A stretch of DNA of 64,000 nt from Kiloniella majae (GTDB taxonomy: Bacteria > Pseudomonadota > Alphaproteobacteria > Kiloniellales > Kiloniellaceae): positions 558,001-622,000 of the forward strand of contig NZ_MTSZ01000003.1 of the NCBI RefSeq assembly GCF_002118315.1. The letters are read 5' to 3'. The translations under genes and the position numbers were made by a program. Of the stretch, positions 1 to 64,000 are shown piece after piece. Under the pieces are notes generated by a model. That model saw nothing but the letters and a program-made list of their open reading frames with translations. It ran no database searches and had not been told where the DNA came from. Position 1 is the first letter of the stretch. The number at the start of each line of letters is the position of its first letter.

Positions 1-153
1 AGTGAGGGAGCTCTGTCCCGAGGTGAAGTGGTCCGCTTGTCCCCTATAGAACTGGCGATGCCGAGCGGGAATTGGCTTGTTAGAAAAGAAGCAGGGCAGA
101 TGAGGGCGGATATTGAAGAAGTTTGCAGACTGATTTCACATGCTGTGCCCTGA
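1..153 (+). CDS. C-terminal end of a probable LysR-type regulator (partial)
   Basis: An open frame runs from the first base to a TGA at 151-153 and encodes the last 50 residues of a protein that begins outside the window. The tail (PIELAMPSGNWLVRKEAG, then a final helix RADIEEVCRLISHAV) resembles the end of the substrate-binding domain of LysR-type regulators, which often close with a strand of this kind and a helix. This is inferred from a short stretch only. It converges with the multicopper oxidase gene, whose stop is at 182. Confidence 0.45.
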   Translation, partial: SEGALSRGEVVRLSPIELAMPSGNWLVRKEAGQMRADIEEVCRLISHAVP

Positions 154-181
154 GGGGCCATTTTGAACTTCTTCTTAGCGA

Positions 182-1567
182 CTAAGTTATTCGGATAAAG
201 CTGCTCATCCCTGTTTTTTGATGCTCAATAATATGGCAATGGAGAAGCCAGTCACCCAGGTTATCAGCGACAAAGGCAACATCCATACGCTCATCGGGCA
301 GGACAAGGGCTGTATCGGTGACAAAGGGATCAATCTGTCGTTTGTTGGAATTGAGCAGGGTGAAGGAAAGTCCATGCAGGTGGATCGGATGTGTATGTGG
401 AGTTCTGTTTCTAAAGCTAAAGATATAGCTTTTCCCCAGCTTTAGTTCGGCCAATGGTTCCATTGGATCTGGGGAAACGCCCAGCCATGCTTTTCGATTG
501 ATGGCCCAAAAGGAAAAACCAATCGTGCCACAAAATCCGTTTTTCGGGGCTGATTCAGCTGTTGCTGTAAACTCGAAAGGAATGTGCGCTGCATTTTTAA
601 GGTCGGGAATTGGCACGGGATTGCGTGGGAGCGGCTTGAGGTCGCGTATATCGCGTTTTAGGGATGCGCCTTGTGATCGTAAAGTTGCAACCGTCCAGGC
701 TTTTGAGGAAGAGGCGTTGATAAGCTTGACTTCTTTACCTTCTTCGTCGGGCATTCTAATGGCGATATCAATGCGTTGTCCTGGGCCAACCGCTTGGTGA
801 TCAAGCGGGAAATGTTGCGGCACAGGATAGCCATCAAGTGCAATAACTGTTGCGTTTGCGCCCTCTGTTTTCAGCTTGAAAATGCGGGTGACGTCACTCA
901 CGACTGCCCGTAGACGGATGATGCCGCCACTGGGAACATTGTAAACCGGGTTTTCTTCCCAGTTGGTGGTTTTTACTGTCCCGAAGGTACCAGCCCGGGC
1001 ACTTTTCCTAGCTTTGTACAGGTTAATAAACTGACCATCTGACCCTAAACGCCAATCCCGCAAGTTTAAAGTTACATCGGCGTCAAAATCAGGAGTTTCT
1101 TTTTCATCGACGACCAATACCCCTGTAAGCCCATAACTCATTTGTTCCAATGTATTGCAATGGGGGTGATACCAATAGGTTCCGGCATCAGGTGGCGTGA
1201 AGATATAATCAAACATTTCGTTTTCATAAACGTAAGGTTGGGTCACAAAGGGTACACCGTCCATGGCATTGGGTAAGCGTAAGCCATGCCAATGAATAGT
1301 TGTCGGTTCCGGAAGCTTGTTTTTCAGGCGTACATGGAAAGGTTCGCCTTGTTTAGCACGGAGTATAGGGGCTGGGCCGGATGCATTGTATGAAAACACA
1401 TTTTTGGTCGGATGATGTCCCAGAATATTTTGTTCGATTATTCTCGGTTTCAGAACCAGATCGGGTGTCGCATTTGCCTGTGAGGCGAGCAATCCAAATG
1501 ATCCTCCGCCAATGGCAGCGGTACCTGTGGCTAAGCCGGCTTTTAAAAAATGTCTTCTGTTCAGCAT
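182..1567 (-). CDS. Tat-exported multicopper oxidase
   Basis: A 461-residue periplasmic multicopper oxidase. The N terminus carries a twin-arginine signal (NRRHFLKAG, then a hydrophobic stretch ending near SQANA), so the protein should be exported folded. All four copper-binding motifs are visible: HWHG near residue 92, WYHPH near 132, HTHPIHLHG near 392, and the C-terminal HCH motif in LLHCHIIEHQKTGM. The last supplies the type 1 site Cys and His plus an axial Met. The length and three-cupredoxin layout fit the CueO/SufI/laccase-like group; the substrate (Cu(I), Fe(II), Mn(II) or organic) cannot be read from sequence. There is no obvious methionine-rich CueO insert, so copper detoxification is not assured. 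It is divergent from the M24 peptidase gene. Confidence 0.9.
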   Translation of the reverse strand: MLNRRHFLKAGLATGTAAIGGGSFGLLASQANATPDLVLKPRIIEQNILGHHPTKNVFSYNASGPAPILRAKQGEPFHVRLKNKLPEPTTIHWHGLRLPNAMDGVPFVTQPYVYENEMFDYIFTPPDAGTYWYHPHCNTLEQMSYGLTGVLVVDEKETPDFDADVTLNLRDWRLGSDGQFINLYKARKSARAGTFGTVKTTNWEENPVYNVPSGGIIRLRAVVSDVTRIFKLKTEGANATVIALDGYPVPQHFPLDHQAVGPGQRIDIAIRMPDEEGKEVKLINASSSKAWTVATLRSQGASLKRDIRDLKPLPRNPVPIPDLKNAAHIPFEFTATAESAPKNGFCGTIGFSFWAINRKAWLGVSPDPMEPLAELKLGKSYIFSFRNRTPHTHPIHLHGLSFTLLNSNKRQIDPFVTDTALVLPDERMDVAFVADNLGDWLLHCHIIEHQKTGMSSFIRIT

Positions 1568-1895
1568 GGTATTCTTAAATCTTGGGAAAGAATTATTTGT
1601 GAATAGGAATTATTATCAATTAAGCAGTAGTCCTATATGAAGATTAAGTCAAAGAGCCGGAATGTCGCATCCAAAGCTATTGTGTTTGTCGAACTTTGTT
1701 AGGGCGCTTTGTACTTGATGCCTGAAATCAATCATTGATTAAATTCAGGCATCAGAATGGAAAATAGTATTATATTTTTCAAAACACTATTCAAAAATGA
1801 GTAAATTAGTACAAGTGCAGTCATTAAACTGTGATTTCTGAATTGTTTCTTTGCTGAGGGATAGATTCACAGACCTCTCGTTTCAGGATGTATAA
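1568..1895. other. Divergent intergenic region with a long inverted repeat
   Basis: This 328-bp gap separates the minus-strand multicopper oxidase from the plus-strand M24 peptidase and should hold both promoters. Its clearest element is the inverted repeat at 1717-1753 (separate entry). An AT-rich stretch near 1600-1625 (TTGATAATAATT on the minus strand) loosely resembles a Fur-type site, but the match is weak. No RNA gene or small ORF with a convincing ribosome site was seen. Confidence 0.5.
1717..1753. repeat. Perfect 10-bp inverted repeat with nested palindrome
   Basis: The arms GATGCCTGAA (1717-1726) and TTCAGGCATC (1744-1753) are exact reverse complements. The spacer itself contains AATCAA-TCA-TTGATT, so most of the 37 bp could fold into one hairpin with a small bulge. 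No T-run follows on either strand, which argues against a terminator. Its place between divergent genes suggests an operator or a small dispersed repeat. Confidence 0.6.
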
Positions 1896-3023
1896 ATGAG
1901 CGATTTTGATTTAGTTGAATACCAGAACCGTCTGTCTCTTGCGCAAAAAGCAATGCACGAAAATAACCTTGATGCGCTGGTTTTTTGTACAGAAGCAGAG
2001 GTCAGATATTTTACCGGATTTCGGACACTTTTTTGGCAGAGTCCAACACGTCCCTGGTTCCTTGTGCTGCCTCAAAAGGGAGAACCTGTCGCGGTTATTC
2101 CGGCAATCGGTGCAGACTTAATGCAAAAGACATGGGTAAAAGATATTCGAACCTGGTCTTCGCCCCATCCAACGGATGATGGCATTAGCCTTTTAGCAAA
2201 AGCCTTGGAGGATTATTCTCGCATTGGCTGGCCGATGGGACCAGAGACGAGTCTACGCCTTCCTGTCCGTGATTTCGATGCATTGCGTTCATCCTGTGGG
2301 GCAGAGTTTATTGATTGCACCGATCTTCTCAAAACTTTGCGGATGGTGAAATCAGAGGCTGAGCTTAAAATTATCAAGAGTATCTGCGATATTGGTAGCT
2401 CTGCTTTCGCTAGGGCAGGGGAGCTTTTCTCTTCGGGACAGGCGCTGGATGATGTTTTCCGACAATTTAAAATCGCCCTTTTACAAGAAGGGGCCGAGGA
2501 TGTTCCTTACCTCGTTGGGGCTGCAGGGCAAGGCGGTTATAGTGATGTTATCTCGCCGCCATCACAAACCCCTTTACGTGACGGTGATGTTCTTATGCTG
2601 GATACTGGCTCAACTCTGAAAGGATATTTCTGCGATTTTGATCGGAATTTTGCGATTTCCCATGCTGATGATGCCGCAAAACGTGGCTATGAAAAGCTGT
2701 GGCAGGCAACAGAAGTCGGCTTGAAACACGCGCGATCTGGCACACGGTGTTCTGATTTGTTCAATGCCATGCACGAAACTATGGGCGGTGGCTCGTCTGA
2801 TGTTGGGCGTTACGGGCACGGATTGGGAATGCAGTTGACGGAATGGCCATCTATTTATGCGCATGATCATACAGTCCTCAAACCAGGAATGGTGATGACA
2901 CTAGAACCTAGTATGGAAATTTCGCCCGGAAAAATCATGGTTCATGAAGAAAATATTCTGATTACAGAAGACGCGCCTGTCTTGCTGACACAGCGGGTGG
3001 CCCCTGAATTACCTATTATCTAG
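1896..3023 (+). CDS. M24-family metallopeptidase, ectoine hydrolase (EutD/DoeA)-like
   Basis: A 375-residue cytoplasmic pita-bread hydrolase. The N-terminal creatinase-like domain covers residues 1-150. The C-terminal M24 domain keeps all five metal ligands: D236 (LDTGS), D247 (CDFDRNF), H308 (GRYGHGLG), E337 (LEPSME) and E351 (VHEENI). The family includes Xaa-Pro dipeptidases, creatinases and the ectoine hydrolase DoeA/EutD. The next gene, 67 bp downstream from stop to start codon, is EutA-like, and EutD and EutA are neighbours in ectoine-degradation clusters, which favours hydrolysis of a cyclic amidine or amide. However, eutB, eutC, eutE/doeB and the uptake genes are absent, so a plain proline peptidase is also possible. 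Confidence 0.75.
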   Translation: MSDFDLVEYQNRLSLAQKAMHENNLDALVFCTEAEVRYFTGFRTLFWQSPTRPWFLVLPQKGEPVAVIPAIGADLMQKTWVKDIRTWSSPHPTDDGISLLAKALEDYSRIGWPMGPETSLRLPVRDFDALRSSCGAEFIDCTDLLKTLRMVKSEAELKIIKSICDIGSSAFARAGELFSSGQALDDVFRQFKIALLQEGAEDVPYLVGAAGQGGYSDVISPPSQTPLRDGDVLMLDTGSTLKGYFCDFDRNFAISHADDAAKRGYEKLWQATEVGLKHARSGTRCSDLFNAMHETMGGGSSDVGRYGHGLGMQLTEWPSIYAHDHTVLKPGMVMTLEPSMEISPGKIMVHEENILITEDAPVLLTQRVAPELPII

Positions 3024-3090
3024 GGATAAAAGATTACTCCTGTTAGTGGGAGTAAAGCCGGGATCTTTAAAAATACTTGTAGGACTGAAA

Positions 3091-3855
3091 ATGAAGCTGG
3101 ATTTTACGCTTGATAAGGGGAACGAAGCCAAAGTTTGCCTTGGATTGATCGTTTTACAGGCTGATGAAACGCTGGAGAATGAATTCCGGCATGCCATTCG
3201 GGACTTTGATATTTCTCTTTTTCATTCCCGTATCCCCAGTCGTCCGTCCGTGACTAAAGAAACATTGGCCCAAATGGCAGAGGATTTGCCCGCTGCGGCA
3301 AATCTGCTGCCCCAGAGCACTAGGTTTAATGCGATAGCCTATGCCTGCACATCTGGCGCGACGGTTATTGGGCCGCCAGAGGTTGCTGTTAAAATACATA
3401 CACAACATCCGGGAGTTCCGGTAACAGACCCTATAACGGCGGTGATGACGGCCTGCCGAACTTTGGAAATAAAGAGGTTGGGTTTTTTAACGCCCTATGT
3501 TCCTGAAGTTTCAAATGCAATGCGAGCCCTGTTGGAAGAAAATGGGTTTGAAATTGCCAGCTTTGGCTCTTTTGAGCAGGATCAGGAGAAGGTTGTTTCC
3601 AGAATATCCGAAGCTTCTACGCTGGAAGCGATTGTCAACGTTGGTAAAGAGAAAGGCTGTGAGGGTGTTTTTGTCTCCTGCACCAATTTACGTACGCTCG
3701 GCATATTGGAAGAAGCCGAGCAAGCACTTGGTAAGCCTGTAGTTTCAAGTAATTTGGCTCTTATCTGGCATATGTTGAGACTGGCTGGTGTTAAGGGGCG
3801 AGGGACGGCACCTGGAAAGTTATTTGCAAAAGACCTTTCTCCATCATTGCGATGA
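3091..3855 (+). CDS. Asp/Glu racemase-superfamily protein, EutA / maleate isomerase-like
   Basis: A 254-residue protein of the Asp/Glu racemase, arylmalonate decarboxylase and maleate cis-trans isomerase superfamily. It has the two catalytic cysteines expected of that fold: C86 in ACTSGATVIG and C197 in SCTNLRTL. The open frame begins earlier at a GTG (3046), but ATG 3091 is preceded by AGGA at proper spacing and is preferred. The closest functional name by context is EutA, the racemase-like protein of ectoine-utilisation clusters, because it follows an M24 hydrolase directly. Maleate isomerase is the main alternative. Its stop is 16 bp from the converging dtd gene. Confidence 0.7.
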   Translation: MKLDFTLDKGNEAKVCLGLIVLQADETLENEFRHAIRDFDISLFHSRIPSRPSVTKETLAQMAEDLPAAANLLPQSTRFNAIAYACTSGATVIGPPEVAVKIHTQHPGVPVTDPITAVMTACRTLEIKRLGFLTPYVPEVSNAMRALLEENGFEIASFGSFEQDQEKVVSRISEASTLEAIVNVGKEKGCEGVFVSCTNLRTLGILEEAEQALGKPVVSSNLALIWHMLRLAGVKGRGTAPGKLFAKDLSPSLR

Positions 3856-3871
3856 GATTGTCTTATTCCAG

Positions 3872-4321
3872 TTAGGCGCTGTCTTTTGAATCCATAACAA
3901 TAGTCACGGGGCCATCGTTACGTAATTTGACATCCATGTGTGCACCAAAAACACCTTTTTCTACGGAGAGCCCTTCGTTTTGTAAGGCATTACAGAAGAA
4001 TTCATAAAGCCGTTCGCCCTCAGAAGGATTTGCTGCACCAGAGAAGCCGGGCCGGTTTCCTTTTTTCCAGTTTGCTGCGAGCGTAAACTGACTGACTGCC
4101 AACACTGACCCATTTACATCAATGACTGAACGATTCATCTTGCCGTCTTCATCAGTAAAAATCCGCATTTTGCTGATTTTTCTGGCAAAATAAGCCGCTT
4201 GATCATCATTGTCGCCATGTTCAGCGCAAAAGAGAATGAGCAGCCCCTGTTTGATCTCCCCGGTTATATTGTCGTCTACGGTCACAGAAGCTTCGCTTAC
4301 TCGCTGTAGAACTGCTCTCAT
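3872..4321 (-). CDS. dtd: D-aminoacyl-tRNA deacylase
   Basis: 149 residues, the normal length for bacterial Dtd. It removes D-amino acids (and glycine mischarged on tRNA-Ala) from tRNA. The diagnostic segments are present: the MRAVLQRVSEASVTV start, the SQFTLAA motif near residue 78, a glycine/proline loop NRPGFSGAA, and the C-terminal NDGPVT motif that forms the chirality-proofreading pocket. It lies 23 bp downstream of the OsmC gene on the same strand, so the two could share a transcript. Confidence 0.95.
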   Translation of the reverse strand: MRAVLQRVSEASVTVDDNITGEIKQGLLILFCAEHGDNDDQAAYFARKISKMRIFTDEDGKMNRSVIDVNGSVLAVSQFTLAANWKKGNRPGFSGAANPSEGERLYEFFCNALQNEGLSVEKGVFGAHMDVKLRNDGPVTIVMDSKDSA

Positions 4322-4344
4322 TATTCGCTCTTTCTTAGGTGGGG

Positions 4345-4758
4345 TTATTCAATCAGTTCAAAGCTATGAGTAATTTCGGCTGCTTTCCCAAGCATAATGG
4401 ACGCAGAGCAATATTTATCGGCTGAGAGTTTAACGGCGCGCTCGACCTTTTTCTCGTTCAGACCTGCGCCTTTAACCCGGAAGTGCATATGAATTTTAGT
4501 AAAAACCTTAGGGTCGGTGTCCGCACGTTCTGCTTCGACATCCACATCAACATCTTCGACGTTTTCGCGTCCACGTTTCAGTATGTAAACAACATCGTAG
4601 GCAGAACAGCCGCCCAGTCCCATCAAAAGCATCTCCATAGGGCGTGGCCCAAGGTTTCTACCACCGCCTTCGACGGCACCATCCATGACAACAGCATGAC
4701 CAGAACCACTTTCAGCCATAAAGGCAACATTCTCTATCCATTTGATGCGTGTTTTCAT
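4345..4758 (-). CDS. OsmC-family protein (YhfA-like)
   Basis: The protein is 137 residues when started at ATG 4758, which has AAGGAA about 7 bases upstream; the longer frame to 4821 lacks a ribosome site. It is an OsmC-fold thiol protein with the family's two cysteines, one in GLGGCSAYDVV near residue 55 and one in ADKYCSAS near residue 114. OsmC/Ohr proteins reduce organic hydroperoxides in the cytoplasm. The YhfA branch, which this resembles by length and the ECxxxDV-like helix, has no firmly known substrate. Confidence 0.85.
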   Translation of the reverse strand: MKTRIKWIENVAFMAESGSGHAVVMDGAVEGGGRNLGPRPMEMLLMGLGGCSAYDVVYILKRGRENVEDVDVDVEAERADTDPKVFTKIHMHFRVKGAGLNEKKVERAVKLSADKYCSASIMLGKAAEITHSFELIE

Positions 4759-4887
4759 GTCTTTGGTTCCTTGGGAGATAAATTTATACGCAAGGTAGCT
4801 TTCACTTCTTGGCAGGTACAAGAAGAAATGTCTTTAGATCACTAATTTATGAAAAGGGCGCGAAGAAGCCTACTGTATTAACAAGAG

Positions 4888-5376
4888 TTACCCGAAATAG
4901 AGCGAGTTCAGTATCTTTAACTTGATTGTGTCATGCTCAACATCGAAGGGAAGGAACAGCACGGTATAGGACTGTTGTTGCAGTTCTTTTTTTACGGCTG
5001 CTTCCCATCTCATCTGTTTGGTGACAAGGTGCGGTTTTCTGGTGTTATATACATGCGTTAAACGGGATCTCGCATCGGCAACAGCATTCTCGGGCAAAGC
5101 TTCTTCCAGGGGAGAACGACTGGCTTTGATGCCAAAATTTTCCCGGCAATTATCACCTGTGATGGATACAAAAAATTTCGTGTCACTCTGGGCATTAAAC
5201 AACATGACATCAGGTAGAGCTTCACGTACGACGCTGGGATTAAAATCTGACCAGGCAGGTAGCTCTTTGTCAGCTTTTAGTTCCAGCCAATAGCGATAGA
5301 GATTGGCCTGAGCAACAGATTTTAAATTCTGCTCGGTCACTTCTAAAACTTTAACTATATCAAACGTTTTTGCCAT
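4888..5376 (-). CDS. PAS_5-type PAS-domain protein
   Basis: About 162 residues from ATG 5376; a TTG start at 5394 would add six. It has the signature of the alphaproteobacterial PAS_5 family: YRYWLELK, then LPAWSDFNP and a proposed ligand pocket ending in IVKLKILN-type strands (here DTIKLKILNSL). These proteins are a lone PAS sensor fold without an attached output domain, and their ligand and partner are generally unknown. No membrane segment is present. A second member lies at 9532-9987. The intergenic region upstream (5377-5552) separates it from the divergent yjbQ gene. Confidence 0.75.
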   Translation of the reverse strand: MAKTFDIVKVLEVTEQNLKSVAQANLYRYWLELKADKELPAWSDFNPSVVREALPDVMLFNAQSDTKFFVSITGDNCRENFGIKASRSPLEEALPENAVADARSRLTHVYNTRKPHLVTKQMRWEAAVKKELQQQSYTVLFLPFDVEHDTIKLKILNSLYFG

Positions 5377-5552
5377 GGTTACAGTACTGTTCAATACACT
5401 TTAAATGAGACGCTATCGCGGCAAGGCCAACGTATTTAACACGTTTCATTCGAACATGGGTTAATATCCGGCAAAAATATGATAATTATCTGTCAAAAGA
5501 CAATTTTCACATTCCTGAAGGCTTGTAGAGGCTGAAACTGCCGAGGTGCTGA

Positions 5553-5972
5553 ATGAAACAGGTGCAGACGATATTTGATATTCATACAAAAGGGCAAGGC
5601 CTTTATGAATTTACCCGTGAAGTTTCTCTGTGGGCAGAGCAGCAAAACATTGTTTGCGGGCTCTTAAGTCTTTTTATTCGGCATACTTCGGCCTCCTTAA
5701 CAATTCAGGAGAATGCCGATCCTGATGTACAGTTTGACCTGAACAACTTCTTTCGTCGAGTCGTCGAGGAAAATCCTTCTCTTTATCGGCATACCTGTGA
5801 GGGGCCGGACGATATGCCTGCGCACATCCGCTCTGCCCTGACGGATGTACAGCTAAGTATTCCAATCGTGCACGGTTCGCTAGCGCTGGGAACTTGGCAG
5901 GGGATTTATCTGTTTGAGCACCGTGCTATGCCTCATGACCGTCAGGTAATTGCTCACCTGATCGGAGAGTAG
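5553..5972 (+). CDS. yjbQ: YjbQ-family protein (UPF0047)
   Basis: 139 residues, full length for the YjbQ/UPF0047 family. Conserved features are RHTSASLTIQENADPDV (residues 43-59), HIRSALTDVQLSIPI with its histidine, LGTWQGIYLFEHR and the C-terminal R. Family members have weak secondary thiamin-phosphate synthase activity and a trimeric metal-binding fold, but the physiological role is unsettled. It stands alone and converges with mog across a 66-bp gap. Confidence 0.9.
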   Translation: MKQVQTIFDIHTKGQGLYEFTREVSLWAEQQNIVCGLLSLFIRHTSASLTIQENADPDVQFDLNNFFRRVVEENPSLYRHTCEGPDDMPAHIRSALTDVQLSIPIVHGSLALGTWQGIYLFEHRAMPHDRQVIAHLIGE

Positions 5973-6038
5973 GTGCTGTTCTTTGTTCCTTCTGAGATTA
6001 CGGCCCGATGATTACTCCGCTTGTTGCGAGGCCGATGG

Positions 6039-6593
6039 CTATTTGCTCTGTGGGCGAAAAGCTTTGCAGTAGCTGTTGTCAGTTTCCAGAAATGGTCCGT
6101 TGATAAGGTCTATGCAATAGGGAATGGCAGGGAAAACAGCATCCAGGCAGTCTTTGATAGCGGATGGTTTGCCGGGGAGGTTGACCATCAGGCTTTTCCC
6201 TCGGATACCGGCAGTCTGTCTGGATAGAATAGCCGTTGGTACAAACTTCAGACTTACTTGCCGCATCAATTCGCCAAAACCGGGCATGAGTTTTTCGCTC
6301 ACAGCTTCTGTTGCTTCAGGGGTGACATCTCTTGGCGCTGGCCCCGTGCCGCCGGTCGTGACAATCAAACAGCATTCTTCGATATCGGCAAGTTCGATTA
6401 ATGTCTGTTCTATAAGGTTTTGATCATCTGCGATGATCCGTGTGACAGGCTCCCAGGGCGAAGAGAGAATTTGCGATAACTCTTTGTGAATTGCGGGACC
6501 ACCAAGATCTTTGTACTCACCCCGACTGGCGCGGTCAGACACGGTAATAATTCCGATTTTTGCGGTAGGTAATGGGTTTGGGGAGGTGGTCAT
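6039..6593 (-). CDS. mog: Molybdopterin adenylyltransferase
   Basis: A 184-residue MogA/MoaB-fold protein that adenylates molybdopterin before molybdenum insertion. The GITVSDRASRGEYKDLGGP start, the TTGGTGPAPRDVTPEAT substrate loop (residues 80-96) and the LPGKP motif are all present. It should supply cofactor to enzymes such as the bisC-type reductase at 13803. It is divergent from ubiT, with about 200 bp between them. Confidence 0.93.
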   Translation of the reverse strand: MTTSPNPLPTAKIGIITVSDRASRGEYKDLGGPAIHKELSQILSSPWEPVTRIIADDQNLIEQTLIELADIEECCLIVTTGGTGPAPRDVTPEATEAVSEKLMPGFGELMRQVSLKFVPTAILSRQTAGIRGKSLMVNLPGKPSAIKDCLDAVFPAIPYCIDLINGPFLETDNSYCKAFRPQSK

Positions 6594-6711
6594 AAGGTGC
6601 TCCTGTTTTGAACGCTTGACCTTTGTTGATAATATTTACGGAGAAATGGACACGAAGTTAAGGAGAAGGTCAGCATCGATATCTGAATAGTAAATTAAAG
6701 ATGTGGTGTAT

Positions 6712-6725
6712 TTGATGAAGATCAA
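6712..6725. promoter_or_regulatory. Perfect FNR/Anr/FixK-type box upstream of ubiT
   Basis: TTGAT (6712-6716), GAAG, ATCAA (6721-6725) is an exact match to the palindromic TTGAT-N4-ATCAA site of FNR-family regulators. It sits 70 bp before the ubiT start codon, with CATGAT- or CATAAT-like -10 candidates 25-40 bp downstream. This is the arrangement expected of an activating site. Since ubiTUV makes ubiquinone without oxygen, low-oxygen activation is a sensible reading. mog is divergent and could also be affected. Confidence 0.75.
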
Positions 6726-6794
6726 GGCACACCCTGCTGGGGGTAAGCATGATCGGCAGCATAATTACGAGATTTCATTTCTGAGCTGTTCCAG

Positions 6795-7502
6795 ATGTAT
6801 GACAAAAACGTACCATCCAGGGTGTTGCCTTTCACACCAATGCTATTTGCCGGGTTTATGATGCGGCCTGTTCCTGCATTTTCTCTCAAGCCAATCGTCA
6901 AACATGTTCTGACAAGGATGAAAAAGCTATATCCGGAAATTTTTTCTCGGTTGGCAGTTCTCGGCAATACAAGCTTTCTTATCGATCCGACAGATTTGCC
7001 ATATTGCTTCTGTTTATCAGTTAAAGAAGGCGAAACTCATATTGATATTTGGGATGATGATTCAGATCGTTCCGGGTTTCAGGCTGTTATTTCGGGGCCC
7101 ATGCTGGATTTAATCAAACTGTTAGAGGGACGAGTCGACGGGGATGCTCTTTTCTTTTCAAGAACGTTGAATGTCGAAGGAGATACCGAGGCTGTTCTTA
7201 CGCTTCGGAATGCTGTCGATAGTGCAGATGTTGCTCTTGCCGATGTGATAGGTGTTCCGGTTCCTTTTATGAAGCCTGGTTTTGACAAACTGTTTTCAAA
7301 GGTTGGTTCTCTTTTTGGAAATTTGGAGAAAGATTTCGTAACTGTTCAACGATCTGTTTTGCACCCGATCGCTCGGCATATGGGGGAAGTGGATAAAGAG
7401 TTGGATAGGTCAGCTGATCGGATGAGGAAGATTGATAAGGAACTTGTCAGGATCAAAACATCCTTGAAAAAATCACAACAGTCAGTGGAAAGAGGGCGGT
7501 AA
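6795..7502 (+). CDS. ubiT: UbiT, SCP2-domain accessory factor for O2-independent ubiquinone synthesis
   Basis: A 235-residue protein. The SCP2 lipid-binding domain (about residues 40-160) includes the UbiT/YhbT-type segment DALFFSRTLNVEGDTE followed by VLTLRNAVDSAD. UbiT is thought to bind ubiquinone precursors for the hydroxylations performed by UbiU-UbiV. The identification is secured by the two following genes: the stop overlaps the ubiU start by one base, and ubiV follows 6 bp after ubiU. After residue 170 there is a charged C-terminal extension (EVDKELDRSADRMRKIDKEL) likely to form a coiled coil, which E. coli UbiT lacks. No strong ribosome site precedes ATG 6795. Confidence 0.9.
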   Translation: MYDKNVPSRVLPFTPMLFAGFMMRPVPAFSLKPIVKHVLTRMKKLYPEIFSRLAVLGNTSFLIDPTDLPYCFCLSVKEGETHIDIWDDDSDRSGFQAVISGPMLDLIKLLEGRVDGDALFFSRTLNVEGDTEAVLTLRNAVDSADVALADVIGVPVPFMKPGFDKLFSKVGSLFGNLEKDFVTVQRSVLHPIARHMGEVDKELDRSADRMRKIDKELVRIKTSLKKSQQSVERGR

Positions 7503-8482
7503 TGGAACTCGTTTGTCCCGCTGGTACGCCAGCTTCTTTACGCGCTGCCTTGGACGCAGGGGCTGATGTTGTTTATGTCGGCTTTCGTGATGAGACGAAT
7601 GCACGTAACTTTCCTGGTTTGAATTTCAGCCCTGAAGAGCTGGAAGAGAGCCTGAAAAAAGCTCACGATATGGGACGCCAGATTTACGTCGCGATCAACA
7701 CCTATCCACAGGCAGGGAATTTGGAGCCTTGGTATAAGGCTGTTGATACTGCAGCGAGAATTGGTGTTGATGCAGTCATTCTGGCCGATATTGGTTTATT
7801 GAATTATGCCAAACGACAACACCCCGGATTAAGGCGGCATTTATCGGTACAAGCCTCTGCATCTAATCCTGAAGCGATTAATTTTTATCGCTCTGCATTT
7901 GACGTTCAGCGTGTTGTCCTGCCACGGGTCTTGACCGTTCGTGAGATTGCTGAGCTGATTGAGGAAATTGATGTTGAGACCGAGGTTTTTGCCTTTGGTG
8001 GAATGTGCGTCATGGCTGAAGGACGGTGTTCTCTTTCGTCCTATGCGACAGGGAAATCTCCCAATATGAACGGTGTGTGTTCGCCTGCCAGTCATGTTGA
8101 ATATGAGCAGCGTCGCGGAAAACTTGTATCCAAGCTTGGCGAATTCACCATCAACTCTTTTCCCAACGAGGAAGCCGCAGGGTATCCAACTTTATGTAAA
8201 GGCCGGTTTGTCGGGCATACGGGCGATCCGTCATATCTTTTCGAGGAGCCAACATCGTTGAATGTGATGATGATGATGCCGGAACTTATACAAGCAGGGG
8301 TTAAAGCACTGAAAATAGAAGGCCGCCAACGGGGGAAAGCCTACGTACATCAGGTGGTATCCGGCTATCGAAAAGCGATTGATGCTGCAATGAAAGGAGA
8401 GCCCGTTCCATTTATGGATATGGGAAATATTACCGAAGGAACCCGATCAACAGCAGGTGCCTATGAAAAGAACTGGAGATAA
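7502..8482 (+). CDS. ubiU: UbiU, U32-family O2-independent ubiquinone hydroxylase subunit
   Basis: A 326-residue U32-family protein. Cysteines at 169, 176, 193 and 232 (GMCVMAEGRC, GVCSPAS, TLCKGRF) match in number and position the four Cys that bind a 4Fe-4S cluster in E. coli UbiU. With UbiV it hydroxylates the ubiquinone ring using prephenate rather than oxygen. The ATG overlaps the ubiT stop (TAATG), so translation is probably coupled. The older annotation as a collagenase-like peptidase would be misleading here. Confidence 0.95.
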   Translation: MELVCPAGTPASLRAALDAGADVVYVGFRDETNARNFPGLNFSPEELEESLKKAHDMGRQIYVAINTYPQAGNLEPWYKAVDTAARIGVDAVILADIGLLNYAKRQHPGLRRHLSVQASASNPEAINFYRSAFDVQRVVLPRVLTVREIAELIEEIDVETEVFAFGGMCVMAEGRCSLSSYATGKSPNMNGVCSPASHVEYEQRRGKLVSKLGEFTINSFPNEEAAGYPTLCKGRFVGHTGDPSYLFEEPTSLNVMMMMPELIQAGVKALKIEGRQRGKAYVHQVVSGYRKAIDAAMKGEPVPFMDMGNITEGTRSTAGAYEKNWR

Positions 8483-8488
8483 GATTTA

Positions 8489-9418
8489 ATGAGTTCGCAG
8501 GCAATGAATTCACGGGCAACGAGTTCAAAGGCAAAACTTACACTTGGTCCCGTTCTTTACAATTGGCCAGCTGAACAGCGGCGAGATTTTTATTTTCAAA
8601 TAGCAGACGAAGCCCCCGTTGATGTTGTCTATATTGGCGAAGTCACTTGTTCCAAGAGAGCGCCGTTTTTGACGCCTTTTATACCAGAGATTTGTGATCG
8701 CCTAGAACAGGCCGGCAAAGAAGTTGTTATCTCAACTCTGTCTCTTGTGATGTCAAAACGGGAAAGAAAGGAACAGCATGAACTTGTGCAGGATAGCCCC
8801 TGGGCTCTGGAGGCGAATGATCTTTCTGCCATAGGGTTGCTCAAGGGGCGGGAACATATCGTCGGCCCATTTGTTAATGTTTATAATGAAGATACGTTAG
8901 ACTATTTTTATGAGAACGGTGCGCAAAGAATTGTGTTGCCGTGTGAGTTATCGGGCAAAGCGATTGAACGCCTTCTATCATCCAACAAAGGCAGAGAAGT
9001 TGAAATTCAGGCTTTCGGACGCGTTCCGTTGGCCCTCTCTGCACGCTGTTATCACGCCAGGTCTCATGGGCTTAGTAAGGATGGTTGCCGGTATGTGTGC
9101 GAACAAGATCCGGACGGTATGAATGTCGAGACATTGGATGGGGAAGCTTTTCTTGCCGTAAACGGAACGCAGACGATGTCTTACACTGTGAATAATCTTT
9201 TGGGTGAGATAAATGATTTGAGCAAGCTTGGTGCGACGCATTTCAGGTTGTGGCCACAACAGGTGGATATGATCCGGGTCATCGAAATCTATCGAGCACA
9301 GTTGGACGGAGCAATTGCATATGATGCGGGGCAGGAAACTTTGTCAGAACTTGTTGATTTTGCCCCTTTTTCAAACGGATTTTATCACGGTGTAGAGGGG
9401 AACAGATTAGTCGAATAA
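8489..9418 (+). CDS. ubiV: UbiV, U32-family O2-independent ubiquinone hydroxylase subunit
   Basis: A 309-residue partner of UbiU. Four cysteines, C54 (EVTCSKR) and C187, C200, C204 (ARCYHARSHGLSKDGCRYVC), fit the 4Fe-4S ligands of UbiV. The first 15 residues (SSQAMNSRATSSKAK) are extra relative to E. coli UbiV and low in complexity; an internal start is conceivable, but ATG 8489 lies 6 bp after the ubiU stop and keeps the operon compact. Confidence 0.95.
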   Translation: MSSQAMNSRATSSKAKLTLGPVLYNWPAEQRRDFYFQIADEAPVDVVYIGEVTCSKRAPFLTPFIPEICDRLEQAGKEVVISTLSLVMSKRERKEQHELVQDSPWALEANDLSAIGLLKGREHIVGPFVNVYNEDTLDYFYENGAQRIVLPCELSGKAIERLLSSNKGREVEIQAFGRVPLALSARCYHARSHGLSKDGCRYVCEQDPDGMNVETLDGEAFLAVNGTQTMSYTVNNLLGEINDLSKLGATHFRLWPQQVDMIRVIEIYRAQLDGAIAYDAGQETLSELVDFAPFSNGFYHGVEGNRLVE

Positions 9419-9531
9419 CTTGGCCAGACGATGACGCAGTCTATAATGACGGTTTCAAATCAGGTTGTTAACATGTTATGGTACCTCTCGGTAGGTAAAG
9501 ATTTCACCATACATTAACTTCGCAGGTTGGC

Positions 9532-9987
9532 TTGGATTTGTACTCGAAACAAGAGCGTCTGGCGTGGGATGCGAAAAATAGAGCTCTCTATGAGTACTGG
9601 CTTTCCATTCACCCTGATAGTGACACACTTCCCGGGCGGCAACACCTTGATCCGATTGATATCCCATCCCTATTACCGAATGTCTGGCTTGTTGACGTTG
9701 TCAAAGATCCGGTCAGGTTTCGGTTTCGTCTGTTTGGCACAGCCCATTATGGTGCAATGGACCGGGACTGCACCGGAATGTGGATTGACGAAGCTTTTCC
9801 AAGCTTCCCGGGATCAGAAGTTTATAGCGACTATATAAATCTTATTGAGAATGGCGTGCCAAGCTATCGCAAAGGCCCTGCTTCATTCCATATTCCGAAT
9901 TATAAAACGATAGAGCGTATTATGTTGCCTCTGGCTGAAAATGGTACTGATGTGAATATGATTTTGGCTCTGACGGTTTATTTTTAA
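9532..9987 (+). CDS. PAS_5-type PAS-domain protein
   Basis: A 151-residue lone PAS protein, second of its family in the window. It shows the PAS_5 marks: YEYWLSIHPDSDTLPGRQHLDPIDIPSLLPNVWLVDVV, then a strand RFRFRLFGTAHYGAMDRDCTGMWIDE. No ATG is available near the N terminus; TTG 9532 behind GCAGG is the likely start. It follows ubiV by about 110 bp and could be co-transcribed, but no functional tie is shown. Confidence 0.75.
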   Translation: MDLYSKQERLAWDAKNRALYEYWLSIHPDSDTLPGRQHLDPIDIPSLLPNVWLVDVVKDPVRFRFRLFGTAHYGAMDRDCTGMWIDEAFPSFPGSEVYSDYINLIENGVPSYRKGPASFHIPNYKTIERIMLPLAENGTDVNMILALTVYF

Positions 9988-10090
9988 TTTCATTTGAATT
10001 TGTTTTGTTTGAGATATTTTTAGAGCACTTTCTTCTCTAAATTTTACGTTATTCCATTTTGACTATAACTCGTTTTCCCGGGGAAAAATC

Positions 10091-11413
10091 ATGTCTGTAG
10101 TGCAAGAGCTCTATCTTGAAAAATTAATGGCTGCTTCCACGGCTGCACAAATGATTGAGGACAACAGCAATCTGATGATTTCGATGGGGGTGTCGATGCC
10201 TCCGGCCTTAATGCGGGCGGTTGCAGATCGGGCAATGAACAGGGACCTTACCTGTTTGAAAACGTATTACATGCATGCGAGCTCGTATGCTGGCGAGACA
10301 ATTCTCGATCCGAAAATAATGTCTGTTATCAAGCCGCATTCGCTCTTTATGAGCAGTCATGATCGACAGATTGAAAAGCTTGGGTTGGAGCAAGGGGAGC
10401 GTTGGCTGGAATACATTCCAAGTACCTTTCATCAGGTCGGCCGCCTTATGAGTGAAACTTTGGGGGCAGATTGTTTTATTGCTACCGTCTCCCCTATGGA
10501 TAGACACGGATACTTCAGTTTAGGGACCAATAGTGATTATGGAACCACAGTTGCGCGTAATTGTGGGAAGCTGATCATTGAAGTGAACAAGGAAATGCCA
10601 AGGGTTTTTGGTGAAGCACTCATTCATATTTCAGAAGTAGATGCCATTGTTGAAAATCATGTTCCCCTTCAGGAAGTTTTGCCATCAGCGCCACAAAAGG
10701 TGGATGAGGTTATTGCCAGGCAAATAGTCGAGTTGATCCCGGACGGCACGACTATTCAAATGGGGGTTGGTGGTGTGCCAAATGCCGTGGCTGGTTTTCT
10801 GGCAAAACATAACGATTTGGGGCTGCACAGTGAGCTGTTGTCACCGGGGATTATGGATCTGATAAAAAGTGGCGTTATCAATGGCCAACGTAAAACGTTA
10901 CACAGATTGAAACACCTGTTTACTTTGGCGCTGGGTAACAAAGAACTCTATGATTTTATGGATGATAACCCATCGCTTGCGGGATACCCTGCTTCTTATA
11001 TTAATGATCCGACAATTATTGCTCAGAACGAGAATATGATCTCGGTAAATTCAGCATTACAGGTTGATTTAACCGGTCAAATTAATGCTGAGTATCTAAG
11101 AGGGCGAGAGTTTAGTGGCCCGGGCGGGCAGCTTGATTTTGTGCGTGGTGCCTATGCGTCTCGTGGTGGCAAGTCTTTTGTTGCTTTGCATTCAACGGCA
11201 AAAGCGGGAAGTGTTTCTCGAATTGTATCTCAATTGGACGGGCCCGCGACGGACCCCCGGATGGATACACATCACGTTGTGACTGAATATGGTATGGTTG
11301 ATCTAAAGGGCTTGTCACTTTCTCAAAGAGCAGAGTCTCTGATCTCTATTGCCCATCCTGATTTCCGGGATGAGTTGAGAGAAATGGCCAAATCACGTGG
11401 TTTGTTAAGCTGA
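10091..11413 (+). CDS. Acetyl-CoA hydrolase/transferase-family CoA-transferase
   Basis: A 440-residue class I CoA-transferase of the acetyl-CoA hydrolase / 4-hydroxybutyrate CoA-transferase family. Two Rossmann-like halves are visible. The second contains GVGGVPNAV (CoA-binding loop), LHSELLSPGIMDL with the expected catalytic Glu, TGQINAE, and GPGGQLDFVRGA. Such enzymes move CoA between acetyl-CoA and carboxylates such as succinate, 4-hydroxybutyrate or butyrate; substrate choice cannot be read directly. A succinate-semialdehyde dehydrogenase occurs elsewhere in the window (57135), which would fit 4-hydroxybutyrate use, but the genes are not linked. Confidence 0.88.
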   Translation: MSVVQELYLEKLMAASTAAQMIEDNSNLMISMGVSMPPALMRAVADRAMNRDLTCLKTYYMHASSYAGETILDPKIMSVIKPHSLFMSSHDRQIEKLGLEQGERWLEYIPSTFHQVGRLMSETLGADCFIATVSPMDRHGYFSLGTNSDYGTTVARNCGKLIIEVNKEMPRVFGEALIHISEVDAIVENHVPLQEVLPSAPQKVDEVIARQIVELIPDGTTIQMGVGGVPNAVAGFLAKHNDLGLHSELLSPGIMDLIKSGVINGQRKTLHRLKHLFTLALGNKELYDFMDDNPSLAGYPASYINDPTIIAQNENMISVNSALQVDLTGQINAEYLRGREFSGPGGQLDFVRGAYASRGGKSFVALHSTAKAGSVSRIVSQLDGPATDPRMDTHHVVTEYGMVDLKGLSLSQRAESLISIAHPDFRDELREMAKSRGLLS

Positions 11414-11569
11414 TTGTACTGTTAAATTGTATTGCCACAATCAAGGCATGTTATAATTATATGACGGGCTTTGTTGCGGTGCACAATTGATCTGGTTATA
11501 GTGGTCTCTACGCGTCATTGGGCACGAACATTATCGAGCATTATTCCCGGCACCACAGAGATCTATAAA

Positions 11570-12340
11570 ATGGCTAAACGTACAACTATCCCACAGATTA
11601 TGCGCCTTAAGGGGCAGCGCCCTATTGTAAGCCTAACGGCGTACACCGCATCACTGGCTAATCTGTTGGACGAACATGTCGATTTTCTGTTGGTTGGTGA
11701 TAGCATGGGGATGGTTATTTACGGAATGCCTAATACCCTGAGTGTTACGTTGGATATGATGATTGCCCATGGAGCTGCGGTTGTACGGGGGAGTAAAAAG
11801 GCATGTGTAATTGTGGATATGCCATTTGGTAGCTATCAGGCATCTCCGGCACAGGCTTTTGAAAACGCGGCACGCATTATGTCCGAGACGGGGTGTGCAG
11901 GTATCAAGCTTGAAGGTGGCCAGGAAATGGCTGAAACTATCGCGTTTCTTGTCGAACGCGGTGTGCCTGTTTTGGCTCATGTGGGGCTGTTGCCACAACA
12001 TGCCAACAGAGTTGGCGGATTTCTAACGCAACGCGATGAAGAGAAAATCTTGGCCGATGCTCATGCGGTCACTGAGGCGGGTGCCTTTGCGACCGTAATC
12101 GAGTGTACAGAACCTGCTATTTCGCGTCGGATAAGTGAAGAGATTGCAATTCCGACAATTGGTATTGGTGCTGGATCAGATTGCGATGGTCAAATTTTGG
12201 TGACTGAAGACATGATCGGTCAGGGAACAGGCTATGTTCCTTCTTTTGTTAAACGATACGCGCAAGTGCATGAAGATATCACCAAAGCGGTTCAGAACTA
12301 TGCGAATGACGTTCGCAACCGGGATTTCCCCAGTAATTAA
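11570..12340 (+). CDS. panB: 3-methyl-2-oxobutanoate hydroxymethyltransferase
   Basis: 256 residues from ATG 11570. The frame is open to 11471, but the [25 protein letters not shown] start matches family N termini. PanB adds a hydroxymethyl group from methylene-tetrahydrofolate to 2-oxoisovalerate, the first pantothenate step. Recognisable parts are [13 protein letters not shown], with the Mg-binding Asp, GIKLEGG, HVGLLPQ and [15 protein letters not shown]. panC is not adjacent. The stop is followed by a short tandem repeat. Confidence 0.95.
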
Positions 12341-12349
12341 TCGGTAACC

Positions 12350-12389
12350 CCAATAGTTATTTTGTGATCCCGATAGTTATTTTGTGATC
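12350..12389. repeat. Two-copy 20-bp tandem repeat
   Basis: ATAGTTATTTTGTGATC occurs at 12353-12369 and again at 12373-12389, an exact 17-bp core with a 20-bp period, in the short gap between panB and the converging NTF2-like gene. No function is evident; it looks like replication slippage in non-coding sequence. Confidence 0.7.
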
Positions 12390-12404
12390 AGAGTGATTTT
12401 TTAA

Positions 12405-12842
12405 TTATTTCTCTAGCCAGAGTTTTAACTTATCTGGGGTCCTGGTGAGACCCTTTGTTATAAGCTCCTGCATTCGTGAGCCGTGGTAATATCGTTCTTC
12501 CTGAATTTTGTTTCTTTTCCATTGCTGCCAATGCAGGCCGTTGATGTGAATTTCCTGACCTTCTTGATCAGTGAAGCTCGATTTATTGAGAAACAGGCAA
12601 ACTTGTTGCTCTGGGATCATGATTAGATCTTCAATCCTGCCAGCTATAGCTTTGGCACTTTTGATATAGGGCTCCTGCTTTTTCCGGCTTTCGGCTTTAT
12701 CTTGTGCAAACAGATTGTCATTTTCAAACATGATCCCTGTGTCATCGAAATATAAATCCAAAGCTTCCAGAACCTTTCCCTGATTAAGCAGGTGGACTTG
12801 ATCTTTTACGTTGGTTTCGAAATCATCTGGTAAAACATGCAT
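12405..12842 (-). CDS. SnoaL/NTF2-like fold protein of unknown function
   Basis: A 145-residue cytoplasmic protein. A helical N-terminal half with an acidic pocket (LDLYFDDTGIMFENDN) is followed by strands ending in HINGLHWQQWKRNKIQEERYYHG. This pattern is typical of SnoaL-like, NTF2-fold proteins, which are small-molecule binding or isomerase-type cups. The fold call is from pattern only and no substrate can be proposed. A clear start ATG is followed by HVLPDDFETNVKDQV. Confidence 0.5.
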   Translation of the reverse strand: MHVLPDDFETNVKDQVHLLNQGKVLEALDLYFDDTGIMFENDNLFAQDKAESRKKQEPYIKSAKAIAGRIEDLIMIPEQQVCLFLNKSSFTDQEGQEIHINGLHWQQWKRNKIQEERYYHGSRMQELITKGLTRTPDKLKLWLEK

Positions 12843-13090
12843 TGGGAGATCCCTAACCGTTATAACGAATGGTATTTGGAGTGATTGTTTTTGCTTTTAG
12901 AGGTTACCGTCACTTTAGAAAGTAACATTATGTTGAACGAGCCTGTTTAGCTTCTCACTAACTTCTTAAGGTGGTCGAATTTTCTTTTATGATCTCGCAG
13001 GCTCTGACATAAGGGCATCAGGAATGAGAACGTGGATTTATCTCTGCTTTCTCACAATGGAGTTATAGACAACATATTATAAATGAGGGC

Positions 13091-13318
13091 ATGAACGTGA
13101 GCGAAAGAAATACAGAAAGTGATGAGCTACTTGACGGTTTGAGAGACGAATTGGTTGAATTCGGCGCAGAAGACCTGATTGTTTTTGGTTTGAAGTACAC
13201 AGATGATGATGAAATTGATCTTTCTATCTGGGATTCTTTAGGTGATCCGGAACTGGTTGCTGATCTATTGGAAGATTATGTAAAAGCGTATCGTCGCGAG
13301 AATAAGCCCAAAAAATAA
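13091..13318 (+). CDS. Small acidic protein of unknown function
   Basis: 75 residues, strongly acidic, mostly predicted helix (ELLDGLRDELVEFGAEDLIVFGLKY, then DPELVADLLEDYVKAYRRENKP). No signal peptide, cysteine or recognised motif. An ATG with upstream GAGGGC at a plausible distance supports translation. It is 42 bp ahead of the next unknown gene and in the same direction, so the two probably form a pair leading toward bisC. Function not recognised. Confidence 0.6.
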   Translation: MNVSERNTESDELLDGLRDELVEFGAEDLIVFGLKYTDDDEIDLSIWDSLGDPELVADLLEDYVKAYRRENKPKK

Positions 13319-13360
13319 TCGACCTGATTAGTTAAGATTTAAAATTAAAAGAACGAAGAT

Positions 13361-13717
13361 ATGAGCGAAAACGAAACCAAAGATGAAGAGTTTTCATGGG
13401 ATACTACTGTTACCCTTCGTGGCAGTGAGGTAGTTATTCCCCTTAAGGCCTCAGTGATCAAGCAAGAGATCGAAGACCAGATTTCGATTAAGGGCTCGCA
13501 TCGAAAGGCTATCTTGCGATCTACCATCAAGAAATTTTCTGCAGGTTTGAAAAAAGGAGCAGAAAATTTACAGGACGAGGCTTTGCAGGAATTCCAGTGG
13601 AATGCTTTTATTCTGTTGATTGATGATATTATTGCCAACCGGCACATGGCAATGAGGTCAGATTCATCATTGGTTGAGGCAGCTATTGCTGACCCTCGGT
13701 TGCAAGCGCCAAAGTAA
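13361..13717 (+). CDS. Protein of unknown function, 118 residues
   Basis: A soluble protein with an acidic N terminus, a short strand segment (SWDTTVTLRGSEVVIPL) and a long helical C-terminal half (FSAGLKKGAENLQDEALQEFQWNAF in outline). No family is recognised. It follows the 75-residue acidic gene and lies 85 bp before bisC on the same strand. That placement could mean a chaperone or accessory role for the molybdoenzyme, but nothing in the sequence resembles TorD/DmsD-type chaperones. Confidence 0.6.
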   Translation: MSENETKDEEFSWDTTVTLRGSEVVIPLKASVIKQEIEDQISIKGSHRKAILRSTIKKFSAGLKKGAENLQDEALQEFQWNAFILLIDDIIANRHMAMRSDSSLVEAAIADPRLQAPK

Positions 13718-13802
13718 TTCTGTTCGGTTATCGGGCTTAGAAGCCTGTTGTGTTTTCCGGGTTGTATCTATCTGGCAATAGGTGAAGCAAGAGTGTTGTA
13801 AG

Positions 13803-16106
13803 ATGGAAAAGAGATTAACGGCGTCCCACTGGGGAACATATTATCTTTCTGTTGATCAGGGCAAGATTATTGCTGTTGAACCTCATGAAATGGATCCGGA
13901 TCCATCCGCTATCGGCCAATCTTTTGTTGATGGTATACAACATGCCTGTCGCGTGAAGCGCCCTGCAGTTCGTAAAAGTTACCTGGAAAAAGGCCCTGGT
14001 GCAGCAACAGATAAACGTGGTGCTGAACCTTTTGTCGAGGTGGAATGGGATACTGCTTTTGAGCTTGTTGCCAAAGAATTGGATCGTGTTCGAACCGACT
14101 TTGGCAATCAGTCTATTTTTGCTGGATCTTATGGGTGGGCCAGTGCCGGGCGCTTTCATCATGCGCCAAGTCAAATTCATCGCTTTATGAATTCTATTGG
14201 TGGTTACACCAAATCCGTGAACACATACAGCTATGCTGCGTCTGAAGTAATTCTCCCCCATGTCGTTGGTACGATGGATTGGTTGCTGTCACAGCATACG
14301 TCCTGGCCCGTATTGGAAAAACATTGTCAGTTGATGGTAATGTTTGGTGGCGTGGCTCTGAAAAATGGGCAGATTAATGCTGGTGGTGTTGGCCGCCATT
14401 CGGCAAGGGAAGGTCTGCTTGCTTGTAAGAAGGCGGGTACAAGATTTGTTAATTTCAGCCCGATCCGCGAAGATGTTGACGATGCGTTGGATGCCCAACA
14501 CCATCAACTCGTGCCTAATAGTGATGTCGCCATCATGCTTGCCTTGGCATACCATCTTTATGATGGCGGGCGACACGATCAGGAATTCCTGAATAAATAC
14601 TGTGTTGGATTTGATCAGTTCAAGCCGTACCTGTTAGGAAAAACTGACGGACAGGCCAAAGACGCTAACTGGGCCGAGAGGATTTCAGGTGTTGAAGCAT
14701 CGGTCATTCGTGATCTTGCGGAAGAGATGGCAAGTAAACGAACGATGATTACGGCCAGTTGGTCCCTTCAACGTGCGGATCATGGTGAGCAAACTCATTG
14801 GATGGCGATTGTTCTGGCTGCAATGCTGGGGCAAATCGGTTTGCCTGGTGGGGGCTTTGGGCTCGGGTATGCTGGCGTTAACGGTGTCGGACATCAATTC
14901 AGAAACTTTACTTGGGCGTCATTGGATCAAGGCGTCAATAATGTCCGGGATTTTATCCCTGTGGCGCGGATCAGTGACCTGCTGTTAAATCCGGGTGGTC
15001 GTTTTAGCTATAATGGACAGTGCTATACCTATCCAGATACCAAGGTGGTGTACTGGGCAGGGGGCAATCCATTCCATCACCATCAGGATTTGAACCGTCT
15101 GCTAAAGGCGTGGCAAAAGCCGGATAGTATTATTGTTCATGAGCAAACATGGAATGCATTGTCTCGTCACGCAGACATAGTTTTGCCGGCGACGATGACT
15201 GCCGAACGCAATGATATTGTTTGTGCAAAGCGGGATGATGATATCTTTGCCTTAAAACAGGTTGTTGAGCCTGTTGGAGAAGCCAAAAACGATTACGATA
15301 TCTTTTGCGGGATCGCACGTGCGATTGGCGTTTTGGATCGTTTCAGTGAAGGTCGTGATGAAATGGATTGGCTCAAAGTGTTTCATGCGAAAAACCGTCA
15401 ACGCGCTGCCAGCTTTGGTATCGATATGCCGGATTTTGACAGTTTCTGGGAGGCAGGAGAATATTCCCTGCCTGTTGGTAAAGAATTAGTCCTACTTGAA
15501 GATTTTCGGAATGACCCGGAAGGCCATAAGCTCAGAACGCCATCTGGATTGATTGAGATTTATTCCAAGACGGTTGCTTCTTTTAATTTGGAAAGTTGCC
15601 AGGGGCATCCGATGTGGCTGGAGCCTAAAGAGTGGCTGAGATCTTCTTGTGCCAAGAAATTCCCTTTACACCTTATATCAAATCAACCTGCAACGCGTCT
15701 GCATAGCCAGCTTGATCATGGAAAGACCAGTCAGGAAAATAAAGTGTCTGGCCGTGAAGCGATGACAATGCATCCTGATGATGCGTTGGAGCGAAACCTC
15801 GAGGTCGGTGATGTTGTTCGGGTTTTCAATGATCGCGGCGCCACCCTTGCGGGATTGCTTATTAGTACGGCAGTACAGCCCGGCGTTGTGCAACTTCCTA
15901 CTGGGGCATGGTACGATCCGGTCGAGCCTGGGGTGATTGGCAGCTTGGATAAAGCCGGAAACCCCAATGTTTTGACCAGAGACGAAGGATCATCAGAGCT
16001 GGGGCAGGGACCAACGGCTCACTCAACACTTGTTGATGTTGAAAAATACTTAGGCCCTGTTCCAGAGGTTACAGTCTACACGCCCCCTGAAATGATATCT
16101 CGCTAG
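13803..16106 (+). CDS. bisC: Cytoplasmic molybdopterin oxidoreductase, biotin/methionine sulfoxide reductase type
   Basis: A 767-residue DMSO-reductase-family enzyme. It has no Tat signal and no N-terminal 4Fe-4S cysteines, which fits BisC/TorZ rather than periplasmic TorA or DmsA. The YGWASAGRFHH segment provides S114, the serine that ligates molybdenum in this group. Other cofactor-contact blocks are WAGGNPFHHHQD and the C-terminal molydopterin-dinucleotide domain (VGDVVRVFNDRGATLAG and ELGQGPTAHS). Likely substrates are biotin sulfoxide, methionine sulfoxide or related S/N-oxides. ATG 13803 is chosen over GTG 13782. Cofactor maturation could use mog at 6039. Confidence 0.87.
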   Translation: MEKRLTASHWGTYYLSVDQGKIIAVEPHEMDPDPSAIGQSFVDGIQHACRVKRPAVRKSYLEKGPGAATDKRGAEPFVEVEWDTAFELVAKELDRVRTDFGNQSIFAGSYGWASAGRFHHAPSQIHRFMNSIGGYTKSVNTYSYAASEVILPHVVGTMDWLLSQHTSWPVLEKHCQLMVMFGGVALKNGQINAGGVGRHSAREGLLACKKAGTRFVNFSPIREDVDDALDAQHHQLVPNSDVAIMLALAYHLYDGGRHDQEFLNKYCVGFDQFKPYLLGKTDGQAKDANWAERISGVEASVIRDLAEEMASKRTMITASWSLQRADHGEQTHWMAIVLAAMLGQIGLPGGGFGLGYAGVNGVGHQFRNFTWASLDQGVNNVRDFIPVARISDLLLNPGGRFSYNGQCYTYPDTKVVYWAGGNPFHHHQDLNRLLKAWQKPDSIIVHEQTWNALSRHADIVLPATMTAERNDIVCAKRDDDIFALKQVVEPVGEAKNDYDIFCGIARAIGVLDRFSEGRDEMDWLKVFHAKNRQRAASFGIDMPDFDSFWEAGEYSLPVGKELVLLEDFRNDPEGHKLRTPSGLIEIYSKTVASFNLESCQGHPMWLEPKEWLRSSCAKKFPLHLISNQPATRLHSQLDHGKTSQENKVSGREAMTMHPDDALERNLEVGDVVRVFNDRGATLAGLLISTAVQPGVVQLPTGAWYDPVEPGVIGSLDKAGNPNVLTRDEGSSELGQGPTAHSTLVDVEKYLGPVPEVTVYTPPEMISR

Positions 16107-16122
16107 ATGACACCAGAAATAA

Positions 16123-16168
16123 ATGAAGTAGCAATGAAGGCGGCTTTTTAACCTTCATTCCTACTCAT
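16123..16168. terminator. Bidirectional hairpin between bisC and the S1-like gene
   Basis: GTAG-C-AATGAAGG (16128-16140) pairs with CCTTCATT-C-CTAC (16152-16164) around an 11-base loop containing CTTTTTAA. It lies between two converging stops (16106 and 16178), so it probably ends transcription from both sides, although neither side has a long T-run after the stem. Confidence 0.5.
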
Positions 16169-16177
16169 GAAGAGATA

Positions 16178-17041
16178 TTACGGGCGATGGCTGTTTCCCC
16201 ATTTGTAGTGTGCATTTTTCAGGCTGGCAAAAACCCAGCTATCGTTTTTTCTTGGGGCATCACTTTTACTAAAGGCAGCTGATGAGACCAAATGATAGGC
16301 GCCATTTTGGTAAACAAAAGTCGGCAATGATCTTTGCGCGACATTCGTGCCGCGACAAGGGATAGCACCAACGTGAGGCAGTTTTTGTTTGGAAAGCTGT
16401 TGCGAGCATCCACTGGAAAGGCGCACGGCATGTTCCCAGCCGTTGTGATACCCGGCGTTAAACATTTTAGCTGAACCTGATCTGAGTTGGCGGCGCATGC
16501 CTTTATTAAGACTCTTTAAACCTAGCCAACCTGTATATTGGCCCAGAGGTTCTTTTAGCGTCACAATTGCCCAGTCACCAGCTATGCTGGCAAGGCTATC
16601 TGGTGATTTCGGGTTGTAACTATCAGAAATTTCAACGCGGGCAACGTTTGAGGATGCTATATGTTTATCATGCTGATAGGCAGCACGATAATGAAGTTCA
16701 TTGTTGTTCCACCATCGTTTCTCAGCCTTGTTGTAAAGGCAATTTGCTTGGGTAAATAGATGTTTTTTCCCGATCATGACGCCGGTGCAATGGTTCTTGC
16801 CACCAATGTTAAGGCGACCGATCGTACTCCAGGGGTAGGTCAGGGCGTTAACGGTACCTTTGCTGTTCTCTATCTTTGTAGATGAGGACTTTATCGATGA
16901 GGATGCTTTTGTGCCCTTTTCATTGTAGAAGGATGAGGCCTGTGTTGAAGGCGTGGACGCCGCTGATAAAATCAGCGCACTAAGACCGAGGGTGAAAGGC
17001 TTTGATATTTGAACGAAAAAGGCTGGATACTTATGAAACAT
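16178..17041 (-). CDS. Secreted S1 (trypsin-like) pseudoprotease
   Basis: A 287-residue protein with an N-terminal signal segment (hydrophobic residues 15-30, likely cleaved after TQAS). The chymotrypsin-like fold is clear from PWSTIGRLNIGGKNHCTGVMI, GDWAIVTL and the spacing of cysteines. It parallels the intact S1 protease at 32105-33157. The catalytic triad is broken: TAAHC has become TQANC (N100 for His), D156 is kept, and GDSGSP has become VAQRSLP so that Gln or Arg replaces the nucleophile region. There is no frameshift and the rest of the chain is well kept, so it is more likely a functional non-catalytic homologue than decay. It is divergent from ompA and adjacent to the adhesin locus. 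Confidence 0.85.
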   Translation of the reverse strand: MFHKYPAFFVQISKPFTLGLSALILSAASTPSTQASSFYNEKGTKASSSIKSSSTKIENSKGTVNALTYPWSTIGRLNIGGKNHCTGVMIGKKHLFTQANCLYNKAEKRWWNNNELHYRAAYQHDKHIASSNVARVEISDSYNPKSPDSLASIAGDWAIVTLKEPLGQYTGWLGLKSLNKGMRRQLRSGSAKMFNAGYHNGWEHAVRLSSGCSQQLSKQKLPHVGAIPCRGTNVAQRSLPTFVYQNGAYHLVSSAAFSKSDAPRKNDSWVFASLKNAHYKWGNSHRP

Positions 17042-17368
17042 CTACAAACAAACTCTTGTTGAAAACTCTGCGGTGAACTCTGTGGTGAGAATGAAAGTAT
17101 CAAGTTGTTTTGTAGGTGGGTGTGACCATTTTGGGATTCTTTTTTTAACCGATTCTTAATAAATTCAGGCCTCTATAGCTAATCAAACTTTAAATTTGAA
17201 AGTTGGAGTTTGGCCCTGTTTCGAGCTTATTTATGTGAGAATTTGGAAAAATCTGGTGTGAAGAAGAGAAAATTCTTTACTATGGCTTGCTCTTAAGAGT
17301 TTGAAACGGTATAGCTATTACTGAATTTATTTCTGCTGTGGGTTGCAGCACTCATTAAGGGGTGGACA
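17042..17368. other. Divergent promoter region between pseudoprotease and OmpA-like gene
   Basis: This 327-bp AT-rich gap contains a near-tandem 12-bp repeat (AACTCTGCGGTG / AACTCTGTGGTG, about 17064-17087) close to the pseudoprotease start, and a small palindrome AACTTT-N7-AAAGTT at 17186-17204. The OmpA-side end carries a strong ribosome site (AAGGGGTGG). No RNA gene is apparent. Confidence 0.45.
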
Positions 17369-18292
17369 ATGAAAACCAAAAGTTTTCTGTTCGGGGCTGT
17401 TGCGGCTGTGATCGCTGCTGCACCGGCAAACGCTGGTCCGCTGGACGCTATGTTCGGTGGTTTATTTGATACTGACAGTGCTCAGGGTCTTGAAGTTGAA
17501 GGTGTTCAGTTCAGCAACGCCTTGTACGACGGTTATCTTGCTCTTTCTGAAGAGCGTGATGATAACTGGGATCTTGTTGATGCCGAGCATTTTAATCACA
17601 AAGCACGTACTGCTGCGCGCCGTTCTTCCGTTTTGCCAGATGCACCGGATGATCGCTGGTTGCGCGATGATCAGAAGCCTGAATTCGCTGACGCGCTTTT
17701 ACGTATGCGCAAAGCTTTTGATCGTGGTGGTCGCGTTGTAGCACCGCAGTTGGCTGCTAAAGCTCAGGTTAATTATGATTGCTGGATTGAGGCAACTGAA
17801 GCTGGTCGTTCCGTTCAATATCAACCTTCATCACGTGGTGCTGAATGTAAGGAAGCTTTCGATGCTGCGATGAACGGTCTTGATGCACTTGCAACTTTCA
17901 AGTTGACAGACTTCCAGCCATATATCTCTCCTGCACCAGCTGCAGAAGAAGCGCCATTGGCAAGCTCTTTCCTCGTGTACTTCAACTTTGACAGTACTGT
18001 TGCTACAGACGCTGGACGCCAATCTTTGGAAGAAGCGCTTTCAGCAGCTCAAGGCAATGATGCATCGACTGTTCGTATGGTTGCGCACGCTGACCGTTCA
18101 GGTGCGGTTGATTACAACCAGGCACTTTCTCAGCGTCGTCTTTCCGTTGTGATGGAAGCAATGGCCCGTGCTGGTGTTGATGTAGGACGTATCGTTCCGG
18201 ATGCTGTTGGTGAGACACAGTCTCTGATCCCAACTGAAGATGGTGTTCGTGAGCCTGGTAATCGTGTTGTGGAAATTGACCTGGTTCAATAA
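17369..18292 (+). CDS. OmpA-family outer-membrane/peptidoglycan-binding protein
   Basis: 307 residues. Residues 1-22 are a Sec signal ending in PANA. Residues 25-195 form a helical, two-Cys domain (NYDCWIEATE and GAECKEAF), and residues 205-305 are an OmpA C-terminal peptidoglycan-binding domain: FLVYFNFDSTVATDAG, VRMVAHADRSGAVDYNQALSQRR, and a final NRVVEIDL. The usual TD.G sequence is HADRSG here. Highly regular codons and a strong ribosome site suggest good expression. It directly precedes the giant adhesin gene and could anchor the secretion or adhesion machinery, but a terminator separates the two genes. Confidence 0.88.
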   Translation: MKTKSFLFGAVAAVIAAAPANAGPLDAMFGGLFDTDSAQGLEVEGVQFSNALYDGYLALSEERDDNWDLVDAEHFNHKARTAARRSSVLPDAPDDRWLRDDQKPEFADALLRMRKAFDRGGRVVAPQLAAKAQVNYDCWIEATEAGRSVQYQPSSRGAECKEAFDAAMNGLDALATFKLTDFQPYISPAPAAEEAPLASSFLVYFNFDSTVATDAGRQSLEEALSAAQGNDASTVRMVAHADRSGAVDYNQALSQRRLSVVMEAMARAGVDVGRIVPDAVGETQSLIPTEDGVREPGNRVVEIDLVQ

Positions 18293-18331
18293 CCTGATCT
18301 CACTATGAAAATTTGACCTCATAGGTCATCT

Positions 18332-18363
18332 AAAAGCCCTGCCGATTCGGTGGGGCTTTTTTT
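18332..18363 (+). terminator. Rho-independent terminator after the OmpA-like gene
   Basis: AAAGCCCTGCCGA, a TTC loop, and GGTGGGGCTTTTTTT form a GC-rich stem (with G-T pairs) followed by seven T. It lies 40 bp after the ompA stop, so the adhesin gene needs its own promoter. Confidence 0.85.
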
Positions 18364-18709
18364 GTTGTTTAACTAGGGATTTAATGAAGTCCCTCTCAAG
18401 CGGTAACGCTTGGGAAAGGATTCTTTAGCTCTTTGTTAGTTCAAATGTCCTATAAATGCCTTGTATAGGGGAAATTACGTAGTATCGGGGGCTGCTATTT
18501 ATGGTTAAAATAAAGTTAATAAGTTAAACTCATACATATAGGTGTAGTATTTGGGAATGATTCACTTGAGTTGAATTCACTTCCTAGTAATATTAACTCA
18601 AAGTTTAATGGGCGCAGTGCGCCTTGTAAGAATATGTGCCGTACAAAGTCGTACATACTCGTCGTGCATACAGAGGCACAAGACATAGGAACCTTAAGGG
18701 GGATTCCAA
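18364..18709 (+). promoter_or_regulatory. Long leader/promoter region of the giant adhesin gene
   Basis: About 346 bp lie between the ompA terminator and the adhesin start. Three symmetric elements are visible: CAAGCG-GTAA-CGCTTG at 18397-18412 (perfect), GGCGCA-G-TGCGCC at 18611-18623 (perfect), and a GTAC/GTGC-rich block at 18634-18680 with imperfect inverted symmetry. The last two would be near or in the mRNA leader. A strong AGGGGGA ribosome site precedes ATG 18710. The sequence does not match the GEMM c-di-GMP riboswitch consensus as I know it. Confidence 0.5.
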
Positions 18710-21700
18710 ATGACTGATGATATTAAACGAAATGATGGTGAAGCAATGGTAGATACAAATGATGTGAATGTCGTTGGGGAAACTGGGCGTGATGTACTGG
18801 TCGGACAGGCTGCGGGGGCAGTTGACGTTTCGGCACCGGGCGCAGGGGAAACAGTCAATGTTTCTCTTGTCAAAGGACAGAGCGCGAACCTTAACTTCGA
18901 CGCAACTGCTGCCACGCCAGTCGTTGACGGTAATGATTTCGTTCTGACATTCGACTCAAACGGTGACGGGGAAGCCGACAGTCGAATTGTTTTCCAGAAT
19001 TTGGTCGAAGAATCTCAAGGCGCGGATGCGCCTGTTCTTATTATTGGCGGTGTTGAGTTGTCCGCCGGTCTTTTGATCGGTCAGGCACAGGCCCTTGCCG
19101 AAGGTGAAACCCTTGAAACAGCAGCTGGCGCAGGTGCTGGTCCGGCTGGCGGCGGCGGAAGCGTCTATAGTGATGATCTCGGTAGTGCGATTGATCTCCT
19201 GAATGCGCAAGGCGTGATCGACCCGACAGAACTTCAGTTCGGTTTACTTGGTGGGCAAGACGAAATCACCGACCCTGCACAGGGTACTTTGCTGATCAGT
19301 TTCATTACAGCAATTACCGAAGTTGAAGAAGGTCCAAACGGTGGCATTACGGGTTCTTTTGGTGGCGGTTTCGAGGATTGGCTCCCTAACCATCATTTGA
19401 GCGACGGTGACGACGGGTTGGATAGTGATCCTTTTGTGGGTGGCTCTCTTGAAACCTATGCTGCACCGATGCGCATGGTGCTAACTTTTGTTCCTGCTGA
19501 CAATGAAACGCTTGATTCTGTTGTTATTAATGAACTGCCTGAAGGCGTGCGTTTGTTTATTGGTGGCAGTGATGAAGCTGATGAATATACGGGCGGCTTC
19601 CCTGTAACGGTCTCTCCTTCTGATTTCGCTGACGTTTATGTTCTACCTCCGCAGCATTCTGATGCGGATATCACAATCACGGGTTCTGCAACAATTTCAG
19701 ACCCGGATTCAGGTGAAAGCGCAACACTTGGCTATTCAACAGTCGCTATTGTTGATGCTGTCGCAGATGTGCCTCTAGGATTGGAGGTTAGTGCCCCTTC
19801 AGATACTCAAGATGTTGTATCTACAGACGACAATCTCAATTTAAACTCCGTTAATGTTGAATCGGAACCTACAAACGATGGTTCGAATGATTCAGATTTG
19901 AATATTGGTCAGTCGGAAGAGCAGTTAGTCTCTGTTAATGTCAGTGTTGAATTTGCTGATTATGAGGATGATTCTGAAGCGCACGAGATCATTATAGATG
20001 GTGTTCCTGAAGACTGGGATATCGTGGCAATTTCAGGCGCCCAAATTTGGCAGATGCAAGGCGATAAGGTTTTTGCTGTAACCTTTGATAGTGAAGGTCG
20101 CGAGCTACTGGAGGATGTAACAGATAACCTGGCGGCTCTACCTGCTTCACTGCAATATCAGATTGCGCTTGCAAGCGGTGAACCTCGCGGAGCGGGCGAG
20201 TTTTCCTTAGAAAGTAACACATCAGGACTAGGTCCAGATGGTGAGTCTATTGGTAATGAAACCGGGTCTGATGAATTCGTTCGTTACTTTATAGATGTTT
20301 CTGAAGTTGTTGATGGGAATGGTGGTCAATTTAATAAGACGATCGAGTTCGATCCGAATGACTGGACAAACACTCGTAATGCAGATGGCTCTTATCGTAC
20401 AATTACTGTAGAAGGCGAAGATGGACCTGTCGAGCAGCGGGTTAATAGCTCTGCAAATCTTGAAGTAAGAGCCGTTGCAACAGAAATTAATACGTCTGGT
20501 GATGAGCTTACAGACCCTGATGGCACGCCCGTCGATGAAAATAATCAGTCTGTTACTGACGCGAAAACGATTGAAGTTTCTATTACGGAAAATGAGCCGT
20601 TTGTCGGATCTGTTTCTCTTTCATATGATGAGACGACACGTGTCGATGATGGTGATCCTCAGCCAACTGACGAAGTTGTTGATCTATCAACTATTACTGA
20701 TATTACAGGTGGAACGCCTGATGTTGCTCTTCCTGATGGTGTGACTTTACAGCTTTCAGCGCCACCTATTGGCGCGGCTCAAGGGGCGCTAGCTTATAAT
20801 CTCTATACAGATGGATCCAATGATGAAGATGATCATTCGGATGATTCATATAATACAGTTGATAATGCAGTTGTGACGCAAACAGTTGATTCCGATCCGA
20901 CGCCCTCTGTCCCGAATAATGGGTTGGAAAATATCGCTTTTGATGCCGTAAACGGTCCTAGTGGCTTGGTCACAACTGGCGGAGAAACCATTAATCTATT
21001 TAATGATGCGAATGATAATATTGTTTGGGGCATCACAGATACTGGCGTTGTTGCCTTTAAAGTTGTTATCAGTGAAGACAACGATGGTGTAGATGGAGAT
21101 AACCTGGAAAACGGTGCACATACTGGATCAATTACTTTTGTTCAGTATGTTGCAATTCAACATTCTGAAGAAAATCCGGAAGATCATGATCCAACATCTC
21201 ACGATGAAGAAGTGCGATCAGGTTCTGACTTCTCACTTGGGTACACGATTACTGATGATGAAGGGGATACTGATACAGGTACTTTCAATATAGATATTGA
21301 AGATGATGGCCCTGTTATTACAGGTAATGAAGTCATTTCTGTTGACGAGAGTAATCTTCTGGGCGGAAATAATGGGCCAGATGGTACTAATGATGGTGAT
21401 GCCGATAATGCAAAACCGATCACGGCACAGGGTACGTTTGATAACTTTGAATTTGGTACCGATGGTGAACTGGCAGATGACGGTACAACAGATGCACGGG
21501 ATGGCATTAAGATTGACCTAACAAGTGTTAGTGATCATAACGATACCTCTGCTGCGCTTGTAACGTCTAATGGTGATGTTCCTGTTAACCTTATCCAGAT
21601 TGGGAACGTTCTCTATGGCTATACAGGTGCGGAACCAACTGCACCACTAAACGCCTCGGATGATAATTTGGTGTTCACGCTAAGTGTGGATGGCGATGGT

Positions 21701-24700
21701 AACTATCAATACAGCCAGTATCAGGCGTTTGAACATTACGATACAGCGAACACCAATGAAGATCTAAATCTAGAGTTTAATGTAACCATTACTGATGGTG
21801 ACAAAGATACAGCAAGTGCGACAATTTCGCTTACAGTTAAAGACGATGCGATTATTAACAATGATGTTGATGCGATTGTTGCGACGGTTCATGAAGATGC
21901 GCTAAGTATCTTTAATCCCTTTCTGGAAGATTCTTCAGAGGGTAATGATGATCCAAATGATACTGAAACGGCTTTTATCGCTAATGTTGATTTAGCTAGT
22001 CGAGTTGACGCTGGTGCGGACACGCCTGCTCGTTTTGAATTAAACGATGAGATTTCGGGCACTAAAGTAATGTCTGGTGATCAAGTTGTTACATCAAAAG
22101 GTGGCGAAATTACCTATGTTTGGGTAAGTGAAACACAAGTTAATGGTGTTGTCGTTGGTGATGGACTTTTCGGTAGTGATCGGGTTGTCTTCGAGATAAA
22201 GAAAGTGGCTGGCGGTTTCCAGTTTGACCTTGATGACCAGATTGACCATCCCGTACCAACTGAAGGTAACGAATTTCCTGGCGACAGAGAAATTTTACCT
22301 CTTGATCTTTCCAGTGTTTTTGAAGCATTTGATGCTGATGGAGATTCTGTCGTATTGGACAGTGCTGTAACAATTAATGTGCAAGATGATGTTCCCGAAA
22401 ACAATTCTAAGGAAGCACTCAGATATAAAGTTAATGAAGACGCATTGGATCGTCCTGGTGATCTATCTGATGGCAACGATGATCGATTTGATCGAGAAAC
22501 GGCTTTTATCAGAAATATAAGTTTAGCCAGTCGTGTATCCGTCGGCGCTGATGAATTTGTCCGATTTGAGTTCAACGATGCTGTTACTCTTACGGGTAGC
22601 CCTGTTACGAGACCAGATGGAACACCGATTACTTCTCAAGGAGATTCGGTTACTTACGTTTATGTAAGCCCAACACAAGTCAATGGTGTTGCTGGCAATC
22701 CGGCACGAGTTGTCTTTGAAGTTCGTAAGGTTTCCGGTGGTTTCCAGTTTGATCTTGAAGACCAGATTGACCACCCTGTGCCAACTGAAGGTAACGAATA
22801 TCCTGGCGACAGAGAAACTCTTCCTCTTGATCTTTCCAGTATTTTTGAAGCCTTTGATCGTGATGGCGACAGTGTTGTTCTTGAAAAAGCTGTCACTGTT
22901 CAGATTGAAGATGATATTCCACTTAACAATGATGAAGATGCGATTGTTGTTGGAGTAAACGAAGATGCTTTGACGACAGTTGATGGTGAAGATCTTTCAG
23001 AAGGTAATGATGATGCTGGTCAGTCGAAGAGTGCGGATATCAAGTATGATGATTTGGTTGCACAGGTTTCGGTTGGAGCTGATGAGCCTGCACGTTTTGA
23101 GTTGAACGATGCTGTTAGCGGTAATGTAATGACAGTAGCCGTTCCTGCGGATGGTGATGTTGCTGCCGTTCCTGCTTCTGCTGTTACATCTAAAGGTGAT
23201 GCTGTTAAGTATAGCTTTGTTGCTGCGACAGTTGATACCCCAGCGATGATTGTTGGTGTTGCCGGTTCTCCAGAGCGGATTGTGTTTACGCTTAAATCCG
23301 ATGGTGCAGGTGGTTTTGTCTTTGAACTGAATGACCAGATTGATCACGCTGATGATACTGCGAATGATGACAGTCAGGTTCTGAACCTTGATCTGTCGGG
23401 AGCGATTGAAGCTTTTGATGCTGATGGCGACAGTGTTGTTCTTGATACTGCTGTCATTGTTCAGATTGAAGATGATATTCCGATCAATCAGACAGAAGGT
23501 TTGGTTAATGTCACTGTCCATGAAGATGCTTTGACAGGTCAGAGTACTGGTAATGATGAAGGTGGTAAGGTTTCCAGTCATGCAATCAGTGCTACTGATC
23601 TTGCTGCGACGGTTTCCGTTGGAGCAGATGAGCCTGTTCGTTTCAGCCTTAACACTCTTGCTGCGGATGCAGACGAGACTGTTGATGATGAGAGCATTGA
23701 TGGTGAAGCTGTTCTGGATACGAATAATAACCCGGTTACCTCTGGCGGTCCTCTGAACACGGTTGTTTACAAGGTAGTTGGAGGCAAGATCCAAGGTGTT
23801 GTTGAGGGCCCGATTGGCGACGGTTCAGATGACCGTGTTGTATTTGAGCTTACTTCCGATGGTTCCGGTGGATTTGTTGTAACGCTTGTTGATCAGATTG
23901 ATCACCCTGCAGCGACTGATGGTGCTGATGCGACAGGTGATGATGAGACGCTTGGTCTAAATCTTTCCGGTGCGTTTATCGCAACAGATGCAGATGGTGA
24001 CTATGTCGTTCTTGATACTGCTGTCACTGTTCAGATTGAAGATGATATTCCGATCAATCAGACAGAAGGTTTGGTTAATGTCACTGTCCATGAAGATGCT
24101 TTGACAGGTCAGAGTACTGGTAATGATGAAGGTGGTAAGGTTTCCAGTCATGCAATCAGTGCTACTGATCTTGCTGCGACGGTTTCCGTTGGAGCAGATG
24201 AGCCTGTTCGTTTCAGCCTTAACACTCTTGCTGCGGATGCAGACGAGACTGTTGATGATGAGAGCATTGATGGTGAAGCTGTTCTGGATACGAATAATAA
24301 CCCGGTTACCTCTGGCGGTCCTCTGAACACGGTTGTTTACAAGGTAGTTGGAGGCAAGATCCAAGGTGTTGTTGAGGGCCCGATTGGCGACGGTTCAGAT
24401 GACCGTGTTGTATTTGAGCTTACTTCCGATGGTTCCGGTGGATTTGTTGTAACGCTTGTTGATCAGATTGATCACCCTGCAGCGACTGATGGTGCTGATG
24501 CGACAGGTGATGATGAGACGCTTGGTCTAAATCTTTCCGGTGCGTTTATCGCAACAGATGCAGATGGTGACTATGTCGTTCTTGATACTGCTGTAACAGT
24601 CACAGTTGAAGACGATGTTCCCGTTGCGAATAACGATGATTATACCAACCAAGGTAATGACTGTCTGACACTGACCAACTCTGTTGATGTTGATGTTCTC

Positions 24701-27700
24701 GCAAATGATAGTGTTGGTGCTGATGATCCTGCGACAGTGACGAAGGTTACTTTTGATGGTCAGGATTATGATGTTCCTGCAACAGGTACAACAATCATTA
24801 AAGGTGAATTTGGTGAGTTGGAAATCGGAGCAGATGGTAAGGGAACTTACACTGCATACGAGGAAGATCATTTTGAAGTTACCAATACTGTTGGTAGTGC
24901 TGGAACTTCAGGTTCATCTGCCGATTGGAACGACGTGAAGCTTTATGCCTTTGAAGCTGGAGAAGCCCTTGATCTAACGCCAGGCGGGCTGAATGATCCT
25001 AATGACCAAGTTACCTTCACTGGTCGTGGAATTGGTGTTCAAGGAAATCAAACCAGTGGTGGAAGTCAGAATCAAATTAATCATGACCTGAATACTGATG
25101 ATAGTCAGAAGCTAGTTGTTGATTTTGATGAAGGTGTAGATCGCGCGACAATTACCCTGTCTAACATCTTTAAAGATGAAGGTGGCTCGACCGGGCATGA
25201 GCAGGGCACTTGGAAAGCCTATGATGCGGACGGTAATATCGTCGGTGCAGGTGTTCTTGACAGCTCGTCACTTGATTTTGGTAGCAGCAATAATGTTGCG
25301 ACAATTTCAATTAACCCTCCTGCGGACTTCCAGTATCTTGTTTTTGAAGCGACTGAATATGAAAATGATGGAGCTTCTGGAGGCGACTCTTCGGATTATT
25401 TTGTCCGCGCAATCGAATATACAACCAGCCCGGATGTACATGGTAAAGATGTATTTACCTACACAATGTCGGACGCTGATAATGATACTGACACTGCTGA
25501 TATCTGTGTCTGTGTCGATGATAAGGGGGTGTATATAACTGATTTAACACCAGCATTACTGGGTGGTGATGCGATTGTTGATGAAGATGATCTTCCTGAT
25601 GGAAGTGATGATACCCCAGAGACAACAACGGTTACCGGTGATTTCAAGATTACGGCTGAAGATGGTCTTGATTGTATTATTATCAAAGGAGAATCTGGAG
25701 ACATAACTATCACAAAAACAGAATTATTAGCTTCTGGAACTACACCTGTCTCAATTACGACTGAACTCGGTAACATTCTTACAATTACCGGGTACAATTC
25801 AGCCACTGGTGTTGTTAGTTATAGTTATGAGCTGAAAGATAGTGAAAATCATGCGCCGGGTGCGGATGAATTGTTTGATGATATCGCGTTAACAGTGAAA
25901 GATACTGATGGCGATGAAGTCTCTGCGACACTTGCTATCCAGATTATTGATGATGTTCCTACAGCCGTTAATGATACTGACATAGTTGATGATACACCGG
26001 ACAGTGGTAATAATACTGCGACAGGTAACGTGATGACTGCTGCAGGGACTGCTAATGGCGGTAAAGACACAGAAGGTGCTGATGGTGCTGATGTTACAGG
26101 CATTGTTAATGGTACAGGTTCAGTAGGTACATCGCTAACAGCTGATGGTACGTATGGAACGATCACGATAGATGGTGATGGTAACTATACCTACACTGTT
26201 ACAGCCTCCGACTATCCTTCTGGAGCTAAAGAGACCTTTACCTATCAACTCACGGATGGTGATGGGGATACAGATACAGCAACGCTGACAATTGATCTTA
26301 GAACTCTTATTACACCGCCGACAGTAACGGTTGAAGTTTCCGACCCTGATGGGGATGGTAGTCTTTCAGCAGGTTTGCTTGAGGACACATTTGGTGAGAT
26401 CAAGGTTACAGCTAAGTCTGTTAATGATGATCAGATTTCCAAAGTTATTTTGGATATTCCTTCCGATGTCACAGTTGAGAACGGTGCTTTTACAATAACA
26501 ATTAACGGTTCTGTCATTGACCCGAGTGATTATGTTGTTTCTTCAACAGGTACAGAAACAACATTTACTCTTGATACACCAACAACACATGATGTTATTG
26601 TTACATTCAATGCGAAAGCTGCTGCGAACAAGGGTGATGACATTGCTATTACTGCGAATGCTGTTGTTGTTGACGGTAGCTTGGAAGCAAGCAGTAATAA
26701 TGGTCCGACGGGGATCACAGTTGATGCTGTTGTTGATGGATCCGAGCTTGGCTATGGTAACCTGAGTGGTTCGGATAATGGTCCGATTTCTCTGGGGCTG
26801 ACGATTTCTCTGGGTAATGACAGTACAACAAGTGCATCAACACTTGATGCCGGCGGACCTGACTTTGAAGCTCAGGGTGGTACAGATGTTGATGGTTCCG
26901 AGAGCATCACGATTGTTGAAGTTAGCTTAAGCTCGGGCAGTCTTGGAGGATTTGGCGGCCTTATACCTGATACGTCAACTTCAAATGTTTGGAAATTTGA
27001 TACTTCCGGTATGACCGAGGCGCAGGTTAACACCTGGATCCAAGGCCTTAAGGTTACACCAGTTCAAGGTGTGACAGGTGATATAGATGTTACAGTAAAA
27101 ACAACGACAGTTGATGCTGAAGTTGGTAATGCTCTGACCGATGCTAACAATACTGATGAGGATACCTATAGCTTTAAGGTTGATATTAAGGATACAGGAC
27201 CAGAGATTGGTACTCCTGAGAAACTGAATGTCGACGAAAGTCATCTTCCAGAAGGAACTGATGCCAATAATGATGGGGATAGTGATGACACCGCCATTAC
27301 TGACACAGGCAGCTTTGGCACCTTTGGTGGAGGTCTTGATGGAATTGCGTCTATTGCCCTTAGCCTGAATACAACTGGCGTTACGACATCAGATGGTGAT
27401 CTCTCTGTAAATACGATTCAGGTTGGTAATGTACTCTACGGGTATACTGGTGCGGATTTGAGCACAGGTGAGACAGTCTTCACTTTTGGCATTACTACGG
27501 GCGGGGATTACACATACAAACAATATGCTGCACTGGAACATCCAGATCACCCGACCAACCACAACGAAGATTTAACATCTGGTTTGTCGTTTAATGTCGA
27601 GTTGACAGATGGTGACGGCACAAAAGCGGATGCAGATGTTACTGTTGAAGTTCTTGATGATGGTCCAACCATGACCGGCAGCACTATTTGTCTGACCGAA

Positions 27701-30700
27701 ACCCATGTAACGTCCATTGTTGGTTATCAATTAGAGGATTTGAACGGGATTACACCTGTAACTGTTACATCCCGTGGTGAAACAGAAGCTGATTATAAAA
27801 ACAGTTTTGGTTTCTACTATGCGGATGCAAATGGAAAGCCAATTGGTGGCGAGATTATTGTGTCGAACGAAAAAGATCTCGATGTTGGTTCTCCGGTTAC
27901 ATTTGATGTTAACCCGATGACTGTCGGTGCTGTTTCAATTGGCTTCTTCCTTATCCCGGATGGTGCGGGAGCAAATACTGGTCTCACAGGCGGGCCGGTT
28001 ACGTTTGTGGAAGATGCACCTGCGGGATCAAATAAATGGTCCGTGGTTAAAGACGGCGTAACTCTGAACTCTTCTCAAGCAGAGAAGCTTTATTTCAGTG
28101 ATCCGACCCTTAACCCTGATGGTGATCCTGATGGGGCTTCTGGTCCGCTACCATCTGGCTTGCATGTACAGGATCTGATTACGGCACCTGGTAACCAGAA
28201 TTGGGAAGATTTAAATATTGATGTTGGTGATAAAGATTATGATGATGTTAACCTTCAGGTAAATATCACTGAAAATTCTGCCTTTGGTCAGATTACATTT
28301 GATACCGGGGCCGATACGCCGGGTACATTTAAAATCACAGGGCCAACCAATATACAATCTGGCAAAACTGATGTGGTTGCGACCTCTTCTACAGATGATG
28401 GTATTATTACAGTCACGGGTACAGCAGGTGATACAGTTGTCTATGAACTTGTTTTCGACACTGCAACAGGTAAATACGAATTTGTAAGTATGGCTCCGTT
28501 GGATCACACTGATTCTGCTGATCTGAATGTTGTTTTCAACGTTACCTTGACAGATGCTGACAAAGACAGTGTTTCTGCTGATATCACTGTAAAGGTATCG
28601 GATACCGGGCCTCTGGCAGTTGAAGATACAGAGAGTGTTGCCGAAGGGGCAGCTACGATTACTGGTGATGTCACAGAAAATGATGATTTTGGTAGTGATG
28701 GTCGTGGTAAGGTATCAGAGGTTAATGGTGATAGTGACAATATTGGCAAGCCGATCACTGGAACTGCGGGCGGCACGTTTAAAATCAACACTGATGGCAC
28801 TTATGAATATACTCCGCCAGCAAATGTTGATAACTCAAACGGCAATCCTGTTGATACGATAAGCTATACGATTATTGACAGCGATGGATCTCCATCGACC
28901 AGTACCCTGAAAGTGACAATTACTGATACAGGACCTGTTGTCGGGAAACCTGTGAACAGTATTGTTGACGAAGAAGGTTTAATTAACGGTAATGTTGATG
29001 ATCCTTATGTTGGTGACAGCAGTGGTTCAGATACTTCCGTATCCAATGTAGATCTTGATATCACTTTTGGTCCTGACGGGGCTGGCACTGTGACTTTTGA
29101 TCCTTCTGAGATTGATTTCTCTGGCCTCAAATCGGGTGGAGAAGATGTTAACTTTGTGGTTCTTGATAATGGAAATGGCGCTCTAGTCGCCTATACTGGT
29201 GATACACCTCCGTCATCGACAACTGCTGGATCTGTGGTTTTCCATGCGTCATTGAACAACTCGGGAAGTGGGTCCTATAACTTCACACAGGTGAAGCCAC
29301 TGGATCATCCAACAGCAGATACAGAAGATAATATTGACCTGACCTTTGCTTTTACAGCGAAGGATGGTGATGATAGCTCTGTTCCTGGTAAATTTACAGT
29401 TACTGTCGATGATGATGGGCCCGTTGTTGGTGATCCCGAGGCAGTGGTTTTGGATGAACCAACGGCAGCGATTTATAATCTTGTGTTTGTTCTGGATACA
29501 TCTGGAAGTATGAATAGCTCTTCAGGGGCTGTTAATAACGATGGAAGCACTATTAGCAGATTAAACCTTGCGAAAGATTCGATCACACAATTGATTGCAG
29601 GCTATGAAGCGCAGGGCGGTGTAAACATTCAGATCGTCACCTTTGATTCAGGGGATACTCTGAGCGCTGCATCGTCTATTTCGGGTACTTTTACATCTAC
29701 AGGTGAAGTAGAGACATACTTCTCCGGGATTAGTGCAGGTGGTGCTACGAATTATGATGCGGGTCTAACGCAAACCCTGACCAATCAACAAGTTCTCAAT
29801 CTTACTGGCGAAAAAGCTGTTTATTTCCTCTCAGACGGAATGCCAAATTCTTCTAATGCAAACACTGAAGTTGATGGGACTCCTGGCGCAGGTATTGATA
29901 CTGAAGATTCTGCTGCTTGGTTTGCTGGCTTGCCAACAGGAACAGATGTTCACGCTGTTAGTGTTGGTACCAACTTATCGACCACTAACCTTGATCCAAT
30001 AGATAATACTGGTGGTGCACAGGTTATTCCAGGAGATGAGTTGCTGCCTACACTTTTGGCAACACTTCCAAGTTCAACATCAGGTAATGTTCTAACCAAT
30101 GATAGTTTTGGAGCGGATGGTAAAGGTGATACAGCGCTAAAATCGATTGCTGTTGGTGGTGCTATCTATACCAATACATCTGATGTTGGCGGGGATGTCT
30201 TGAGTAAAGTCGGTTCGACAATAACCATCAAAACAGAGGCTGGCGGACAGCTATCTGTTAACTTTATAACAGGTGCTTATACTTACGCCGCACCGTCAGT
30301 TGAAGAAACAACCATTGAGACATTCGATTATATTATTCAAGATGGTGATGGTGATACTGCATCTTCTAGCCTGACTGTTACCGTCAATGATGTTCCTGTT
30401 GATAATCCAAATATTCTTAATGGATCTTTGGTTACGAACAGTAATTCTAATGGACAGAGCTTTATCTTCACTTTCTATGATGAAGATGATCCAAAGAATG
30501 CTTATTCTAAGGTCATCTCATTGGATAACACTGGTCAGGAAGGTAATGATGTTCTTTCCGGGCATGATGTTGGTTTTGCTATCGATCCGAATAAGAATTA
30601 CATCACGTCTCTAGAAGCTACAGATACTGATGGTGGACAGGTTCAAGTGACTTATTTTGAGGTTGAAGGAACTGTACTGGTTTCCAAAGGTGGTGGTAGT

Positions 30701-31507
30701 CATCCTCATTTGAGTGATAGTGCTGACGGTCCTGGTGGACAGGATACCTTTGCGATTATCGGCAAAGTTAAGCCATCTATGAGTGGCCCAACTGAAATCA
30801 TTAAAGAAGCAATTCTTGATGATGGCAATACCGATGGCACTCCGACTGGAAGTTCCAATGATCGTTCTGATTACCTCTGGGGTGGCTCTGATAATGATTT
30901 AGATAGAGTGGCAGATACTCGAGGCAGCGATGGTGGAGGAAATGAAAACTCAATCATCAATGCTGGTGATGGTTTCGATGATTTATTTGGCCGTGGTGGA
31001 AATGATATTCTTGTTATGGATCTGGATAACAACAATGAGTGGCTTGATGGTGGCTCAGGTTTTGATCTAATACGAATAGATGCGCCAGTTGATCTATCTG
31101 AGAGTAGCCTAGATAATGGTAGTGATATACACGTAGAAGATGACGGTCATGTTTTCTACACAATGGATATGTCTAGCTATTTAGCCAATACCTTCGATGT
31201 TTCTAAAATTGAAGGAATCCTTCTTACTGAAGATGCGGCAGGTTCTGAAAATGTTGGTATTGATTTGAGCCTAACAGCGGCTGATGTGCTTGATATAACT
31301 TCCGGTAACTCTGGTGCAGATGCAAATACGCTTCATATCATGGGAACGGATGGCGATCGTGTAACATTAACCGATCAGGATAATTCTGGTGCAGAGTGGA
31401 CCAAGGGCTCGACTACTGATGGCTTCACGACCTACACAAATGCTTCGTCTATATTGAAAGTTGATGAAGATATTGAAGTGACAGATCTTAATGGGGATGT
31501 ATTTTAA
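18710..31507 (+). CDS. Giant type I secreted repeat adhesin with retention module, TAAG site, VWA and RTX tail (LapA-like)
   Basis: 4265 residues, strongly acidic, with no Sec signal, as expected for a type I secretion substrate. Residues 1-135 form an N-terminal retention-type module. T137-A138-A139-G140 followed by a glycine-rich linker (GAGAGPAGGGG) is the di-alanine motif cut by LapG-type proteases. From about residue 250 to 3590 there are some 14-15 repeats of 100-190 residues of the DUF5801/T1SS-143 kind, each closing with a D-D-(G/I/V)-P motif and often opening with VHEDAL or VDESNL. Two adjacent units are identical. Residues about 3588-3780 form a VWA domain with an intact MIDAS start (DTSGS at 3596-3600) and GGATNYDAGL. 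Near 4085-4125 are calcium-binding RTX-like repeats (GDGFDDLFGRGGNDIL, LDGGSGFD), then a C-terminal secretion region. The export and release genes lie at 32-40 kb on the other strand. It should be a cell-surface adhesin for biofilm or host/particle attachment. Confidence 0.92.
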   Translation: MTDDIKRNDGEAMVDTNDVNVVGETGRDVLVGQAAGAVDVSAPGAGETVNVSLVKGQSANLNFDATAATPVVDGNDFVLTFDSNGDGEADSRIVFQNLVEESQGADAPVLIIGGVELSAGLLIGQAQALAEGETLETAAGAGAGPAGGGGSVYSDDLGSAIDLLNAQGVIDPTELQFGLLGGQDEITDPAQGTLLISFITAITEVEEGPNGGITGSFGGGFEDWLPNHHLSDGDDGLDSDPFVGGSLETYAAPMRMVLTFVPADNETLDSVVINELPEGVRLFIGGSDEADEYTGGFPVTVSPSDFADVYVLPPQHSDADITITGSATISDPDSGESATLGYSTVAIVDAVADVPLGLEVSAPSDTQDVVSTDDNLNLNSVNVESEPTNDGSNDSDLNIGQSEEQLVSVNVSVEFADYEDDSEAHEIIIDGVPEDWDIVAISGAQIWQMQGDKVFAVTFDSEGRELLEDVTDNLAALPASLQYQIALASGEPRGAGEFSLESNTSGLGPDGESIGNETGSDEFVRYFIDVSEVVDGNGGQFNKTIEFDPNDWTNTRNADGSYRTITVEGEDGPVEQRVNSSANLEVRAVATEINTSGDELTDPDGTPVDENNQSVTDAKTIEVSITENEPFVGSVSLSYDETTRVDDGDPQPTDEVVDLSTITDITGGTPDVALPDGVTLQLSAPPIGAAQGALAYNLYTDGSNDEDDHSDDSYNTVDNAVVTQTVDSDPTPSVPNNGLENIAFDAVNGPSGLVTTGGETINLFNDANDNIVWGITDTGVVAFKVVISEDNDGVDGDNLENGAHTGSITFVQYVAIQHSEENPEDHDPTSHDEEVRSGSDFSLGYTITDDEGDTDTGTFNIDIEDDGPVITGNEVISVDESNLLGGNNGPDGTNDGDADNAKPITAQGTFDNFEFGTDGELADDGTTDARDGIKIDLTSVSDHNDTSAALVTSNGDVPVNLIQIGNVLYGYTGAEPTAPLNASDDNLVFTLSVDGDGNYQYSQYQAFEHYDTANTNEDLNLEFNVTITDGDKDTASATISLTVKDDAIINNDVDAIVATVHEDALSIFNPFLEDSSEGNDDPNDTETAFIANVDLASRVDAGADTPARFELNDEISGTKVMSGDQVVTSKGGEITYVWVSETQVNGVVVGDGLFGSDRVVFEIKKVAGGFQFDLDDQIDHPVPTEGNEFPGDREILPLDLSSVFEAFDADGDSVVLDSAVTINVQDDVPENNSKEALRYKVNEDALDRPGDLSDGNDDRFDRETAFIRNISLASRVSVGADEFVRFEFNDAVTLTGSPVTRPDGTPITSQGDSVTYVYVSPTQVNGVAGNPARVVFEVRKVSGGFQFDLEDQIDHPVPTEGNEYPGDRETLPLDLSSIFEAFDRDGDSVVLEKAVTVQIEDDIPLNNDEDAIVVGVNEDALTTVDGEDLSEGNDDAGQSKSADIKYDDLVAQVSVGADEPARFELNDAVSGNVMTVAVPADGDVAAVPASAVTSKGDAVKYSFVAATVDTPAMIVGVAGSPERIVFTLKSDGAGGFVFELNDQIDHADDTANDDSQVLNLDLSGAIEAFDADGDSVVLDTAVIVQIEDDIPINQTEGLVNVTVHEDALTGQSTGNDEGGKVSSHAISATDLAATVSVGADEPVRFSLNTLAADADETVDDESIDGEAVLDTNNNPVTSGGPLNTVVYKVVGGKIQGVVEGPIGDGSDDRVVFELTSDGSGGFVVTLVDQIDHPAATDGADATGDDETLGLNLSGAFIATDADGDYVVLDTAVTVQIEDDIPINQTEGLVNVTVHEDALTGQSTGNDEGGKVSSHAISATDLAATVSVGADEPVRFSLNTLAADADETVDDESIDGEAVLDTNNNPVTSGGPLNTVVYKVVGGKIQGVVEGPIGDGSDDRVVFELTSDGSGGFVVTLVDQIDHPAATDGADATGDDETLGLNLSGAFIATDADGDYVVLDTAVTVTVEDDVPVANNDDYTNQGNDCLTLTNSVDVDVLANDSVGADDPATVTKVTFDGQDYDVPATGTTIIKGEFGELEIGADGKGTYTAYEEDHFEVTNTVGSAGTSGSSADWNDVKLYAFEAGEALDLTPGGLNDPNDQVTFTGRGIGVQGNQTSGGSQNQINHDLNTDDSQKLVVDFDEGVDRATITLSNIFKDEGGSTGHEQGTWKAYDADGNIVGAGVLDSSSLDFGSSNNVATISINPPADFQYLVFEATEYENDGASGGDSSDYFVRAIEYTTSPDVHGKDVFTYTMSDADNDTDTADICVCVDDKGVYITDLTPALLGGDAIVDEDDLPDGSDDTPETTTVTGDFKITAEDGLDCIIIKGESGDITITKTELLASGTTPVSITTELGNILTITGYNSATGVVSYSYELKDSENHAPGADELFDDIALTVKDTDGDEVSATLAIQIIDDVPTAVNDTDIVDDTPDSGNNTATGNVMTAAGTANGGKDTEGADGADVTGIVNGTGSVGTSLTADGTYGTITIDGDGNYTYTVTASDYPSGAKETFTYQLTDGDGDTDTATLTIDLRTLITPPTVTVEVSDPDGDGSLSAGLLEDTFGEIKVTAKSVNDDQISKVILDIPSDVTVENGAFTITINGSVIDPSDYVVSSTGTETTFTLDTPTTHDVIVTFNAKAAANKGDDIAITANAVVVDGSLEASSNNGPTGITVDAVVDGSELGYGNLSGSDNGPISLGLTISLGNDSTTSASTLDAGGPDFEAQGGTDVDGSESITIVEVSLSSGSLGGFGGLIPDTSTSNVWKFDTSGMTEAQVNTWIQGLKVTPVQGVTGDIDVTVKTTTVDAEVGNALTDANNTDEDTYSFKVDIKDTGPEIGTPEKLNVDESHLPEGTDANNDGDSDDTAITDTGSFGTFGGGLDGIASIALSLNTTGVTTSDGDLSVNTIQVGNVLYGYTGADLSTGETVFTFGITTGGDYTYKQYAALEHPDHPTNHNEDLTSGLSFNVELTDGDGTKADADVTVEVLDDGPTMTGSTICLTETHVTSIVGYQLEDLNGITPVTVTSRGETEADYKNSFGFYYADANGKPIGGEIIVSNEKDLDVGSPVTFDVNPMTVGAVSIGFFLIPDGAGANTGLTGGPVTFVEDAPAGSNKWSVVKDGVTLNSSQAEKLYFSDPTLNPDGDPDGASGPLPSGLHVQDLITAPGNQNWEDLNIDVGDKDYDDVNLQVNITENSAFGQITFDTGADTPGTFKITGPTNIQSGKTDVVATSSTDDGIITVTGTAGDTVVYELVFDTATGKYEFVSMAPLDHTDSADLNVVFNVTLTDADKDSVSADITVKVSDTGPLAVEDTESVAEGAATITGDVTENDDFGSDGRGKVSEVNGDSDNIGKPITGTAGGTFKINTDGTYEYTPPANVDNSNGNPVDTISYTIIDSDGSPSTSTLKVTITDTGPVVGKPVNSIVDEEGLINGNVDDPYVGDSSGSDTSVSNVDLDITFGPDGAGTVTFDPSEIDFSGLKSGGEDVNFVVLDNGNGALVAYTGDTPPSSTTAGSVVFHASLNNSGSGSYNFTQVKPLDHPTADTEDNIDLTFAFTAKDGDDSSVPGKFTVTVDDDGPVVGDPEAVVLDEPTAAIYNLVFVLDTSGSMNSSSGAVNNDGSTISRLNLAKDSITQLIAGYEAQGGVNIQIVTFDSGDTLSAASSISGTFTSTGEVETYFSGISAGGATNYDAGLTQTLTNQQVLNLTGEKAVYFLSDGMPNSSNANTEVDGTPGAGIDTEDSAAWFAGLPTGTDVHAVSVGTNLSTTNLDPIDNTGGAQVIPGDELLPTLLATLPSSTSGNVLTNDSFGADGKGDTALKSIAVGGAIYTNTSDVGGDVLSKVGSTITIKTEAGGQLSVNFITGAYTYAAPSVEETTIETFDYIIQDGDGDTASSSLTVTVNDVPVDNPNILNGSLVTNSNSNGQSFIFTFYDEDDPKNAYSKVISLDNTGQEGNDVLSGHDVGFAIDPNKNYITSLEATDTDGGQVQVTYFEVEGTVLVSKGGGSHPHLSDSADGPGGQDTFAIIGKVKPSMSGPTEIIKEAILDDGNTDGTPTGSSNDRSDYLWGGSDNDLDRVADTRGSDGGGNENSIINAGDGFDDLFGRGGNDILVMDLDNNNEWLDGGSGFDLIRIDAPVDLSESSLDNGSDIHVEDDGHVFYTMDMSSYLANTFDVSKIEGILLTEDAAGSENVGIDLSLTAADVLDITSGNSGADANTLHIMGTDGDRVTLTDQDNSGAEWTKGSTTDGFTTYTNASSILKVDEDIEVTDLNGDVF
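23458..24024 (+). repeat. Exact 567-bp direct repeat, copy 1
   Basis: Compared line by line, bases 23458-24024 are identical to 24028-24594 at a period of 570 bp (190 codons). The unit encodes one DUF5801-like adhesin repeat starting IPINQTEGLVNVTVHEDAL. Neighbouring repeats are similar only at protein level, so this copy is a recent in-frame duplication. Confidence 0.95.
24028..24594 (+). repeat. Exact 567-bp direct repeat, copy 2
   Basis: Second copy of the adhesin repeat at 23458-24024, adjacent and in frame. Differences begin immediately outside (C/T at 24027 versus 23457, A/C at 24595 versus 24025). Silent changes are absent within the unit, indicating duplication or gene conversion too recent for drift. 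It is also a place where short-read assemblies may collapse or expand. Confidence 0.95.
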
Positions 31508-31536
31508 AACATTCTTGTAAAGTGAAAGTGCTAATT

Positions 31537-31567
31537 AAAGGGGCTTCTAATTGGGAGCCCCTTTTGT
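31537..31567 (+). terminator. Rho-independent terminator after the adhesin gene
   Basis: AAAGGGGCT (31537-31545) pairs with AGCCCCTTT (31556-31564) around TCTAATTGGG and is followed by further T. It lies 30 bp after the adhesin stop. Confidence 0.85.
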
Positions 31568-31653
31568 ATGTTTCTTTATTTATAGAAATGTATTGGGACG
31601 CTTTAGTTGAAAACTCCCGTCAATTAACAGGTAACAGCTATTGTCGCTGCTCT

Positions 31654-31920
31654 TTACAACTGCGTCAAGGCATCTTCATCGTCGTCTTGTTTGTCCATTT
31701 GAGCTTTGGCTTTTTCATCGGACTGGATTTTTTCCATGGTGTTGGCGAGTTTTACCGTTGCGTCTTTCAGCGACGATAGCGGCATGATCAGGGTTGTTGT
31801 CGGTTCGGAAACCAGTTTGCCAACGTTATTCGGGTCGCGGACGATTTGGCGCAGTTCGATGCGGACGTTGCCGTTAACAACCGTGATGGAACCAACGCCA
31901 TCTGTGAATACATGTTCCAT
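31654..31920 (-). CDS. Small conserved-looking protein in the adhesin locus, unknown function
   Basis: 88 residues, no signal peptide. The first half looks like beta strands (VFTDGVGSITVVNGNVRIELRQIV), the second is helix (SLKDATVKLANTMEKIQSDEKAKAQM), and the tail is very acidic (DKQDDDEDALTQL). Its GC-richer, well-organised codons and lone position between the adhesin terminator and the S1 protease argue that it is a real gene. It follows the export/protease gene row on the same strand after a 184-bp gap and may belong to the system, but I do not recognise the family. Confidence 0.6.
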   Translation of the reverse strand: MEHVFTDGVGSITVVNGNVRIELRQIVRDPNNVGKLVSEPTTTLIMPLSSLKDATVKLANTMEKIQSDEKAKAQMDKQDDDEDALTQL

Positions 31921-32104
31921 GGGGGCTAATCCTTTAACAATAGTTGTCCATCTGTTTATACATCATCTTAGTACTGTTTTTATGTGCCTCTATATGTTCG
32001 TTGTAAGTTCATGATAACAACCCAATGGTCAAATGAAGTACAAACATTATGGAGGCATGAAGAAAATTGTGTCCATTTTTAAGATAAAGCAGATCTGGTT
32101 TATA

Positions 32105-33157
32105 TTACTTTAACGAGAGAATGAGATCACCCAATAGCTGTAAATCTGTGTGGCTTGCCGGAATTTTCTTCGCTTTTTTGAAACGATTTTCCGCTGCGGT
32201 AATGGTGTCTAAGGTTGCGTTCCGTGGTTTTCCAACCAGATAGCCTTGGCGGGAAAGTAGCGTAGCGATGGTTTGTTCCGGGGATGTTGAAGCTTCACTT
32301 CCTGGGGCAGGGTAGGCACCTTTATCCCAGAGAAAACCAAGTTTTCCGATGCCGGATTTTACATCATCTTTACCCTGTTGCGGGTGGAAGCGTAGTGCGT
32401 TCAGGGCGCCAACGTAATCATTGATGCCTCTGTTATCTGCGCTCAAACCTATAACGTTTATGCCGACAATGGAAAAGGCGCTCTTATCATATAGAAGCAG
32501 GGGCGAGCCACTATCGCCGTTTTGAAGGAAGCATTGATGAGCAATACCATCGTTACCTTTGAATTTTTTCGGAGCCTGACAGTTAAAATCAACTGTCTGA
32601 GCATTTGGGGCGCCAGCTCGATAACCTGATGTAATTAAACGGGATTGCCCGGTTTTTAGTCGACTGCGAACAGATCTATCAAGGGCATCGAGTTTTAACC
32701 AGCCAGTTTGTGTACCAATGGGATCAGCAAGCTCTAAAAGCGCCCAATCGGTTTCTGTGTTTCTGGCAGAGGCTTCGTTCTTTGGTTTATAACGCGATGA
32801 TTTTTTATAGGATTTGATCTTGGAATGGATCTTGTACTGATCGTGTTGATAGCCTGCGATAAAATGCAGCTCTTGAGGGGCAAGCCATCGTCCTGTTTTT
32901 GCGTCATAGATACAGTGAGCGGCGGTCAGTACATGACGTTCACTGACCATTGCGCCGGTACAGTGTGCTCGCCCCGCTGCGTTAAGCCTGCCGATGGTAC
33001 TCCAGGGGTATTCCATGGCATTAACGAGAATACGCTCCCGTGCAGCGAGCTTTTGAGAAGCCTGACTTGGGGTATTGGATAAGATGACCGCCGACAGGAC
33101 TGCTAAAAGCATTACTTTGGCGTTTAAAGCTCTTAACAGCCCAAATCTTAATGGCAT
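32105..33157 (-). CDS. Secreted S1 (trypsin-like) serine protease
   Basis: 350 residues with a signal sequence ending near SQAS (residue 34). The triad is intact: H81 in TAAHC, D137 in TDWALLEL, S216 in NGDSGSP. The sequence PWSTIGRLNAAGRAHCTGAM closely matches the pseudoprotease at 16178-17041, so the two are paralogues. The last 65 residues (TIATLLSRQGYLVGKPRNATLDTITAAENRFK in outline) look like a small peptidoglycan-binding-type helical domain, which could hold it at the cell wall. It begins 9 bp after the stop of the HD-GYP gene, so they are co-transcribed. Its substrate may be a surface protein, the adhesin included; that is inference. Confidence 0.88.
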   Translation of the reverse strand: MPLRFGLLRALNAKVMLLAVLSAVILSNTPSQASQKLAARERILVNAMEYPWSTIGRLNAAGRAHCTGAMVSERHVLTAAHCIYDAKTGRWLAPQELHFIAGYQHDQYKIHSKIKSYKKSSRYKPKNEASARNTETDWALLELADPIGTQTGWLKLDALDRSVRSRLKTGQSRLITSGYRAGAPNAQTVDFNCQAPKKFKGNDGIAHQCFLQNGDSGSPLLLYDKSAFSIVGINVIGLSADNRGINDYVGALNALRFHPQQGKDDVKSGIGKLGFLWDKGAYPAPGSEASTSPEQTIATLLSRQGYLVGKPRNATLDTITAAENRFKKAKKIPASHTDLQLLGDLILSLK

Positions 33158-33166
33158 CGGTAAAAC

Positions 33167-35260
33167 CTAGTGCTGGATAGAGGCGATGAGCTTTTCGCCC
33201 TCGACAGAGTTTACCACATCCCTAAGCGCGTTAATAACACCCGTGTCATAGCGATCATTATTTTCTTCGAGAATATCCAATGCTCGCAGAGGTTCCAGCC
33301 CATGGCGGTAAGAACGAGGTTCAATTCGCGCACAGAAAACATCGCAAGCCCCAAGAATACGGGCTGTGATCAATATTTCTTCACCAACCAAACCACGAGG
33401 ATACCCTTTGCCGTCAAGACGTTCGTGCATTTGCATGATCGTTTCCAGAACAGGCAAATCAAAATCAATGCCCCGGAGCAACTGTTGCGTATGTTTAGGA
33501 TGTTTCTGGATTTCGGCGATCTCTTCTGGTGTCAGGCGTTCTGGTTTGTTGAGAATACTTCGTGGAATAGCCAGTTTACCGATTTGTGACAGGTTTGATG
33601 AGATCTCTAATGTGGAAATTTCGAGTGTGCTCAGGTTCATACGTTTGCCAACCATAAGGGCAAAAAGACATACACGACGCGAATGTCCGCCTAAGTACGG
33701 ATCGCGGAGTTCCACGGCGCGAACCAAAGCAGTTACCATCTGTTTGACAGCTTTTTCTTTTTTGCGCTGTTCTTCAACGATTTCTGTAACGTCCCGGAAA
33801 ACAGAAACGATGCCGGATACCTGATTGTCTTCACCAACAAATGGCACTTTGCTGATTTGCAGATGATGTTCTTTGTTGTTCAGGAATACGCGTTCGTTGT
33901 TGGTAACCACACCGCCGGTAGAAACGGCGCGTTGATCACTGATCGACATTCTGGCTGCGGTGCCGGTGCCAAAGATAGCGGCATCATCCATGCCAAGAAG
34001 CTGATCTTCTTCTCGGCCAACACCTTTGGCAAAGGCCGGATTAATATAGCGATAGCTGCCATCGACCGCCTTCAGGCCGATGAAGTCAGCAATGGAGCCA
34101 TTAATTTTATCCAGCAACTGTTTTTGCGCATGAATGCGTGTGGCGAGATCTTTGAACTGTTTCGCCAATGCACCGTTATGCTCACTGTTCAGGCGCCACC
34201 AGAAGGCTAGGAAGACAGCCGCGACGATAAGTACGATAAAGCCAGCGAGGAGGTAGGCAATATTTCTGAACTCAATCAGGCTTTTTTCTGCACTTACGCG
34301 ATCAACTTCCTGGAAAATCCACAACTGATCAGGGATCAAAGGAGCGCCAACTGAATAGACCTCTTTAGCGGCAATCCCGATCGTCGGGCGAAGGGCAAAG
34401 GCAAAGATATCTTCGTTGTTTGATGTCAGTGTGATATCGCGGATTAGCTCTGGATCCTGTGGCGTTATTTCCTGGAAACCTTTGTTGGTAATTTGGACCA
34501 TTCTGGTGATTTCGCCTTCTTCAGACAAAGCTCGTTGAGAGAGAAATTCACCAAATTTTGTGGTTACAGGAAAAGTAAGAAGCATCAGGCCAACAGGCTC
34601 TTCTTCATCCGCTTCTGACTGTGCGGGTAGTACAGGTAGCAGTAAGTCCATGACCAGCCCGGATGAATCAACACGTACCGGACCAAAGGTTACTTCCTTG
34701 CGTCCGAATGCTGACATGGCAAGTTGCTTTTGCTGCTCGGTTACTGGGTCCGCACCGCCACTGGTCAGGTAAGCGATACCTGTTTTTCCAAACAGATAGC
34801 TAGTTGTGAAATCACTGTTAATGGTAAAGTCAGTGAGAACACGTTCCATAAAGGGAAGCTGTTCAAACAGAGAAACCCCAAGACTTGAATCGGGATCTTC
34901 GTCTGGTTTTGGGGGAACAATCTGGGTGAAATCGCCACCCGCAAGATCTACTTCGTATGCAAAGAGACGGAAAAGTTCATTGGATACCAACCTGTCGGAT
35001 TGTGCCCGGACAGAGTCTAGCCAGGTCTGTACAAGCTCGCTACGTCCGGAAGCGAGAATTTCCTGTCTATCCTGAACTTTGGCTATAACAGTGCTTTTCC
35101 TGTCATTAATGATTAAGCCCGGGACAATAATCGACATGAGTATGAGGGCACCAATAACAAGAGCCGCGGTGACAACTGTACGCCGGTTAGCCGGGCGTTC
35201 AGATGTGGCCATATCGTTTATGGCGTGAAATTCGAATTTCTCTTTACCGTTTTTCTTCAT
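33167..35260 (-). CDS. Membrane PAS-HD-GYP protein with degenerate HD-GYP site, candidate LapD-like c-di-GMP receptor
   Basis: 697 residues from ATG 35260 (GGA at good spacing); an upstream ATG at 35290 lacks a ribosome site. TM1 is at about 29-52, a periplasmic sensor region at 53-330, TM2 at 335-358, a PAS domain at 385-500 and an HD-GYP domain at 515-690. HD-GYP phosphodiesterases need an HD pair in LLHDIGK, HHE in HHERxDGxGYP, and an Asp in DxYDAL. Here they read SNLSQIGK, QMHERLDGKGYP and DVFCAR. The HD pair, one His and one Asp are thus lost, while GHS, the KHP histidine and GYP remain. Metal-dependent hydrolysis of c-di-GMP is improbable but ligand binding could persist. It lies directly after lapG, where LapD is often encoded, so it may be the inner-membrane receptor controlling LapG. 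Confidence 0.85.
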   Translation of the reverse strand: MKKNGKEKFEFHAINDMATSERPANRRTVVTAALVIGALILMSIIVPGLIINDRKSTVIAKVQDRQEILASGRSELVQTWLDSVRAQSDRLVSNELFRLFAYEVDLAGGDFTQIVPPKPDEDPDSSLGVSLFEQLPFMERVLTDFTINSDFTTSYLFGKTGIAYLTSGGADPVTEQQKQLAMSAFGRKEVTFGPVRVDSSGLVMDLLLPVLPAQSEADEEEPVGLMLLTFPVTTKFGEFLSQRALSEEGEITRMVQITNKGFQEITPQDPELIRDITLTSNNEDIFAFALRPTIGIAAKEVYSVGAPLIPDQLWIFQEVDRVSAEKSLIEFRNIAYLLAGFIVLIVAAVFLAFWWRLNSEHNGALAKQFKDLATRIHAQKQLLDKINGSIADFIGLKAVDGSYRYINPAFAKGVGREEDQLLGMDDAAIFGTGTAARMSISDQRAVSTGGVVTNNERVFLNNKEHHLQISKVPFVGEDNQVSGIVSVFRDVTEIVEEQRKKEKAVKQMVTALVRAVELRDPYLGGHSRRVCLFALMVGKRMNLSTLEISTLEISSNLSQIGKLAIPRSILNKPERLTPEEIAEIQKHPKHTQQLLRGIDFDLPVLETIMQMHERLDGKGYPRGLVGEEILITARILGACDVFCARIEPRSYRHGLEPLRALDILEENNDRYDTGVINALRDVVNSVEGEKLIASIQH

Positions 35261-35317
35261 TGTTTTCCGCTCTGTCCCCCCGGGGAGCATTTGTGTCTTT
35301 GGACTGTTTTCATCATC

Positions 35318-36025
35318 TTACTTGATATGTGCCCAACGTGTCGTCGAATTCATAGAGTACTGAGGTATATAATGGCGATATTTTGTATGCGTCAGGATCA
35401 GGTTTGAAAGACTGTCCAGTATCAGGATATCGTTCTTTTCATATATTGCCAGTACTGCGTGCCCAATACCACGGATACTATCCTTTAAAATCACAATACG
35501 CATTTCGTTGTCTTTAAAACCAAGTTCTTTCAAGGCATAGAATTTGGCGATGGAATAGTCTTCGCAGTCACCGGATGTTCGCATGAACTGGTTGGGCGAG
35601 GCCCAGTATTCGCTAACACCATAAACTTCGTGGTCCAGTTTATAGGGCCAACGGTTAAAGAATTTATTTACCGTATCAAGCTTCTGTCGCCGCGACATGT
35701 TCTTGGCGGCATGAATTATTTTCCGCCAGGATTTTTGTTGCGGTGTTTTACAATTGGCGATGTTGTTTGCGCAGGCGTTAAATGACCTGATTTCAGGTTT
35801 TGATTTTTTTAACACACGGGCCCATTGTGGTAGCGCTTTGAATGACTTGGATCTGAATTCAACTGTTCTGAACAGGGCTGTCCCTTTACCCTTGGCTGCC
35901 TTGGCCAAATCACCAAGCGACTGGGCATGCGCAGCATCCATAGGCATCGTGTTCACAAGAACAGAAGCCAAGGATGCAATTAATGCGGCCTTTTTGATGA
36001 TTTGTAACGGCTTAAAGTCGGTCAA
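35318..36025 (-). CDS. lapG: LapG-type periplasmic cysteine protease (transglutaminase-like, BTLCP)
   Basis: 235 residues with a signal segment ending near AHAQ (residue 35). The bacterial transglutaminase-like cysteine protease triad is present: C154 in SGDCEDYSIAKFYAL, H189 in GIGHAVLAI, D204 in ILDSLSN. LapG cuts LapA-type adhesins at a di-alanine motif near their N terminus and releases them from the cell surface; the adhesin here has such a motif (TAAG, residues 137-140). LapG is normally held back by c-di-GMP-bound LapD; here the adjacent membrane protein is of PAS-HD-GYP type. It follows the lapC-like gene after 176 bp that include a strong hairpin. Confidence 0.9.
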   Translation of the reverse strand: MTDFKPLQIIKKAALIASLASVLVNTMPMDAAHAQSLGDLAKAAKGKGTALFRTVEFRSKSFKALPQWARVLKKSKPEIRSFNACANNIANCKTPQQKSWRKIIHAAKNMSRRQKLDTVNKFFNRWPYKLDHEVYGVSEYWASPNQFMRTSGDCEDYSIAKFYALKELGFKDNEMRIVILKDSIRGIGHAVLAIYEKNDILILDSLSNLILTHTKYRHYIPQYSMNSTTRWAHIK

Positions 36026-36151
36026 GGGCTGCGTCGCGTTCGCCAGAAATAAATAAAATTATGCAGCTTCTAAAATGGCAAAGAACCGCTTAACAGAGTC
36101 TTAATTTTTATGGTGTGGAAGAGGTAAATTTGTCGCGTTCACGTTGTGTTG

Positions 36152-36181
36152 ATGGTGAGCATCCAATCGAATGCTCACCAT
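36152..36181. other. Perfect 11-bp hairpin between lapC-like and lapG genes
   Basis: ATGGTGAGCAT (36152-36162) and ATGCTCACCAT (36171-36181) are exact reverse complements with an 8-base loop, 20 bp after the lapC-like stop. On the minus strand no T-run follows, so it is more likely an mRNA-stabilising or partial-attenuation hairpin than a full terminator. It would let exporter and protease genes be expressed at different levels from one transcript. Confidence 0.6.
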
Positions 36182-36201
36182 AATAAATTTAAGATAAATT
36201 C

Positions 36202-37530
36202 TTACTTTTCCCGAAGGGCTGAATCGCGTGCTTTCAGGATTGGCTTTAACAGGTAATCCATAACAGTTTTCTTACCTGTTAGAATTTCGACATTTGCTGT
36301 CATACCGGGAATAATTTCCAGCTCCTTACCTTTGCTGACAATTTTATTATCAGCAGTACGCAGATAGACACGATAGAAACTCTCGCCTTCTTCATCCTTG
36401 ATGGTACTAGCTGAAATACGTTCCAGCTTCCCTTCGAGCCCCCCATAAATAGAGAAGTCATAGGCTGTAACTTTGATGGTTGCTTTCTGGCCAGAGCGAA
36501 GAAAGGCACGGTCAGATGGACGGATTTGGGCTTCGACAAGCAGGGTGTCATCCAGTGGGACGATTTCAACAATATCTTCACCCGGACGAATAACACCACC
36601 AACAGTGTTACGCTTTAGTTCTTTGATTGTACCGCGAACAGGGGATCTGATATCTGTTCTCTGAACAGTATCCACACCTGCTGCAACACGTTCGCTCAGC
36701 GACTTCATCTCTGCACGAGATCTGTTGAGCTCATCAGATACTTCTGCTTTTGTAGTCAGGACCATTTCGTCAATACGTTGCTTTGCCTCTAGGACAGCGC
36801 CTTCTAGGCGAGGCAAACTTGTACGCAACGTTTTGATTTCACCTTCAAGGTCTGCAACTTGACGATCAATACGGATAAGTTCAAGCCTTGGCGAAATGCC
36901 TTTGTCGACAAGTGGTTTGGTTATGTTGCGCTCTTCGCGTGCCAAAGCAAGAGAGTTCCTCAGTTGCCCTATCCGGCTCTTCACCTCTGATACTTCATGG
37001 CGGCGTTGTCGGGACTGATTTTCAAGAACTTTGATTTGTGCTTCTTGTTGAAGCTTTCTTGCATTGTATAGCGATGTTTGATCCGCGACTTGATCCGGTG
37101 CGCTTTGAAGTTCTGCTTCTGTATATTCCAAAGGCGTATCGTTCAGCTCTGCGGTCAGACGTTTGACTGTCGCGGAGAGAATTTTTAGTTGCTCGTTAGA
37201 ATCTTTTACCGTTGACGTAGCTTGAGAATTGTCAATACGAAGAAGGATATCCCCCTTCTCAACGATATCACCTTCCTGAACCATAAGTTCGGTAATAATA
37301 CCCCCCTCGAGATTCTGGATAATTTGGGTTTTTTGTGCCGGTATAAAGGTACCTTCGCCACGTGTTACTTCATCCAGCTCTGCCATGGTTGCCCATGTGC
37401 CGAACACGAGGAAAAACAAAAATGCTGTGAAGGTAAGCGTGTAGGCGATACGGCGCCCTCTTCTGAGGGTCGCGGCATGTAGATCTGGAGCAAATAATAG
37501 ATCTTCGTCTTTTTTAGACATGGAAGACAT
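36202..37530 (-). CDS. lapC: Type I secretion membrane fusion protein (HlyD/LapC family)
   Basis: A 442-residue periplasmic adaptor. It has a short cytoplasmic N terminus, one TM helix at about 27-50, a lipoyl-like half motif (QNLEGGIITELMVQEGDIVEKGDILLRID), a long coiled coil (about 105-290), and the second lipoyl half plus beta-barrel (TDIRSPVRGTIKELKRNTVGGVIRPGEDIVEIVP). It should link the ABC exporter at 37597 to an outer-membrane TolC/LapE channel, which is not in this window. It begins 66 bp after the exporter stop. Confidence 0.93.
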   Translation of the reverse strand: MSSMSKKDEDLLFAPDLHAATLRRGRRIAYTLTFTAFLFFLVFGTWATMAELDEVTRGEGTFIPAQKTQIIQNLEGGIITELMVQEGDIVEKGDILLRIDNSQATSTVKDSNEQLKILSATVKRLTAELNDTPLEYTEAELQSAPDQVADQTSLYNARKLQQEAQIKVLENQSRQRRHEVSEVKSRIGQLRNSLALAREERNITKPLVDKGISPRLELIRIDRQVADLEGEIKTLRTSLPRLEGAVLEAKQRIDEMVLTTKAEVSDELNRSRAEMKSLSERVAAGVDTVQRTDIRSPVRGTIKELKRNTVGGVIRPGEDIVEIVPLDDTLLVEAQIRPSDRAFLRSGQKATIKVTAYDFSIYGGLEGKLERISASTIKDEEGESFYRVYLRTADNKIVSKGKELEIIPGMTANVEILTGKKTVMDYLLKPILKARDSALREK

Positions 37531-37596
37531 GATTGGGCCTTTTCCTTGTGTCTTTATTTCTGTCTGATTGTTCTCAATGGCTTATGGATCAGGAGG

Positions 37597-39894
37597 CTAT
37601 CCGGCGCTCGCCCGGATTTGTCCCTGTTTCAAGGCTTCAAGAACCTCTGCTTTTGGTCCGTCAGCGACGATCCGGCCACTATCGACAATGACCAGACGAT
37701 CAACCAGTGTAAGCAGTGAACTTCGATGAGTGACCAGAACCAGTGTTTTTCCAACAACTGCTTTTGATAGGCGTTGTTTGAATGCTGCTTCTGATGAGTT
37801 ATCCATACCACTTGTTGGCTCATCCATTAGCAGGATTGGCGGATCAAGAAGTAATGATCTGGCAATAACAACGGCTTGCCGTTGCCCACCTGAAAGGGAC
37901 ATGCCACGTTCACCGACCTGGAGATCAAATCCATGAGGATGTGTTTTAAGAAAATCCGTTACACCTGCAAGGGATGCGGCACGCAGAATTGTCTGATCAT
38001 CCACGTGTGGAGCTCCAAAAGAGATGTTCTCTTTTACGGATCCGAAGAAGAGATAGTTATCTTGTGAAACGTAACCGATATTTCTGCGAAGATCCGCTGG
38101 ATCAATCTGGCGGATATCGGTGCCATCGGCAAGGACGGAACCTTCGGTTGGATCGTAAAGCCCCAGGCAAAGGCGTGCGATTGTTGATTTTCCCGAACCA
38201 ATGCGCCCCAGGATACCAACACGTTCGCCCGGTTTAACTTTGAGGCTGACGTTATCGAGCGCTTTGACTTCTTGTCCCGGGTAATTGAACGTTATTTTTT
38301 TTAGTTCAATTTCACCGCTTAGACGTGGGCGGTGAAGATAGGTTTTGTCTTCTGAACGCTCAACTTCTGAACTCATGATGTTATCAAGCGATTTCAAAGC
38401 AACACGAGACTGTTGTAATCTGGTAAGCATACCCGCAATGGTACCAAGAGGTGCAAGCGCACGTCCGCTCAGCATACTGGAGGCAACGAGAGCACCCATG
38501 GTCATCTCTTTTTCGATGATCAAAAACACGCCGACGATGACAACAACAACGGTGGTCATCTGAATGGCCAACTGTGCAAAGGTCGTTGAAATACCTGATA
38601 GTAGTTTAGCTTTACCGGCTGAGTCCGCCGTTAAACCGACAAAGCGTTCCCACGAACGTTGAATGCGCCCTTCTGCTGCCGTCGTCTTGATGGTCTCTAG
38701 TCCATCGATAGTTTCAACCAGCAAGGCATGCTTTTGGCTGGATTCTTTGTGGGTTCTTTCAATAACTTTCCGCAGGGGAATTTGAAGGAATACACCGACG
38801 AGAATGACCAGCGGCACAACAATCAATGGTATCACAGCAACCTGTGGGGCTGCGACAATCGAAATAATCCAGATAAAGAGGAAAATAAAAGGTAAGTCGA
38901 TCAGAGCAACCAGAGTACCTGATGTAAAGAAGTCCCGGAGCGACTCAAATTCTCGCAGGTTGTTTGCCATGGCCCCGGTTGAAGGGGGTTTGTTAGAAAG
39001 TTTCATTGCCATAAGCTGTTCAAGCAGACGGCTGGCAATGATTACATCAGCGTTTTTACCTGCTACATCAACCAAATAGGTTCGCAGGTTTTTCATAATA
39101 AATTCAAAAAGGAAGACTGTTGTCACCCCGATTGCCAGAACAGCAAGTGTGGCACTGGCTCCGTTCGGAACTACGCGGTCATACACATTCATGACGAACA
39201 AAGGGCTGGCGATGGCAAACATGTTGATCAAAATGGACGCCAACATAACATGGCTGTAGATCGGCCAGAATTTGAACAGTGTTCCCCAGAACCAGGCTTT
39301 AGGTTTTTTTAGCTGGATATCTGATGCACGTGAGTCAAACTTGTACTCTGTCCGCGCAAATATTGCATAGCCTGTGTACTGTTCCTGAAGTTCTTCTACG
39401 GTAATTTCTCTTTGCCCGCGCCCTTCCGGTATGGCGATGTTGGCCTTGCCGGATTTTGTGTAGTTCAGAAGAATGCAGGCTCCGCCTTGTTTTAGCAGAA
39501 CAATACAGGGAAGTGTAACGGGTTGAATATCTTCGATTGTTGCCCGGCGAACGGTTCTTGCTGTTAAGCCCGCACGTTCCGCGGCACGAACAGCCAAGTC
39601 GGGTGTGAAGTGGGCATCGCTGTGCGGAAGTCCGGCTTTCAGTGCTTCAACGGATATAGGCCTTTGCATCATCGACGCAAGCATATACACACATTCAAGA
39701 AGTGGATCTTCGAAGTTTACAGAGCCGGGATCAACCTGCCACTCTGCTTTAGGTGGCACACCACCGTCGATCACTTCTGAAGCTTTCAGAGCATCAGCAG
39801 CTTGCTGTTTGGCCTGCTCTTCTGCTGCTTTTTTCTCTTTTGCGGAAACCTTTTTACCACTCTTGGGTTTACTCGCTGTATTCTCAGAACTCAT
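37597..39894 (-). CDS. lapB: Type I secretion ABC exporter with C39-like domain (LapB family)
   Basis: 765 residues. A charged N-terminal tail is followed by a C39-like domain (about 60-190, DPLLECVYMLASMMQRPIS) without the catalytic Cys/His arrangement, as in exporters of large RTX adhesins that dock rather than cut their substrate. A six-helix membrane domain covers about 215-480. The ATPase has Walker A GRIGSGKST (about 563), signature LSGGQRQ (about 667), Walker B ILLMDEPTSGMD (about 688) and the H-loop THRSS. It is first gene of the row lapB-lapC-lapG-HDGYP-S1 protease and should export the 4265-residue adhesin. Confidence 0.93.
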   Translation of the reverse strand: MSSENTASKPKSGKKVSAKEKKAAEEQAKQQAADALKASEVIDGGVPPKAEWQVDPGSVNFEDPLLECVYMLASMMQRPISVEALKAGLPHSDAHFTPDLAVRAAERAGLTARTVRRATIEDIQPVTLPCIVLLKQGGACILLNYTKSGKANIAIPEGRGQREITVEELQEQYTGYAIFARTEYKFDSRASDIQLKKPKAWFWGTLFKFWPIYSHVMLASILINMFAIASPLFVMNVYDRVVPNGASATLAVLAIGVTTVFLFEFIMKNLRTYLVDVAGKNADVIIASRLLEQLMAMKLSNKPPSTGAMANNLREFESLRDFFTSGTLVALIDLPFIFLFIWIISIVAAPQVAVIPLIVVPLVILVGVFLQIPLRKVIERTHKESSQKHALLVETIDGLETIKTTAAEGRIQRSWERFVGLTADSAGKAKLLSGISTTFAQLAIQMTTVVVVIVGVFLIIEKEMTMGALVASSMLSGRALAPLGTIAGMLTRLQQSRVALKSLDNIMSSEVERSEDKTYLHRPRLSGEIELKKITFNYPGQEVKALDNVSLKVKPGERVGILGRIGSGKSTIARLCLGLYDPTEGSVLADGTDIRQIDPADLRRNIGYVSQDNYLFFGSVKENISFGAPHVDDQTILRAASLAGVTDFLKTHPHGFDLQVGERGMSLSGGQRQAVVIARSLLLDPPILLMDEPTSGMDNSSEAAFKQRLSKAVVGKTLVLVTHRSSLLTLVDRLVIVDSGRIVADGPKAEVLEALKQGQIRASAG

Positions 39895-39976
39895 TCTATC
39901 CCCGTTTCCCCCGAAAAATAGTATTCAAGACCCTAAGGGAGTGTAGGGCCTTGGCGCAAAATCATATGATCTATCT

Positions 39977-40020
39977 GTTAACCTTAATAACTAAATCTAG
40001 CTTGCCTGTTTAAGGTTAAC
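39977..40020. promoter_or_regulatory. 10-bp inverted repeat, possible operator of the secretion row
   Basis: GTTAACCTTA (39977-39986) and TAAGGTTAAC (40011-40020) are exact reverse complements separated by 24 bp, 83-126 bp upstream of the exporter start codon. The arms are spaced so that their centres lie 34 bp apart, about three helical turns, which suits two bound dimers or a looped operator. Confidence 0.45.
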
Positions 40021-40179
40021 GAATAGTTGAGTAAGACCGCTGGTGTCCTTATTTTTAAGCATAATAATCTTAAATATTTCAAGAATTAAGCGATAATACA
40101 AAATAATATACAGGCTTCATAGCATACTTCGCAGATAAGGCCAAAGAATGTCACGTGACAAGTAAATGGCAGAAAAAAG

Positions 40180-40222
40180 GAAGAAAAAGACAAAGCCAGC
40201 TGCATGATGCAACTGACTTTGT
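40180..40222 (-). terminator. Rho-independent terminator of the cytochrome c gene at 40277
   Basis: Read on the minus strand, ACAAAG-T-CAG-T-TGCAT pairs with ATGCA-G-CTG-G-CTTTGT (two mismatches) and is followed by TCTTTTTC. It lies 55 bp after the cytochrome stop. Confidence 0.65.
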
Positions 40223-40276
40223 AAAATACCGATCTCTAAGTAAATCAAGCTATAACTAGATTATATCTTATAGAAA

Positions 40277-40666
40277 TTATTGTGCTGTCGCTTCTTTCAG
40301 ATAAGCCAGCAGGTCTTCAATCTGTTTTTCTTTTTTCAGGCCGCCGAAGCCCATTTTTGTTTTGGGAACAAATGCTTTTGGTTTTTTCAGGAATTGGGCC
40401 AGATTTTCTTCCGTCCAGGTAATTCCTGATGCTTTCATGGCTTTGGAATACTTGTACCCTTCGACACTGGCGGCGGGGCGGCCAAATAGCCCTGCTAAAT
40501 CAGGACCGATTTTATTTTTACCTATTGTGTGACAAGCTTTGCACTTGTTAAAGACTTTCTTCCCGGCAGCCGGATCCCCTGCTGAGGCCTGTCCAATATA
40601 AAGCGATGAGGTTACGGCGAAGCTCATTGCAAGAACTAAAAATCTGTTACGTGTAGATATCGACAA
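40277..40666 (-). CDS. Periplasmic class I c-type cytochrome (paralogue A)
   Basis: 129 residues: a signal sequence to about QASA (residue 29), then a single-haem class I cytochrome with CKACH and the axial Met in KTKMGFGG. The conserved SVEGYKYSKAMKASGITWTEENL block places it in the cytochrome c2/c550 group. These are soluble electron carriers between bc1 complex and terminal oxidases or reductases. It is about 75% similar by eye to the next gene at 40903 but has a shorter loop after the haem site (HTIGKNKIG versus HTIDAGGKNKVG). Confidence 0.92.
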   Translation of the reverse strand: MSISTRNRFLVLAMSFAVTSSLYIGQASAGDPAAGKKVFNKCKACHTIGKNKIGPDLAGLFGRPAASVEGYKYSKAMKASGITWTEENLAQFLKKPKAFVPKTKMGFGGLKKEKQIEDLLAYLKEATAQ

Positions 40667-40849
40667 AGTTATTCTCTCCTGATTGAAGCTGATTAAGCAG
40701 CTTTCTCGTTATATGGTCAGCCTCAGAGTGAGTGAGGTTTAAACCTGCGCGATTGATAAGGGGTATCATGCGGGGGGAAAGTTAATTTGTCTGTAAGGTC
40801 TCGCGAACACGTGATTGAGTGCGAGAAATTGTTATATCTATATGCAAAT

Positions 40850-40881
40850 AAAAAACCCGAGCTCTGAAGCCCGGGTTTTTT
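40850..40881. terminator. Bidirectional Rho-independent terminator between the two cytochrome genes
   Basis: AAAACCCGAGCT, a CTGA loop, and AGCCCGGGTTTTTT (one A/C mismatch) form a GC-rich stem flanked by A-tract and T-tract, working on both strands. It lies 22 bp after the stop of the cytochrome gene at 40903. Confidence 0.85.
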
Positions 40882-40902
40882 GCGTACAAGCACTTAGTGA
40901 GC

Positions 40903-41280
40903 TTAACTATTCTCTTGTAGATAAGCGATAAGATCTTCAATTTGTTTGTCTTTCTTCAAGCCACCAAAAGACATTTTTGTTTTTGGCACGAATTTTTTAG
41001 GTTTCTTGAAGAATTCAGCGAGGTTTTCTTCCGTCCATGTAATGCCGGAAGCTGTCATTGCTTTGGAATATTTATAGCCTTCTACGGAAGCAGCGGCTTT
41101 GCCAATAATACCGTGGAGGTTTGGACCAACTTTGTTTTTCCCACCTGCATCAATAGTGTGGCAAGCTTTACATTTTTTAAAGACCTTTTTGCCCGCGGCT
41201 GCATCGCCAGCTTGGGCGGCGCTAAGGCTAAGACCTAATCCGATAACAAGGCCCAAGGCCATGGTGGCGATTTTTGCCAT
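40903..41280 (-). CDS. Periplasmic class I c-type cytochrome (paralogue B)
   Basis: 125 residues with a signal ending at AQA (residue 24). Haem site CKACH, axial Met in KTKMSFGG, and the SVEGYKYSKAMTASGITWTEENLAEFFKK block shared with paralogue A. The duplicated pair is separated by its own terminator, so each gene has an independent promoter and may serve different oxygen regimes. A near FNR-type site (TTGAT-N4-CTCAA, 41423-41436) lies about 145 bp upstream. Confidence 0.93.
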   Translation of the reverse strand: MAKIATMALGLVIGLGLSLSAAQAGDAAAGKKVFKKCKACHTIDAGGKNKVGPNLHGIIGKAAASVEGYKYSKAMTASGITWTEENLAEFFKKPKKFVPKTKMSFGGLKKDKQIEDLIAYLQENS

Positions 41281-41422
41281 AATTACTCTCTCCTGAATAG
41301 TATGTGTCGTTTCGTTCTATCAGTTAAATGTCGTAGTCGTAATAACTTAGCGAGCCTTCAACATTAATAGATCTTTGGCGAGTTGTCTTGGTGCAACTTA
41401 GCTCAATAGATTTGTTTAAGAA

Positions 41423-41436
41423 TTGATTATGCTCAA
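41423..41436. promoter_or_regulatory. Possible FNR-type half-perfect box upstream of cytochrome c
   Basis: TTGAT-TATG-CTCAA differs from the TTGAT-N4-ATCAA consensus at one base. It is about 145 bp from the cytochrome start codon at 41280, so it would need a long leader. Chance occurrence is quite possible in AT-rich sequence. Confidence 0.3.
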
Positions 41437-41499
41437 TTTTATCCTGCTGACGAGCGTTTTCCTTCTTTATTTGCTGATGCGTGCGGTAATGTCGCAGTT

Positions 41500-42168
41500 T
41501 CATGCAAGGCTATTGATAGCGTCTTCAAGCTCCCAAAAAGTGTCTATAGTGATATCTGGGTTTTGGGCTTTTGCTGCTTCGGTACCGTAGCCATGGGTGA
41601 ATAGAATAGAAGGTATCCCGGCGTTTCTAGCGGCAAGGACGTCATTGACGCCATCGCCGATCATAATTGCCTGCTCTGTGCTTGCCCCTGCTTCATCCAA
41701 AAGTTTAAGGATGTGATCAGGGTTTGGTTTTTTTACGGGGTAGCTATCTCCACCAACAGCTTTGTCGAACAGATTGTTGAGGTCGAGCCTGTTCATGATT
41801 TCCAGGGTCGGTGCATAGGGTTTGTTGGTGCAAATTAAAAGTTTCCAACCCGCTGCTTTCAGGTTTCTGAGGACAGTACGACAGTTTTCGTAAAGATGGG
41901 TTTCAACAACAAGATTTTCTGAATAGATCTCGAGAAAATTTTTGACTTTTTCTTTCAGTTCATTTTCTGACAGGGCGGATCCTGTCGCGGCGTAACCACG
42001 CTCAACCAGCTTTGTCGCGCCATCACCAATCATGGATTTAACTTCGATAAGGTCTGGTTCTCTGCGCCCTTCGTTTTTCAATAGGATTTGTAAAGATAAA
42101 GCGAGGTCCGGTGCACTTTCAATAAGAGTGCCGTCCAGGTCGAAGACAAGTACATTGCGTTTGGTCAT
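41500..42168 (-). CDS. gph: Phosphoglycolate phosphatase (HAD family)
   Basis: 222 residues from ATG 42168; a longer TTG-started frame (42219) is unlikely. HAD motifs are complete: nucleophile DLDGTLIES, motif II in LLICTNKP, Lys in PVKKPNPDH, and MIGDGVNDVLAARNAGI for the last Asp pair. The helical cap starting SLQILLKNEGRREP suits Gph, which removes 2-phosphoglycolate formed during DNA repair or by RuBisCO. Close HAD phosphatases for other small phosphates cannot be excluded. Confidence 0.82.
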   Translation of the reverse strand: MTKRNVLVFDLDGTLIESAPDLALSLQILLKNEGRREPDLIEVKSMIGDGATKLVERGYAATGSALSENELKEKVKNFLEIYSENLVVETHLYENCRTVLRNLKAAGWKLLICTNKPYAPTLEIMNRLDLNNLFDKAVGGDSYPVKKPNPDHILKLLDEAGASTEQAIMIGDGVNDVLAARNAGIPSILFTHGYGTEAAKAQNPDITIDTFWELEDAINSLA

Positions 42169-42501
42169 AAAGATAAACTTGTTTTGTTGATGATATGCTT
42201 CTCGGTACGATAGGGGCAAAAGCTAAACAGGATTATTCTTTTAAACAAGAACTCTTCATTTCCAATTTATAGAGAGCATTATCCTGTAATAAATCGAAAT
42301 ATAATGTAACACACAGAAATAAAAGGTGATTTGAGCTACAATTTCTTCTATGTCAGTTTTTGCTCGCTATATTTTCGCCTGATTTTGTTGATAGGACATA
42401 TTCTAATGGTTGATCCCAAGAGGGGTAGGGGGTAAGCACTGTGAAAGACTTAACCAACGGTGATCCTTGGGACCTCCGAGATTGATGAATACTAGAGATC
42501 T
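42169..42501. other. Intergenic region upstream of glmU with a possible structured leader
   Basis: A 333-bp AT-rich gap between divergent gph and glmU. Near the glmU end, TCCCAAG (42414-42420) can pair with CTTGGGA (42466-42472), enclosing a G-rich segment and GGTAAG / CTTAACC that could form an inner stem. It ends about 30 bp before the start codon. I do not match it to a known riboswitch. Confidence 0.35.
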
Positions 42502-43872
42502 ATGACTAAACGTAAACTCGCCGTGATTGTGTTGGCTGCTGGCCAGGGCACCCGAATGAAATCAGATTTGCCAAAGGTTCTTCATTGCCTCGCAGAAAAA
42601 CCCATGCTGTCGCATGTTTTAGATGGTGTTGAGACTCTTTCTCCTGATCGTATCGTCGTTGTCGTTGGTCCTGATGCTCAGGCTGTAGAAAAAGCGGCGG
42701 CACCTCATAAGACAGTTGTTCAGGCCGACCGTCTGGGGACGGGGCATGCGGTGAAACAGGCTTTTGTGGCTCTGGACGGTTTCTGTGGTCCGGATGATCA
42801 GGCGGACATTATGGTGATCTTTGGGGATACACCACTTATTCAGCCTGAAACCTATCAAGCTATGTTAACACAAAGATGTTCCGAAAATGGACCCAAGCTT
42901 ATTGGTCTGGCTTTTCGTCCTAAAGAACCCGGGCGTTATGGACGGGTTAAGCAGGATAGTAGTGGCCGCGTTATGGGCATCATTGAACATGCTGATGCAA
43001 CAGATGAAGAGCGCGCGATTGATCTTTGCAATGCAGGCATTTTGCTCGGTGAGGGCCCGACAGTACATCGATTGATCAATCAGCTGGATAATAACAATGC
43101 CCAAGGTGAATACTATCTTCCGGTAATTTTTGATTTTGCTTACGCTGAAGGTCTGGACACACGTGCGGTTGAAGCAGGCGAAGAAGAAGTCATGGGGGTT
43201 AATTCTCGCCAGGAGTTAGCCGTTGCTGAGCGTATTTTACAACAGCGTCTGCGTGCGAAGGCAATGGCTCAGGGGGTGACTTTGATGGACCCTGATACGA
43301 CATGGCTTTCGACAGATACACAATTCGGTCGAGATATTATTATCGAACCATCAGTTTTTATCGGTCCAAAAGTTTCCATTGCTGATAACAGCCATATCAA
43401 AGCTTTCAGTCATTTGGAAGGTGCAATCATTGGTGAGGGAGCTGCAATCGGTCCTTATGCCAGATTGCGTCCGGGTACAGTGATTGGAAAAGGTGGCAAG
43501 GTTGGTAATTTTGTCGAAACCAAAAATGCTGTACTTGGCGAAAGTGCCAAGGTCAATCATTTGAGCTATATCGGTGATGCCGAAGTTGGCGCGAAAGCGA
43601 ACATTGGTGCTGGAACAATTACCTGTAACTACGATGGGTTCAATAAATGGAAGACCTCTATTGGTGAGGGCGCCTTTATAGGATCTAACACGGCGCTGGT
43701 TGCCCCTGTTGATATTGGTGCAGGTGCTATTGTCGGGGCGGGATCGACTGTTACAAAGTCAGTCTCTGACGATGCAATGGCTGTCGTCCGGGGACGTTTG
43801 ATTGACAAGGCCGGTGCCGGGGCGAGTTTCCGTGCCAGTCGCAAAAAAATTAAAGAAGAGAAAAAAGGCTAA
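42502..43872 (+). CDS. glmU: Bifunctional UDP-N-acetylglucosamine pyrophosphorylase / glucosamine-1-phosphate acetyltransferase
   Basis: 456 residues, normal for GlmU. The N-terminal uridylyltransferase has LAAGQGTRMKSDLPKVLH (residues 11-28) and IFGDTPLI. The C-terminal left-handed beta helix (about 255-456) shows hexapeptide repeats, the ARLRPGTVIGKGGKVGNFVETKNA block, and GTITCNYDGFNKWKT. It produces UDP-GlcNAc for peptidoglycan and LPS. glmS begins 6 bp after its stop, so the two are an operon covering consecutive steps. Confidence 0.97.
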   Translation: MTKRKLAVIVLAAGQGTRMKSDLPKVLHCLAEKPMLSHVLDGVETLSPDRIVVVVGPDAQAVEKAAAPHKTVVQADRLGTGHAVKQAFVALDGFCGPDDQADIMVIFGDTPLIQPETYQAMLTQRCSENGPKLIGLAFRPKEPGRYGRVKQDSSGRVMGIIEHADATDEERAIDLCNAGILLGEGPTVHRLINQLDNNNAQGEYYLPVIFDFAYAEGLDTRAVEAGEEEVMGVNSRQELAVAERILQQRLRAKAMAQGVTLMDPDTTWLSTDTQFGRDIIIEPSVFIGPKVSIADNSHIKAFSHLEGAIIGEGAAIGPYARLRPGTVIGKGGKVGNFVETKNAVLGESAKVNHLSYIGDAEVGAKANIGAGTITCNYDGFNKWKTSIGEGAFIGSNTALVAPVDIGAGAIVGAGSTVTKSVSDDAMAVVRGRLIDKAGAGASFRASRKKIKEEKKG

Positions 43873-43878
43873 AGCATT

Positions 43879-45702
43879 ATGTGTGGCATCATTGGTATTA
43901 TCGGTACAAAGCCTGTTGTTCCTCTCTTATTAGATGGTTTGAAGCGGTTGGAATACCGTGGATATGATTCCGCGGGTATTGCAACACTGGTTGATGGTGG
44001 TCTGGAAAGACGTCGGGCTCAGGGCAAACTTGTTAATTTGCAGAATCGTGTCGAAGAAGATCCAATTACGGGTATGACAGGTATTGGACATACCCGCTGG
44101 GCAACACATGGCCGCCCCAATGAAACTAATGCTCACCCTCATGCCAGTGACAAGGTATCGCTGGTGCATAATGGTATTATCGAAAATTTTCAGGAACTTC
44201 GTGCAGAACTGGATGCCAAAGGGCAAGTATTTCAGACCGAAACCGATACTGAAGTTGTTGTGCATTTGATCACAAATTATCTGCATGATGGTTTGTCACC
44301 TGAAGAAGCCGTTCATACGACCCTCAAGCGTCTGGAAGGGGCTTTTGCCCTTGCGATTGTTTTTGCAGGTCGAGAAGATTTGATGATCGGAGCAAGGCGT
44401 GGCAGCCCGCTTGCCGTTGGTTATGGTGACGGCGAGATGTATTTGGGGTCTGATGCTCTTTCCCTTGCTCATCTGACAGATCAGATTTGTTATCTTGAAG
44501 AAGGGGACTGGGTCGTTTTGGACAATAATGGTGCGACCATCCGGGATCTTGCAGGGAATCTGTTGAACCGCGAAGTTATTCAGACTGCTGTGTCTGGCGC
44601 CATGATTGGCAAAGGCCAATACCGTCACTTTATGCAGAAGGAAATTTATGAACAGCCAGCTGTTGTTGGCGACACACTGCATACATTCTTTAATCCGCTG
44701 GCACGTTCAATCCAACTACCTGATTTTCCCTTCGATTTAGCTAATATTTCTCGTTTGACCATTGTTGGGTGTGGTACGGCATCTTTGGCAGGAATGGTGG
44801 CTAAATACTGGCTTGAGCAGGAAGCTCGCCAACTGGTCGAAGTCGATATCGCGTCCGAGTTCAGATACCGTGAAGCCCCGTTGCCGGAAAATGGTGTCAG
44901 TCTGTTTATTTCTCAATCCGGTGAGACGATTGATACTCTTGCTGCGCTTCGTTATGCCAAGGAGCAAGGGCAAAAGATTATATCTGTTGTCAATGTACCT
45001 GAATCAACTATCGCCCGTGAATCAGACATGGTTCTGCCGACTTTGGCTGGTCCTGAAATTGGTGTGGCATCAACCAAGGCTTTTACCACACAGCTTACTG
45101 TTCTGGCCTGCCTTGCTATTGGTATCGGTCGCGCCAAAGGAACCATTACGCCGGAACGTGAAGCAGAGCTGTCTTCGGCTTTGACCGAAATTCCATCAAG
45201 AATTACTGAAATCCTGAATACAGACGAGGCCATCCGTAAAATATCTGCTGATGTTAGTGAAGCAAGGGATGTGCTTTATCTTGGTCGTGGTAATCTCTAT
45301 CCCATGGCGATGGAAGGAGCATTGAAGCTTAAGGAAATCAGTTACATTCACGCTGAAGGGTATGCCGCGGGCGAAATGAAACATGGTCCCATTGCTTTGA
45401 TTGATGAAAATGTCCCTGTCATTGCCTGTGCCCCAAGTGGACCGATGATGGAAAAGACGATCTCGAACCTTCAGGAAGTACATGCCCGCGGCGGACAGAT
45501 TATTCTGTTCTCTGACGAAGAAGGTGTTGCCCGGGCCGGAGATATTGCCAAGCATAGTGTTGTCTTGCCAAGGGTTGATCCCTTTGTGGCACCGATCCTT
45601 TATGCCCTCCCCATTCAGCTTCTCGCCTATCACACAGCTGTTCTGAAGGGGACAGATGTGGATCAGCCCAGAAATCTTGCCAAATCTGTGACTGTTGAGT
45701 GA
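43879..45702 (+). CDS. glmS: Glutamine-fructose-6-phosphate aminotransferase (isomerizing)
   Basis: 607 residues. The N-terminal glutaminase begins MCGIIGIIG with the catalytic Cys as residue 2 after Met removal, and keeps GHTRWATHG and HNGIIENF. Two SIS domains (about 285-600) bind fructose-6-phosphate: VGCGTASLAG, SQSGETIDTLAALRYA, and GVASTKAFTTQL. The C-terminal LAKSVTVE is typical. It makes glucosamine-6-phosphate, upstream of GlmU. No glmS ribozyme can fit in the 6-bp gap before it. Confidence 0.98.
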   Translation: MCGIIGIIGTKPVVPLLLDGLKRLEYRGYDSAGIATLVDGGLERRRAQGKLVNLQNRVEEDPITGMTGIGHTRWATHGRPNETNAHPHASDKVSLVHNGIIENFQELRAELDAKGQVFQTETDTEVVVHLITNYLHDGLSPEEAVHTTLKRLEGAFALAIVFAGREDLMIGARRGSPLAVGYGDGEMYLGSDALSLAHLTDQICYLEEGDWVVLDNNGATIRDLAGNLLNREVIQTAVSGAMIGKGQYRHFMQKEIYEQPAVVGDTLHTFFNPLARSIQLPDFPFDLANISRLTIVGCGTASLAGMVAKYWLEQEARQLVEVDIASEFRYREAPLPENGVSLFISQSGETIDTLAALRYAKEQGQKIISVVNVPESTIARESDMVLPTLAGPEIGVASTKAFTTQLTVLACLAIGIGRAKGTITPEREAELSSALTEIPSRITEILNTDEAIRKISADVSEARDVLYLGRGNLYPMAMEGALKLKEISYIHAEGYAAGEMKHGPIALIDENVPVIACAPSGPMMEKTISNLQEVHARGGQIILFSDEEGVARAGDIAKHSVVLPRVDPFVAPILYALPIQLLAYHTAVLKGTDVDQPRNLAKSVTVE

Positions 45703-45716
45703 TTGCGGATTAATTG

Positions 45717-46184
45717 ATGAGAAAACGCAGTGCTGTTCGGGCGATTATATTGTCGCCTGATGATAAGATTTTATTGGCGCGTATGCAGTACCCAAATACG
45801 GAACCCCTGTGGTTAACCCCTGGCGGTGGACTTGAGGTTGACGAAGATCCTGTTGCTGCTTTGCGTCGGGAATTGAATGAAGAGATTTTTATTTCTGATT
45901 GGGATATTGGCCCATTGGTTTGGACCAGAGAACATCGCTTGACCTTTAATCAACGGGATATCTGCGTGGATGAAATTTTTTATGTAGTCAGATCCACAAA
46001 GTTTGATCCGCCACAGGCCATGCCTGATGAAAATGAAAATCAGTATTTTCATGGCTATCGTTGGTGGGGCGTCGCAGATATTAATGCATCTGATGAAACT
46101 TTTGTGCCCTTAAAAATAGGAACGTATCTCCCTGATTTGATCAACAGTATTATTCCCGCGAAACCTATTGATGTCGGGGTTTAG
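45717..46184 (+). CDS. Nudix hydrolase
   Basis: 155 residues from ATG 45717, 14 bp after glmS. The Nudix box is complete: GGGLEVDEDPVAALRRELNEEI (G-x5-E-x7-REL-x-EE pattern, about residues 36-57). The C-terminal part FHGYRWWGVADI resembles Nudix enzymes acting on nucleotide or other pyrophosphates. Substrate unknown. Its closeness to glmS suggests read-through transcription rather than a shared pathway. Confidence 0.88.
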   Translation: MRKRSAVRAIILSPDDKILLARMQYPNTEPLWLTPGGGLEVDEDPVAALRRELNEEIFISDWDIGPLVWTREHRLTFNQRDICVDEIFYVVRSTKFDPPQAMPDENENQYFHGYRWWGVADINASDETFVPLKIGTYLPDLINSIIPAKPIDVGV

Positions 46185-46285
46185 TTTTTAGAGGGAAGGC
46201 ATATAGGTATTATTATCTTAGCCTTTGATGTCCTTTGAAAATATCTCTATAAAATGCTCTGACATCACAAAGCGAGCGCGATAAA

Positions 46286-46735
46286 ATGACAATAGAGATC
46301 TTGCAGGCCGATACACAGACCATTCATAAAGTGGTGGAATGTTTTGATCTTTACCGTCAGTTCTATGGTCAGGAAAGTGACCGCAAAGCTTGTGAGGTTT
46401 TCCTTTCAGAACGTCAGGATAGTTCTGAATCCGTGGTGTTTTATGCTCAAAATAATAGCGGTGATGTTCTTGGGTTTACCCAAATTTATCCAACATTTTC
46501 GTCGGTTTCACTCAGACGGGATTTAATCCTGAATGATCTGTTCGTGCATGAGAAAGCACGGGGACAGGGCGTTGCCAGAAAGCTGTTAACTGCGGCACGT
46601 GATCATGGGAAAAAGGTGAACTCCAAAGGTATTTTGCTGGAGACGGATATCCTTAATGCAAAAGCCCAGTCCCTCTATGAATCCTTCGGATTTGAGCGTG
46701 AAACTGATCACTACTTTTATTATCTAACGATTTAA
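46286..46735 (+). CDS. GNAT-family N-acetyltransferase
   Basis: 149 residues. The acetyl-CoA binding motif A is LNDLFVHEKARGQGVARKLL (R-G-Q-G-V-A), with motif B around LETDILNAKAQSLYESFGFE and an ending FERETDHYFYYL. It is the common single-domain GNAT type; the acceptor cannot be deduced. Located 101 bp after the Nudix gene. Confidence 0.88.
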   Translation: MTIEILQADTQTIHKVVECFDLYRQFYGQESDRKACEVFLSERQDSSESVVFYAQNNSGDVLGFTQIYPTFSSVSLRRDLILNDLFVHEKARGQGVARKLLTAARDHGKKVNSKGILLETDILNAKAQSLYESFGFERETDHYFYYLTI

Positions 46736-46935
46736 TTTAGAAGGTCCTCAAGAGGTATTGTAATAATCACTCTTGGTTCTTGCTAATCCGCCAAACGTAG
46801 CATCTTGTAGGCTTTAAACTCAGGCCGTTAGACTTTTGAAATTTTTATCTAATGAAAAATACACCTTCTTGCTGGGGTGTATTCCTATTGGTGTCTATAT
46901 GGCCATTAGTAGGTGTTGTTGAGGGTACTCAGATA

Positions 46936-47477
46936 ATGAAACGTATTAATGTTATTGGAACCAGTGGTAGTGGCAAGTCCACTGTTGCCCGTAATCTTGC
47001 CAGTGTATTGGGGTATCCTCATATCGAGATGGATGTTTTCACTGGAAACCAAATTGGGAAAACGCTTCAGATAAAGAATTTCTTTCTGCAATTACCGAAA
47101 GTACGTCTGGTACAACTTGGATACTAGATGGAAACTATAATCACACGCAATCTATCAAATGGACTAATGTTGATACTGTTATTTGGATAGATTATTCGTG
47201 GATAAGAACATTTTACCAAGCGTCAAAACGTGCCGTGATTCGAGCTGTAATGAAGAAAGAAAACTGGCCGGGTACAGGCAACATCGAGAGCTTCAGAAAA
47301 ACGTTTTTAAGTAGAGATTCAGTTCTGCTTTGGACAATGAAAAGTTATAAAAGTAACAAAAAGTATTATGAGAAAATACTGAATGATAAAAAATATACTC
47401 ATATCAATTTTGTGCGTTTAACCTGCCCTGCTGATACCAGAAAATTTATGACTTCTCTAACGGCTGGTTGCACATAA
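46936..47477 (+). pseudogene. FlaR-like P-loop kinase/ATPase, frameshifted
   Basis: From ATG 46936 the frame reads MKRINVIGTSGSGKSTVARNL (Walker A) and HIEMDVF, then loses register at a T-run (47036-47039). From CAC at 47040 the next frame continues the same family: HWKPNWENASDKEFLSAI, WILDGNYNHTQSIKW, VDTVIWIDYSW, NIESFRKTFLSRDS and HINFVRL to TAA 47477. One missing T restores a protein of about 180 residues, the normal size of these nucleotide-kinase-like proteins (DNA topology modulation protein FlaR family). Either a real inactivating deletion or a homopolymer sequencing error. Confidence 0.85.
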
Positions 47478-47531
47478 AATCAGAAGTAAGTTGCCCTTTG
47501 AAAGGAATAATCTACTGTTTCTTAGGGGAGG

Positions 47532-48389
47532 TTATTCCAACTCCAGTACAACAGGTTGGTGATCTGACGCATCAGTTTGTTCATCTACACGCACATTTTT
47601 CACGTTGGACACAAGGCTTTCTGTGATGAAGAAAAAATCCCGGCAATGGGGGCCTTCTGGCCATTGCTCCGGGTCGAAGATGCCGCAGGTCGGGGCGTGG
47701 CTTTTACCCTTGTGAAAAGCGAGCCATGCATCAATATAATGTTCCGATATTTCCGGTATTTCTGAATTTAACAGGCGATAGGTTTGTTCGCCAACGACGG
47801 CATTAAAATCTCCGCAAATAATACTGCGTTCTGGTCTGGGCAACGCCGCGTAGGGGCCTGATTGCGGGGCTATATGGTGATAGTCCTGGTTTGCGATAAC
47901 CTCTTCCTGTGCCTTGCATAGATATTCAGCTTGCGCATAACGTTGTTTGTTACAGTGGTATTCAAGATGTGTTGTTGCAATGCGCAAGGGGCCACTTTCG
48001 AGATCAACAATAATTTCCAGTGCTTGCCGCGGCATGTTCTTGCAGGGCTTTTCCGGGCGCGGTTGGGGCAGTAGGTGATTGAAAACCTGTACAACGGGCA
48101 GACGTGAAAGGACCATGTTGCCAAATTGACGTCGATTGGCCTCTCCGGGATACAGGTGGTCTATTGCCGGACCAAAAAAAGACGCATGTTCAGGAAACAG
48201 GTCTGCGAGAATAGTGTATTGATCTGCTGCCTGACCTTTGTCAGAGATTGGGTCAAAACGTGCAACTTCTTGAAGGCAAATAATATCCGGGTCACCTTGG
48301 GATTTTATGACCTTTGCAATCCGCTCAAGGTCGACTGTGCCGTCTACACCAATGCCACATTGAATATTCCAGCTTATAATTATTGTCAT
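47532..48389 (-). CDS. Endonuclease/exonuclease/phosphatase (EEP)-family phosphodiesterase
   Basis: 285 residues from ATG 48389. The ATG overlaps the stop of the upstream permease (ATGA), so it is last gene of the importer operon. EEP-fold motifs are complete: SWNIQCG near residue 7, CLQEVA with the metal Glu, THLEYH, GDFNA and SDHQPVV at the end. The superfamily includes DNA repair nucleases, sphingomyelinases and inositol phosphatases. Being in an ugp-type operon, it may hydrolyse a phosphodiester related to the imported substrate, in the position where ugpQ is often found; this is inference. There is no signal peptide, so it acts in the cytoplasm. Confidence 0.85.
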   Translation of the reverse strand: MTIIISWNIQCGIGVDGTVDLERIAKVIKSQGDPDIICLQEVARFDPISDKGQAADQYTILADLFPEHASFFGPAIDHLYPGEANRRQFGNMVLSRLPVVQVFNHLLPQPRPEKPCKNMPRQALEIIVDLESGPLRIATTHLEYHCNKQRYAQAEYLCKAQEEVIANQDYHHIAPQSGPYAALPRPERSIICGDFNAVVGEQTYRLLNSEIPEISEHYIDAWLAFHKGKSHAPTCGIFDPEQWPEGPHCRDFFFITESLVSNVKNVRVDEQTDASDHQPVVLELE

Positions 48390-49213
48390 TTGATTCCCGC
48401 ATGCATAAATGACTGTACAAATTGGCGCTGGAAAAGAAGAAACGCAACAAGTAAAGGCGCAACGGCCAAAAGAGTTCCGGCAGTAATGATTGACCAATCA
48501 ACACCTGATTCCGGAGCGCCAAAAATAGCAAGGCCAACGGTTAAGGGGCGCGTTGTTACGGAATTGGTAATGACAAGTGGCCAGAGAAAATTGTTCCAGT
48601 GATAGCTGATTGATACCAAGCCAAAAGCGACATAGGTTGGCCGGGCAAGTGGGACGTAAACTTTCCACAGTATTTGCCATAAAGAACATCCCTCAATTTT
48701 TGCCGCATCCTCTAGCTCATGGGGAATTGTTTTAAAGGTTTGTCTTAAAAGGAATATGCCAAAAGCGCTTGCCATGTAGGGTAAGCCAATTGCCAGAATG
48801 CTGTCGACAAGACCAAGGTTACTCATTGTCGTGTAGTTCTCTACAATCAAGACTTCGGGCATAATCATGAGCTGAATTAGGACGAGGCCAAAAGCGATTG
48901 ATTTACCCGGAAACTCGAACCGGGCAAAAGAGTAGGCCGCCAGGGTGCAGAGAACGAATTGGACGAGAAGAATAGACGTGACCAGTAAAAAGGTATTGAG
49001 GAAATAACGCGCAAAAGGGGCCTGTTCCCATGCCGTGGCAAAGTTATCCAATGTCAACGGTGCAAAAAGCTCAAAGCGGGTCGCGTATTCAGCAGGGTGA
49101 AACGCAGCCCAAAGCGCATAGATGAGCGGTAGGACCCAGAGAAAAGCGAGAAAATAGGCTGCGCTTGATTCAAGAGAGATTGAGAACTTTCGTCCTTGCA
49201 GGTTGATAATCAC
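48386..49213 (-). CDS. ABC importer permease (UgpE/MalG type)
   Basis: 275 residues with six predicted TM helices. The permease loop motif is EAA-like: ELEDAAKIEGCSLWQILWKVYVPLARPT (about residues 170-195), which docks the ATPase. It overlaps the upstream permease by 4 bp and the EEP gene by 4 bp, so translation is coupled across the operon. Family: carbohydrate/glycerol-phosphate importers (CUT1). Confidence 0.9.
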   Translation of the reverse strand: MIINLQGRKFSISLESSAAYFLAFLWVLPLIYALWAAFHPAEYATRFELFAPLTLDNFATAWEQAPFARYFLNTFLLVTSILLVQFVLCTLAAYSFARFEFPGKSIAFGLVLIQLMIMPEVLIVENYTTMSNLGLVDSILAIGLPYMASAFGIFLLRQTFKTIPHELEDAAKIEGCSLWQILWKVYVPLARPTYVAFGLVSISYHWNNFLWPLVITNSVTTRPLTVGLAIFGAPESGVDWSIITAGTLLAVAPLLVAFLLFQRQFVQSFMHAGIK

Positions 49214-50091
49214 TGGTAGTGGACCTTTTTATCAAGAAAGACAAACTGCCCGATTGCAATAATTGCGAGTACAGCGAGAAGAATTACCGTAAGGGTTGAT
49301 GCGTAAGCTTGATCAAGGAAGCTGAAAGCAACCTCATAGATATAATAGAGCAATAGTGAGCTTGCGTTATCTGGCCCACCCTTTGTTAAAATGAACAAGT
49401 GATCGACCAACTTGAATGAATTGATTACGGCATTGATCAGAACAAATAAGGTTGTTGGCATTAATAATGGAAACATAATTCTGCGGAAATAGTACCAGCG
49501 ACTGGCCCCTTCCAGACGGGCGGCTTCTTCTAGCTCGGGTGACAGTGTCTGCAGCGCGGCGAGGTAAAAAATCATGAAAAACCCAGCTTCTTTCCAGATG
49601 GTTATTACGATAATACAGCCTAAAACTGTATCTGGATCGCCGAGCCAGTTATGACTTTCTATGCCAAAAACACTGGCTACTTGATCGATTAAACCAATTT
49701 CTGGTGTGTAAAAGAAAAGCCAGATATTTGCGACTGCAATCATTGGCAGCATCGTGGGTAAGAAAAAACTCATACGTGCCAAAGATTTAAACTTTAAACG
49801 GCTATTCACCCAAATAGCCATCATCAATGCCAAGGCTATCGAAATGGGAATGGTGAATAGTGCGTAAATCACATTGTTCCATGCTACTTGCCAGAATACA
49901 TCGTCTTCTAACATGAAAGTATAATTCTCTAATCCCACAAATGCTGCTGGTCTTATTGCTGTGCCCTGGGAGAAGAAGCTTTTCGCTAATGTCGCAAGAG
50001 TAGGGTAATAGGTGAAGGCCAACAGAAATAAGGTGGCTGGCAATAATAAAAGCCACCCATATAGCTGATGTTTTGTCGAAGCATGCTTCAT
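49210..50091 (-). CDS. ABC importer permease (UgpA/MalF type)
   Basis: 293 residues, six TM helices. The loop ELEEAARLEGASRWYYFRRIMFPLLMPT gives the ATPase-docking EAA motif. The N terminus KHQLYGWLLLLPATLFLLAFTYYPTL is typical of UgpA-like permeases. It starts about 100 bp after the binding-protein gene, past a strong hairpin. Confidence 0.9.
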   Translation of the reverse strand: MKHASTKHQLYGWLLLLPATLFLLAFTYYPTLATLAKSFFSQGTAIRPAAFVGLENYTFMLEDDVFWQVAWNNVIYALFTIPISIALALMMAIWVNSRLKFKSLARMSFFLPTMLPMIAVANIWLFFYTPEIGLIDQVASVFGIESHNWLGDPDTVLGCIIVITIWKEAGFFMIFYLAALQTLSPELEEAARLEGASRWYYFRRIMFPLLMPTTLFVLINAVINSFKLVDHLFILTKGGPDNASSLLLYYIYEVAFSFLDQAYASTLTVILLAVLAIIAIGQFVFLDKKVHYQ

Positions 50092-50145
50092 CTATTGGTA
50101 CTCATAAATTATTCAACGGAAACGAACGAAGATAGAAACAGAAGA

Positions 50146-50176
50146 CCCCGGAGACGATAAATCATCATCTCCGGGG
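50146..50176. other. Intercistronic hairpin between binding-protein and permease genes
   Basis: CCCCGGAGA (50146-50154) and TCTCCGGGG (50168-50176) are exact reverse complements around 13 bases. On the minus strand it lies 18 bp after the binding-protein stop and is not followed by T. This is the familiar arrangement that protects the abundant binding-protein mRNA while reducing permease expression. Confidence 0.75.
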
Positions 50177-50193
50177 AAGGTGCAGTTTAGTAT

Positions 50194-51480
50194 TTAACGA
50201 TAGCGCTTCAGTAAGCGATCAGCTTGTTTTTGTGCGCCTTCCAGGGCTTCTTTTGGTGTTTTTGAACCTGTGAGGGCTGCTTGTATTGCATCATCAAGAA
50301 GTTTGCGAACACGGCCATTTTGGTAAGTGGAAAGCTCTGCTGTTGCGAATTCCAGCTGATCTCGTGCAACTGCTGCTGGTGGAAAATCAGCAACGTATTG
50401 CTTCATTTCTGTCGTAGCATAAGCCGCAGGTTTCGTACCGAGATAACCTGTTTTCATACTCCATTCAGCAGTCCGTTTTGGTTCTGTGAGAAAGCGGATA
50501 AGCTTCATCGTTGCTTTTCGTTCTTCTGCGGACGTTTTCTCAAAAATGTAGAAATTACCACCACCTGTTGGTGTGCCACGGCGTTTTTGAGCAGGCAGCA
50601 TTGCAACGCCGAAATCAAACTTTGCGTTCTTTTTTACGACACTGAGGTTTCCTGTGGAATGCCACATCATAGCTGTCTTGCCCTCAAGGAAGTTTTGACG
50701 GAGTGTGCCCCATTCAATTGTTCCCTCTGGCATGATGCCGTGTTTTGTGCCCAGGTCTTTCCAGAATTCGAGTGCTTCGATTGTTGCCGGAGCATCAAAG
50801 TATGTTTCGTTACCGTCGCTATTCATCAGAACTTGATCGTTCTGCATGCTAAGCGCGCCAAACATCCAATAGGGGTAGCCTGTGGAGGGGATCATTGCGC
50901 CCCATTGACCATCTTTGGTCAGTTTTTTTCCTGCTGAAATTAAATCGTCCCAGGTCGCCGGAGGTGTTTCCGGATCGAGACCTGCTGCACGGAAAGCATC
51001 TTTGTTATAGTACATAACAATTGTAGAGCGTTGAAAGGGGATGCCCCATGTTTTTCCTTGAGTCTGACCGTTTTCCATAAGGGCTGGATAGAAACTGTTC
51101 AGCCACTCTTTTTCTTCTTTGGTCTCAACGACATCGTCAAATGCAACGATTGCACCTTGCTCAATGAGTTCATAGGTATCGATGGAAAACATCACTGATG
51201 TTTGTGCTGGCTCTCCACTTTTAAGAGCCGCGAGAGCTTTGATACGGGCATCGTTATAATTACCGGCATAGATGGCATTCACTGTAATATCCGGGTTCTC
51301 TTTTTCAAAATCTTCAACGAGCCCATCAACGATATTTGTTAACGGTCCACCCACAGCAACGGGGTAGTACATTGTAAGTTCAACGGCAGAAGCACCTGTA
51401 GCTATTCCTGTCGAAACTCCTAATCCCAAGGTCGTGGCGAGAGCCAAACTTCCGGCTTTCCTCTTTAGTGTCTTCAGCAT
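50194..51480 (-). CDS. ABC importer periplasmic substrate-binding protein (UgpB-like)
   Basis: 428 residues with a Sec signal ending ASA (residue 32). The family-1 extracellular binding-protein fold begins VELTMYYPVAVGGPLTNIVDGLVEDFEKENPDI and includes NAIYAGNYNDARIKALAALKSGEPAQ, WGIPFQRSTIVMYYNKDAF and FLEGKTAMMWHSTGNLS. This pattern fits the UgpB (sn-glycerol-3-phosphate/glycerophosphodiester) neighbourhood of CUT1 binding proteins. The substrate is not proven; sugar or polyol uptake is an alternative. Ribosome site AGAGGA precedes the ATG. Confidence 0.87.
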   Translation of the reverse strand: MLKTLKRKAGSLALATTLGLGVSTGIATGASAVELTMYYPVAVGGPLTNIVDGLVEDFEKENPDITVNAIYAGNYNDARIKALAALKSGEPAQTSVMFSIDTYELIEQGAIVAFDDVVETKEEKEWLNSFYPALMENGQTQGKTWGIPFQRSTIVMYYNKDAFRAAGLDPETPPATWDDLISAGKKLTKDGQWGAMIPSTGYPYWMFGALSMQNDQVLMNSDGNETYFDAPATIEALEFWKDLGTKHGIMPEGTIEWGTLRQNFLEGKTAMMWHSTGNLSVVKKNAKFDFGVAMLPAQKRRGTPTGGGNFYIFEKTSAEERKATMKLIRFLTEPKRTAEWSMKTGYLGTKPAAYATTEMKQYVADFPPAAVARDQLEFATAELSTYQNGRVRKLLDDAIQAALTGSKTPKEALEGAQKQADRLLKRYR

Positions 51481-51573
51481 GGTGTAGTCCTCTTGTGATT
51501 GAGGAAGACCGTACTTCCGGCTTCCTTTTTGGTCCCGCTACAGTGTGTAGAAGGGGGTGTGAAGATTTTAAAT

Positions 51574-52617
51574 TTAGATAGGTAAAACCTCGATATTATC
51601 GTTGCGCTTACCTGTTGATTTATCAAAGACGTGCACGGATTTTACAGGCCATTGCAGTCGTGTAGATGTTGGTTTGGTAATCGTGACTTTTCCGGGGGTC
51701 CGCACAAGTATCTCCTGATCTTGGATCTTGGCGGTAACGACTGTATCGGCCCCTAGATAATCTGCTGAAATCAACTCTGCTTTAAGGCCATTTTCATTCG
51801 ACAGGACAATATCTTCTGGTCTGATACCGATCAAAAAATTGTCTTGCTGATTTTGTGATATTTTCTTGTCTAAACCGCAGGCGACAGGATCGATAAGGTT
51901 CATTGGTGGTGTGCCAATAAAAGCTGCTGCAAAGGTTGTCGCAGGTTTGTTATAGAGTTCTTCCGGCGTGCCTTCTTGTTCGACTTTACCATCACACATC
52001 AAGATGACTTTATCCGCCATACTCATGGCTTCAGCTTGGTCATGCGTGACATAAATAACGGTCATGCCTAACCTTTGCTGAAGTGCGCGAATTTCGACGC
52101 GCATGATGTGACGAAGCTTTGCGTCTAAGTTTGATAGAGGTTCATCCATCAGGCAGATCGGATTTTCAGCGATAATTGCGCGCGCAAGAGCAACGCGCTG
52201 TCTTTGCCCTCCAGAAAGCTGTGCGGGCTTGCGATCCAGTAGTTGTTCAAGGCCAACCTGTTCAGCAACCTTTTTAAGACGTTCTTTCTGCAGTTGTTTA
52301 GGGGTGTTTCGTACCTTTAACCCAAAGAGAATATTTTCTTCGACATTCAAGTGAGGAAAAAGCGCGTAATTTTGAAACACCATAGAAAGGTTACGATCAG
52401 CAGGTGATGCAATCGTCGCATCTTCACCGCCAATGAAAAGGCTTCCTTTGCTGATTTCCTCTAAACCGGAGATCATTCGCAAGGAGGTAGATTTGCCACA
52501 GCCTGACGGTCCCAGCAGTACGGCAAAAGTACCTTGGTCAATGGAAAAGGAAACGTTGTTCACAGCCGTCGTTTCTCCCCAAATCTTGCTCACGCCCTGT
52601 AGTTCTATCGCTGACAT
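51574..52617 (-). CDS. ABC importer ATPase (UgpC/MalK type)
   Basis: 347 residues from ATG 52617, preceded by AAAGAGAG; a longer frame adds 12 basic residues. Walker A GPSGCGKST, Q-loop VFQNYALF, signature LSGGQRQRVALARAI, Walker B CLMDEPLSNLD, H-loop THDQAEA. The C-terminal regulatory OB-like domain starts at IGTPPMNLI, a segment characteristic of UgpC-like members. It is placed between the DeoR regulator and the binding-protein gene. Confidence 0.92.
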   Translation of the reverse strand: MSAIELQGVSKIWGETTAVNNVSFSIDQGTFAVLLGPSGCGKSTSLRMISGLEEISKGSLFIGGEDATIASPADRNLSMVFQNYALFPHLNVEENILFGLKVRNTPKQLQKERLKKVAEQVGLEQLLDRKPAQLSGGQRQRVALARAIIAENPICLMDEPLSNLDAKLRHIMRVEIRALQQRLGMTVIYVTHDQAEAMSMADKVILMCDGKVEQEGTPEELYNKPATTFAAAFIGTPPMNLIDPVACGLDKKISQNQQDNFLIGIRPEDIVLSNENGLKAELISADYLGADTVVTAKIQDQEILVRTPGKVTITKPTSTRLQWPVKSVHVFDKSTGKRNDNIEVLPI

Positions 52618-52697
52618 TTCTCTCTTTTGCCTTTCAGGTTTCTGTTCCCTCATTGAGAGGCGTCAGCACCAAAATATGATGCCTGTATAGAATTGAT

Positions 52698-52750
52698 TTA
52701 TGTAACTATTGTGTACATAACATTACACGAATGTAAATAAACTTACATTC
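52698..52750. promoter_or_regulatory. Operator cluster upstream of the importer genes
   Basis: GAATGTAA (52729-52736), six bases, TTACATTC (52743-52750) is a perfect palindrome. Just upstream TTATGTA-N9-TACATAA and GTGTA-N8-TACAC overlap. The same core (AATGTAA-N6-TTACATT) recurs upstream of the deoR-family gene at 53663, so this is probably its binding site. It lies between the regulator stop and the ATPase start. Confidence 0.7.
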
Positions 52751-52822
52751 TAAGGTGAAGAAAACCAATTTTGCTCGTAATCCACTTGGCCTTAATGGGG
52801 CCTTGCTACTTAGGGGGGGTGG

Positions 52823-53605
52823 TTATTTTTGAGCAACAAAAAGCTTTGTTTTAGCCTTATCTAGTGCCTCTATGATTGGTTTTGGGGGGCGTATATCCGT
52901 GAAAATGCCGTCAACTTCTGCTGCATTGGCAAAGGGCATCATAGCGTCAGCGTTAAACTTTGTATGATCAGCAGCAGCAAATTTATGGCGAGAAATTTCC
53001 AGAGCTGCTCTGGAGGCTTGAGCATCTCGATAATCGTAGTCCAGAAGCTGTCCGTCGTTTGTGATCGTTCCAATTCCAAAGATACCGTATCCGACCCTGA
53101 AATTTTTTAAAAATTCTGTTGTGGTTTCGCCTGCAATGGCACGATCTTTATTACGAACTAACCCACCCGGTAAAATAATCTCGAAGTCAGTTTTTTCACA
53201 AAGTATTGAAACAACACCAATATGGTTTGTAAGAATTCTAAGGCCTTCGTGTCTTATGAGGGCTTCTGCGACGGCTTCCATTGTTGTGCCAATATCGATA
53301 AACAGGGATGATCCATTTGGTATCTGCTTGGCAATCTCTTTACCAATGGCTGCCTTTTCTTTGGCATTTCGGACCTTGCGATTTGGATAGGCCAAACCGT
53401 CGATCCCGGCAGGTAATCCAGCCCCTCCAAAATGGCGTTGGAGTAGATTTTTCTCGCTTAAATAAATAATGTCGCGGCGAATAGTCTGTTGTGAAACTCT
53501 GAATTTTTCGGCGAGCATTTCTAGGGATGCAAATCCCCGTTCCCGAACAAGATCAATTATTTGGTCCTGACGACTGTTAATACCTATGCGCTTTTGATCA
53601 ATCAC
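52823..53605 (-). CDS. DeoR-family transcriptional repressor (GlpR-like)
   Basis: 260 residues. N-terminal DeoR helix-turn-helix at about 12-60 (RQDQIIDLVRERGFASLEMLAEKFRVSQQTIRRDI), then the sugar-phosphate-sensing domain with NGSSLFIDIGTTMEAVAEAL, ILTNHIGV, GG-VRNKDRAIAGETT and the terminal AADHTKF segment. DeoR-family effectors are phosphorylated small molecules, which suits control of an ugp-type importer. Palindromes flank the gene on both sides, so autoregulation plus control of the importer genes is likely. Confidence 0.9.
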   Translation of the reverse strand: MIDQKRIGINSRQDQIIDLVRERGFASLEMLAEKFRVSQQTIRRDIIYLSEKNLLQRHFGGAGLPAGIDGLAYPNRKVRNAKEKAAIGKEIAKQIPNGSSLFIDIGTTMEAVAEALIRHEGLRILTNHIGVVSILCEKTDFEIILPGGLVRNKDRAIAGETTTEFLKNFRVGYGIFGIGTITNDGQLLDYDYRDAQASRAALEISRHKFAAADHTKFNADAMMPFANAAEVDGIFTDIRPPKPIIEALDKAKTKLFVAQK

Positions 53606-53662
53606 GGAAATTACCTGTAATGGGGAGGTTTTATGAATCGCAATATAATTATTTATGTTAAT

Positions 53663-53682
53663 AATGTAAACTTTCTTACATT
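53663..53682. promoter_or_regulatory. Operator upstream of the DeoR-family gene
   Basis: AATGTAA (53663-53669), ACTTTC, TTACATT (53676-53682), a perfect palindrome 58 bp before the regulator start codon. Arms and 6-bp spacer are the same as in the element at 52729-52750. Confidence 0.7.
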
Positions 53683-53865
53683 TTTGTGTTGGTAAGTTGA
53701 AATTCTAGCTTCTGTTGTTGGTGCTATTGGCTTAAGCACTATTGAAGCGTGTAACTAAATTCCTATATCAGCGACAGGTAATGAAGCTGAAGAGATTTCG
53801 TTGCTGATCCCCTTACTGTTTTTCTCATTCCATTTGAACATAATTATATCGAGTAATGTTGGGTT

Positions 53866-54765
53866 ATGATTGATTTAAATAAGCTACGTACATTTACCGT
53901 TGTGGCAGATGAAGGTTCAATAACGAAGGCGGCGGAACGCCTTTATAGAACTCAGCCTGCGATAAGTGCTCAGCTGAAAGATGTTGAAGACGAAACAGAA
54001 TTGGTTCTTTTTGAACGGAAAAATTCAAAAATCTATTTAACAAAAGAAGGAAAGTGCCTGTTCGAATATGCACGGGAACGTATCGATGAAATTGATGCTG
54101 TTGTAAATTGTTTACGCAATAATCGGCAAAATTTAGAGGGGACAATTCGTCTGGGGGTGCATTTTGAGTTAACTTCTTTTTTTATACCAGAGATTGTTCA
54201 TAAATTTAAAGTGGAGCATCCTAGGGTTCGGCTCGAAATTTTTGAATTAGATCACGATGCTCTCGAAGCGGGATTGTTGGCAAATGATATTGATTTGGGT
54301 CTGGTCACTGCTCTTAAAAAAACAAGTTTCTTTGAAACACATCCCTTTTTCACCTTTCAACGGCATCTTGTCGCATCACATGAGTATTTGTCGAGAGTTT
54401 CACCTGAACTTCGATATGAAGATATTTTTGATCTAGAAATTATTGCAAGCTCTAATCTTCTTTCTGATTATAAATCCTGGCTTAAAATTAATCAGCAGAG
54501 CCAGCTTTTTAAGCAAGTCGAAAATATTACCAAACTTGTTACTGTAAAAGATGCCGAAGCCATGCGTAGTTTGATAAAAAAAGGGGCAGGTATAGGTTTT
54601 TATGATGATTTAGGGAAATCTCAAGAGCAGGATGTTGTTCGCGTCTTTCCAGAATCTAACCCAATAACAATTAATATCGAAGTGGCCCGCCGTAAAACTA
54701 GGACGCAAAATGTTCTTTTGGATGAATTTTATGATTTCCTTTCGAACAACTCATTAACCGTTTGA
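53866..54765 (+). CDS. LysR-type transcriptional regulator
   Basis: 299 residues, canonical LysR size. The helix-turn-helix is at about 2-60 (LNKLRTFTVVADEGSITKAAERLYRTQPAISAQLKDVEDE), and the substrate-binding domain at about 90-295. The following region has no gene on the same strand and the nearest upstream gene is the DeoR regulator, so its target is not evident. AT-rich codons distinguish it, with its LuxR neighbour, from the rest of the window. Confidence 0.9.
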   Translation: MIDLNKLRTFTVVADEGSITKAAERLYRTQPAISAQLKDVEDETELVLFERKNSKIYLTKEGKCLFEYARERIDEIDAVVNCLRNNRQNLEGTIRLGVHFELTSFFIPEIVHKFKVEHPRVRLEIFELDHDALEAGLLANDIDLGLVTALKKTSFFETHPFFTFQRHLVASHEYLSRVSPELRYEDIFDLEIIASSNLLSDYKSWLKINQQSQLFKQVENITKLVTVKDAEAMRSLIKKGAGIGFYDDLGKSQEQDVVRVFPESNPITINIEVARRKTRTQNVLLDEFYDFLSNNSLTV

Positions 54766-54824
54766 GCAAAATAAAATCAGTCCTCATGAATGGTTTGGTT
54801 TCGTGGTGTCTAGCCGCTGTGATA

Positions 54825-55433
54825 TCAGGCTATGAACAAGTTCATGGCTTCCGTGCGGCTGTGTATGTTTAGTTTTTTATAAATGGATTTTAATTGCACC
54901 TTAACGGTGCCTTCTGATTTTTTTGTTATGTTTGCGATTTCTTTATTACTCATCCCTGTTTTGAGTAAAGTCAAAATTTGAATCTCTGTTGTTGTTAATT
55001 TTATATCCGAAAACAAGCCTTCATCAGAATGAAGTATTTCATTCTTTTGTGAAGTGTCCATTGAAAATGATTGTTGGATTAAATTGAATAGTCCGTCAAT
55101 TGGCTTGTTTATGGAATAGATGGCTTCAACCTCAACGGTATTCAGAATATGAGATGGTCCTGTTTTTTCATCGGTTATAAGTATTATTTTTGCCGAAGAA
55201 TTTTGCTTGATTGATGCTATTTTTAGTAAGCAATTTTTACTGAGTGTTGCTGAAATATATAAAATACAGTGAGGAAATTCCGTATAATTGTAAGGAAGAT
55301 GAATGTCGTTGCCACGGTTAATGAAGACCTTACTGTCCGGGAAGGCCATTCCGACTTCATCTGCAATGAACTTCTTGATCATGTCGAGTTCACCAAGAAT
55401 AAAGAAAGAGGTGAGATCGTTTGTTAAAGACAT
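54825..55433 (-). CDS. LuxR/NarL-type regulator with degenerate receiver
   Basis: 202 residues. The C-terminal LuxR helix-turn-helix is clear (LTTTEIQILTLLKTGMSNKEIANITKKSEGTVKVQLKSIYKKLNIHSRTEAMN in outline, residues 140-200). The N-terminal half has receiver-like spacing, but no phospho-acceptor Asp is seen where expected (FPHCILYISATLS) and the acidic pocket is absent. It therefore probably responds by protein contact, ligand or abundance rather than phosphorylation. No partner kinase is nearby. Confidence 0.8.
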   Translation of the reverse strand: MSLTNDLTSFFILGELDMIKKFIADEVGMAFPDSKVFINRGNDIHLPYNYTEFPHCILYISATLSKNCLLKIASIKQNSSAKIILITDEKTGPSHILNTVEVEAIYSINKPIDGLFNLIQQSFSMDTSQKNEILHSDEGLFSDIKLTTTEIQILTLLKTGMSNKEIANITKKSEGTVKVQLKSIYKKLNIHSRTEAMNLFIA

Positions 55434-55605
55434 AAACGTAAACCTGTTTTTGCAAAAGAAGTTGTCAGAGACCAGATGAGTATCCCTTCTAAGGAGGTGA
55501 AGGTTATTTCTCGTATTCTGTATGTATGATTTATTTCTATTCTTCCAAATCAGAATTTCTTTTTGGTTTTGATAGTAATTTTTATGACTTTTCTAATTTT
55601 GCGTG

Positions 55606-55642
55606 GAGTAAAAAGAGGTCCGCAAATTGCAAACCTCTTTTC
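55606..55642 (-). terminator. Rho-independent terminator of the porin gene
   Basis: AAAAGAGGT (55611-55619) and ACCTCTTTT (55633-55641) are perfect reverse complements. On the minus strand the stem is followed by TTTTTA, 45 bp after the porin stop. Confidence 0.8.
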
Positions 55643-55685
55643 GATGTTCTGACCGATGCAGAATTTAGCCTGATTGATACAGAAT

Positions 55686-56735
55686 TTAGAACGCAACAGA
55701 AATGCCTGTTTGGAAGTTGGTGAAGTCTTCAACACCTCCTTCATAGTCGCCGATTGTTGCACCTGCCCAGGTTGATAGTCCTGGAGCGATTTCGTATCCG
55801 ACACCTGCGGAGTAGGCTATACTTTCATTTTCGATCCCGTTATCTTGATCAAATTCTGACCAAGCGGCCCCGACAGATAAGCTCCAGGCACCAATACCAT
55901 ATGACAGACCTGTATCAACGGTGTTGATTTCGCTTGTATCTTCTGTGTCTTCATGTAGCACTCCGACGGCTGCTTTGAAGCCGGCATAGCCAAGCATTAC
56001 ACCACCACCTACTGCATAATATGTGTCGTCTGAAGTTCCTTGGTTAGTGACTTCATGGGTCGCACCGATCAGAGCGGCATCAATGGTAAAATCATTAAAG
56101 GTACCAGAATAATTTAGGCCGGCATCCAAGTGATTGTTAAAGCTTGTTTCATCACCGCTCACAGTTTGCCCAGAGTCACTGTCAGGGGCAAAAGATAAAC
56201 CCGCTTTAAAACCATTAAATGTTGGAGTGAAATATGTAATTTTAGAAGCGTCAGATGAATCACTGAAATCCGCAGCGGTACGACCTAAGTTGCCTTCATT
56301 TTCGAGTGCTGATAAGCCACCAGTGTAATTACCGAACATACCGTACTGGAACCCTACTGAAGAGCCTGAGACCATCATTCTGTCGCCGACCGAATCTTGG
56401 TCCCCAAGTTCGACACGTCCGAAGTCGCCTTCGACAAAGATATGGTTTTCGTCGGTGTTGTTTGTATTGTTTTGATCTGCTTCTAATTGAATATGAAGGC
56501 CATAGGTCAGGCCATTATCACTTGTTTGAGACGCATTTAAATGAATCTCGGAGTTGGTGTTGAAATCAAGGCCTTTATTGGTGTCTCCACCAGCTACGTC
56601 ACCGTCAACGCCTGTTGATGAAACGTTAAAGTCAGTATAGGCTGACCACTTGATTTTTGTATCTGTTGCAGACGCAGATGCCGTAAAAGAAAAACCTGCT
56701 GCAAGTGCGGTACTCGCCAGGAAAATTTTTTTCAT
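55686..56735 (-). CDS. Alphaproteobacterial general porin
   Basis: 349 residues from ATG 56735, preceded by GGAG. Signal sequence KKIFLASTALAAGFSFTASASA. The mature chain is rich in alternating beta-strand pattern and Gly/Asp/Asn, with FVEGDFGRVELGDQDSVGDRMM (the eyelet-forming segment), FTPTFNGFKAGLSFAPD, and it ends in Phe (GISVAF), the outer-membrane insertion signal. It is a trimeric 16-stranded porin by family knowledge. Highly regular codon use suggests strong expression. A perfect inverted repeat (CAATACC-N8-GGTATTG, 56830-56851) lies about 100 bp upstream. Confidence 0.9.
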   Translation of the reverse strand: MKKIFLASTALAAGFSFTASASATDTKIKWSAYTDFNVSSTGVDGDVAGGDTNKGLDFNTNSEIHLNASQTSDNGLTYGLHIQLEADQNNTNNTDENHIFVEGDFGRVELGDQDSVGDRMMVSGSSVGFQYGMFGNYTGGLSALENEGNLGRTAADFSDSSDASKITYFTPTFNGFKAGLSFAPDSDSGQTVSGDETSFNNHLDAGLNYSGTFNDFTIDAALIGATHEVTNQGTSDDTYYAVGGGVMLGYAGFKAAVGVLHEDTEDTSEINTVDTGLSYGIGAWSLSVGAAWSEFDQDNGIENESIAYSAGVGYEIAPGLSTWAGATIGDYEGGVEDFTNFQTGISVAF

Positions 56736-57134
56736 TTGTTTAGATCTCCATAGTAAAGCTGAACTTTGAGGAACATTACGCATTTTTCAAAATTGCTTAC
56801 GAGATCTATCAATGATTTTTCTGTTTCAGCAATACCTCATCAGGGGTATTGAAATTCAAAAAATAATAATTATGCCTATAAATATGTGAATTTATTTTTA
56901 AGAAATCCTTTTGCTTTAATTCAAATGTTATCAATTAGTTATTGGTATTTTTAATTTACAAAATTTTTGTGTTTTAGAGTGGCGTTGGTCTGGGGGCAGT
57001 TTACCATTAATGTAAGACGCCGGGATAATTGGATCTTGAACTGAGGTCTATGCTTGTTTAGCGTTCAAGCTACTCAATTCTCGTGTTGTCCAATTGCTGA
57101 CGCCGCCAACCTACACTTGTTTAGGATACCTACA
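56736..57134. other. Divergent promoter region between porin and aldehyde dehydrogenase
   Basis: A 399-bp, very AT-rich gap. CAATACC (56830-56836) and GGTATTG (56845-56851) form an inverted repeat upstream of the porin promoter and may be an operator. The half toward the dehydrogenase is more GC-rich, with an AGGA ribosome site just before ATG 57135. No RNA gene recognised. Confidence 0.5.
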
Positions 57135-58595
57135 ATGTCTCTTTCTTTACGAGATAAGTCTCTTTTCCAGCAACAGGCTTTTATCGCGGGTAAGTGGGTT
57201 GATGCAAATTCTAACAGAACCGTTCCTGTATATGACCCAGCTACGGGAAATGAATTGGGGCAAATGCCTTGGATGGGGGCAGGGGAAACACGCAGAGCAA
57301 TCGAGTGTGCGGAAGGGGCCCTTGCAAGCTGGAAGGCAAAAACAACAAAAGAACGTGCTTCCATTTTGAGGCGCTGGCACGAGCTGATGTTAGAGAACCA
57401 AGATGATCTGGCGCTGATCATGACGGCGGAACAGGGCAAACCGTTGGACGAAGCCAGAGGGGAAATCAAATCTTCCGCCGGGTATATTGAATGGTTTGCA
57501 GAAGAAGCTAAAAGGATTTATGGCGAAACAATTCCGGCAGGACGTCAGAATCAACAGCTTCTGACAATTCGACAGGCAATTGGCGTTGTTGCAGCGATTA
57601 CACCGTGGAACTTCCCGGCGCAGATGATAGCGCGAAAGTGTGCGCCTGCCTTGGCTGCGGGATGTACTGTTGTTGTGAAGCCAGCACCACAAACTCCCTT
57701 CTCGGCTCTTGCTTTGGCTGTCTTGGCTCAGAGAGCTGGTCTGCCGGATGGTGTTTTTAATGTTGTGACGGGCAAGGCAGGAGAAATCGGGGATGAAATG
57801 ACGTCCCACCATGCGGTTCGCAAGCTGTCATTTACGGGGTCAACCGTTGTCGGCAAGGTCCTGATGGAAAAGTGTGCTTTGACGGTAAAGCAGGTTTCCA
57901 TGGAGCTTGGCGGAAATGCACCTTTTATTGTTTTTGACGATGCCAATCTTGATCTTGCGGTAAAGCACTTGATCGCAAGCAAGTTTCGCAATGCAGGACA
58001 AACCTGTGTGTGTGCCAATCGGATCATGATCCAAAAAGGTGTTTACGATGTTTTCGCCAAGAAACTGGCAAAGGCTGTAAAAGATATAAAGGTTGGCGCT
58101 GGTCAAGAAAAGGGCGTTGAGTTAGGGCCGCTAATTGATGACCGGGCTATTGATAAAGTTGATGGTCTGGTTCGTGATGCCTTGTCGAAAGGGGCCGAAG
58201 CTCTGGTTGGGGGGATGTCAATGGATCTTGGAGATCAGTTTTATGCGCCGACAGTGTTGACGGGCGTGACTGAAAATATGCAGGTTTTCCACAAAGAAAT
58301 TTTTGGACCAATCGCGCCACTCTATTGTTTTGAGCATGAGGAGGAGGCCATTGAGTTGGCGAATGCGACGCGCTATGGCTTGGCGGCTTATTTCTTTTCC
58401 CGTGATGTTGGTCGGGTGTGGCGTGTATCCGAAGCTTTGGACTACGGTATGATCGGGGCCAATTCAGGGACGCTATCATCCGAAGCGACACCTTTTGGGG
58501 GAATTAAGGAGTCCGGGATTGGCCGTGAAGGGGGCCAATATGGCATTCAGGAATATTTAGAAATTAAGTATATTAACATGGGTTTAGAGAGCTGA
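57135..58595 (+). CDS. gabD: NAD(P)-dependent succinate-semialdehyde dehydrogenase
   Basis: 486 residues from ATG 57135 with AGGA upstream; the open frame extends 27 codons further without a ribosome site. Aldehyde dehydrogenase motifs: WNFPAQMIARKCAPALAAG, FTGSTVVGKVLM (cofactor), MELGGNAPFIV (general base Glu), NAGQTCVCANR (catalytic Cys) and GIKESGIGREGGQYG at the C terminus, which fits GabD-type succinate-semialdehyde or glutarate-semialdehyde dehydrogenases. No gabT is adjacent. Confidence 0.87.
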   Translation: MSLSLRDKSLFQQQAFIAGKWVDANSNRTVPVYDPATGNELGQMPWMGAGETRRAIECAEGALASWKAKTTKERASILRRWHELMLENQDDLALIMTAEQGKPLDEARGEIKSSAGYIEWFAEEAKRIYGETIPAGRQNQQLLTIRQAIGVVAAITPWNFPAQMIARKCAPALAAGCTVVVKPAPQTPFSALALAVLAQRAGLPDGVFNVVTGKAGEIGDEMTSHHAVRKLSFTGSTVVGKVLMEKCALTVKQVSMELGGNAPFIVFDDANLDLAVKHLIASKFRNAGQTCVCANRIMIQKGVYDVFAKKLAKAVKDIKVGAGQEKGVELGPLIDDRAIDKVDGLVRDALSKGAEALVGGMSMDLGDQFYAPTVLTGVTENMQVFHKEIFGPIAPLYCFEHEEEAIELANATRYGLAAYFFSRDVGRVWRVSEALDYGMIGANSGTLSSEATPFGGIKESGIGREGGQYGIQEYLEIKYINMGLES

Positions 58596-58679
58596 TTTTA
58601 AATAAAGTTTTTTACTCATGAATAAAAGTTGCTGTTGCGTGTTTTATAATTGGGACTAACAAAATTTAAGGTTTTTATT

Positions 58680-59276
58680 ATGCTAAAATATACAATTAAT
58701 TTTCTATTGGCATTCGCTTTGGTGGCTTTGCCTTTGAAGGCAATGGCCAATGGTTGGCAACTTGATAATGACAGTTCGCGATTAAGCTTTGGCTCTATCA
58801 AGAAAACATCTGTTGGGGAGAGCCATTATTTTCCTAATCTAAAAGGAAGTGTGAGCGCTGAAGGTAAGGCGCAAATCGAGATTGAGCTGAGTTCTGTGCA
58901 GACTGGTATCGATATTCGGGATGAGCGCTTAAAAGAACATGTCTTTAAAGTGGCTTCGTGGCCGCAAGCAACACTTACCATGGATGTTGATATTGCTTCT
59001 TTGGTCGCCCTGAAATCTGGCGAAATGATGATTTTGGAAGACGTAGATACTAACGTGTCAATTGCGGGTGCAACCAGTGAAATTACAAGCTCTATCGTTG
59101 TGACACGTCTTAGTCCGACACGGATTGTGGTTCAGCCAGATTTGATCGTGATGCTTGATGTAGAAGATTTCAATTTGGAAGTTGGGGTTGAAGTTTTACG
59201 CGAATTAGCGGATTTGAGTTCTGTTTCGACTGTGGTACCGGTTAACTATCGATTTGTATTCGAGCGTCTTAAGTAA
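58680..59276 (+). CDS. YceI-family periplasmic lipocalin-like protein
   Basis: 198 residues from ATG 58680, with a signal ending near AMAN. The mature chain starts WQLDNDSSRLSFGSIKKTSVGESHYFPNLKGSVSAEG and contains VQTGIDIRDERLKEHVFKVASWPQATL, both YceI family hallmarks. YceI proteins bind isoprenoid or other amphiphilic ligands in a beta-barrel. The role here is unknown. A strong terminator follows. Confidence 0.85.
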   Translation: MLKYTINFLLAFALVALPLKAMANGWQLDNDSSRLSFGSIKKTSVGESHYFPNLKGSVSAEGKAQIEIELSSVQTGIDIRDERLKEHVFKVASWPQATLTMDVDIASLVALKSGEMMILEDVDTNVSIAGATSEITSSIVVTRLSPTRIVVQPDLIVMLDVEDFNLEVGVEVLRELADLSSVSTVVPVNYRFVFERLK

Positions 59277-59305
59277 ATAGAAATATAATCTTATTGCCTT
59301 GTTTG

Positions 59306-59347
59306 TGGCCTGTTTCTGTTATTTGCAGTAACAGGCCATTTTTTTGT
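59306..59347 (+). terminator. Rho-independent terminator after the YceI gene
   Basis: TGGCCTGTT-T-CTG, a TTATTTG loop, and CAG-T-AACAGGCCA followed by TTTTTTTG. A long GC stem and seven T make this a confident terminator 30 bp after the stop. Confidence 0.9.
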
Positions 59348-59456
59348 TTAATATCTGTGCTCTAAATTTATAGTGATGAAGTCAAATCTATCGGCTGTGT
59401 GCCCAAAAGGTATGCCCAAATAAAACTTCTTAAGGCTCAGAACTAAAGGCAATCAG

Positions 59457-60458
59457 ATGAAAAATAGTAAACTTGTGTTGGCAACACGTCCAAGCCCTAC
59501 AATTTCGGCTGATATCTTCCGATTGGAAGCAGAACAAGTTTCTCCTTTGTCTGATGGCCAGTTTCTGATCAAGAATCATTATCTTTCTGTTGATCCAGCA
59601 ATGCGCGGGTGGGTGACGGATATGCCGAATTATATTCCGCCTGTCGAGATTGGCGCAGTCATGCGCAGCTTTGCCGTGGGGGAAGTGGTTGATAGCAAAC
59701 ACCCTGATTATACTGTTGGAGAGTTTGTTTACGGATTGTTTGGCTGGCAGGAATTTACAATAAGCGATGGCTCGGATATTGAGCGCAAGGTTAATCCTGA
59801 AGATGGCCCTCTTTCGATCAACCTTCATGTGCTGGGCATGACAGGTGCAACAGCCTGGTTTGGATTAACCGAAATTGGCGATCCCAAAAAGGGGGAGACT
59901 GTTGTTGTTTCAACCGCTGCAGGTGCTGTGGGATCTATGGTAGGGCAGATTGCCAAAGCAAGGGGCTGTCGCACTGTTGGTATTACGGGAAGTGATGAAA
60001 AAGCTACACGCTGTCTCAAGGAATTTGGATATGATGCCGTACTGAACTATAAAACGGCGACCGATTTGGCTGGCGATCTTGCCAATGCTTGCCCTGATGG
60101 TGTTGACGTCTATTTTGATAATGTCAGTGGTCCGATTACTGATACTGTCATGAATCTGTTTAATATTGGGGCACGGATGACTGTGTGTGGAGTGATAGGT
60201 ATATCTCCTGATCATGTGGATGGCCCACGGGTATCACGCACCATGTTGGTGAAGCGCGCCAAGATGCAGGGTTTCCTGATCTTTGACCATATGCACCGTC
60301 TCTCCGAAGCTGTTTCTGGGCTTCTGCCTTTGTATAAAGCGGGTAAGTTAAGCTTTAGCGAAGAGGTATTTGAGGGACTGCTCTCTGCGCCTAAGGGGCT
60401 GGAAAGCCTGTTAGCCGGAACTAATCAAGGCAAGGTCATTGTAAAGCTAGAGGGGTAA
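59457..60458 (+). CDS. NADP-dependent medium-chain reductase (CurA / LTB4 dehydrogenase-like)
   Basis: 333 residues of the zinc-free medium-chain dehydrogenase/reductase group. Markers are SVDPAMRGWV near residue 45, LGMTGATAWFGL, the NADP-binding loop VVSTAAGAVGSMVGQIAKARGCRTVGITGS, FGYDAVLNYKT, YFDNVSG and GAR-TVCGVIG. Family members reduce enone double bonds (curcumin, 2-alkenals, 15-oxoprostaglandins). Cytoplasmic; stands alone after a terminator. Confidence 0.9.
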   Translation: MKNSKLVLATRPSPTISADIFRLEAEQVSPLSDGQFLIKNHYLSVDPAMRGWVTDMPNYIPPVEIGAVMRSFAVGEVVDSKHPDYTVGEFVYGLFGWQEFTISDGSDIERKVNPEDGPLSINLHVLGMTGATAWFGLTEIGDPKKGETVVVSTAAGAVGSMVGQIAKARGCRTVGITGSDEKATRCLKEFGYDAVLNYKTATDLAGDLANACPDGVDVYFDNVSGPITDTVMNLFNIGARMTVCGVIGISPDHVDGPRVSRTMLVKRAKMQGFLIFDHMHRLSEAVSGLLPLYKAGKLSFSEEVFEGLLSAPKGLESLLAGTNQGKVIVKLEG

Positions 60459-60478
60459 TATCTAAACCTATCGAACCC

Positions 60479-60841
60479 TTATTGTGTTGTGATCCGACCT
60501 TTATAAAGGGTCCCCTCTTTGGATATCCAGGTGATAAGGTTGTCTTGGGCTGTCATATCATAGCAAGTCCATCCAAAAGGTCCCCATTGCGAGCAGTACT
60601 GATTAGCTTGAACACTCCATTTTCCCTGTTCGGCTTTTTGGTCCTGCGCCTGGTAATGGGTTACTCCTGAGGCATGAAAGGTTTGCCAGAAAGCATTGTT
60701 TGCATCTTGACGATGAACAACTTTTTTGTCTGTGAGATACTGTCTGATTTCCTCGCCAGATAATTTTCTTTCCTCACTGTGTGCCAGTGCGGGAAAACAG
60801 AGGAGGGAGGCCATAATCAAAATGTAGCGATTGAATTTCAT
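60479..60841 (-). CDS. Small secreted protein of unknown function
   Basis: 120 residues: signal MKFNRYILIMASLLCFPALAHS, then a mature part of about 98 residues with LSGEEIRQYLTDKKVV, a strand pattern GKWSVQANQYCSQWGPFGWTCYDMTAQDNLITWIS and two cysteines likely to form a disulfide. The layout (a helix that starts with LSG-EI plus a small beta-sheet around a conserved W-C) resembles DUF995-like periplasmic proteins, but I am not certain of the family. Confidence 0.7.
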   Translation of the reverse strand: MKFNRYILIMASLLCFPALAHSEERKLSGEEIRQYLTDKKVVHRQDANNAFWQTFHASGVTHYQAQDQKAEQGKWSVQANQYCSQWGPFGWTCYDMTAQDNLITWISKEGTLYKGRITTQ

Positions 60842-61101
60842 AAGCTGGGGGCCTTCGATAAAAGCTGGGGGTGTTGTAATTTGTTTATAACGGCTTAAAA
60901 AACTATTACCTTGTCACGATTTTGTGAATATTAAACTGCATAGAAAAAAACAGTGGTTTATGGGGTGAACAGGCGAATTTTTTACGCCTCTTGAAGTGAT
61001 CGTTATTATTCGCTCTTTAAATTCGATACTTTTATTTCTATCTAGTCTGTCCTAAGTATTTAGTACCAATAATATAGCTTTATCTTTCAGGAGCCTGTGG
61101 C

Positions 61102-62478
61102 ATGCCTACCTATCACGATGATGATGTTCAATATGATTACGATCTGTTTGTGATCGGTGGGGGATCTGGTGGTGTGCGTGGTGCACGAATGGCCGCAGCC
61201 ACGGGCGCTAAAGTCGCATTGGCAGAAGAGTATCGCTATGGTGGAACATGCGTCATTCGCGGATGTGTGCCCAAGAAACTCTTTTCTTACGCAAGTCATT
61301 TCCACGAAGAGTTTGAAGATGCTGCAGGGTTTGGTTGGTCTGTTGGTGATAGTTCTTTTGACTGGAAAACGCTGATTACCAATAAAGACAAAGAGATTGA
61401 TCGCCTTGAGGACATTTATAAAGGCATTTTAAAAAATGCAAATGTGACAAGGTATGACGGGCGTGCTGTTCTTGAAGATCGACATACCGTGCGTGTTGGC
61501 GATCAAACCTTTACTGCGAATAAGATCCTGTTGGCGCCTGGTGGGCACGTTGTTTTCCCCGAAGGAAAAGGCTGGGAACATGCTATAAGCTCTAATGAAG
61601 CGTTTCATCTGGATGAACTGCCCAAACGCGTGATCGTCTATGGAGGTGGTTATATCGCTGTCGAATTTGCCGGTATTTTCAATGGTCTGGGTTCCGACGT
61701 AACACAAGTTTATCGTGGCGACGCACTTTTACGTGGGTTTGACCGTGATGTTCGGGAATTCCTCGGCACTGAAATGGCGAAAAAGGGCATTGCGCTTGAG
61801 CTTAATCTGACGATTGAGAATATAGAGAAAACAGATGGTGGATTGGAAGTTACCTATTCTGATGGTCGTAAGGTCGAAGTAGACGCTGTTTTCGCGGCGA
61901 CAGGGCGTAAGCCGAATGTCGAAGGACTTGGCCTTGAAAAGGCTGGCGTTGAACTGAACAGCAGAGATGCAATCAAGGTTGATGAATTCTCGCAGACAAC
62001 GGCGAAGAATATCTATGCTGTTGGTGATGTGACCGATCGGATCAATCTGACACCCGTTGCCATTCAGGAAGCAATGGCTTTTGTTGATACTGCCTTTAAG
62101 GGCAAACCCCGCGCGATGGATCATCATAATGTTGCGACCGCTGTCTTTAGCCATCCGCCCGTTTGTACGGTTGGATTAAGCGAAGAACAGGCGCTGGATC
62201 GTTATAGTGATGTCGATGTCTATCAATCTTCTTTCCGTCCCATGAAGCACACTTTGTCCGGCCGTGATGAACGGGCTTTGATGAAGCTGATTGTCGAAAA
62301 ACATGGCAAGAAAGTTGTCGGACTTCATATGGTGGGGGCTGATTCACCTGAAATTGTTCAGGGCTTTGCTGTTGCGATCAAAGCCGGGGCGACGAAGGAT
62401 ATGTTTGACGCAACTGTTGGCATACATCCAACCGCCGCGGAAGAGTTTGTTACAATGCGAGAACCTGTAAAAAAGTAA
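61102..62478 (+). CDS. gor: Glutathione-disulfide reductase
   Basis: 458 residues. FAD motif VIGGGSGGVRGARMAA, redox-active GGTCVIRGCVPKK (C50, C55), NADPH domain with VYGGGYIAVEFAGIFNGLG and an arginine following (VYRGDALLRGFDRDVR), second FAD motif IYAVGDVTDRINLTPVA, and the C-terminal HPTAAEEFVTMRE with the catalytic His. These fit Gor rather than lipoamide dehydrogenase or mercuric reductase. Ribosome site CAGGAG before the ATG. Confidence 0.95.
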   Translation: MPTYHDDDVQYDYDLFVIGGGSGGVRGARMAAATGAKVALAEEYRYGGTCVIRGCVPKKLFSYASHFHEEFEDAAGFGWSVGDSSFDWKTLITNKDKEIDRLEDIYKGILKNANVTRYDGRAVLEDRHTVRVGDQTFTANKILLAPGGHVVFPEGKGWEHAISSNEAFHLDELPKRVIVYGGGYIAVEFAGIFNGLGSDVTQVYRGDALLRGFDRDVREFLGTEMAKKGIALELNLTIENIEKTDGGLEVTYSDGRKVEVDAVFAATGRKPNVEGLGLEKAGVELNSRDAIKVDEFSQTTAKNIYAVGDVTDRINLTPVAIQEAMAFVDTAFKGKPRAMDHHNVATAVFSHPPVCTVGLSEEQALDRYSDVDVYQSSFRPMKHTLSGRDERALMKLIVEKHGKKVVGLHMVGADSPEIVQGFAVAIKAGATKDMFDATVGIHPTAAEEFVTMREPVKK

Positions 62479-62510
62479 ACTTAAAACTAAGCTGACATTT
62501 GGGTACATTT

Positions 62511-62545
62511 AAAAAGGCTGCACGATATTCGCGCAGCCTTTTATT
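62511..62545. terminator. Bidirectional Rho-independent terminator between gor and the hydroxylase gene
   Basis: AAAGGCTGC (62513-62521) pairs with GCAGCCTTT (62533-62541) around ACGATATTCGC, with A before and T after the stem, serving converging genes. Confidence 0.85.
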
Positions 62546-62578
62546 ATTGATTTTCTAAAGAGTTTTTCAGGACCTTAC

Positions 62579-63373
62579 CTATTTAAGAAAAGTCCAGTTT
62601 TTGTAGAAAATACCATTAAAGTTAATAAAGACTGTCTGCATGATTTGCATGAAGACGTTTTGTAACCCTGTGAAGGCCGATGGCCGCAGAACGTCAACAA
62701 AGACACAATAACGTTCATGATCTTCTTCATTGATGGATTGATGCTGGATCGTATCATCAAAAATGAAAAGTGGTTCATCGTGCCAGTAGTGTTTTTTGCC
62801 ATCTACTTCAATATAGATATTATCGCTTTTAATCGGTGTCAGGTTATAAAGAACACGTAACGTCAGGCGTAAGGGGCCAAAATGCAGTGACGTCGATTTC
62901 TTTTTATTAAAGACGGATACGCCGATGGTTTTGATGTAGGTAAATTCCTTGTTAAAGGCAGGAACGGCATCATTGGTGTTTTTGCCATACCATTTGTAAA
63001 ACAACATACCACGGCTCTCACCACCAAGTTGGGCGCGAATGTCGCTGATAATTTCTTCTTTATTATCATCAAATTCTTTGAGGACGCTGGCGATCTCGGC
63101 GCGATGCCCTTCGGGAAAATCATCCAGTTTATATACATATCTGTTCCGATCAGAGATGAGGTCAAGAAACAGGTTGATCGGTGATAAGGCCCAAGTGAGC
63201 ATGCCGTTACCCGTAAAATATTTCTTTGCCAGATCTGCTGTAACCTGATGGTGACGCCCGAGATCCAAAAGCCCCATGATGATAAAGGCAATGGTCAAGA
63301 GGGGGATAAAATAGAGGAGGATCGCCAGCGGAATAATTACTCGTAATAATCTGCTGATCTGTTTTTTACTCAT
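62579..63373 (-). CDS. Aspartyl/asparaginyl beta-hydroxylase-family protein (LpxO-like)
   Basis: 264 residues. The N terminus has one or two TM segments (about 10-36). The 2-oxoglutarate/Fe(II) dioxygenase domain includes LHFGPLRLTLRVLYNLTPI (first His and substrate region), HYWHDEPLFIFDDTIQHQSINEEDHERYCVFVDVLRP (second His and the Arg that binds 2-oxoglutarate). Membrane anchoring together with this domain suits LpxO, the lipid A secondary-acyl hydroxylase, better than a soluble peptide hydroxylase. The lipid target is inferred. Confidence 0.75.
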   Translation of the reverse strand: MSKKQISRLLRVIIPLAILLYFIPLLTIAFIIMGLLDLGRHHQVTADLAKKYFTGNGMLTWALSPINLFLDLISDRNRYVYKLDDFPEGHRAEIASVLKEFDDNKEEIISDIRAQLGGESRGMLFYKWYGKNTNDAVPAFNKEFTYIKTIGVSVFNKKKSTSLHFGPLRLTLRVLYNLTPIKSDNIYIEVDGKKHYWHDEPLFIFDDTIQHQSINEEDHERYCVFVDVLRPSAFTGLQNVFMQIMQTVFINFNGIFYKNWTFLK

Positions 63374-63750
63374 TGAGTGACCCTTAGCTTCTGACCGCTA
63401 ACTACTTGAGTATACTATCTCGGGTAGCTGTATTGGCGGTATGATTTTTAATCTAGCAAATGTTTCTTCTGGGTTTATAGCCTGTCGTCCGTACTGTTTC
63501 AAATGTCAGCAGCTATAAATGCGAATCGCTATCAATTAATCATGAATAGGCTTTGTCGCAAATGAAATTCTAGTGAAATTCGAATTATAAATGCCTATAT
63601 CAAGAGCATCTTCCGTACTGTGGATATGCTTGAGATATGTATTTTTGATGAATATATAAGATAAGTAAGGCTTTGTGCTGGTAAAGGACAGAAAAGACGA
63701 TTAAAACTGTCAAACGTGAAATTATATTGTGTAATTTAGAGGTATTGTAA
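63374..63750. other. Intergenic region before DAHP synthase
   Basis: A 377-bp AT-rich stretch between divergent genes. Apart from a weak imperfect inverted repeat (TATCAAGAGCAT / ATGCTTGAGATA, about 63599-63638) I see no RNA gene, coding frame or clear operator. An AGAGG ribosome site precedes ATG 63751. Confidence 0.45.
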
Positions 63751-64000
63751 ATGAGCGCGAAATGGACACCTAATTCCTGGCGCGCCAAGGATATTCGGCA
63801 GGTGCCCGAATACCCGGATTCTGCTATTGTAGATTCCGTGGAAAAAACCTTGGCGGGTCAACCGCCACTGGTTTTTGCAGGCGAGGCACGCAGACTACGT
63901 AAACAACTTGGTGAAGTGGCCGAAGGCCGCGCCTTCCTGTTACAGGGTGGCGATTGTGCAGAGGCATTTGCCGAGTTCCATCCCGATAATATCCGCGATA
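63751..64000 (+). CDS. Class II 3-deoxy-7-phosphoheptulonate (DAHP) synthase, N-terminal part
   Basis: The first 83 codons are present and the gene runs off the window. [23 protein letters not shown] and [40 protein letters not shown] are diagnostic of class II (plant/AroH-type) DAHP synthase; the Cys in QGGDCAE is a metal ligand. It catalyses the first committed step of the shikimate pathway. Confidence 0.95.

Follow-up and report, generated by a model that had tools for sequence, protein, structure and literature searches.

Which protein controls LapG when its gene adjoins a degenerate HD-GYP gene instead of lapD is the question raised by a locus of Kiloniella majae, located in the 64,000-nucleotide stretch of DNA analysed here (the window). 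In Pseudomonas fluorescens, the LapD/LapG system couples a dead c-di-GMP domain to inside-out control of LapG and thereby to adhesin release, and the locus appears to follow the same logic; LapD, however, is composed of a LapD/MoxY periplasmic domain and a degenerate GGDEF-EAL, whereas the receptor in the window has neither and carries PAS and HD_5 domains instead. The preliminary description had placed a protein of the order TM1-periplasmic domain-TM2-PAS-HD-GYP beside lapG, and both genes were found as described, with two hydrophobic segments and matches to PAS_4 and HD_5 (Table 1).

Table 1. Features of the locus, with positions in the window
Feature	Position	Strand	Basis or remark
Giant adhesin-like protein, 4265 aa	18710..31507	+	Likely LapG substrate
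TAAG, residues 137-140	19118..19129	+	Candidate LapG cleavage site; adhesin has two [TAP]AAG in total
Trypsin-like serine protease	32105..33157	-	9 bp downstream of receptor; recurring neighbour
DvhD-type receptor gene, 707 aa (TM1, dCache, TM2, PAS, degenerate HD-GYP)	33167..35290	-	
Degenerate HD-GYP domain, residues 522-683	33242..33727	-	HD_5 E 3e-41; 9rbz E 7.3e-50
C653, replacing conserved D308-equivalent	33332..33334	-	Mapping to PmGH; D305-equivalent ligand D650 kept
HH motif, now M621-H622	33425..33430	-	Mapping to PmGH
HD motif, now SQ (S568-Q569)	33584..33589	-	Mapping to PmGH; DvhD also SQ
PAS domain, residues 401-503	33782..34090	-	PAS_4 E 1e-12
TM2, residues 337-369	34184..34282	-	Hydropathy
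Periplasmic dCache domain, ~residues 65-335	34286..35098	-	PDB 9rc2 E 9.5e-33; Foldseek 9rc2 TMt 0.85
Helix alpha1', residues 104-116 (NELFRLFAYEVDL)	34943..34981	-	Candidate LapG-docking helix; conservation, helix in model
TM1, residues 36-64	35099..35185	-	Hydropathy
LapG/DvhG-type BTLCP cysteine protease, TTG start	35318..36025	-	PF06035 (Peptidase_C93) E 3.7e-20; triad intact
T1SS membrane-fusion protein (HlyD/LapC-like)	36202..37530	-	
T1SS ABC transporter with C39-like domain (LapB-like)	37597..39894	-	

The receptor and its protease

The best sequence matches of the receptor in the PDB are the three crystal fragments of DvhD (E 2.6e-78, 7.3e-50 and 9.5e-33), and its top six fold matches are all DvhD chains (Foldseek; 9rc0 with TMt 0.83, 9rbz with 0.88-0.91, and 9rc2 with 0.85). 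The homology to DVU1020 extends over the full length, with the same order of TM-dCache-TM-PAS-HD-GYP. In the DvhD/DvhG system of D. vulgaris (DVU1020/DVU1019; PDB 9rc0, 9rbz, 9rc2), the HD motif is likewise changed to SQ, the HH motif is partly lost and GYP is kept, and the locus likewise contains a BTLCP neighbour, T1SS genes and a giant adhesin that has both a [TAP]AAG site and a VWA-like stretch. The window receptor belongs to the DvhD family, and its gene pair with LapG is very probably a DvhDG system. DvhD is reported to bind c-di-GMP at canonical and bridging sites without hydrolyzing it (Font et al. 2026, PMC13090378), and, according to an earlier study cited in the same paper, it controls DvhG c-di-GMP-dependently in a reconstituted P. 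fluorescens strain (PMC13090378). The proposal of a LapD-like receptor derived from a degenerate HD-GYP thus gains support from a full-length homologue that shares the HD-to-SQ change, but it is not new, because DvhD, published in 2026, is already such a dead receptor. The earlier remark on a Desulfovibrio Lap-type system whose receptor differs from LapD was correct and settles the matter of novelty: the kind of system is already known, and the window protein adds one member to it.

The window LapG matches the NF045674 LapG model at E 3.8e-27, which is far below the curated cut-off of that model, and among solved sequences it has just two matches at E<=0.01, both of them LapG structures (4u65 and 4fgo). 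Its active site is intact (C154/H189/D204), and the D-C-E-D around the cysteine retains the calcium-site residues. Hydropathy gave no hydrophobic segment over threshold in the window LapG, while the DvhG of strain Hildenborough is membrane-anchored; because most DvhG orthologues have signal peptides (Font et al., PMC13090378), this is no real departure from DvhG. By eye, the N-terminus of the window LapG resembles a Sec signal. The locus also differs from the D. vulgaris system in the added trypsin-like gene and in its host, which belongs to a different class of bacteria. A second BTLCP gene exists elsewhere in the genome, unpaired. A bona fide lapD elsewhere, against which the preliminary description had asked for a check, did not emerge: a LapD with the usual N-terminal domain serving the window LapG was ruled out, since LapD_MoxY_N had no match in the K. 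majae genome, while the same model found 44 of 150 genomes of the phylum as a positive control.

Active site and nucleotide contacts of the HD-GYP domain

The eight metal ligands of PmGH (Bellini et al., PMC4159591) served as the reference for the active site. Three of them are lost in the window receptor (H221 to S568, D222 to Q569, H276 to M621), four are kept (H189, H250, H277 and D305 as H536, H597, H622 and D650), and E185 corresponds to Y532; a tyrosine at this position also occurs in one HD-GYP subfamily (PMC4159591). Residue mapping therefore bears out the loss of the HD pair and of one histidine in the HH motif, as well as the retention of GYP, all of which had been read from the sequence beforehand. 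The loss of a later aspartate holds only in part, because the residue replaced by C653 is the equivalent of D308, strongly conserved and required for activity but not a metal ligand (PMC4159591), while the metal-ligand aspartate is kept. DvhD shares the change of the first histidine of HH to methionine, but has asparagine in place of both the second histidine and the D305 ligand, which the window receptor retains.

As four of the eight PmGH metal ligands remain, the inactivity of the window receptor is something that we infer. These ligands, the kept equivalents of K225 and D183, and the intact GYP motif would also suit a protein that is still a weak phosphodiesterase of c-di-GMP (or 3'3'-cGAMP) working near LapG without control by contact, but this is highly improbable: where an active HD-GYP phosphodiesterase has an HD pair and an HH pair, the window receptor has S568-Q569 and M621, alanine substitution of H221, D222 or H276 each essentially abolished PmGH activity (PMC4159591), and DvhD, also with SQ, is inactive (PMC13090378).

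Among the eleven residues of DvhD that contact c-di-GMP, six are identical in the window receptor (Y523, P567, L577, Y621, R650 and Y652 in DvhD numbering), one is conservatively replaced (K520 to R), and four are changed (K582 to I, M646 to R, E668 to N, R569 to S), so that affinity and specificity may differ from those of DvhD. If these four changes are considered along with the common role of CACHE domains as ligand sensors (Font et al. 2026, PMC13090378), the HD-GYP domain might no longer sense a nucleotide, and the receptor might instead signal to LapG in response to a ligand of its dCache or PAS domain. That is very unlikely, given that, in class A, the branch of the family to which the window receptor belongs, the equivalents of R650 (R in 17/17), L577 (L in 15/17), Y652 (Y in 16/17) and the GYP tyrosine (Y in 17/17) are near-invariant, as expected if the pocket is in use. 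By analogy with D. vulgaris DvhD, the HD-GYP domain of the window receptor would bind c-di-GMP without hydrolysis, and the direction of control would be that of DvhD.

The secretion locus and the proposed control of LapG

The gene run ABC-HlyD-LapG-receptor lies near the giant adhesin gene. When the first 250 residues of the adhesin are shuffled, the motif of its LapG-type site arises in 8% of cases. The first 430 residues gave no Pfam or NCBIfam match, and a C-terminal piece gave one Big_9 match, below cut-off; a VWA-like stretch was seen by eye. In plasmids, no match spanned 80% of either query. Receptor and LapG might form one operon with a target other than this adhesin, which is encoded on the opposite strand and lacks a named retention module, and most of the class B loci fetched have no T1SS gene in the flank; nevertheless, we regard this as unlikely because the T1SS genes immediately precede LapG and receptor on their strand, TAAG lies near the N-terminus of the adhesin, and the D. 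vulgaris operon holds the same kinds of gene.

With the neighbouring adhesin as the target, c-di-GMP bound to the HD-GYP domain, and not hydrolysed there, would cause a change in the dimer that is relayed via PAS and the TM helices to dCache, which would hold or inhibit periplasmic LapG. A drop in c-di-GMP would free LapG, which would then release the adhesin by cleaving it at TAAG, downstream of its periplasmic N-terminal region. In the AF3 model of Font et al. (2026, PMC13090378), DvhG is docked on helix alpha1' of DvhD. In a comparison of 15 class A proteins, the corresponding helix of the window receptor, through which we only infer that LapG is restrained, ranks 1-2 by conservation among the 260 twelve-residue segments of the periplasmic domain, with residues 164-183 close behind. 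The AlphaFold2 read-through model of LapG plus receptor reached a pLDDT of 84.4, but a pTM of only 0.42. Three of 12 class A proteins are open frames of 436-558 aa, seemingly too short for a full dCache, and two of these adjoin BTLCP, so docking on dCache need not be general.

Two branches of degenerate receptors and the Sneathiellales pairs

In the trees, the degenerate proteins form two branches, class A (the window receptor and DvhD) and class B, and a 100/99 branch sets the two together apart from the other HD-GYPs. Class A with DvhD has a support of 93/89, or 95/78 after removal of 14 catalytic columns, and the window receptor lies inside class A. Grouping of class A, class B and DvhD by the degenerate site alone was ruled out because the support is still 100/99 in the stripped tree, which had 13 HD-GYPs with HD and HH as comparators. 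PmGH, V-cGAP3 and K. majae's own HD/HH-keeping HD-GYP share the fold and several nucleotide-contact residues with the window receptor, but fall on the other side of that branch even without the catalytic columns.

The lost residues as a one-off or artefact were likewise ruled out, as the same losses run across the class A proteins tabulated. Since the HD pair is kept in none of the 17 others (H221: S in 13, A in 4; D222: Q in 14, G in 3), and a BTLCP gene lies directly upstream on the same strand in 10 of 12 class A proteins from 289 genomes of the host's class, the degeneration is not due to chance. The survey suggested beforehand, for lapG beside degenerate HD-GYP genes, thus found such pairs in class A and also in class B, where BTLCP adjoins 30 of 43 proteins and is absent within 2 kb from the other 13. 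LapD_MoxY_N was found in 5 of the 289 genomes, and these do not overlap with the 48 that encode class A or class B proteins (lists compared by eye).

Class B, which occurs in Rhodospirillales, Sneathiellales and others, has HD changed to MN (read for 33/43; the other ten were classed by profile score alone) and has lost most other metal ligands, and the GYP tyrosine is kept in 3 of 21 proteins. Its genes are mostly divergent from a LapG lineage of their own, whereas those of class A follow LapG co-directionally. The first match of the class B PAS-HD-GYP sequence profile is DvhD, and a class B model matches the PAS/HD-GYP and periplasmic structures of DvhD; the sequence profile of the class B periplasmic domain did not reach 9rc2 at E 0.001. 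No common substrate gene was seen, as no neighbour family besides receptor and LapG is common to more than 20 of 80 class B loci, about five further families having been typed with Pfam. Three further loci fetched for context had no LapG or receptor match.

In Sneathiellales, class A and class B pairs flank one T1SS, and the catalytic cysteine is absent from the class-A LapG in 20 of 20 readable copies, a count that leaves out one truncated copy. Four LapG rows beside receptors that were missed by the class pattern or split were counted as neither A nor B, and the triad is intact in all four. Class-A LapG nevertheless looks selectively maintained despite the lost cysteine. Ordinary decay is a possible alternative: dN/dS is 0.08-0.09 in the three closest class-A pairs, versus 0.06-0.09 in the three closest pairs of class-B LapG, but the dS values are about 1 or higher, and of the six pairs listed one more distant class-A pair is at 0.29. 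The literature searchable here gave no description of class B receptors or of the Cys-less class-A LapG.

A tentative reading, which we hold possible but not probable, joins these observations: the dead HD-GYP receptors would form a family of two branches, each diversifying together with a LapG lineage of its own and DvhD being one twig, and class B, with GYP eroded, would be a second type of LapG receptor. The Sneathiellales class-A LapG (cysteine to serine, some copies without calcium-site residues) would then be a maintained pseudoprotease, held by its own receptor and competing with the active class-B LapG for the adhesin retention region. Adhesin release would, as a consequence of such competition, need two keys set by c-di-GMP, with the cutter freed and the shield withdrawn.

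The alternative to LapD for which a single sulfate reducer had supplied the experimental evidence is now extended to the class of bacteria to which K. majae belongs, and gives a family-wide view of the passage from hydrolase to receptor, in which metal ligands are lost, several nucleotide contacts are kept and the partner protease is co-inherited. The grouping of the degenerate proteins into one assemblage of A and B branches, with DvhD beside A, bears on the suggestion of Font et al. (PMC13090378) that an HD-GYP enzyme took the place of LapD and gave rise to DvhD. If the pattern in Sneathiellales is true to this reading, bacteria would also employ a protease-dead LapG in the control of adhesins.

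A DvhD-type receptor beside LapG in Kiloniella majae

In a PDB sequence search with the window receptor, the top three matches were fragments of DvhD, the receptor of Desulfovibrio vulgaris, covering the PAS/HD-GYP (9rc0, E 2.6e-78), HD-GYP (9rbz, 7.3e-50) and periplasmic (9rc2, 9.5e-33) parts. When the AlphaFold2 model was used for a fold search, DvhD chains occupied ranks 1-6, followed by the active HD-GYP phosphodiesterase PmGH, and LapG structures appeared from rank 12 for the protease part. Control of DvhG, a LapG-type protease, by DvhD was reportedly reconstituted in P. fluorescens in a PNAS paper of 2024. As Font et al. (2026, PMC13090378) describe, the control in that earlier reconstitution was c-di-GMP-dependent, and DvhD, which has SQ in place of HD, does not hydrolyse c-di-GMP and binds it at two types of site. 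The window receptor has the same SQ (S568-Q569). The mechanism proposed in the preliminary description, in which a dead HD-GYP receptor controls LapG, is therefore real and already published for DvhD, and the window receptor is, by its sequence, a further DvhD-type protein of a kind already known.

With the metal ligands taken from PmGH (Bellini et al., PMC4159591) and placed via the PDB alignment, the HD pair is replaced by S568-Q569 and the first His of HH by M621, as first described, and H536, H597, H622 and D650 are retained. The "later Asp" also counted as lost was misassigned; it is the D308-equivalent (C653), which is not a metal ligand. Y532 lies at the position of PmGH E185, where one HD-GYP subfamily likewise has Tyr (PMC4159591). 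Among the eleven c-di-GMP contact residues of DvhD named by Font et al. (PMC13090378), six (Y523, P567, L577, Y621, R650 and Y652) are identical in the window receptor, K520 is replaced by Arg, and K582, M646, E668 and R569 are altered.

The receptor most likely works by analogy with DvhD: binding of c-di-GMP to its dead HD-GYP dimer would change the receptor and restrain LapG, and low c-di-GMP would free LapG to cut the adhesin. Judged from conservation, helix alpha1' of the periplasmic domain is the likeliest receptor-LapG contact: it is the top-ranked 12-residue stretch of that domain in 15 class A proteins (the branch of the window receptor and DvhD; rank 1-2 of 260), and D. vulgaris has the same residue at 9 of the 12 positions. 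Residues 164-183 are conserved nearly as strongly in these proteins. In the AF3 model of Font et al. (PMC13090378), DvhG was docked on alpha1', an agreement that is suggestive of the contact site. The adhesin contains [TAP]AAG twice, at residues 137-140 and at 2443; because the motif is found in 8% of shuffles of its first 250 residues, the former is supportive only as a candidate LapG site. A VWA-like stretch was seen by eye near residue 3594, and DvhA of D. vulgaris has a VWA domain (PMC13090378). Two long near-identical internal repeats are also seen in the translated adhesin. The ABC, HlyD, LapG, receptor and trypsin-like genes are separated, in this order, by 66, 176, 27 and 9 bases.

Features of the window locus and LapG-A genes of Sneathiellales
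Feature	Position	Strand	Remark
ABC transporter	37597-39894	-	T1SS run
HlyD-type fusion protein	36202-37530	-	T1SS run
LapG-type BTLCP	35318-36025	-	between HlyD gene and receptor gene
Receptor	33167-35290	-	TM1 (36-64), dCache, TM2 (337-369), PAS, HD-GYP
Trypsin-like serine protease with GDSGS	32105-33157	-	9 bp behind receptor
Adhesin-like protein, 4265 aa	18710-31507	+	
Sneathiellales LapG-A without catalytic Cys	L037:14661-15359, L038:12298-12975, L039:12134-12823, L199-L216		of 20 readable copies, 19 have Ser and 1 Pro; LapG-B of same cluster intact

Two classes of degenerate receptor and their proteases

The receptor survey (query P0001, E<=1e-40) found matches in 43 of 289 genomes of the class and 6 of 398 of the phylum, and those with motifs read comprised two degenerate classes and a few intact enzymes (L072, L074, L158). 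Pairs of lapG and a degenerate HD-GYP gene, for which such a survey had been suggested, do recur. Class A consists of 12 proteins in 10 genomes that retain GYP and carry SQ, AQ or G variants for HD, and 10 of them have a BTLCP gene directly upstream and co-directional. Three (L041:9258-10565, L044:6673-8346, L045:9468-11006) are short, 436-558 aa, which looks too small for a full dCache domain. Those of L044 and L045 still adjoin a LapG.

Class B, the second degenerate branch, consists of 43 proteins in 42 genomes (alignment A2, E<=1e-60, 8 class A rows set aside), with MN or LN for HD where the motif was read (33/43); 30 have a BTLCP gene at most 2 kb away (27 divergent, 2 convergent, 1 co-directional). 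In 21 tabulated proteins, D222 and D305 are always Asn, H250 is always lost, H189 is kept in 16 and the GYP Tyr in 3, and the equivalents of K520 (as R), P567, L577 and R650 are invariant. Pfam dCache_1 matched 7 of 11 class B proteins. The class B sequence profile ranked DvhD cytoplasmic chains first and did not reach 9rc2 at E 0.001 in the PDB; in a fold search with a class B model, 9rc0 was rank 1 (TMt 0.80) and 9rc2, at rank 12 (TMt 0.75), was the first solved single periplasmic domain. Loci L046-L073 (except L072) and L075-L154 have class B receptors with MN for HD, eroded GYP and a mostly divergent BTLCP gene.

Among the best 80 of 301 named class B candidates, partly from the same 289 genomes, a divergent BTLCP gene lies within 1 kb in 58 (some open frames being over-long and overlapping) and at 1021 bp in 1, none is found in 14, and 7 have too little upstream sequence. 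Carriers include Aestuariispira insulae, Oceanibacterium hippocampi, Pacificispira spongiicola, Sneathiella species and Hwanghaeella, as well as Rhodospira trueperi, which has no BTLCP near. Of these 80 loci, 12 have a gene of an outer-membrane efflux protein family. Adjoining the A. insulae pair is a protein with a weak EAL-domain match (L124:3731-4999, PF00563, E 2.1e-9), and a family resembling it by eye recurs in 5 of the 80.

Of the 48 genomes with class A or B, 42 contain a BTLCP, versus 38 of the 241 without (Fisher 6e-22, uncorrected for kinship). BTLCPs are widespread in Alphaproteobacteria, and HvyA is one that does not belong to a Lap system (Ardissone et al. 2014, PMC4241560); 10 of the sample's 123 lie beside A, 30 beside B and the rest within 2 kb of neither. 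As for a bona fide lapD elsewhere in the genome, the rival regulator considered in the preliminary description, the LapD_MoxY_N model had no match in the K. majae genome. Because 14 control genomes of that search were also silent, 150 phylum genomes were searched as a positive control, and 44 matched. The model matched 5 of 289 class genomes, one under the curated cut-off; a comparison of handle lists by eye showed no overlap between these five and the 48 genomes with class A or B. The K. majae genome has one other HD-GYP protein (HD_5 model), with HD and HH kept, and a second BTLCP/DUF553 protein (L002:1276-1932; C1:690494-690829), which adjoins a solute-binding protein and has no receptor within the fetched stretch.

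The receptor tree built after deletion of 14 catalytic columns, with 13 HD-GYPs that keep HD and HH for comparison, placed A, DvhD and B on one side of a branch (100/99), with support of 100/100 for B, 95/78 for A plus DvhD and 91/80 for A; all columns with 5 comparators gave 93/89 for A plus DvhD. It holds a single Desulfovibrio sequence. The LapG tree (130 columns, many forks unresolved) has on one side (97/89) every A-paired row, two unlabelled rows and, on a very long branch, the unpaired K. majae BTLCP, and on the other (94/89) every B-paired row and two unlabelled ones. Since the two trees split alike, receptor and protease have mostly been passed on together, whichever the direction of transfer.

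Two pairs in Sneathiellales

Class A occurs in 24 of 25 Sneathiellales genomes, the exception being 56% complete. The 18 long-enough loci share one order: a class B receptor and a divergent LapG-B come first, and after ~2 kb or more follow ABC, HlyD, LapG-A and the class A receptor, with a convergent trypsin-like gene behind them except in L200; the class of the L217 class B receptor was missed by the typing pattern. Of 24 Sneathiellales class A loci, 23 have a homologue of the window trypsin-like protease in convergent orientation downstream of the class A receptor.

The triad and D-C-E-D are kept in all 30 tabulated class-B-paired LapGs. At the catalytic Cys position, the 21 Sneathiellales LapG-A proteins have Ser in 19 and Pro in one (L200, an odd over-long open frame), and one is truncated. 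Outside the order, Cys is found in 8 of 9 class A rows (two being the same gene in overlapping loci) and in the window LapG; in L040:9109-9885 it is Asp, and the same genome has an intact second class A pair (L045). A rule of one dead protease of two was discarded, as both are intact in one genome (G148; L036, L046).

In the literature searched, with most subscription papers outside it, neither a catalytically dead LapG nor class B was found described. The string "alphaproteobacter" is absent from the text of Font et al. (2026, PMC13090378), whose class-level Fig. 9b and supplements may already include members from this class of bacteria. The Ser-His-Asp of Sneathiellales LapG-A could still be a catalytic triad, although the calcium-site residues are also altered in several copies, which argues against such catalysis. 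The three closest LapG-A pairs give dN/dS of 0.08-0.09, similar to LapG-B, and the dead-looking LapG-A of Sneathiellales therefore seems to be under maintenance.
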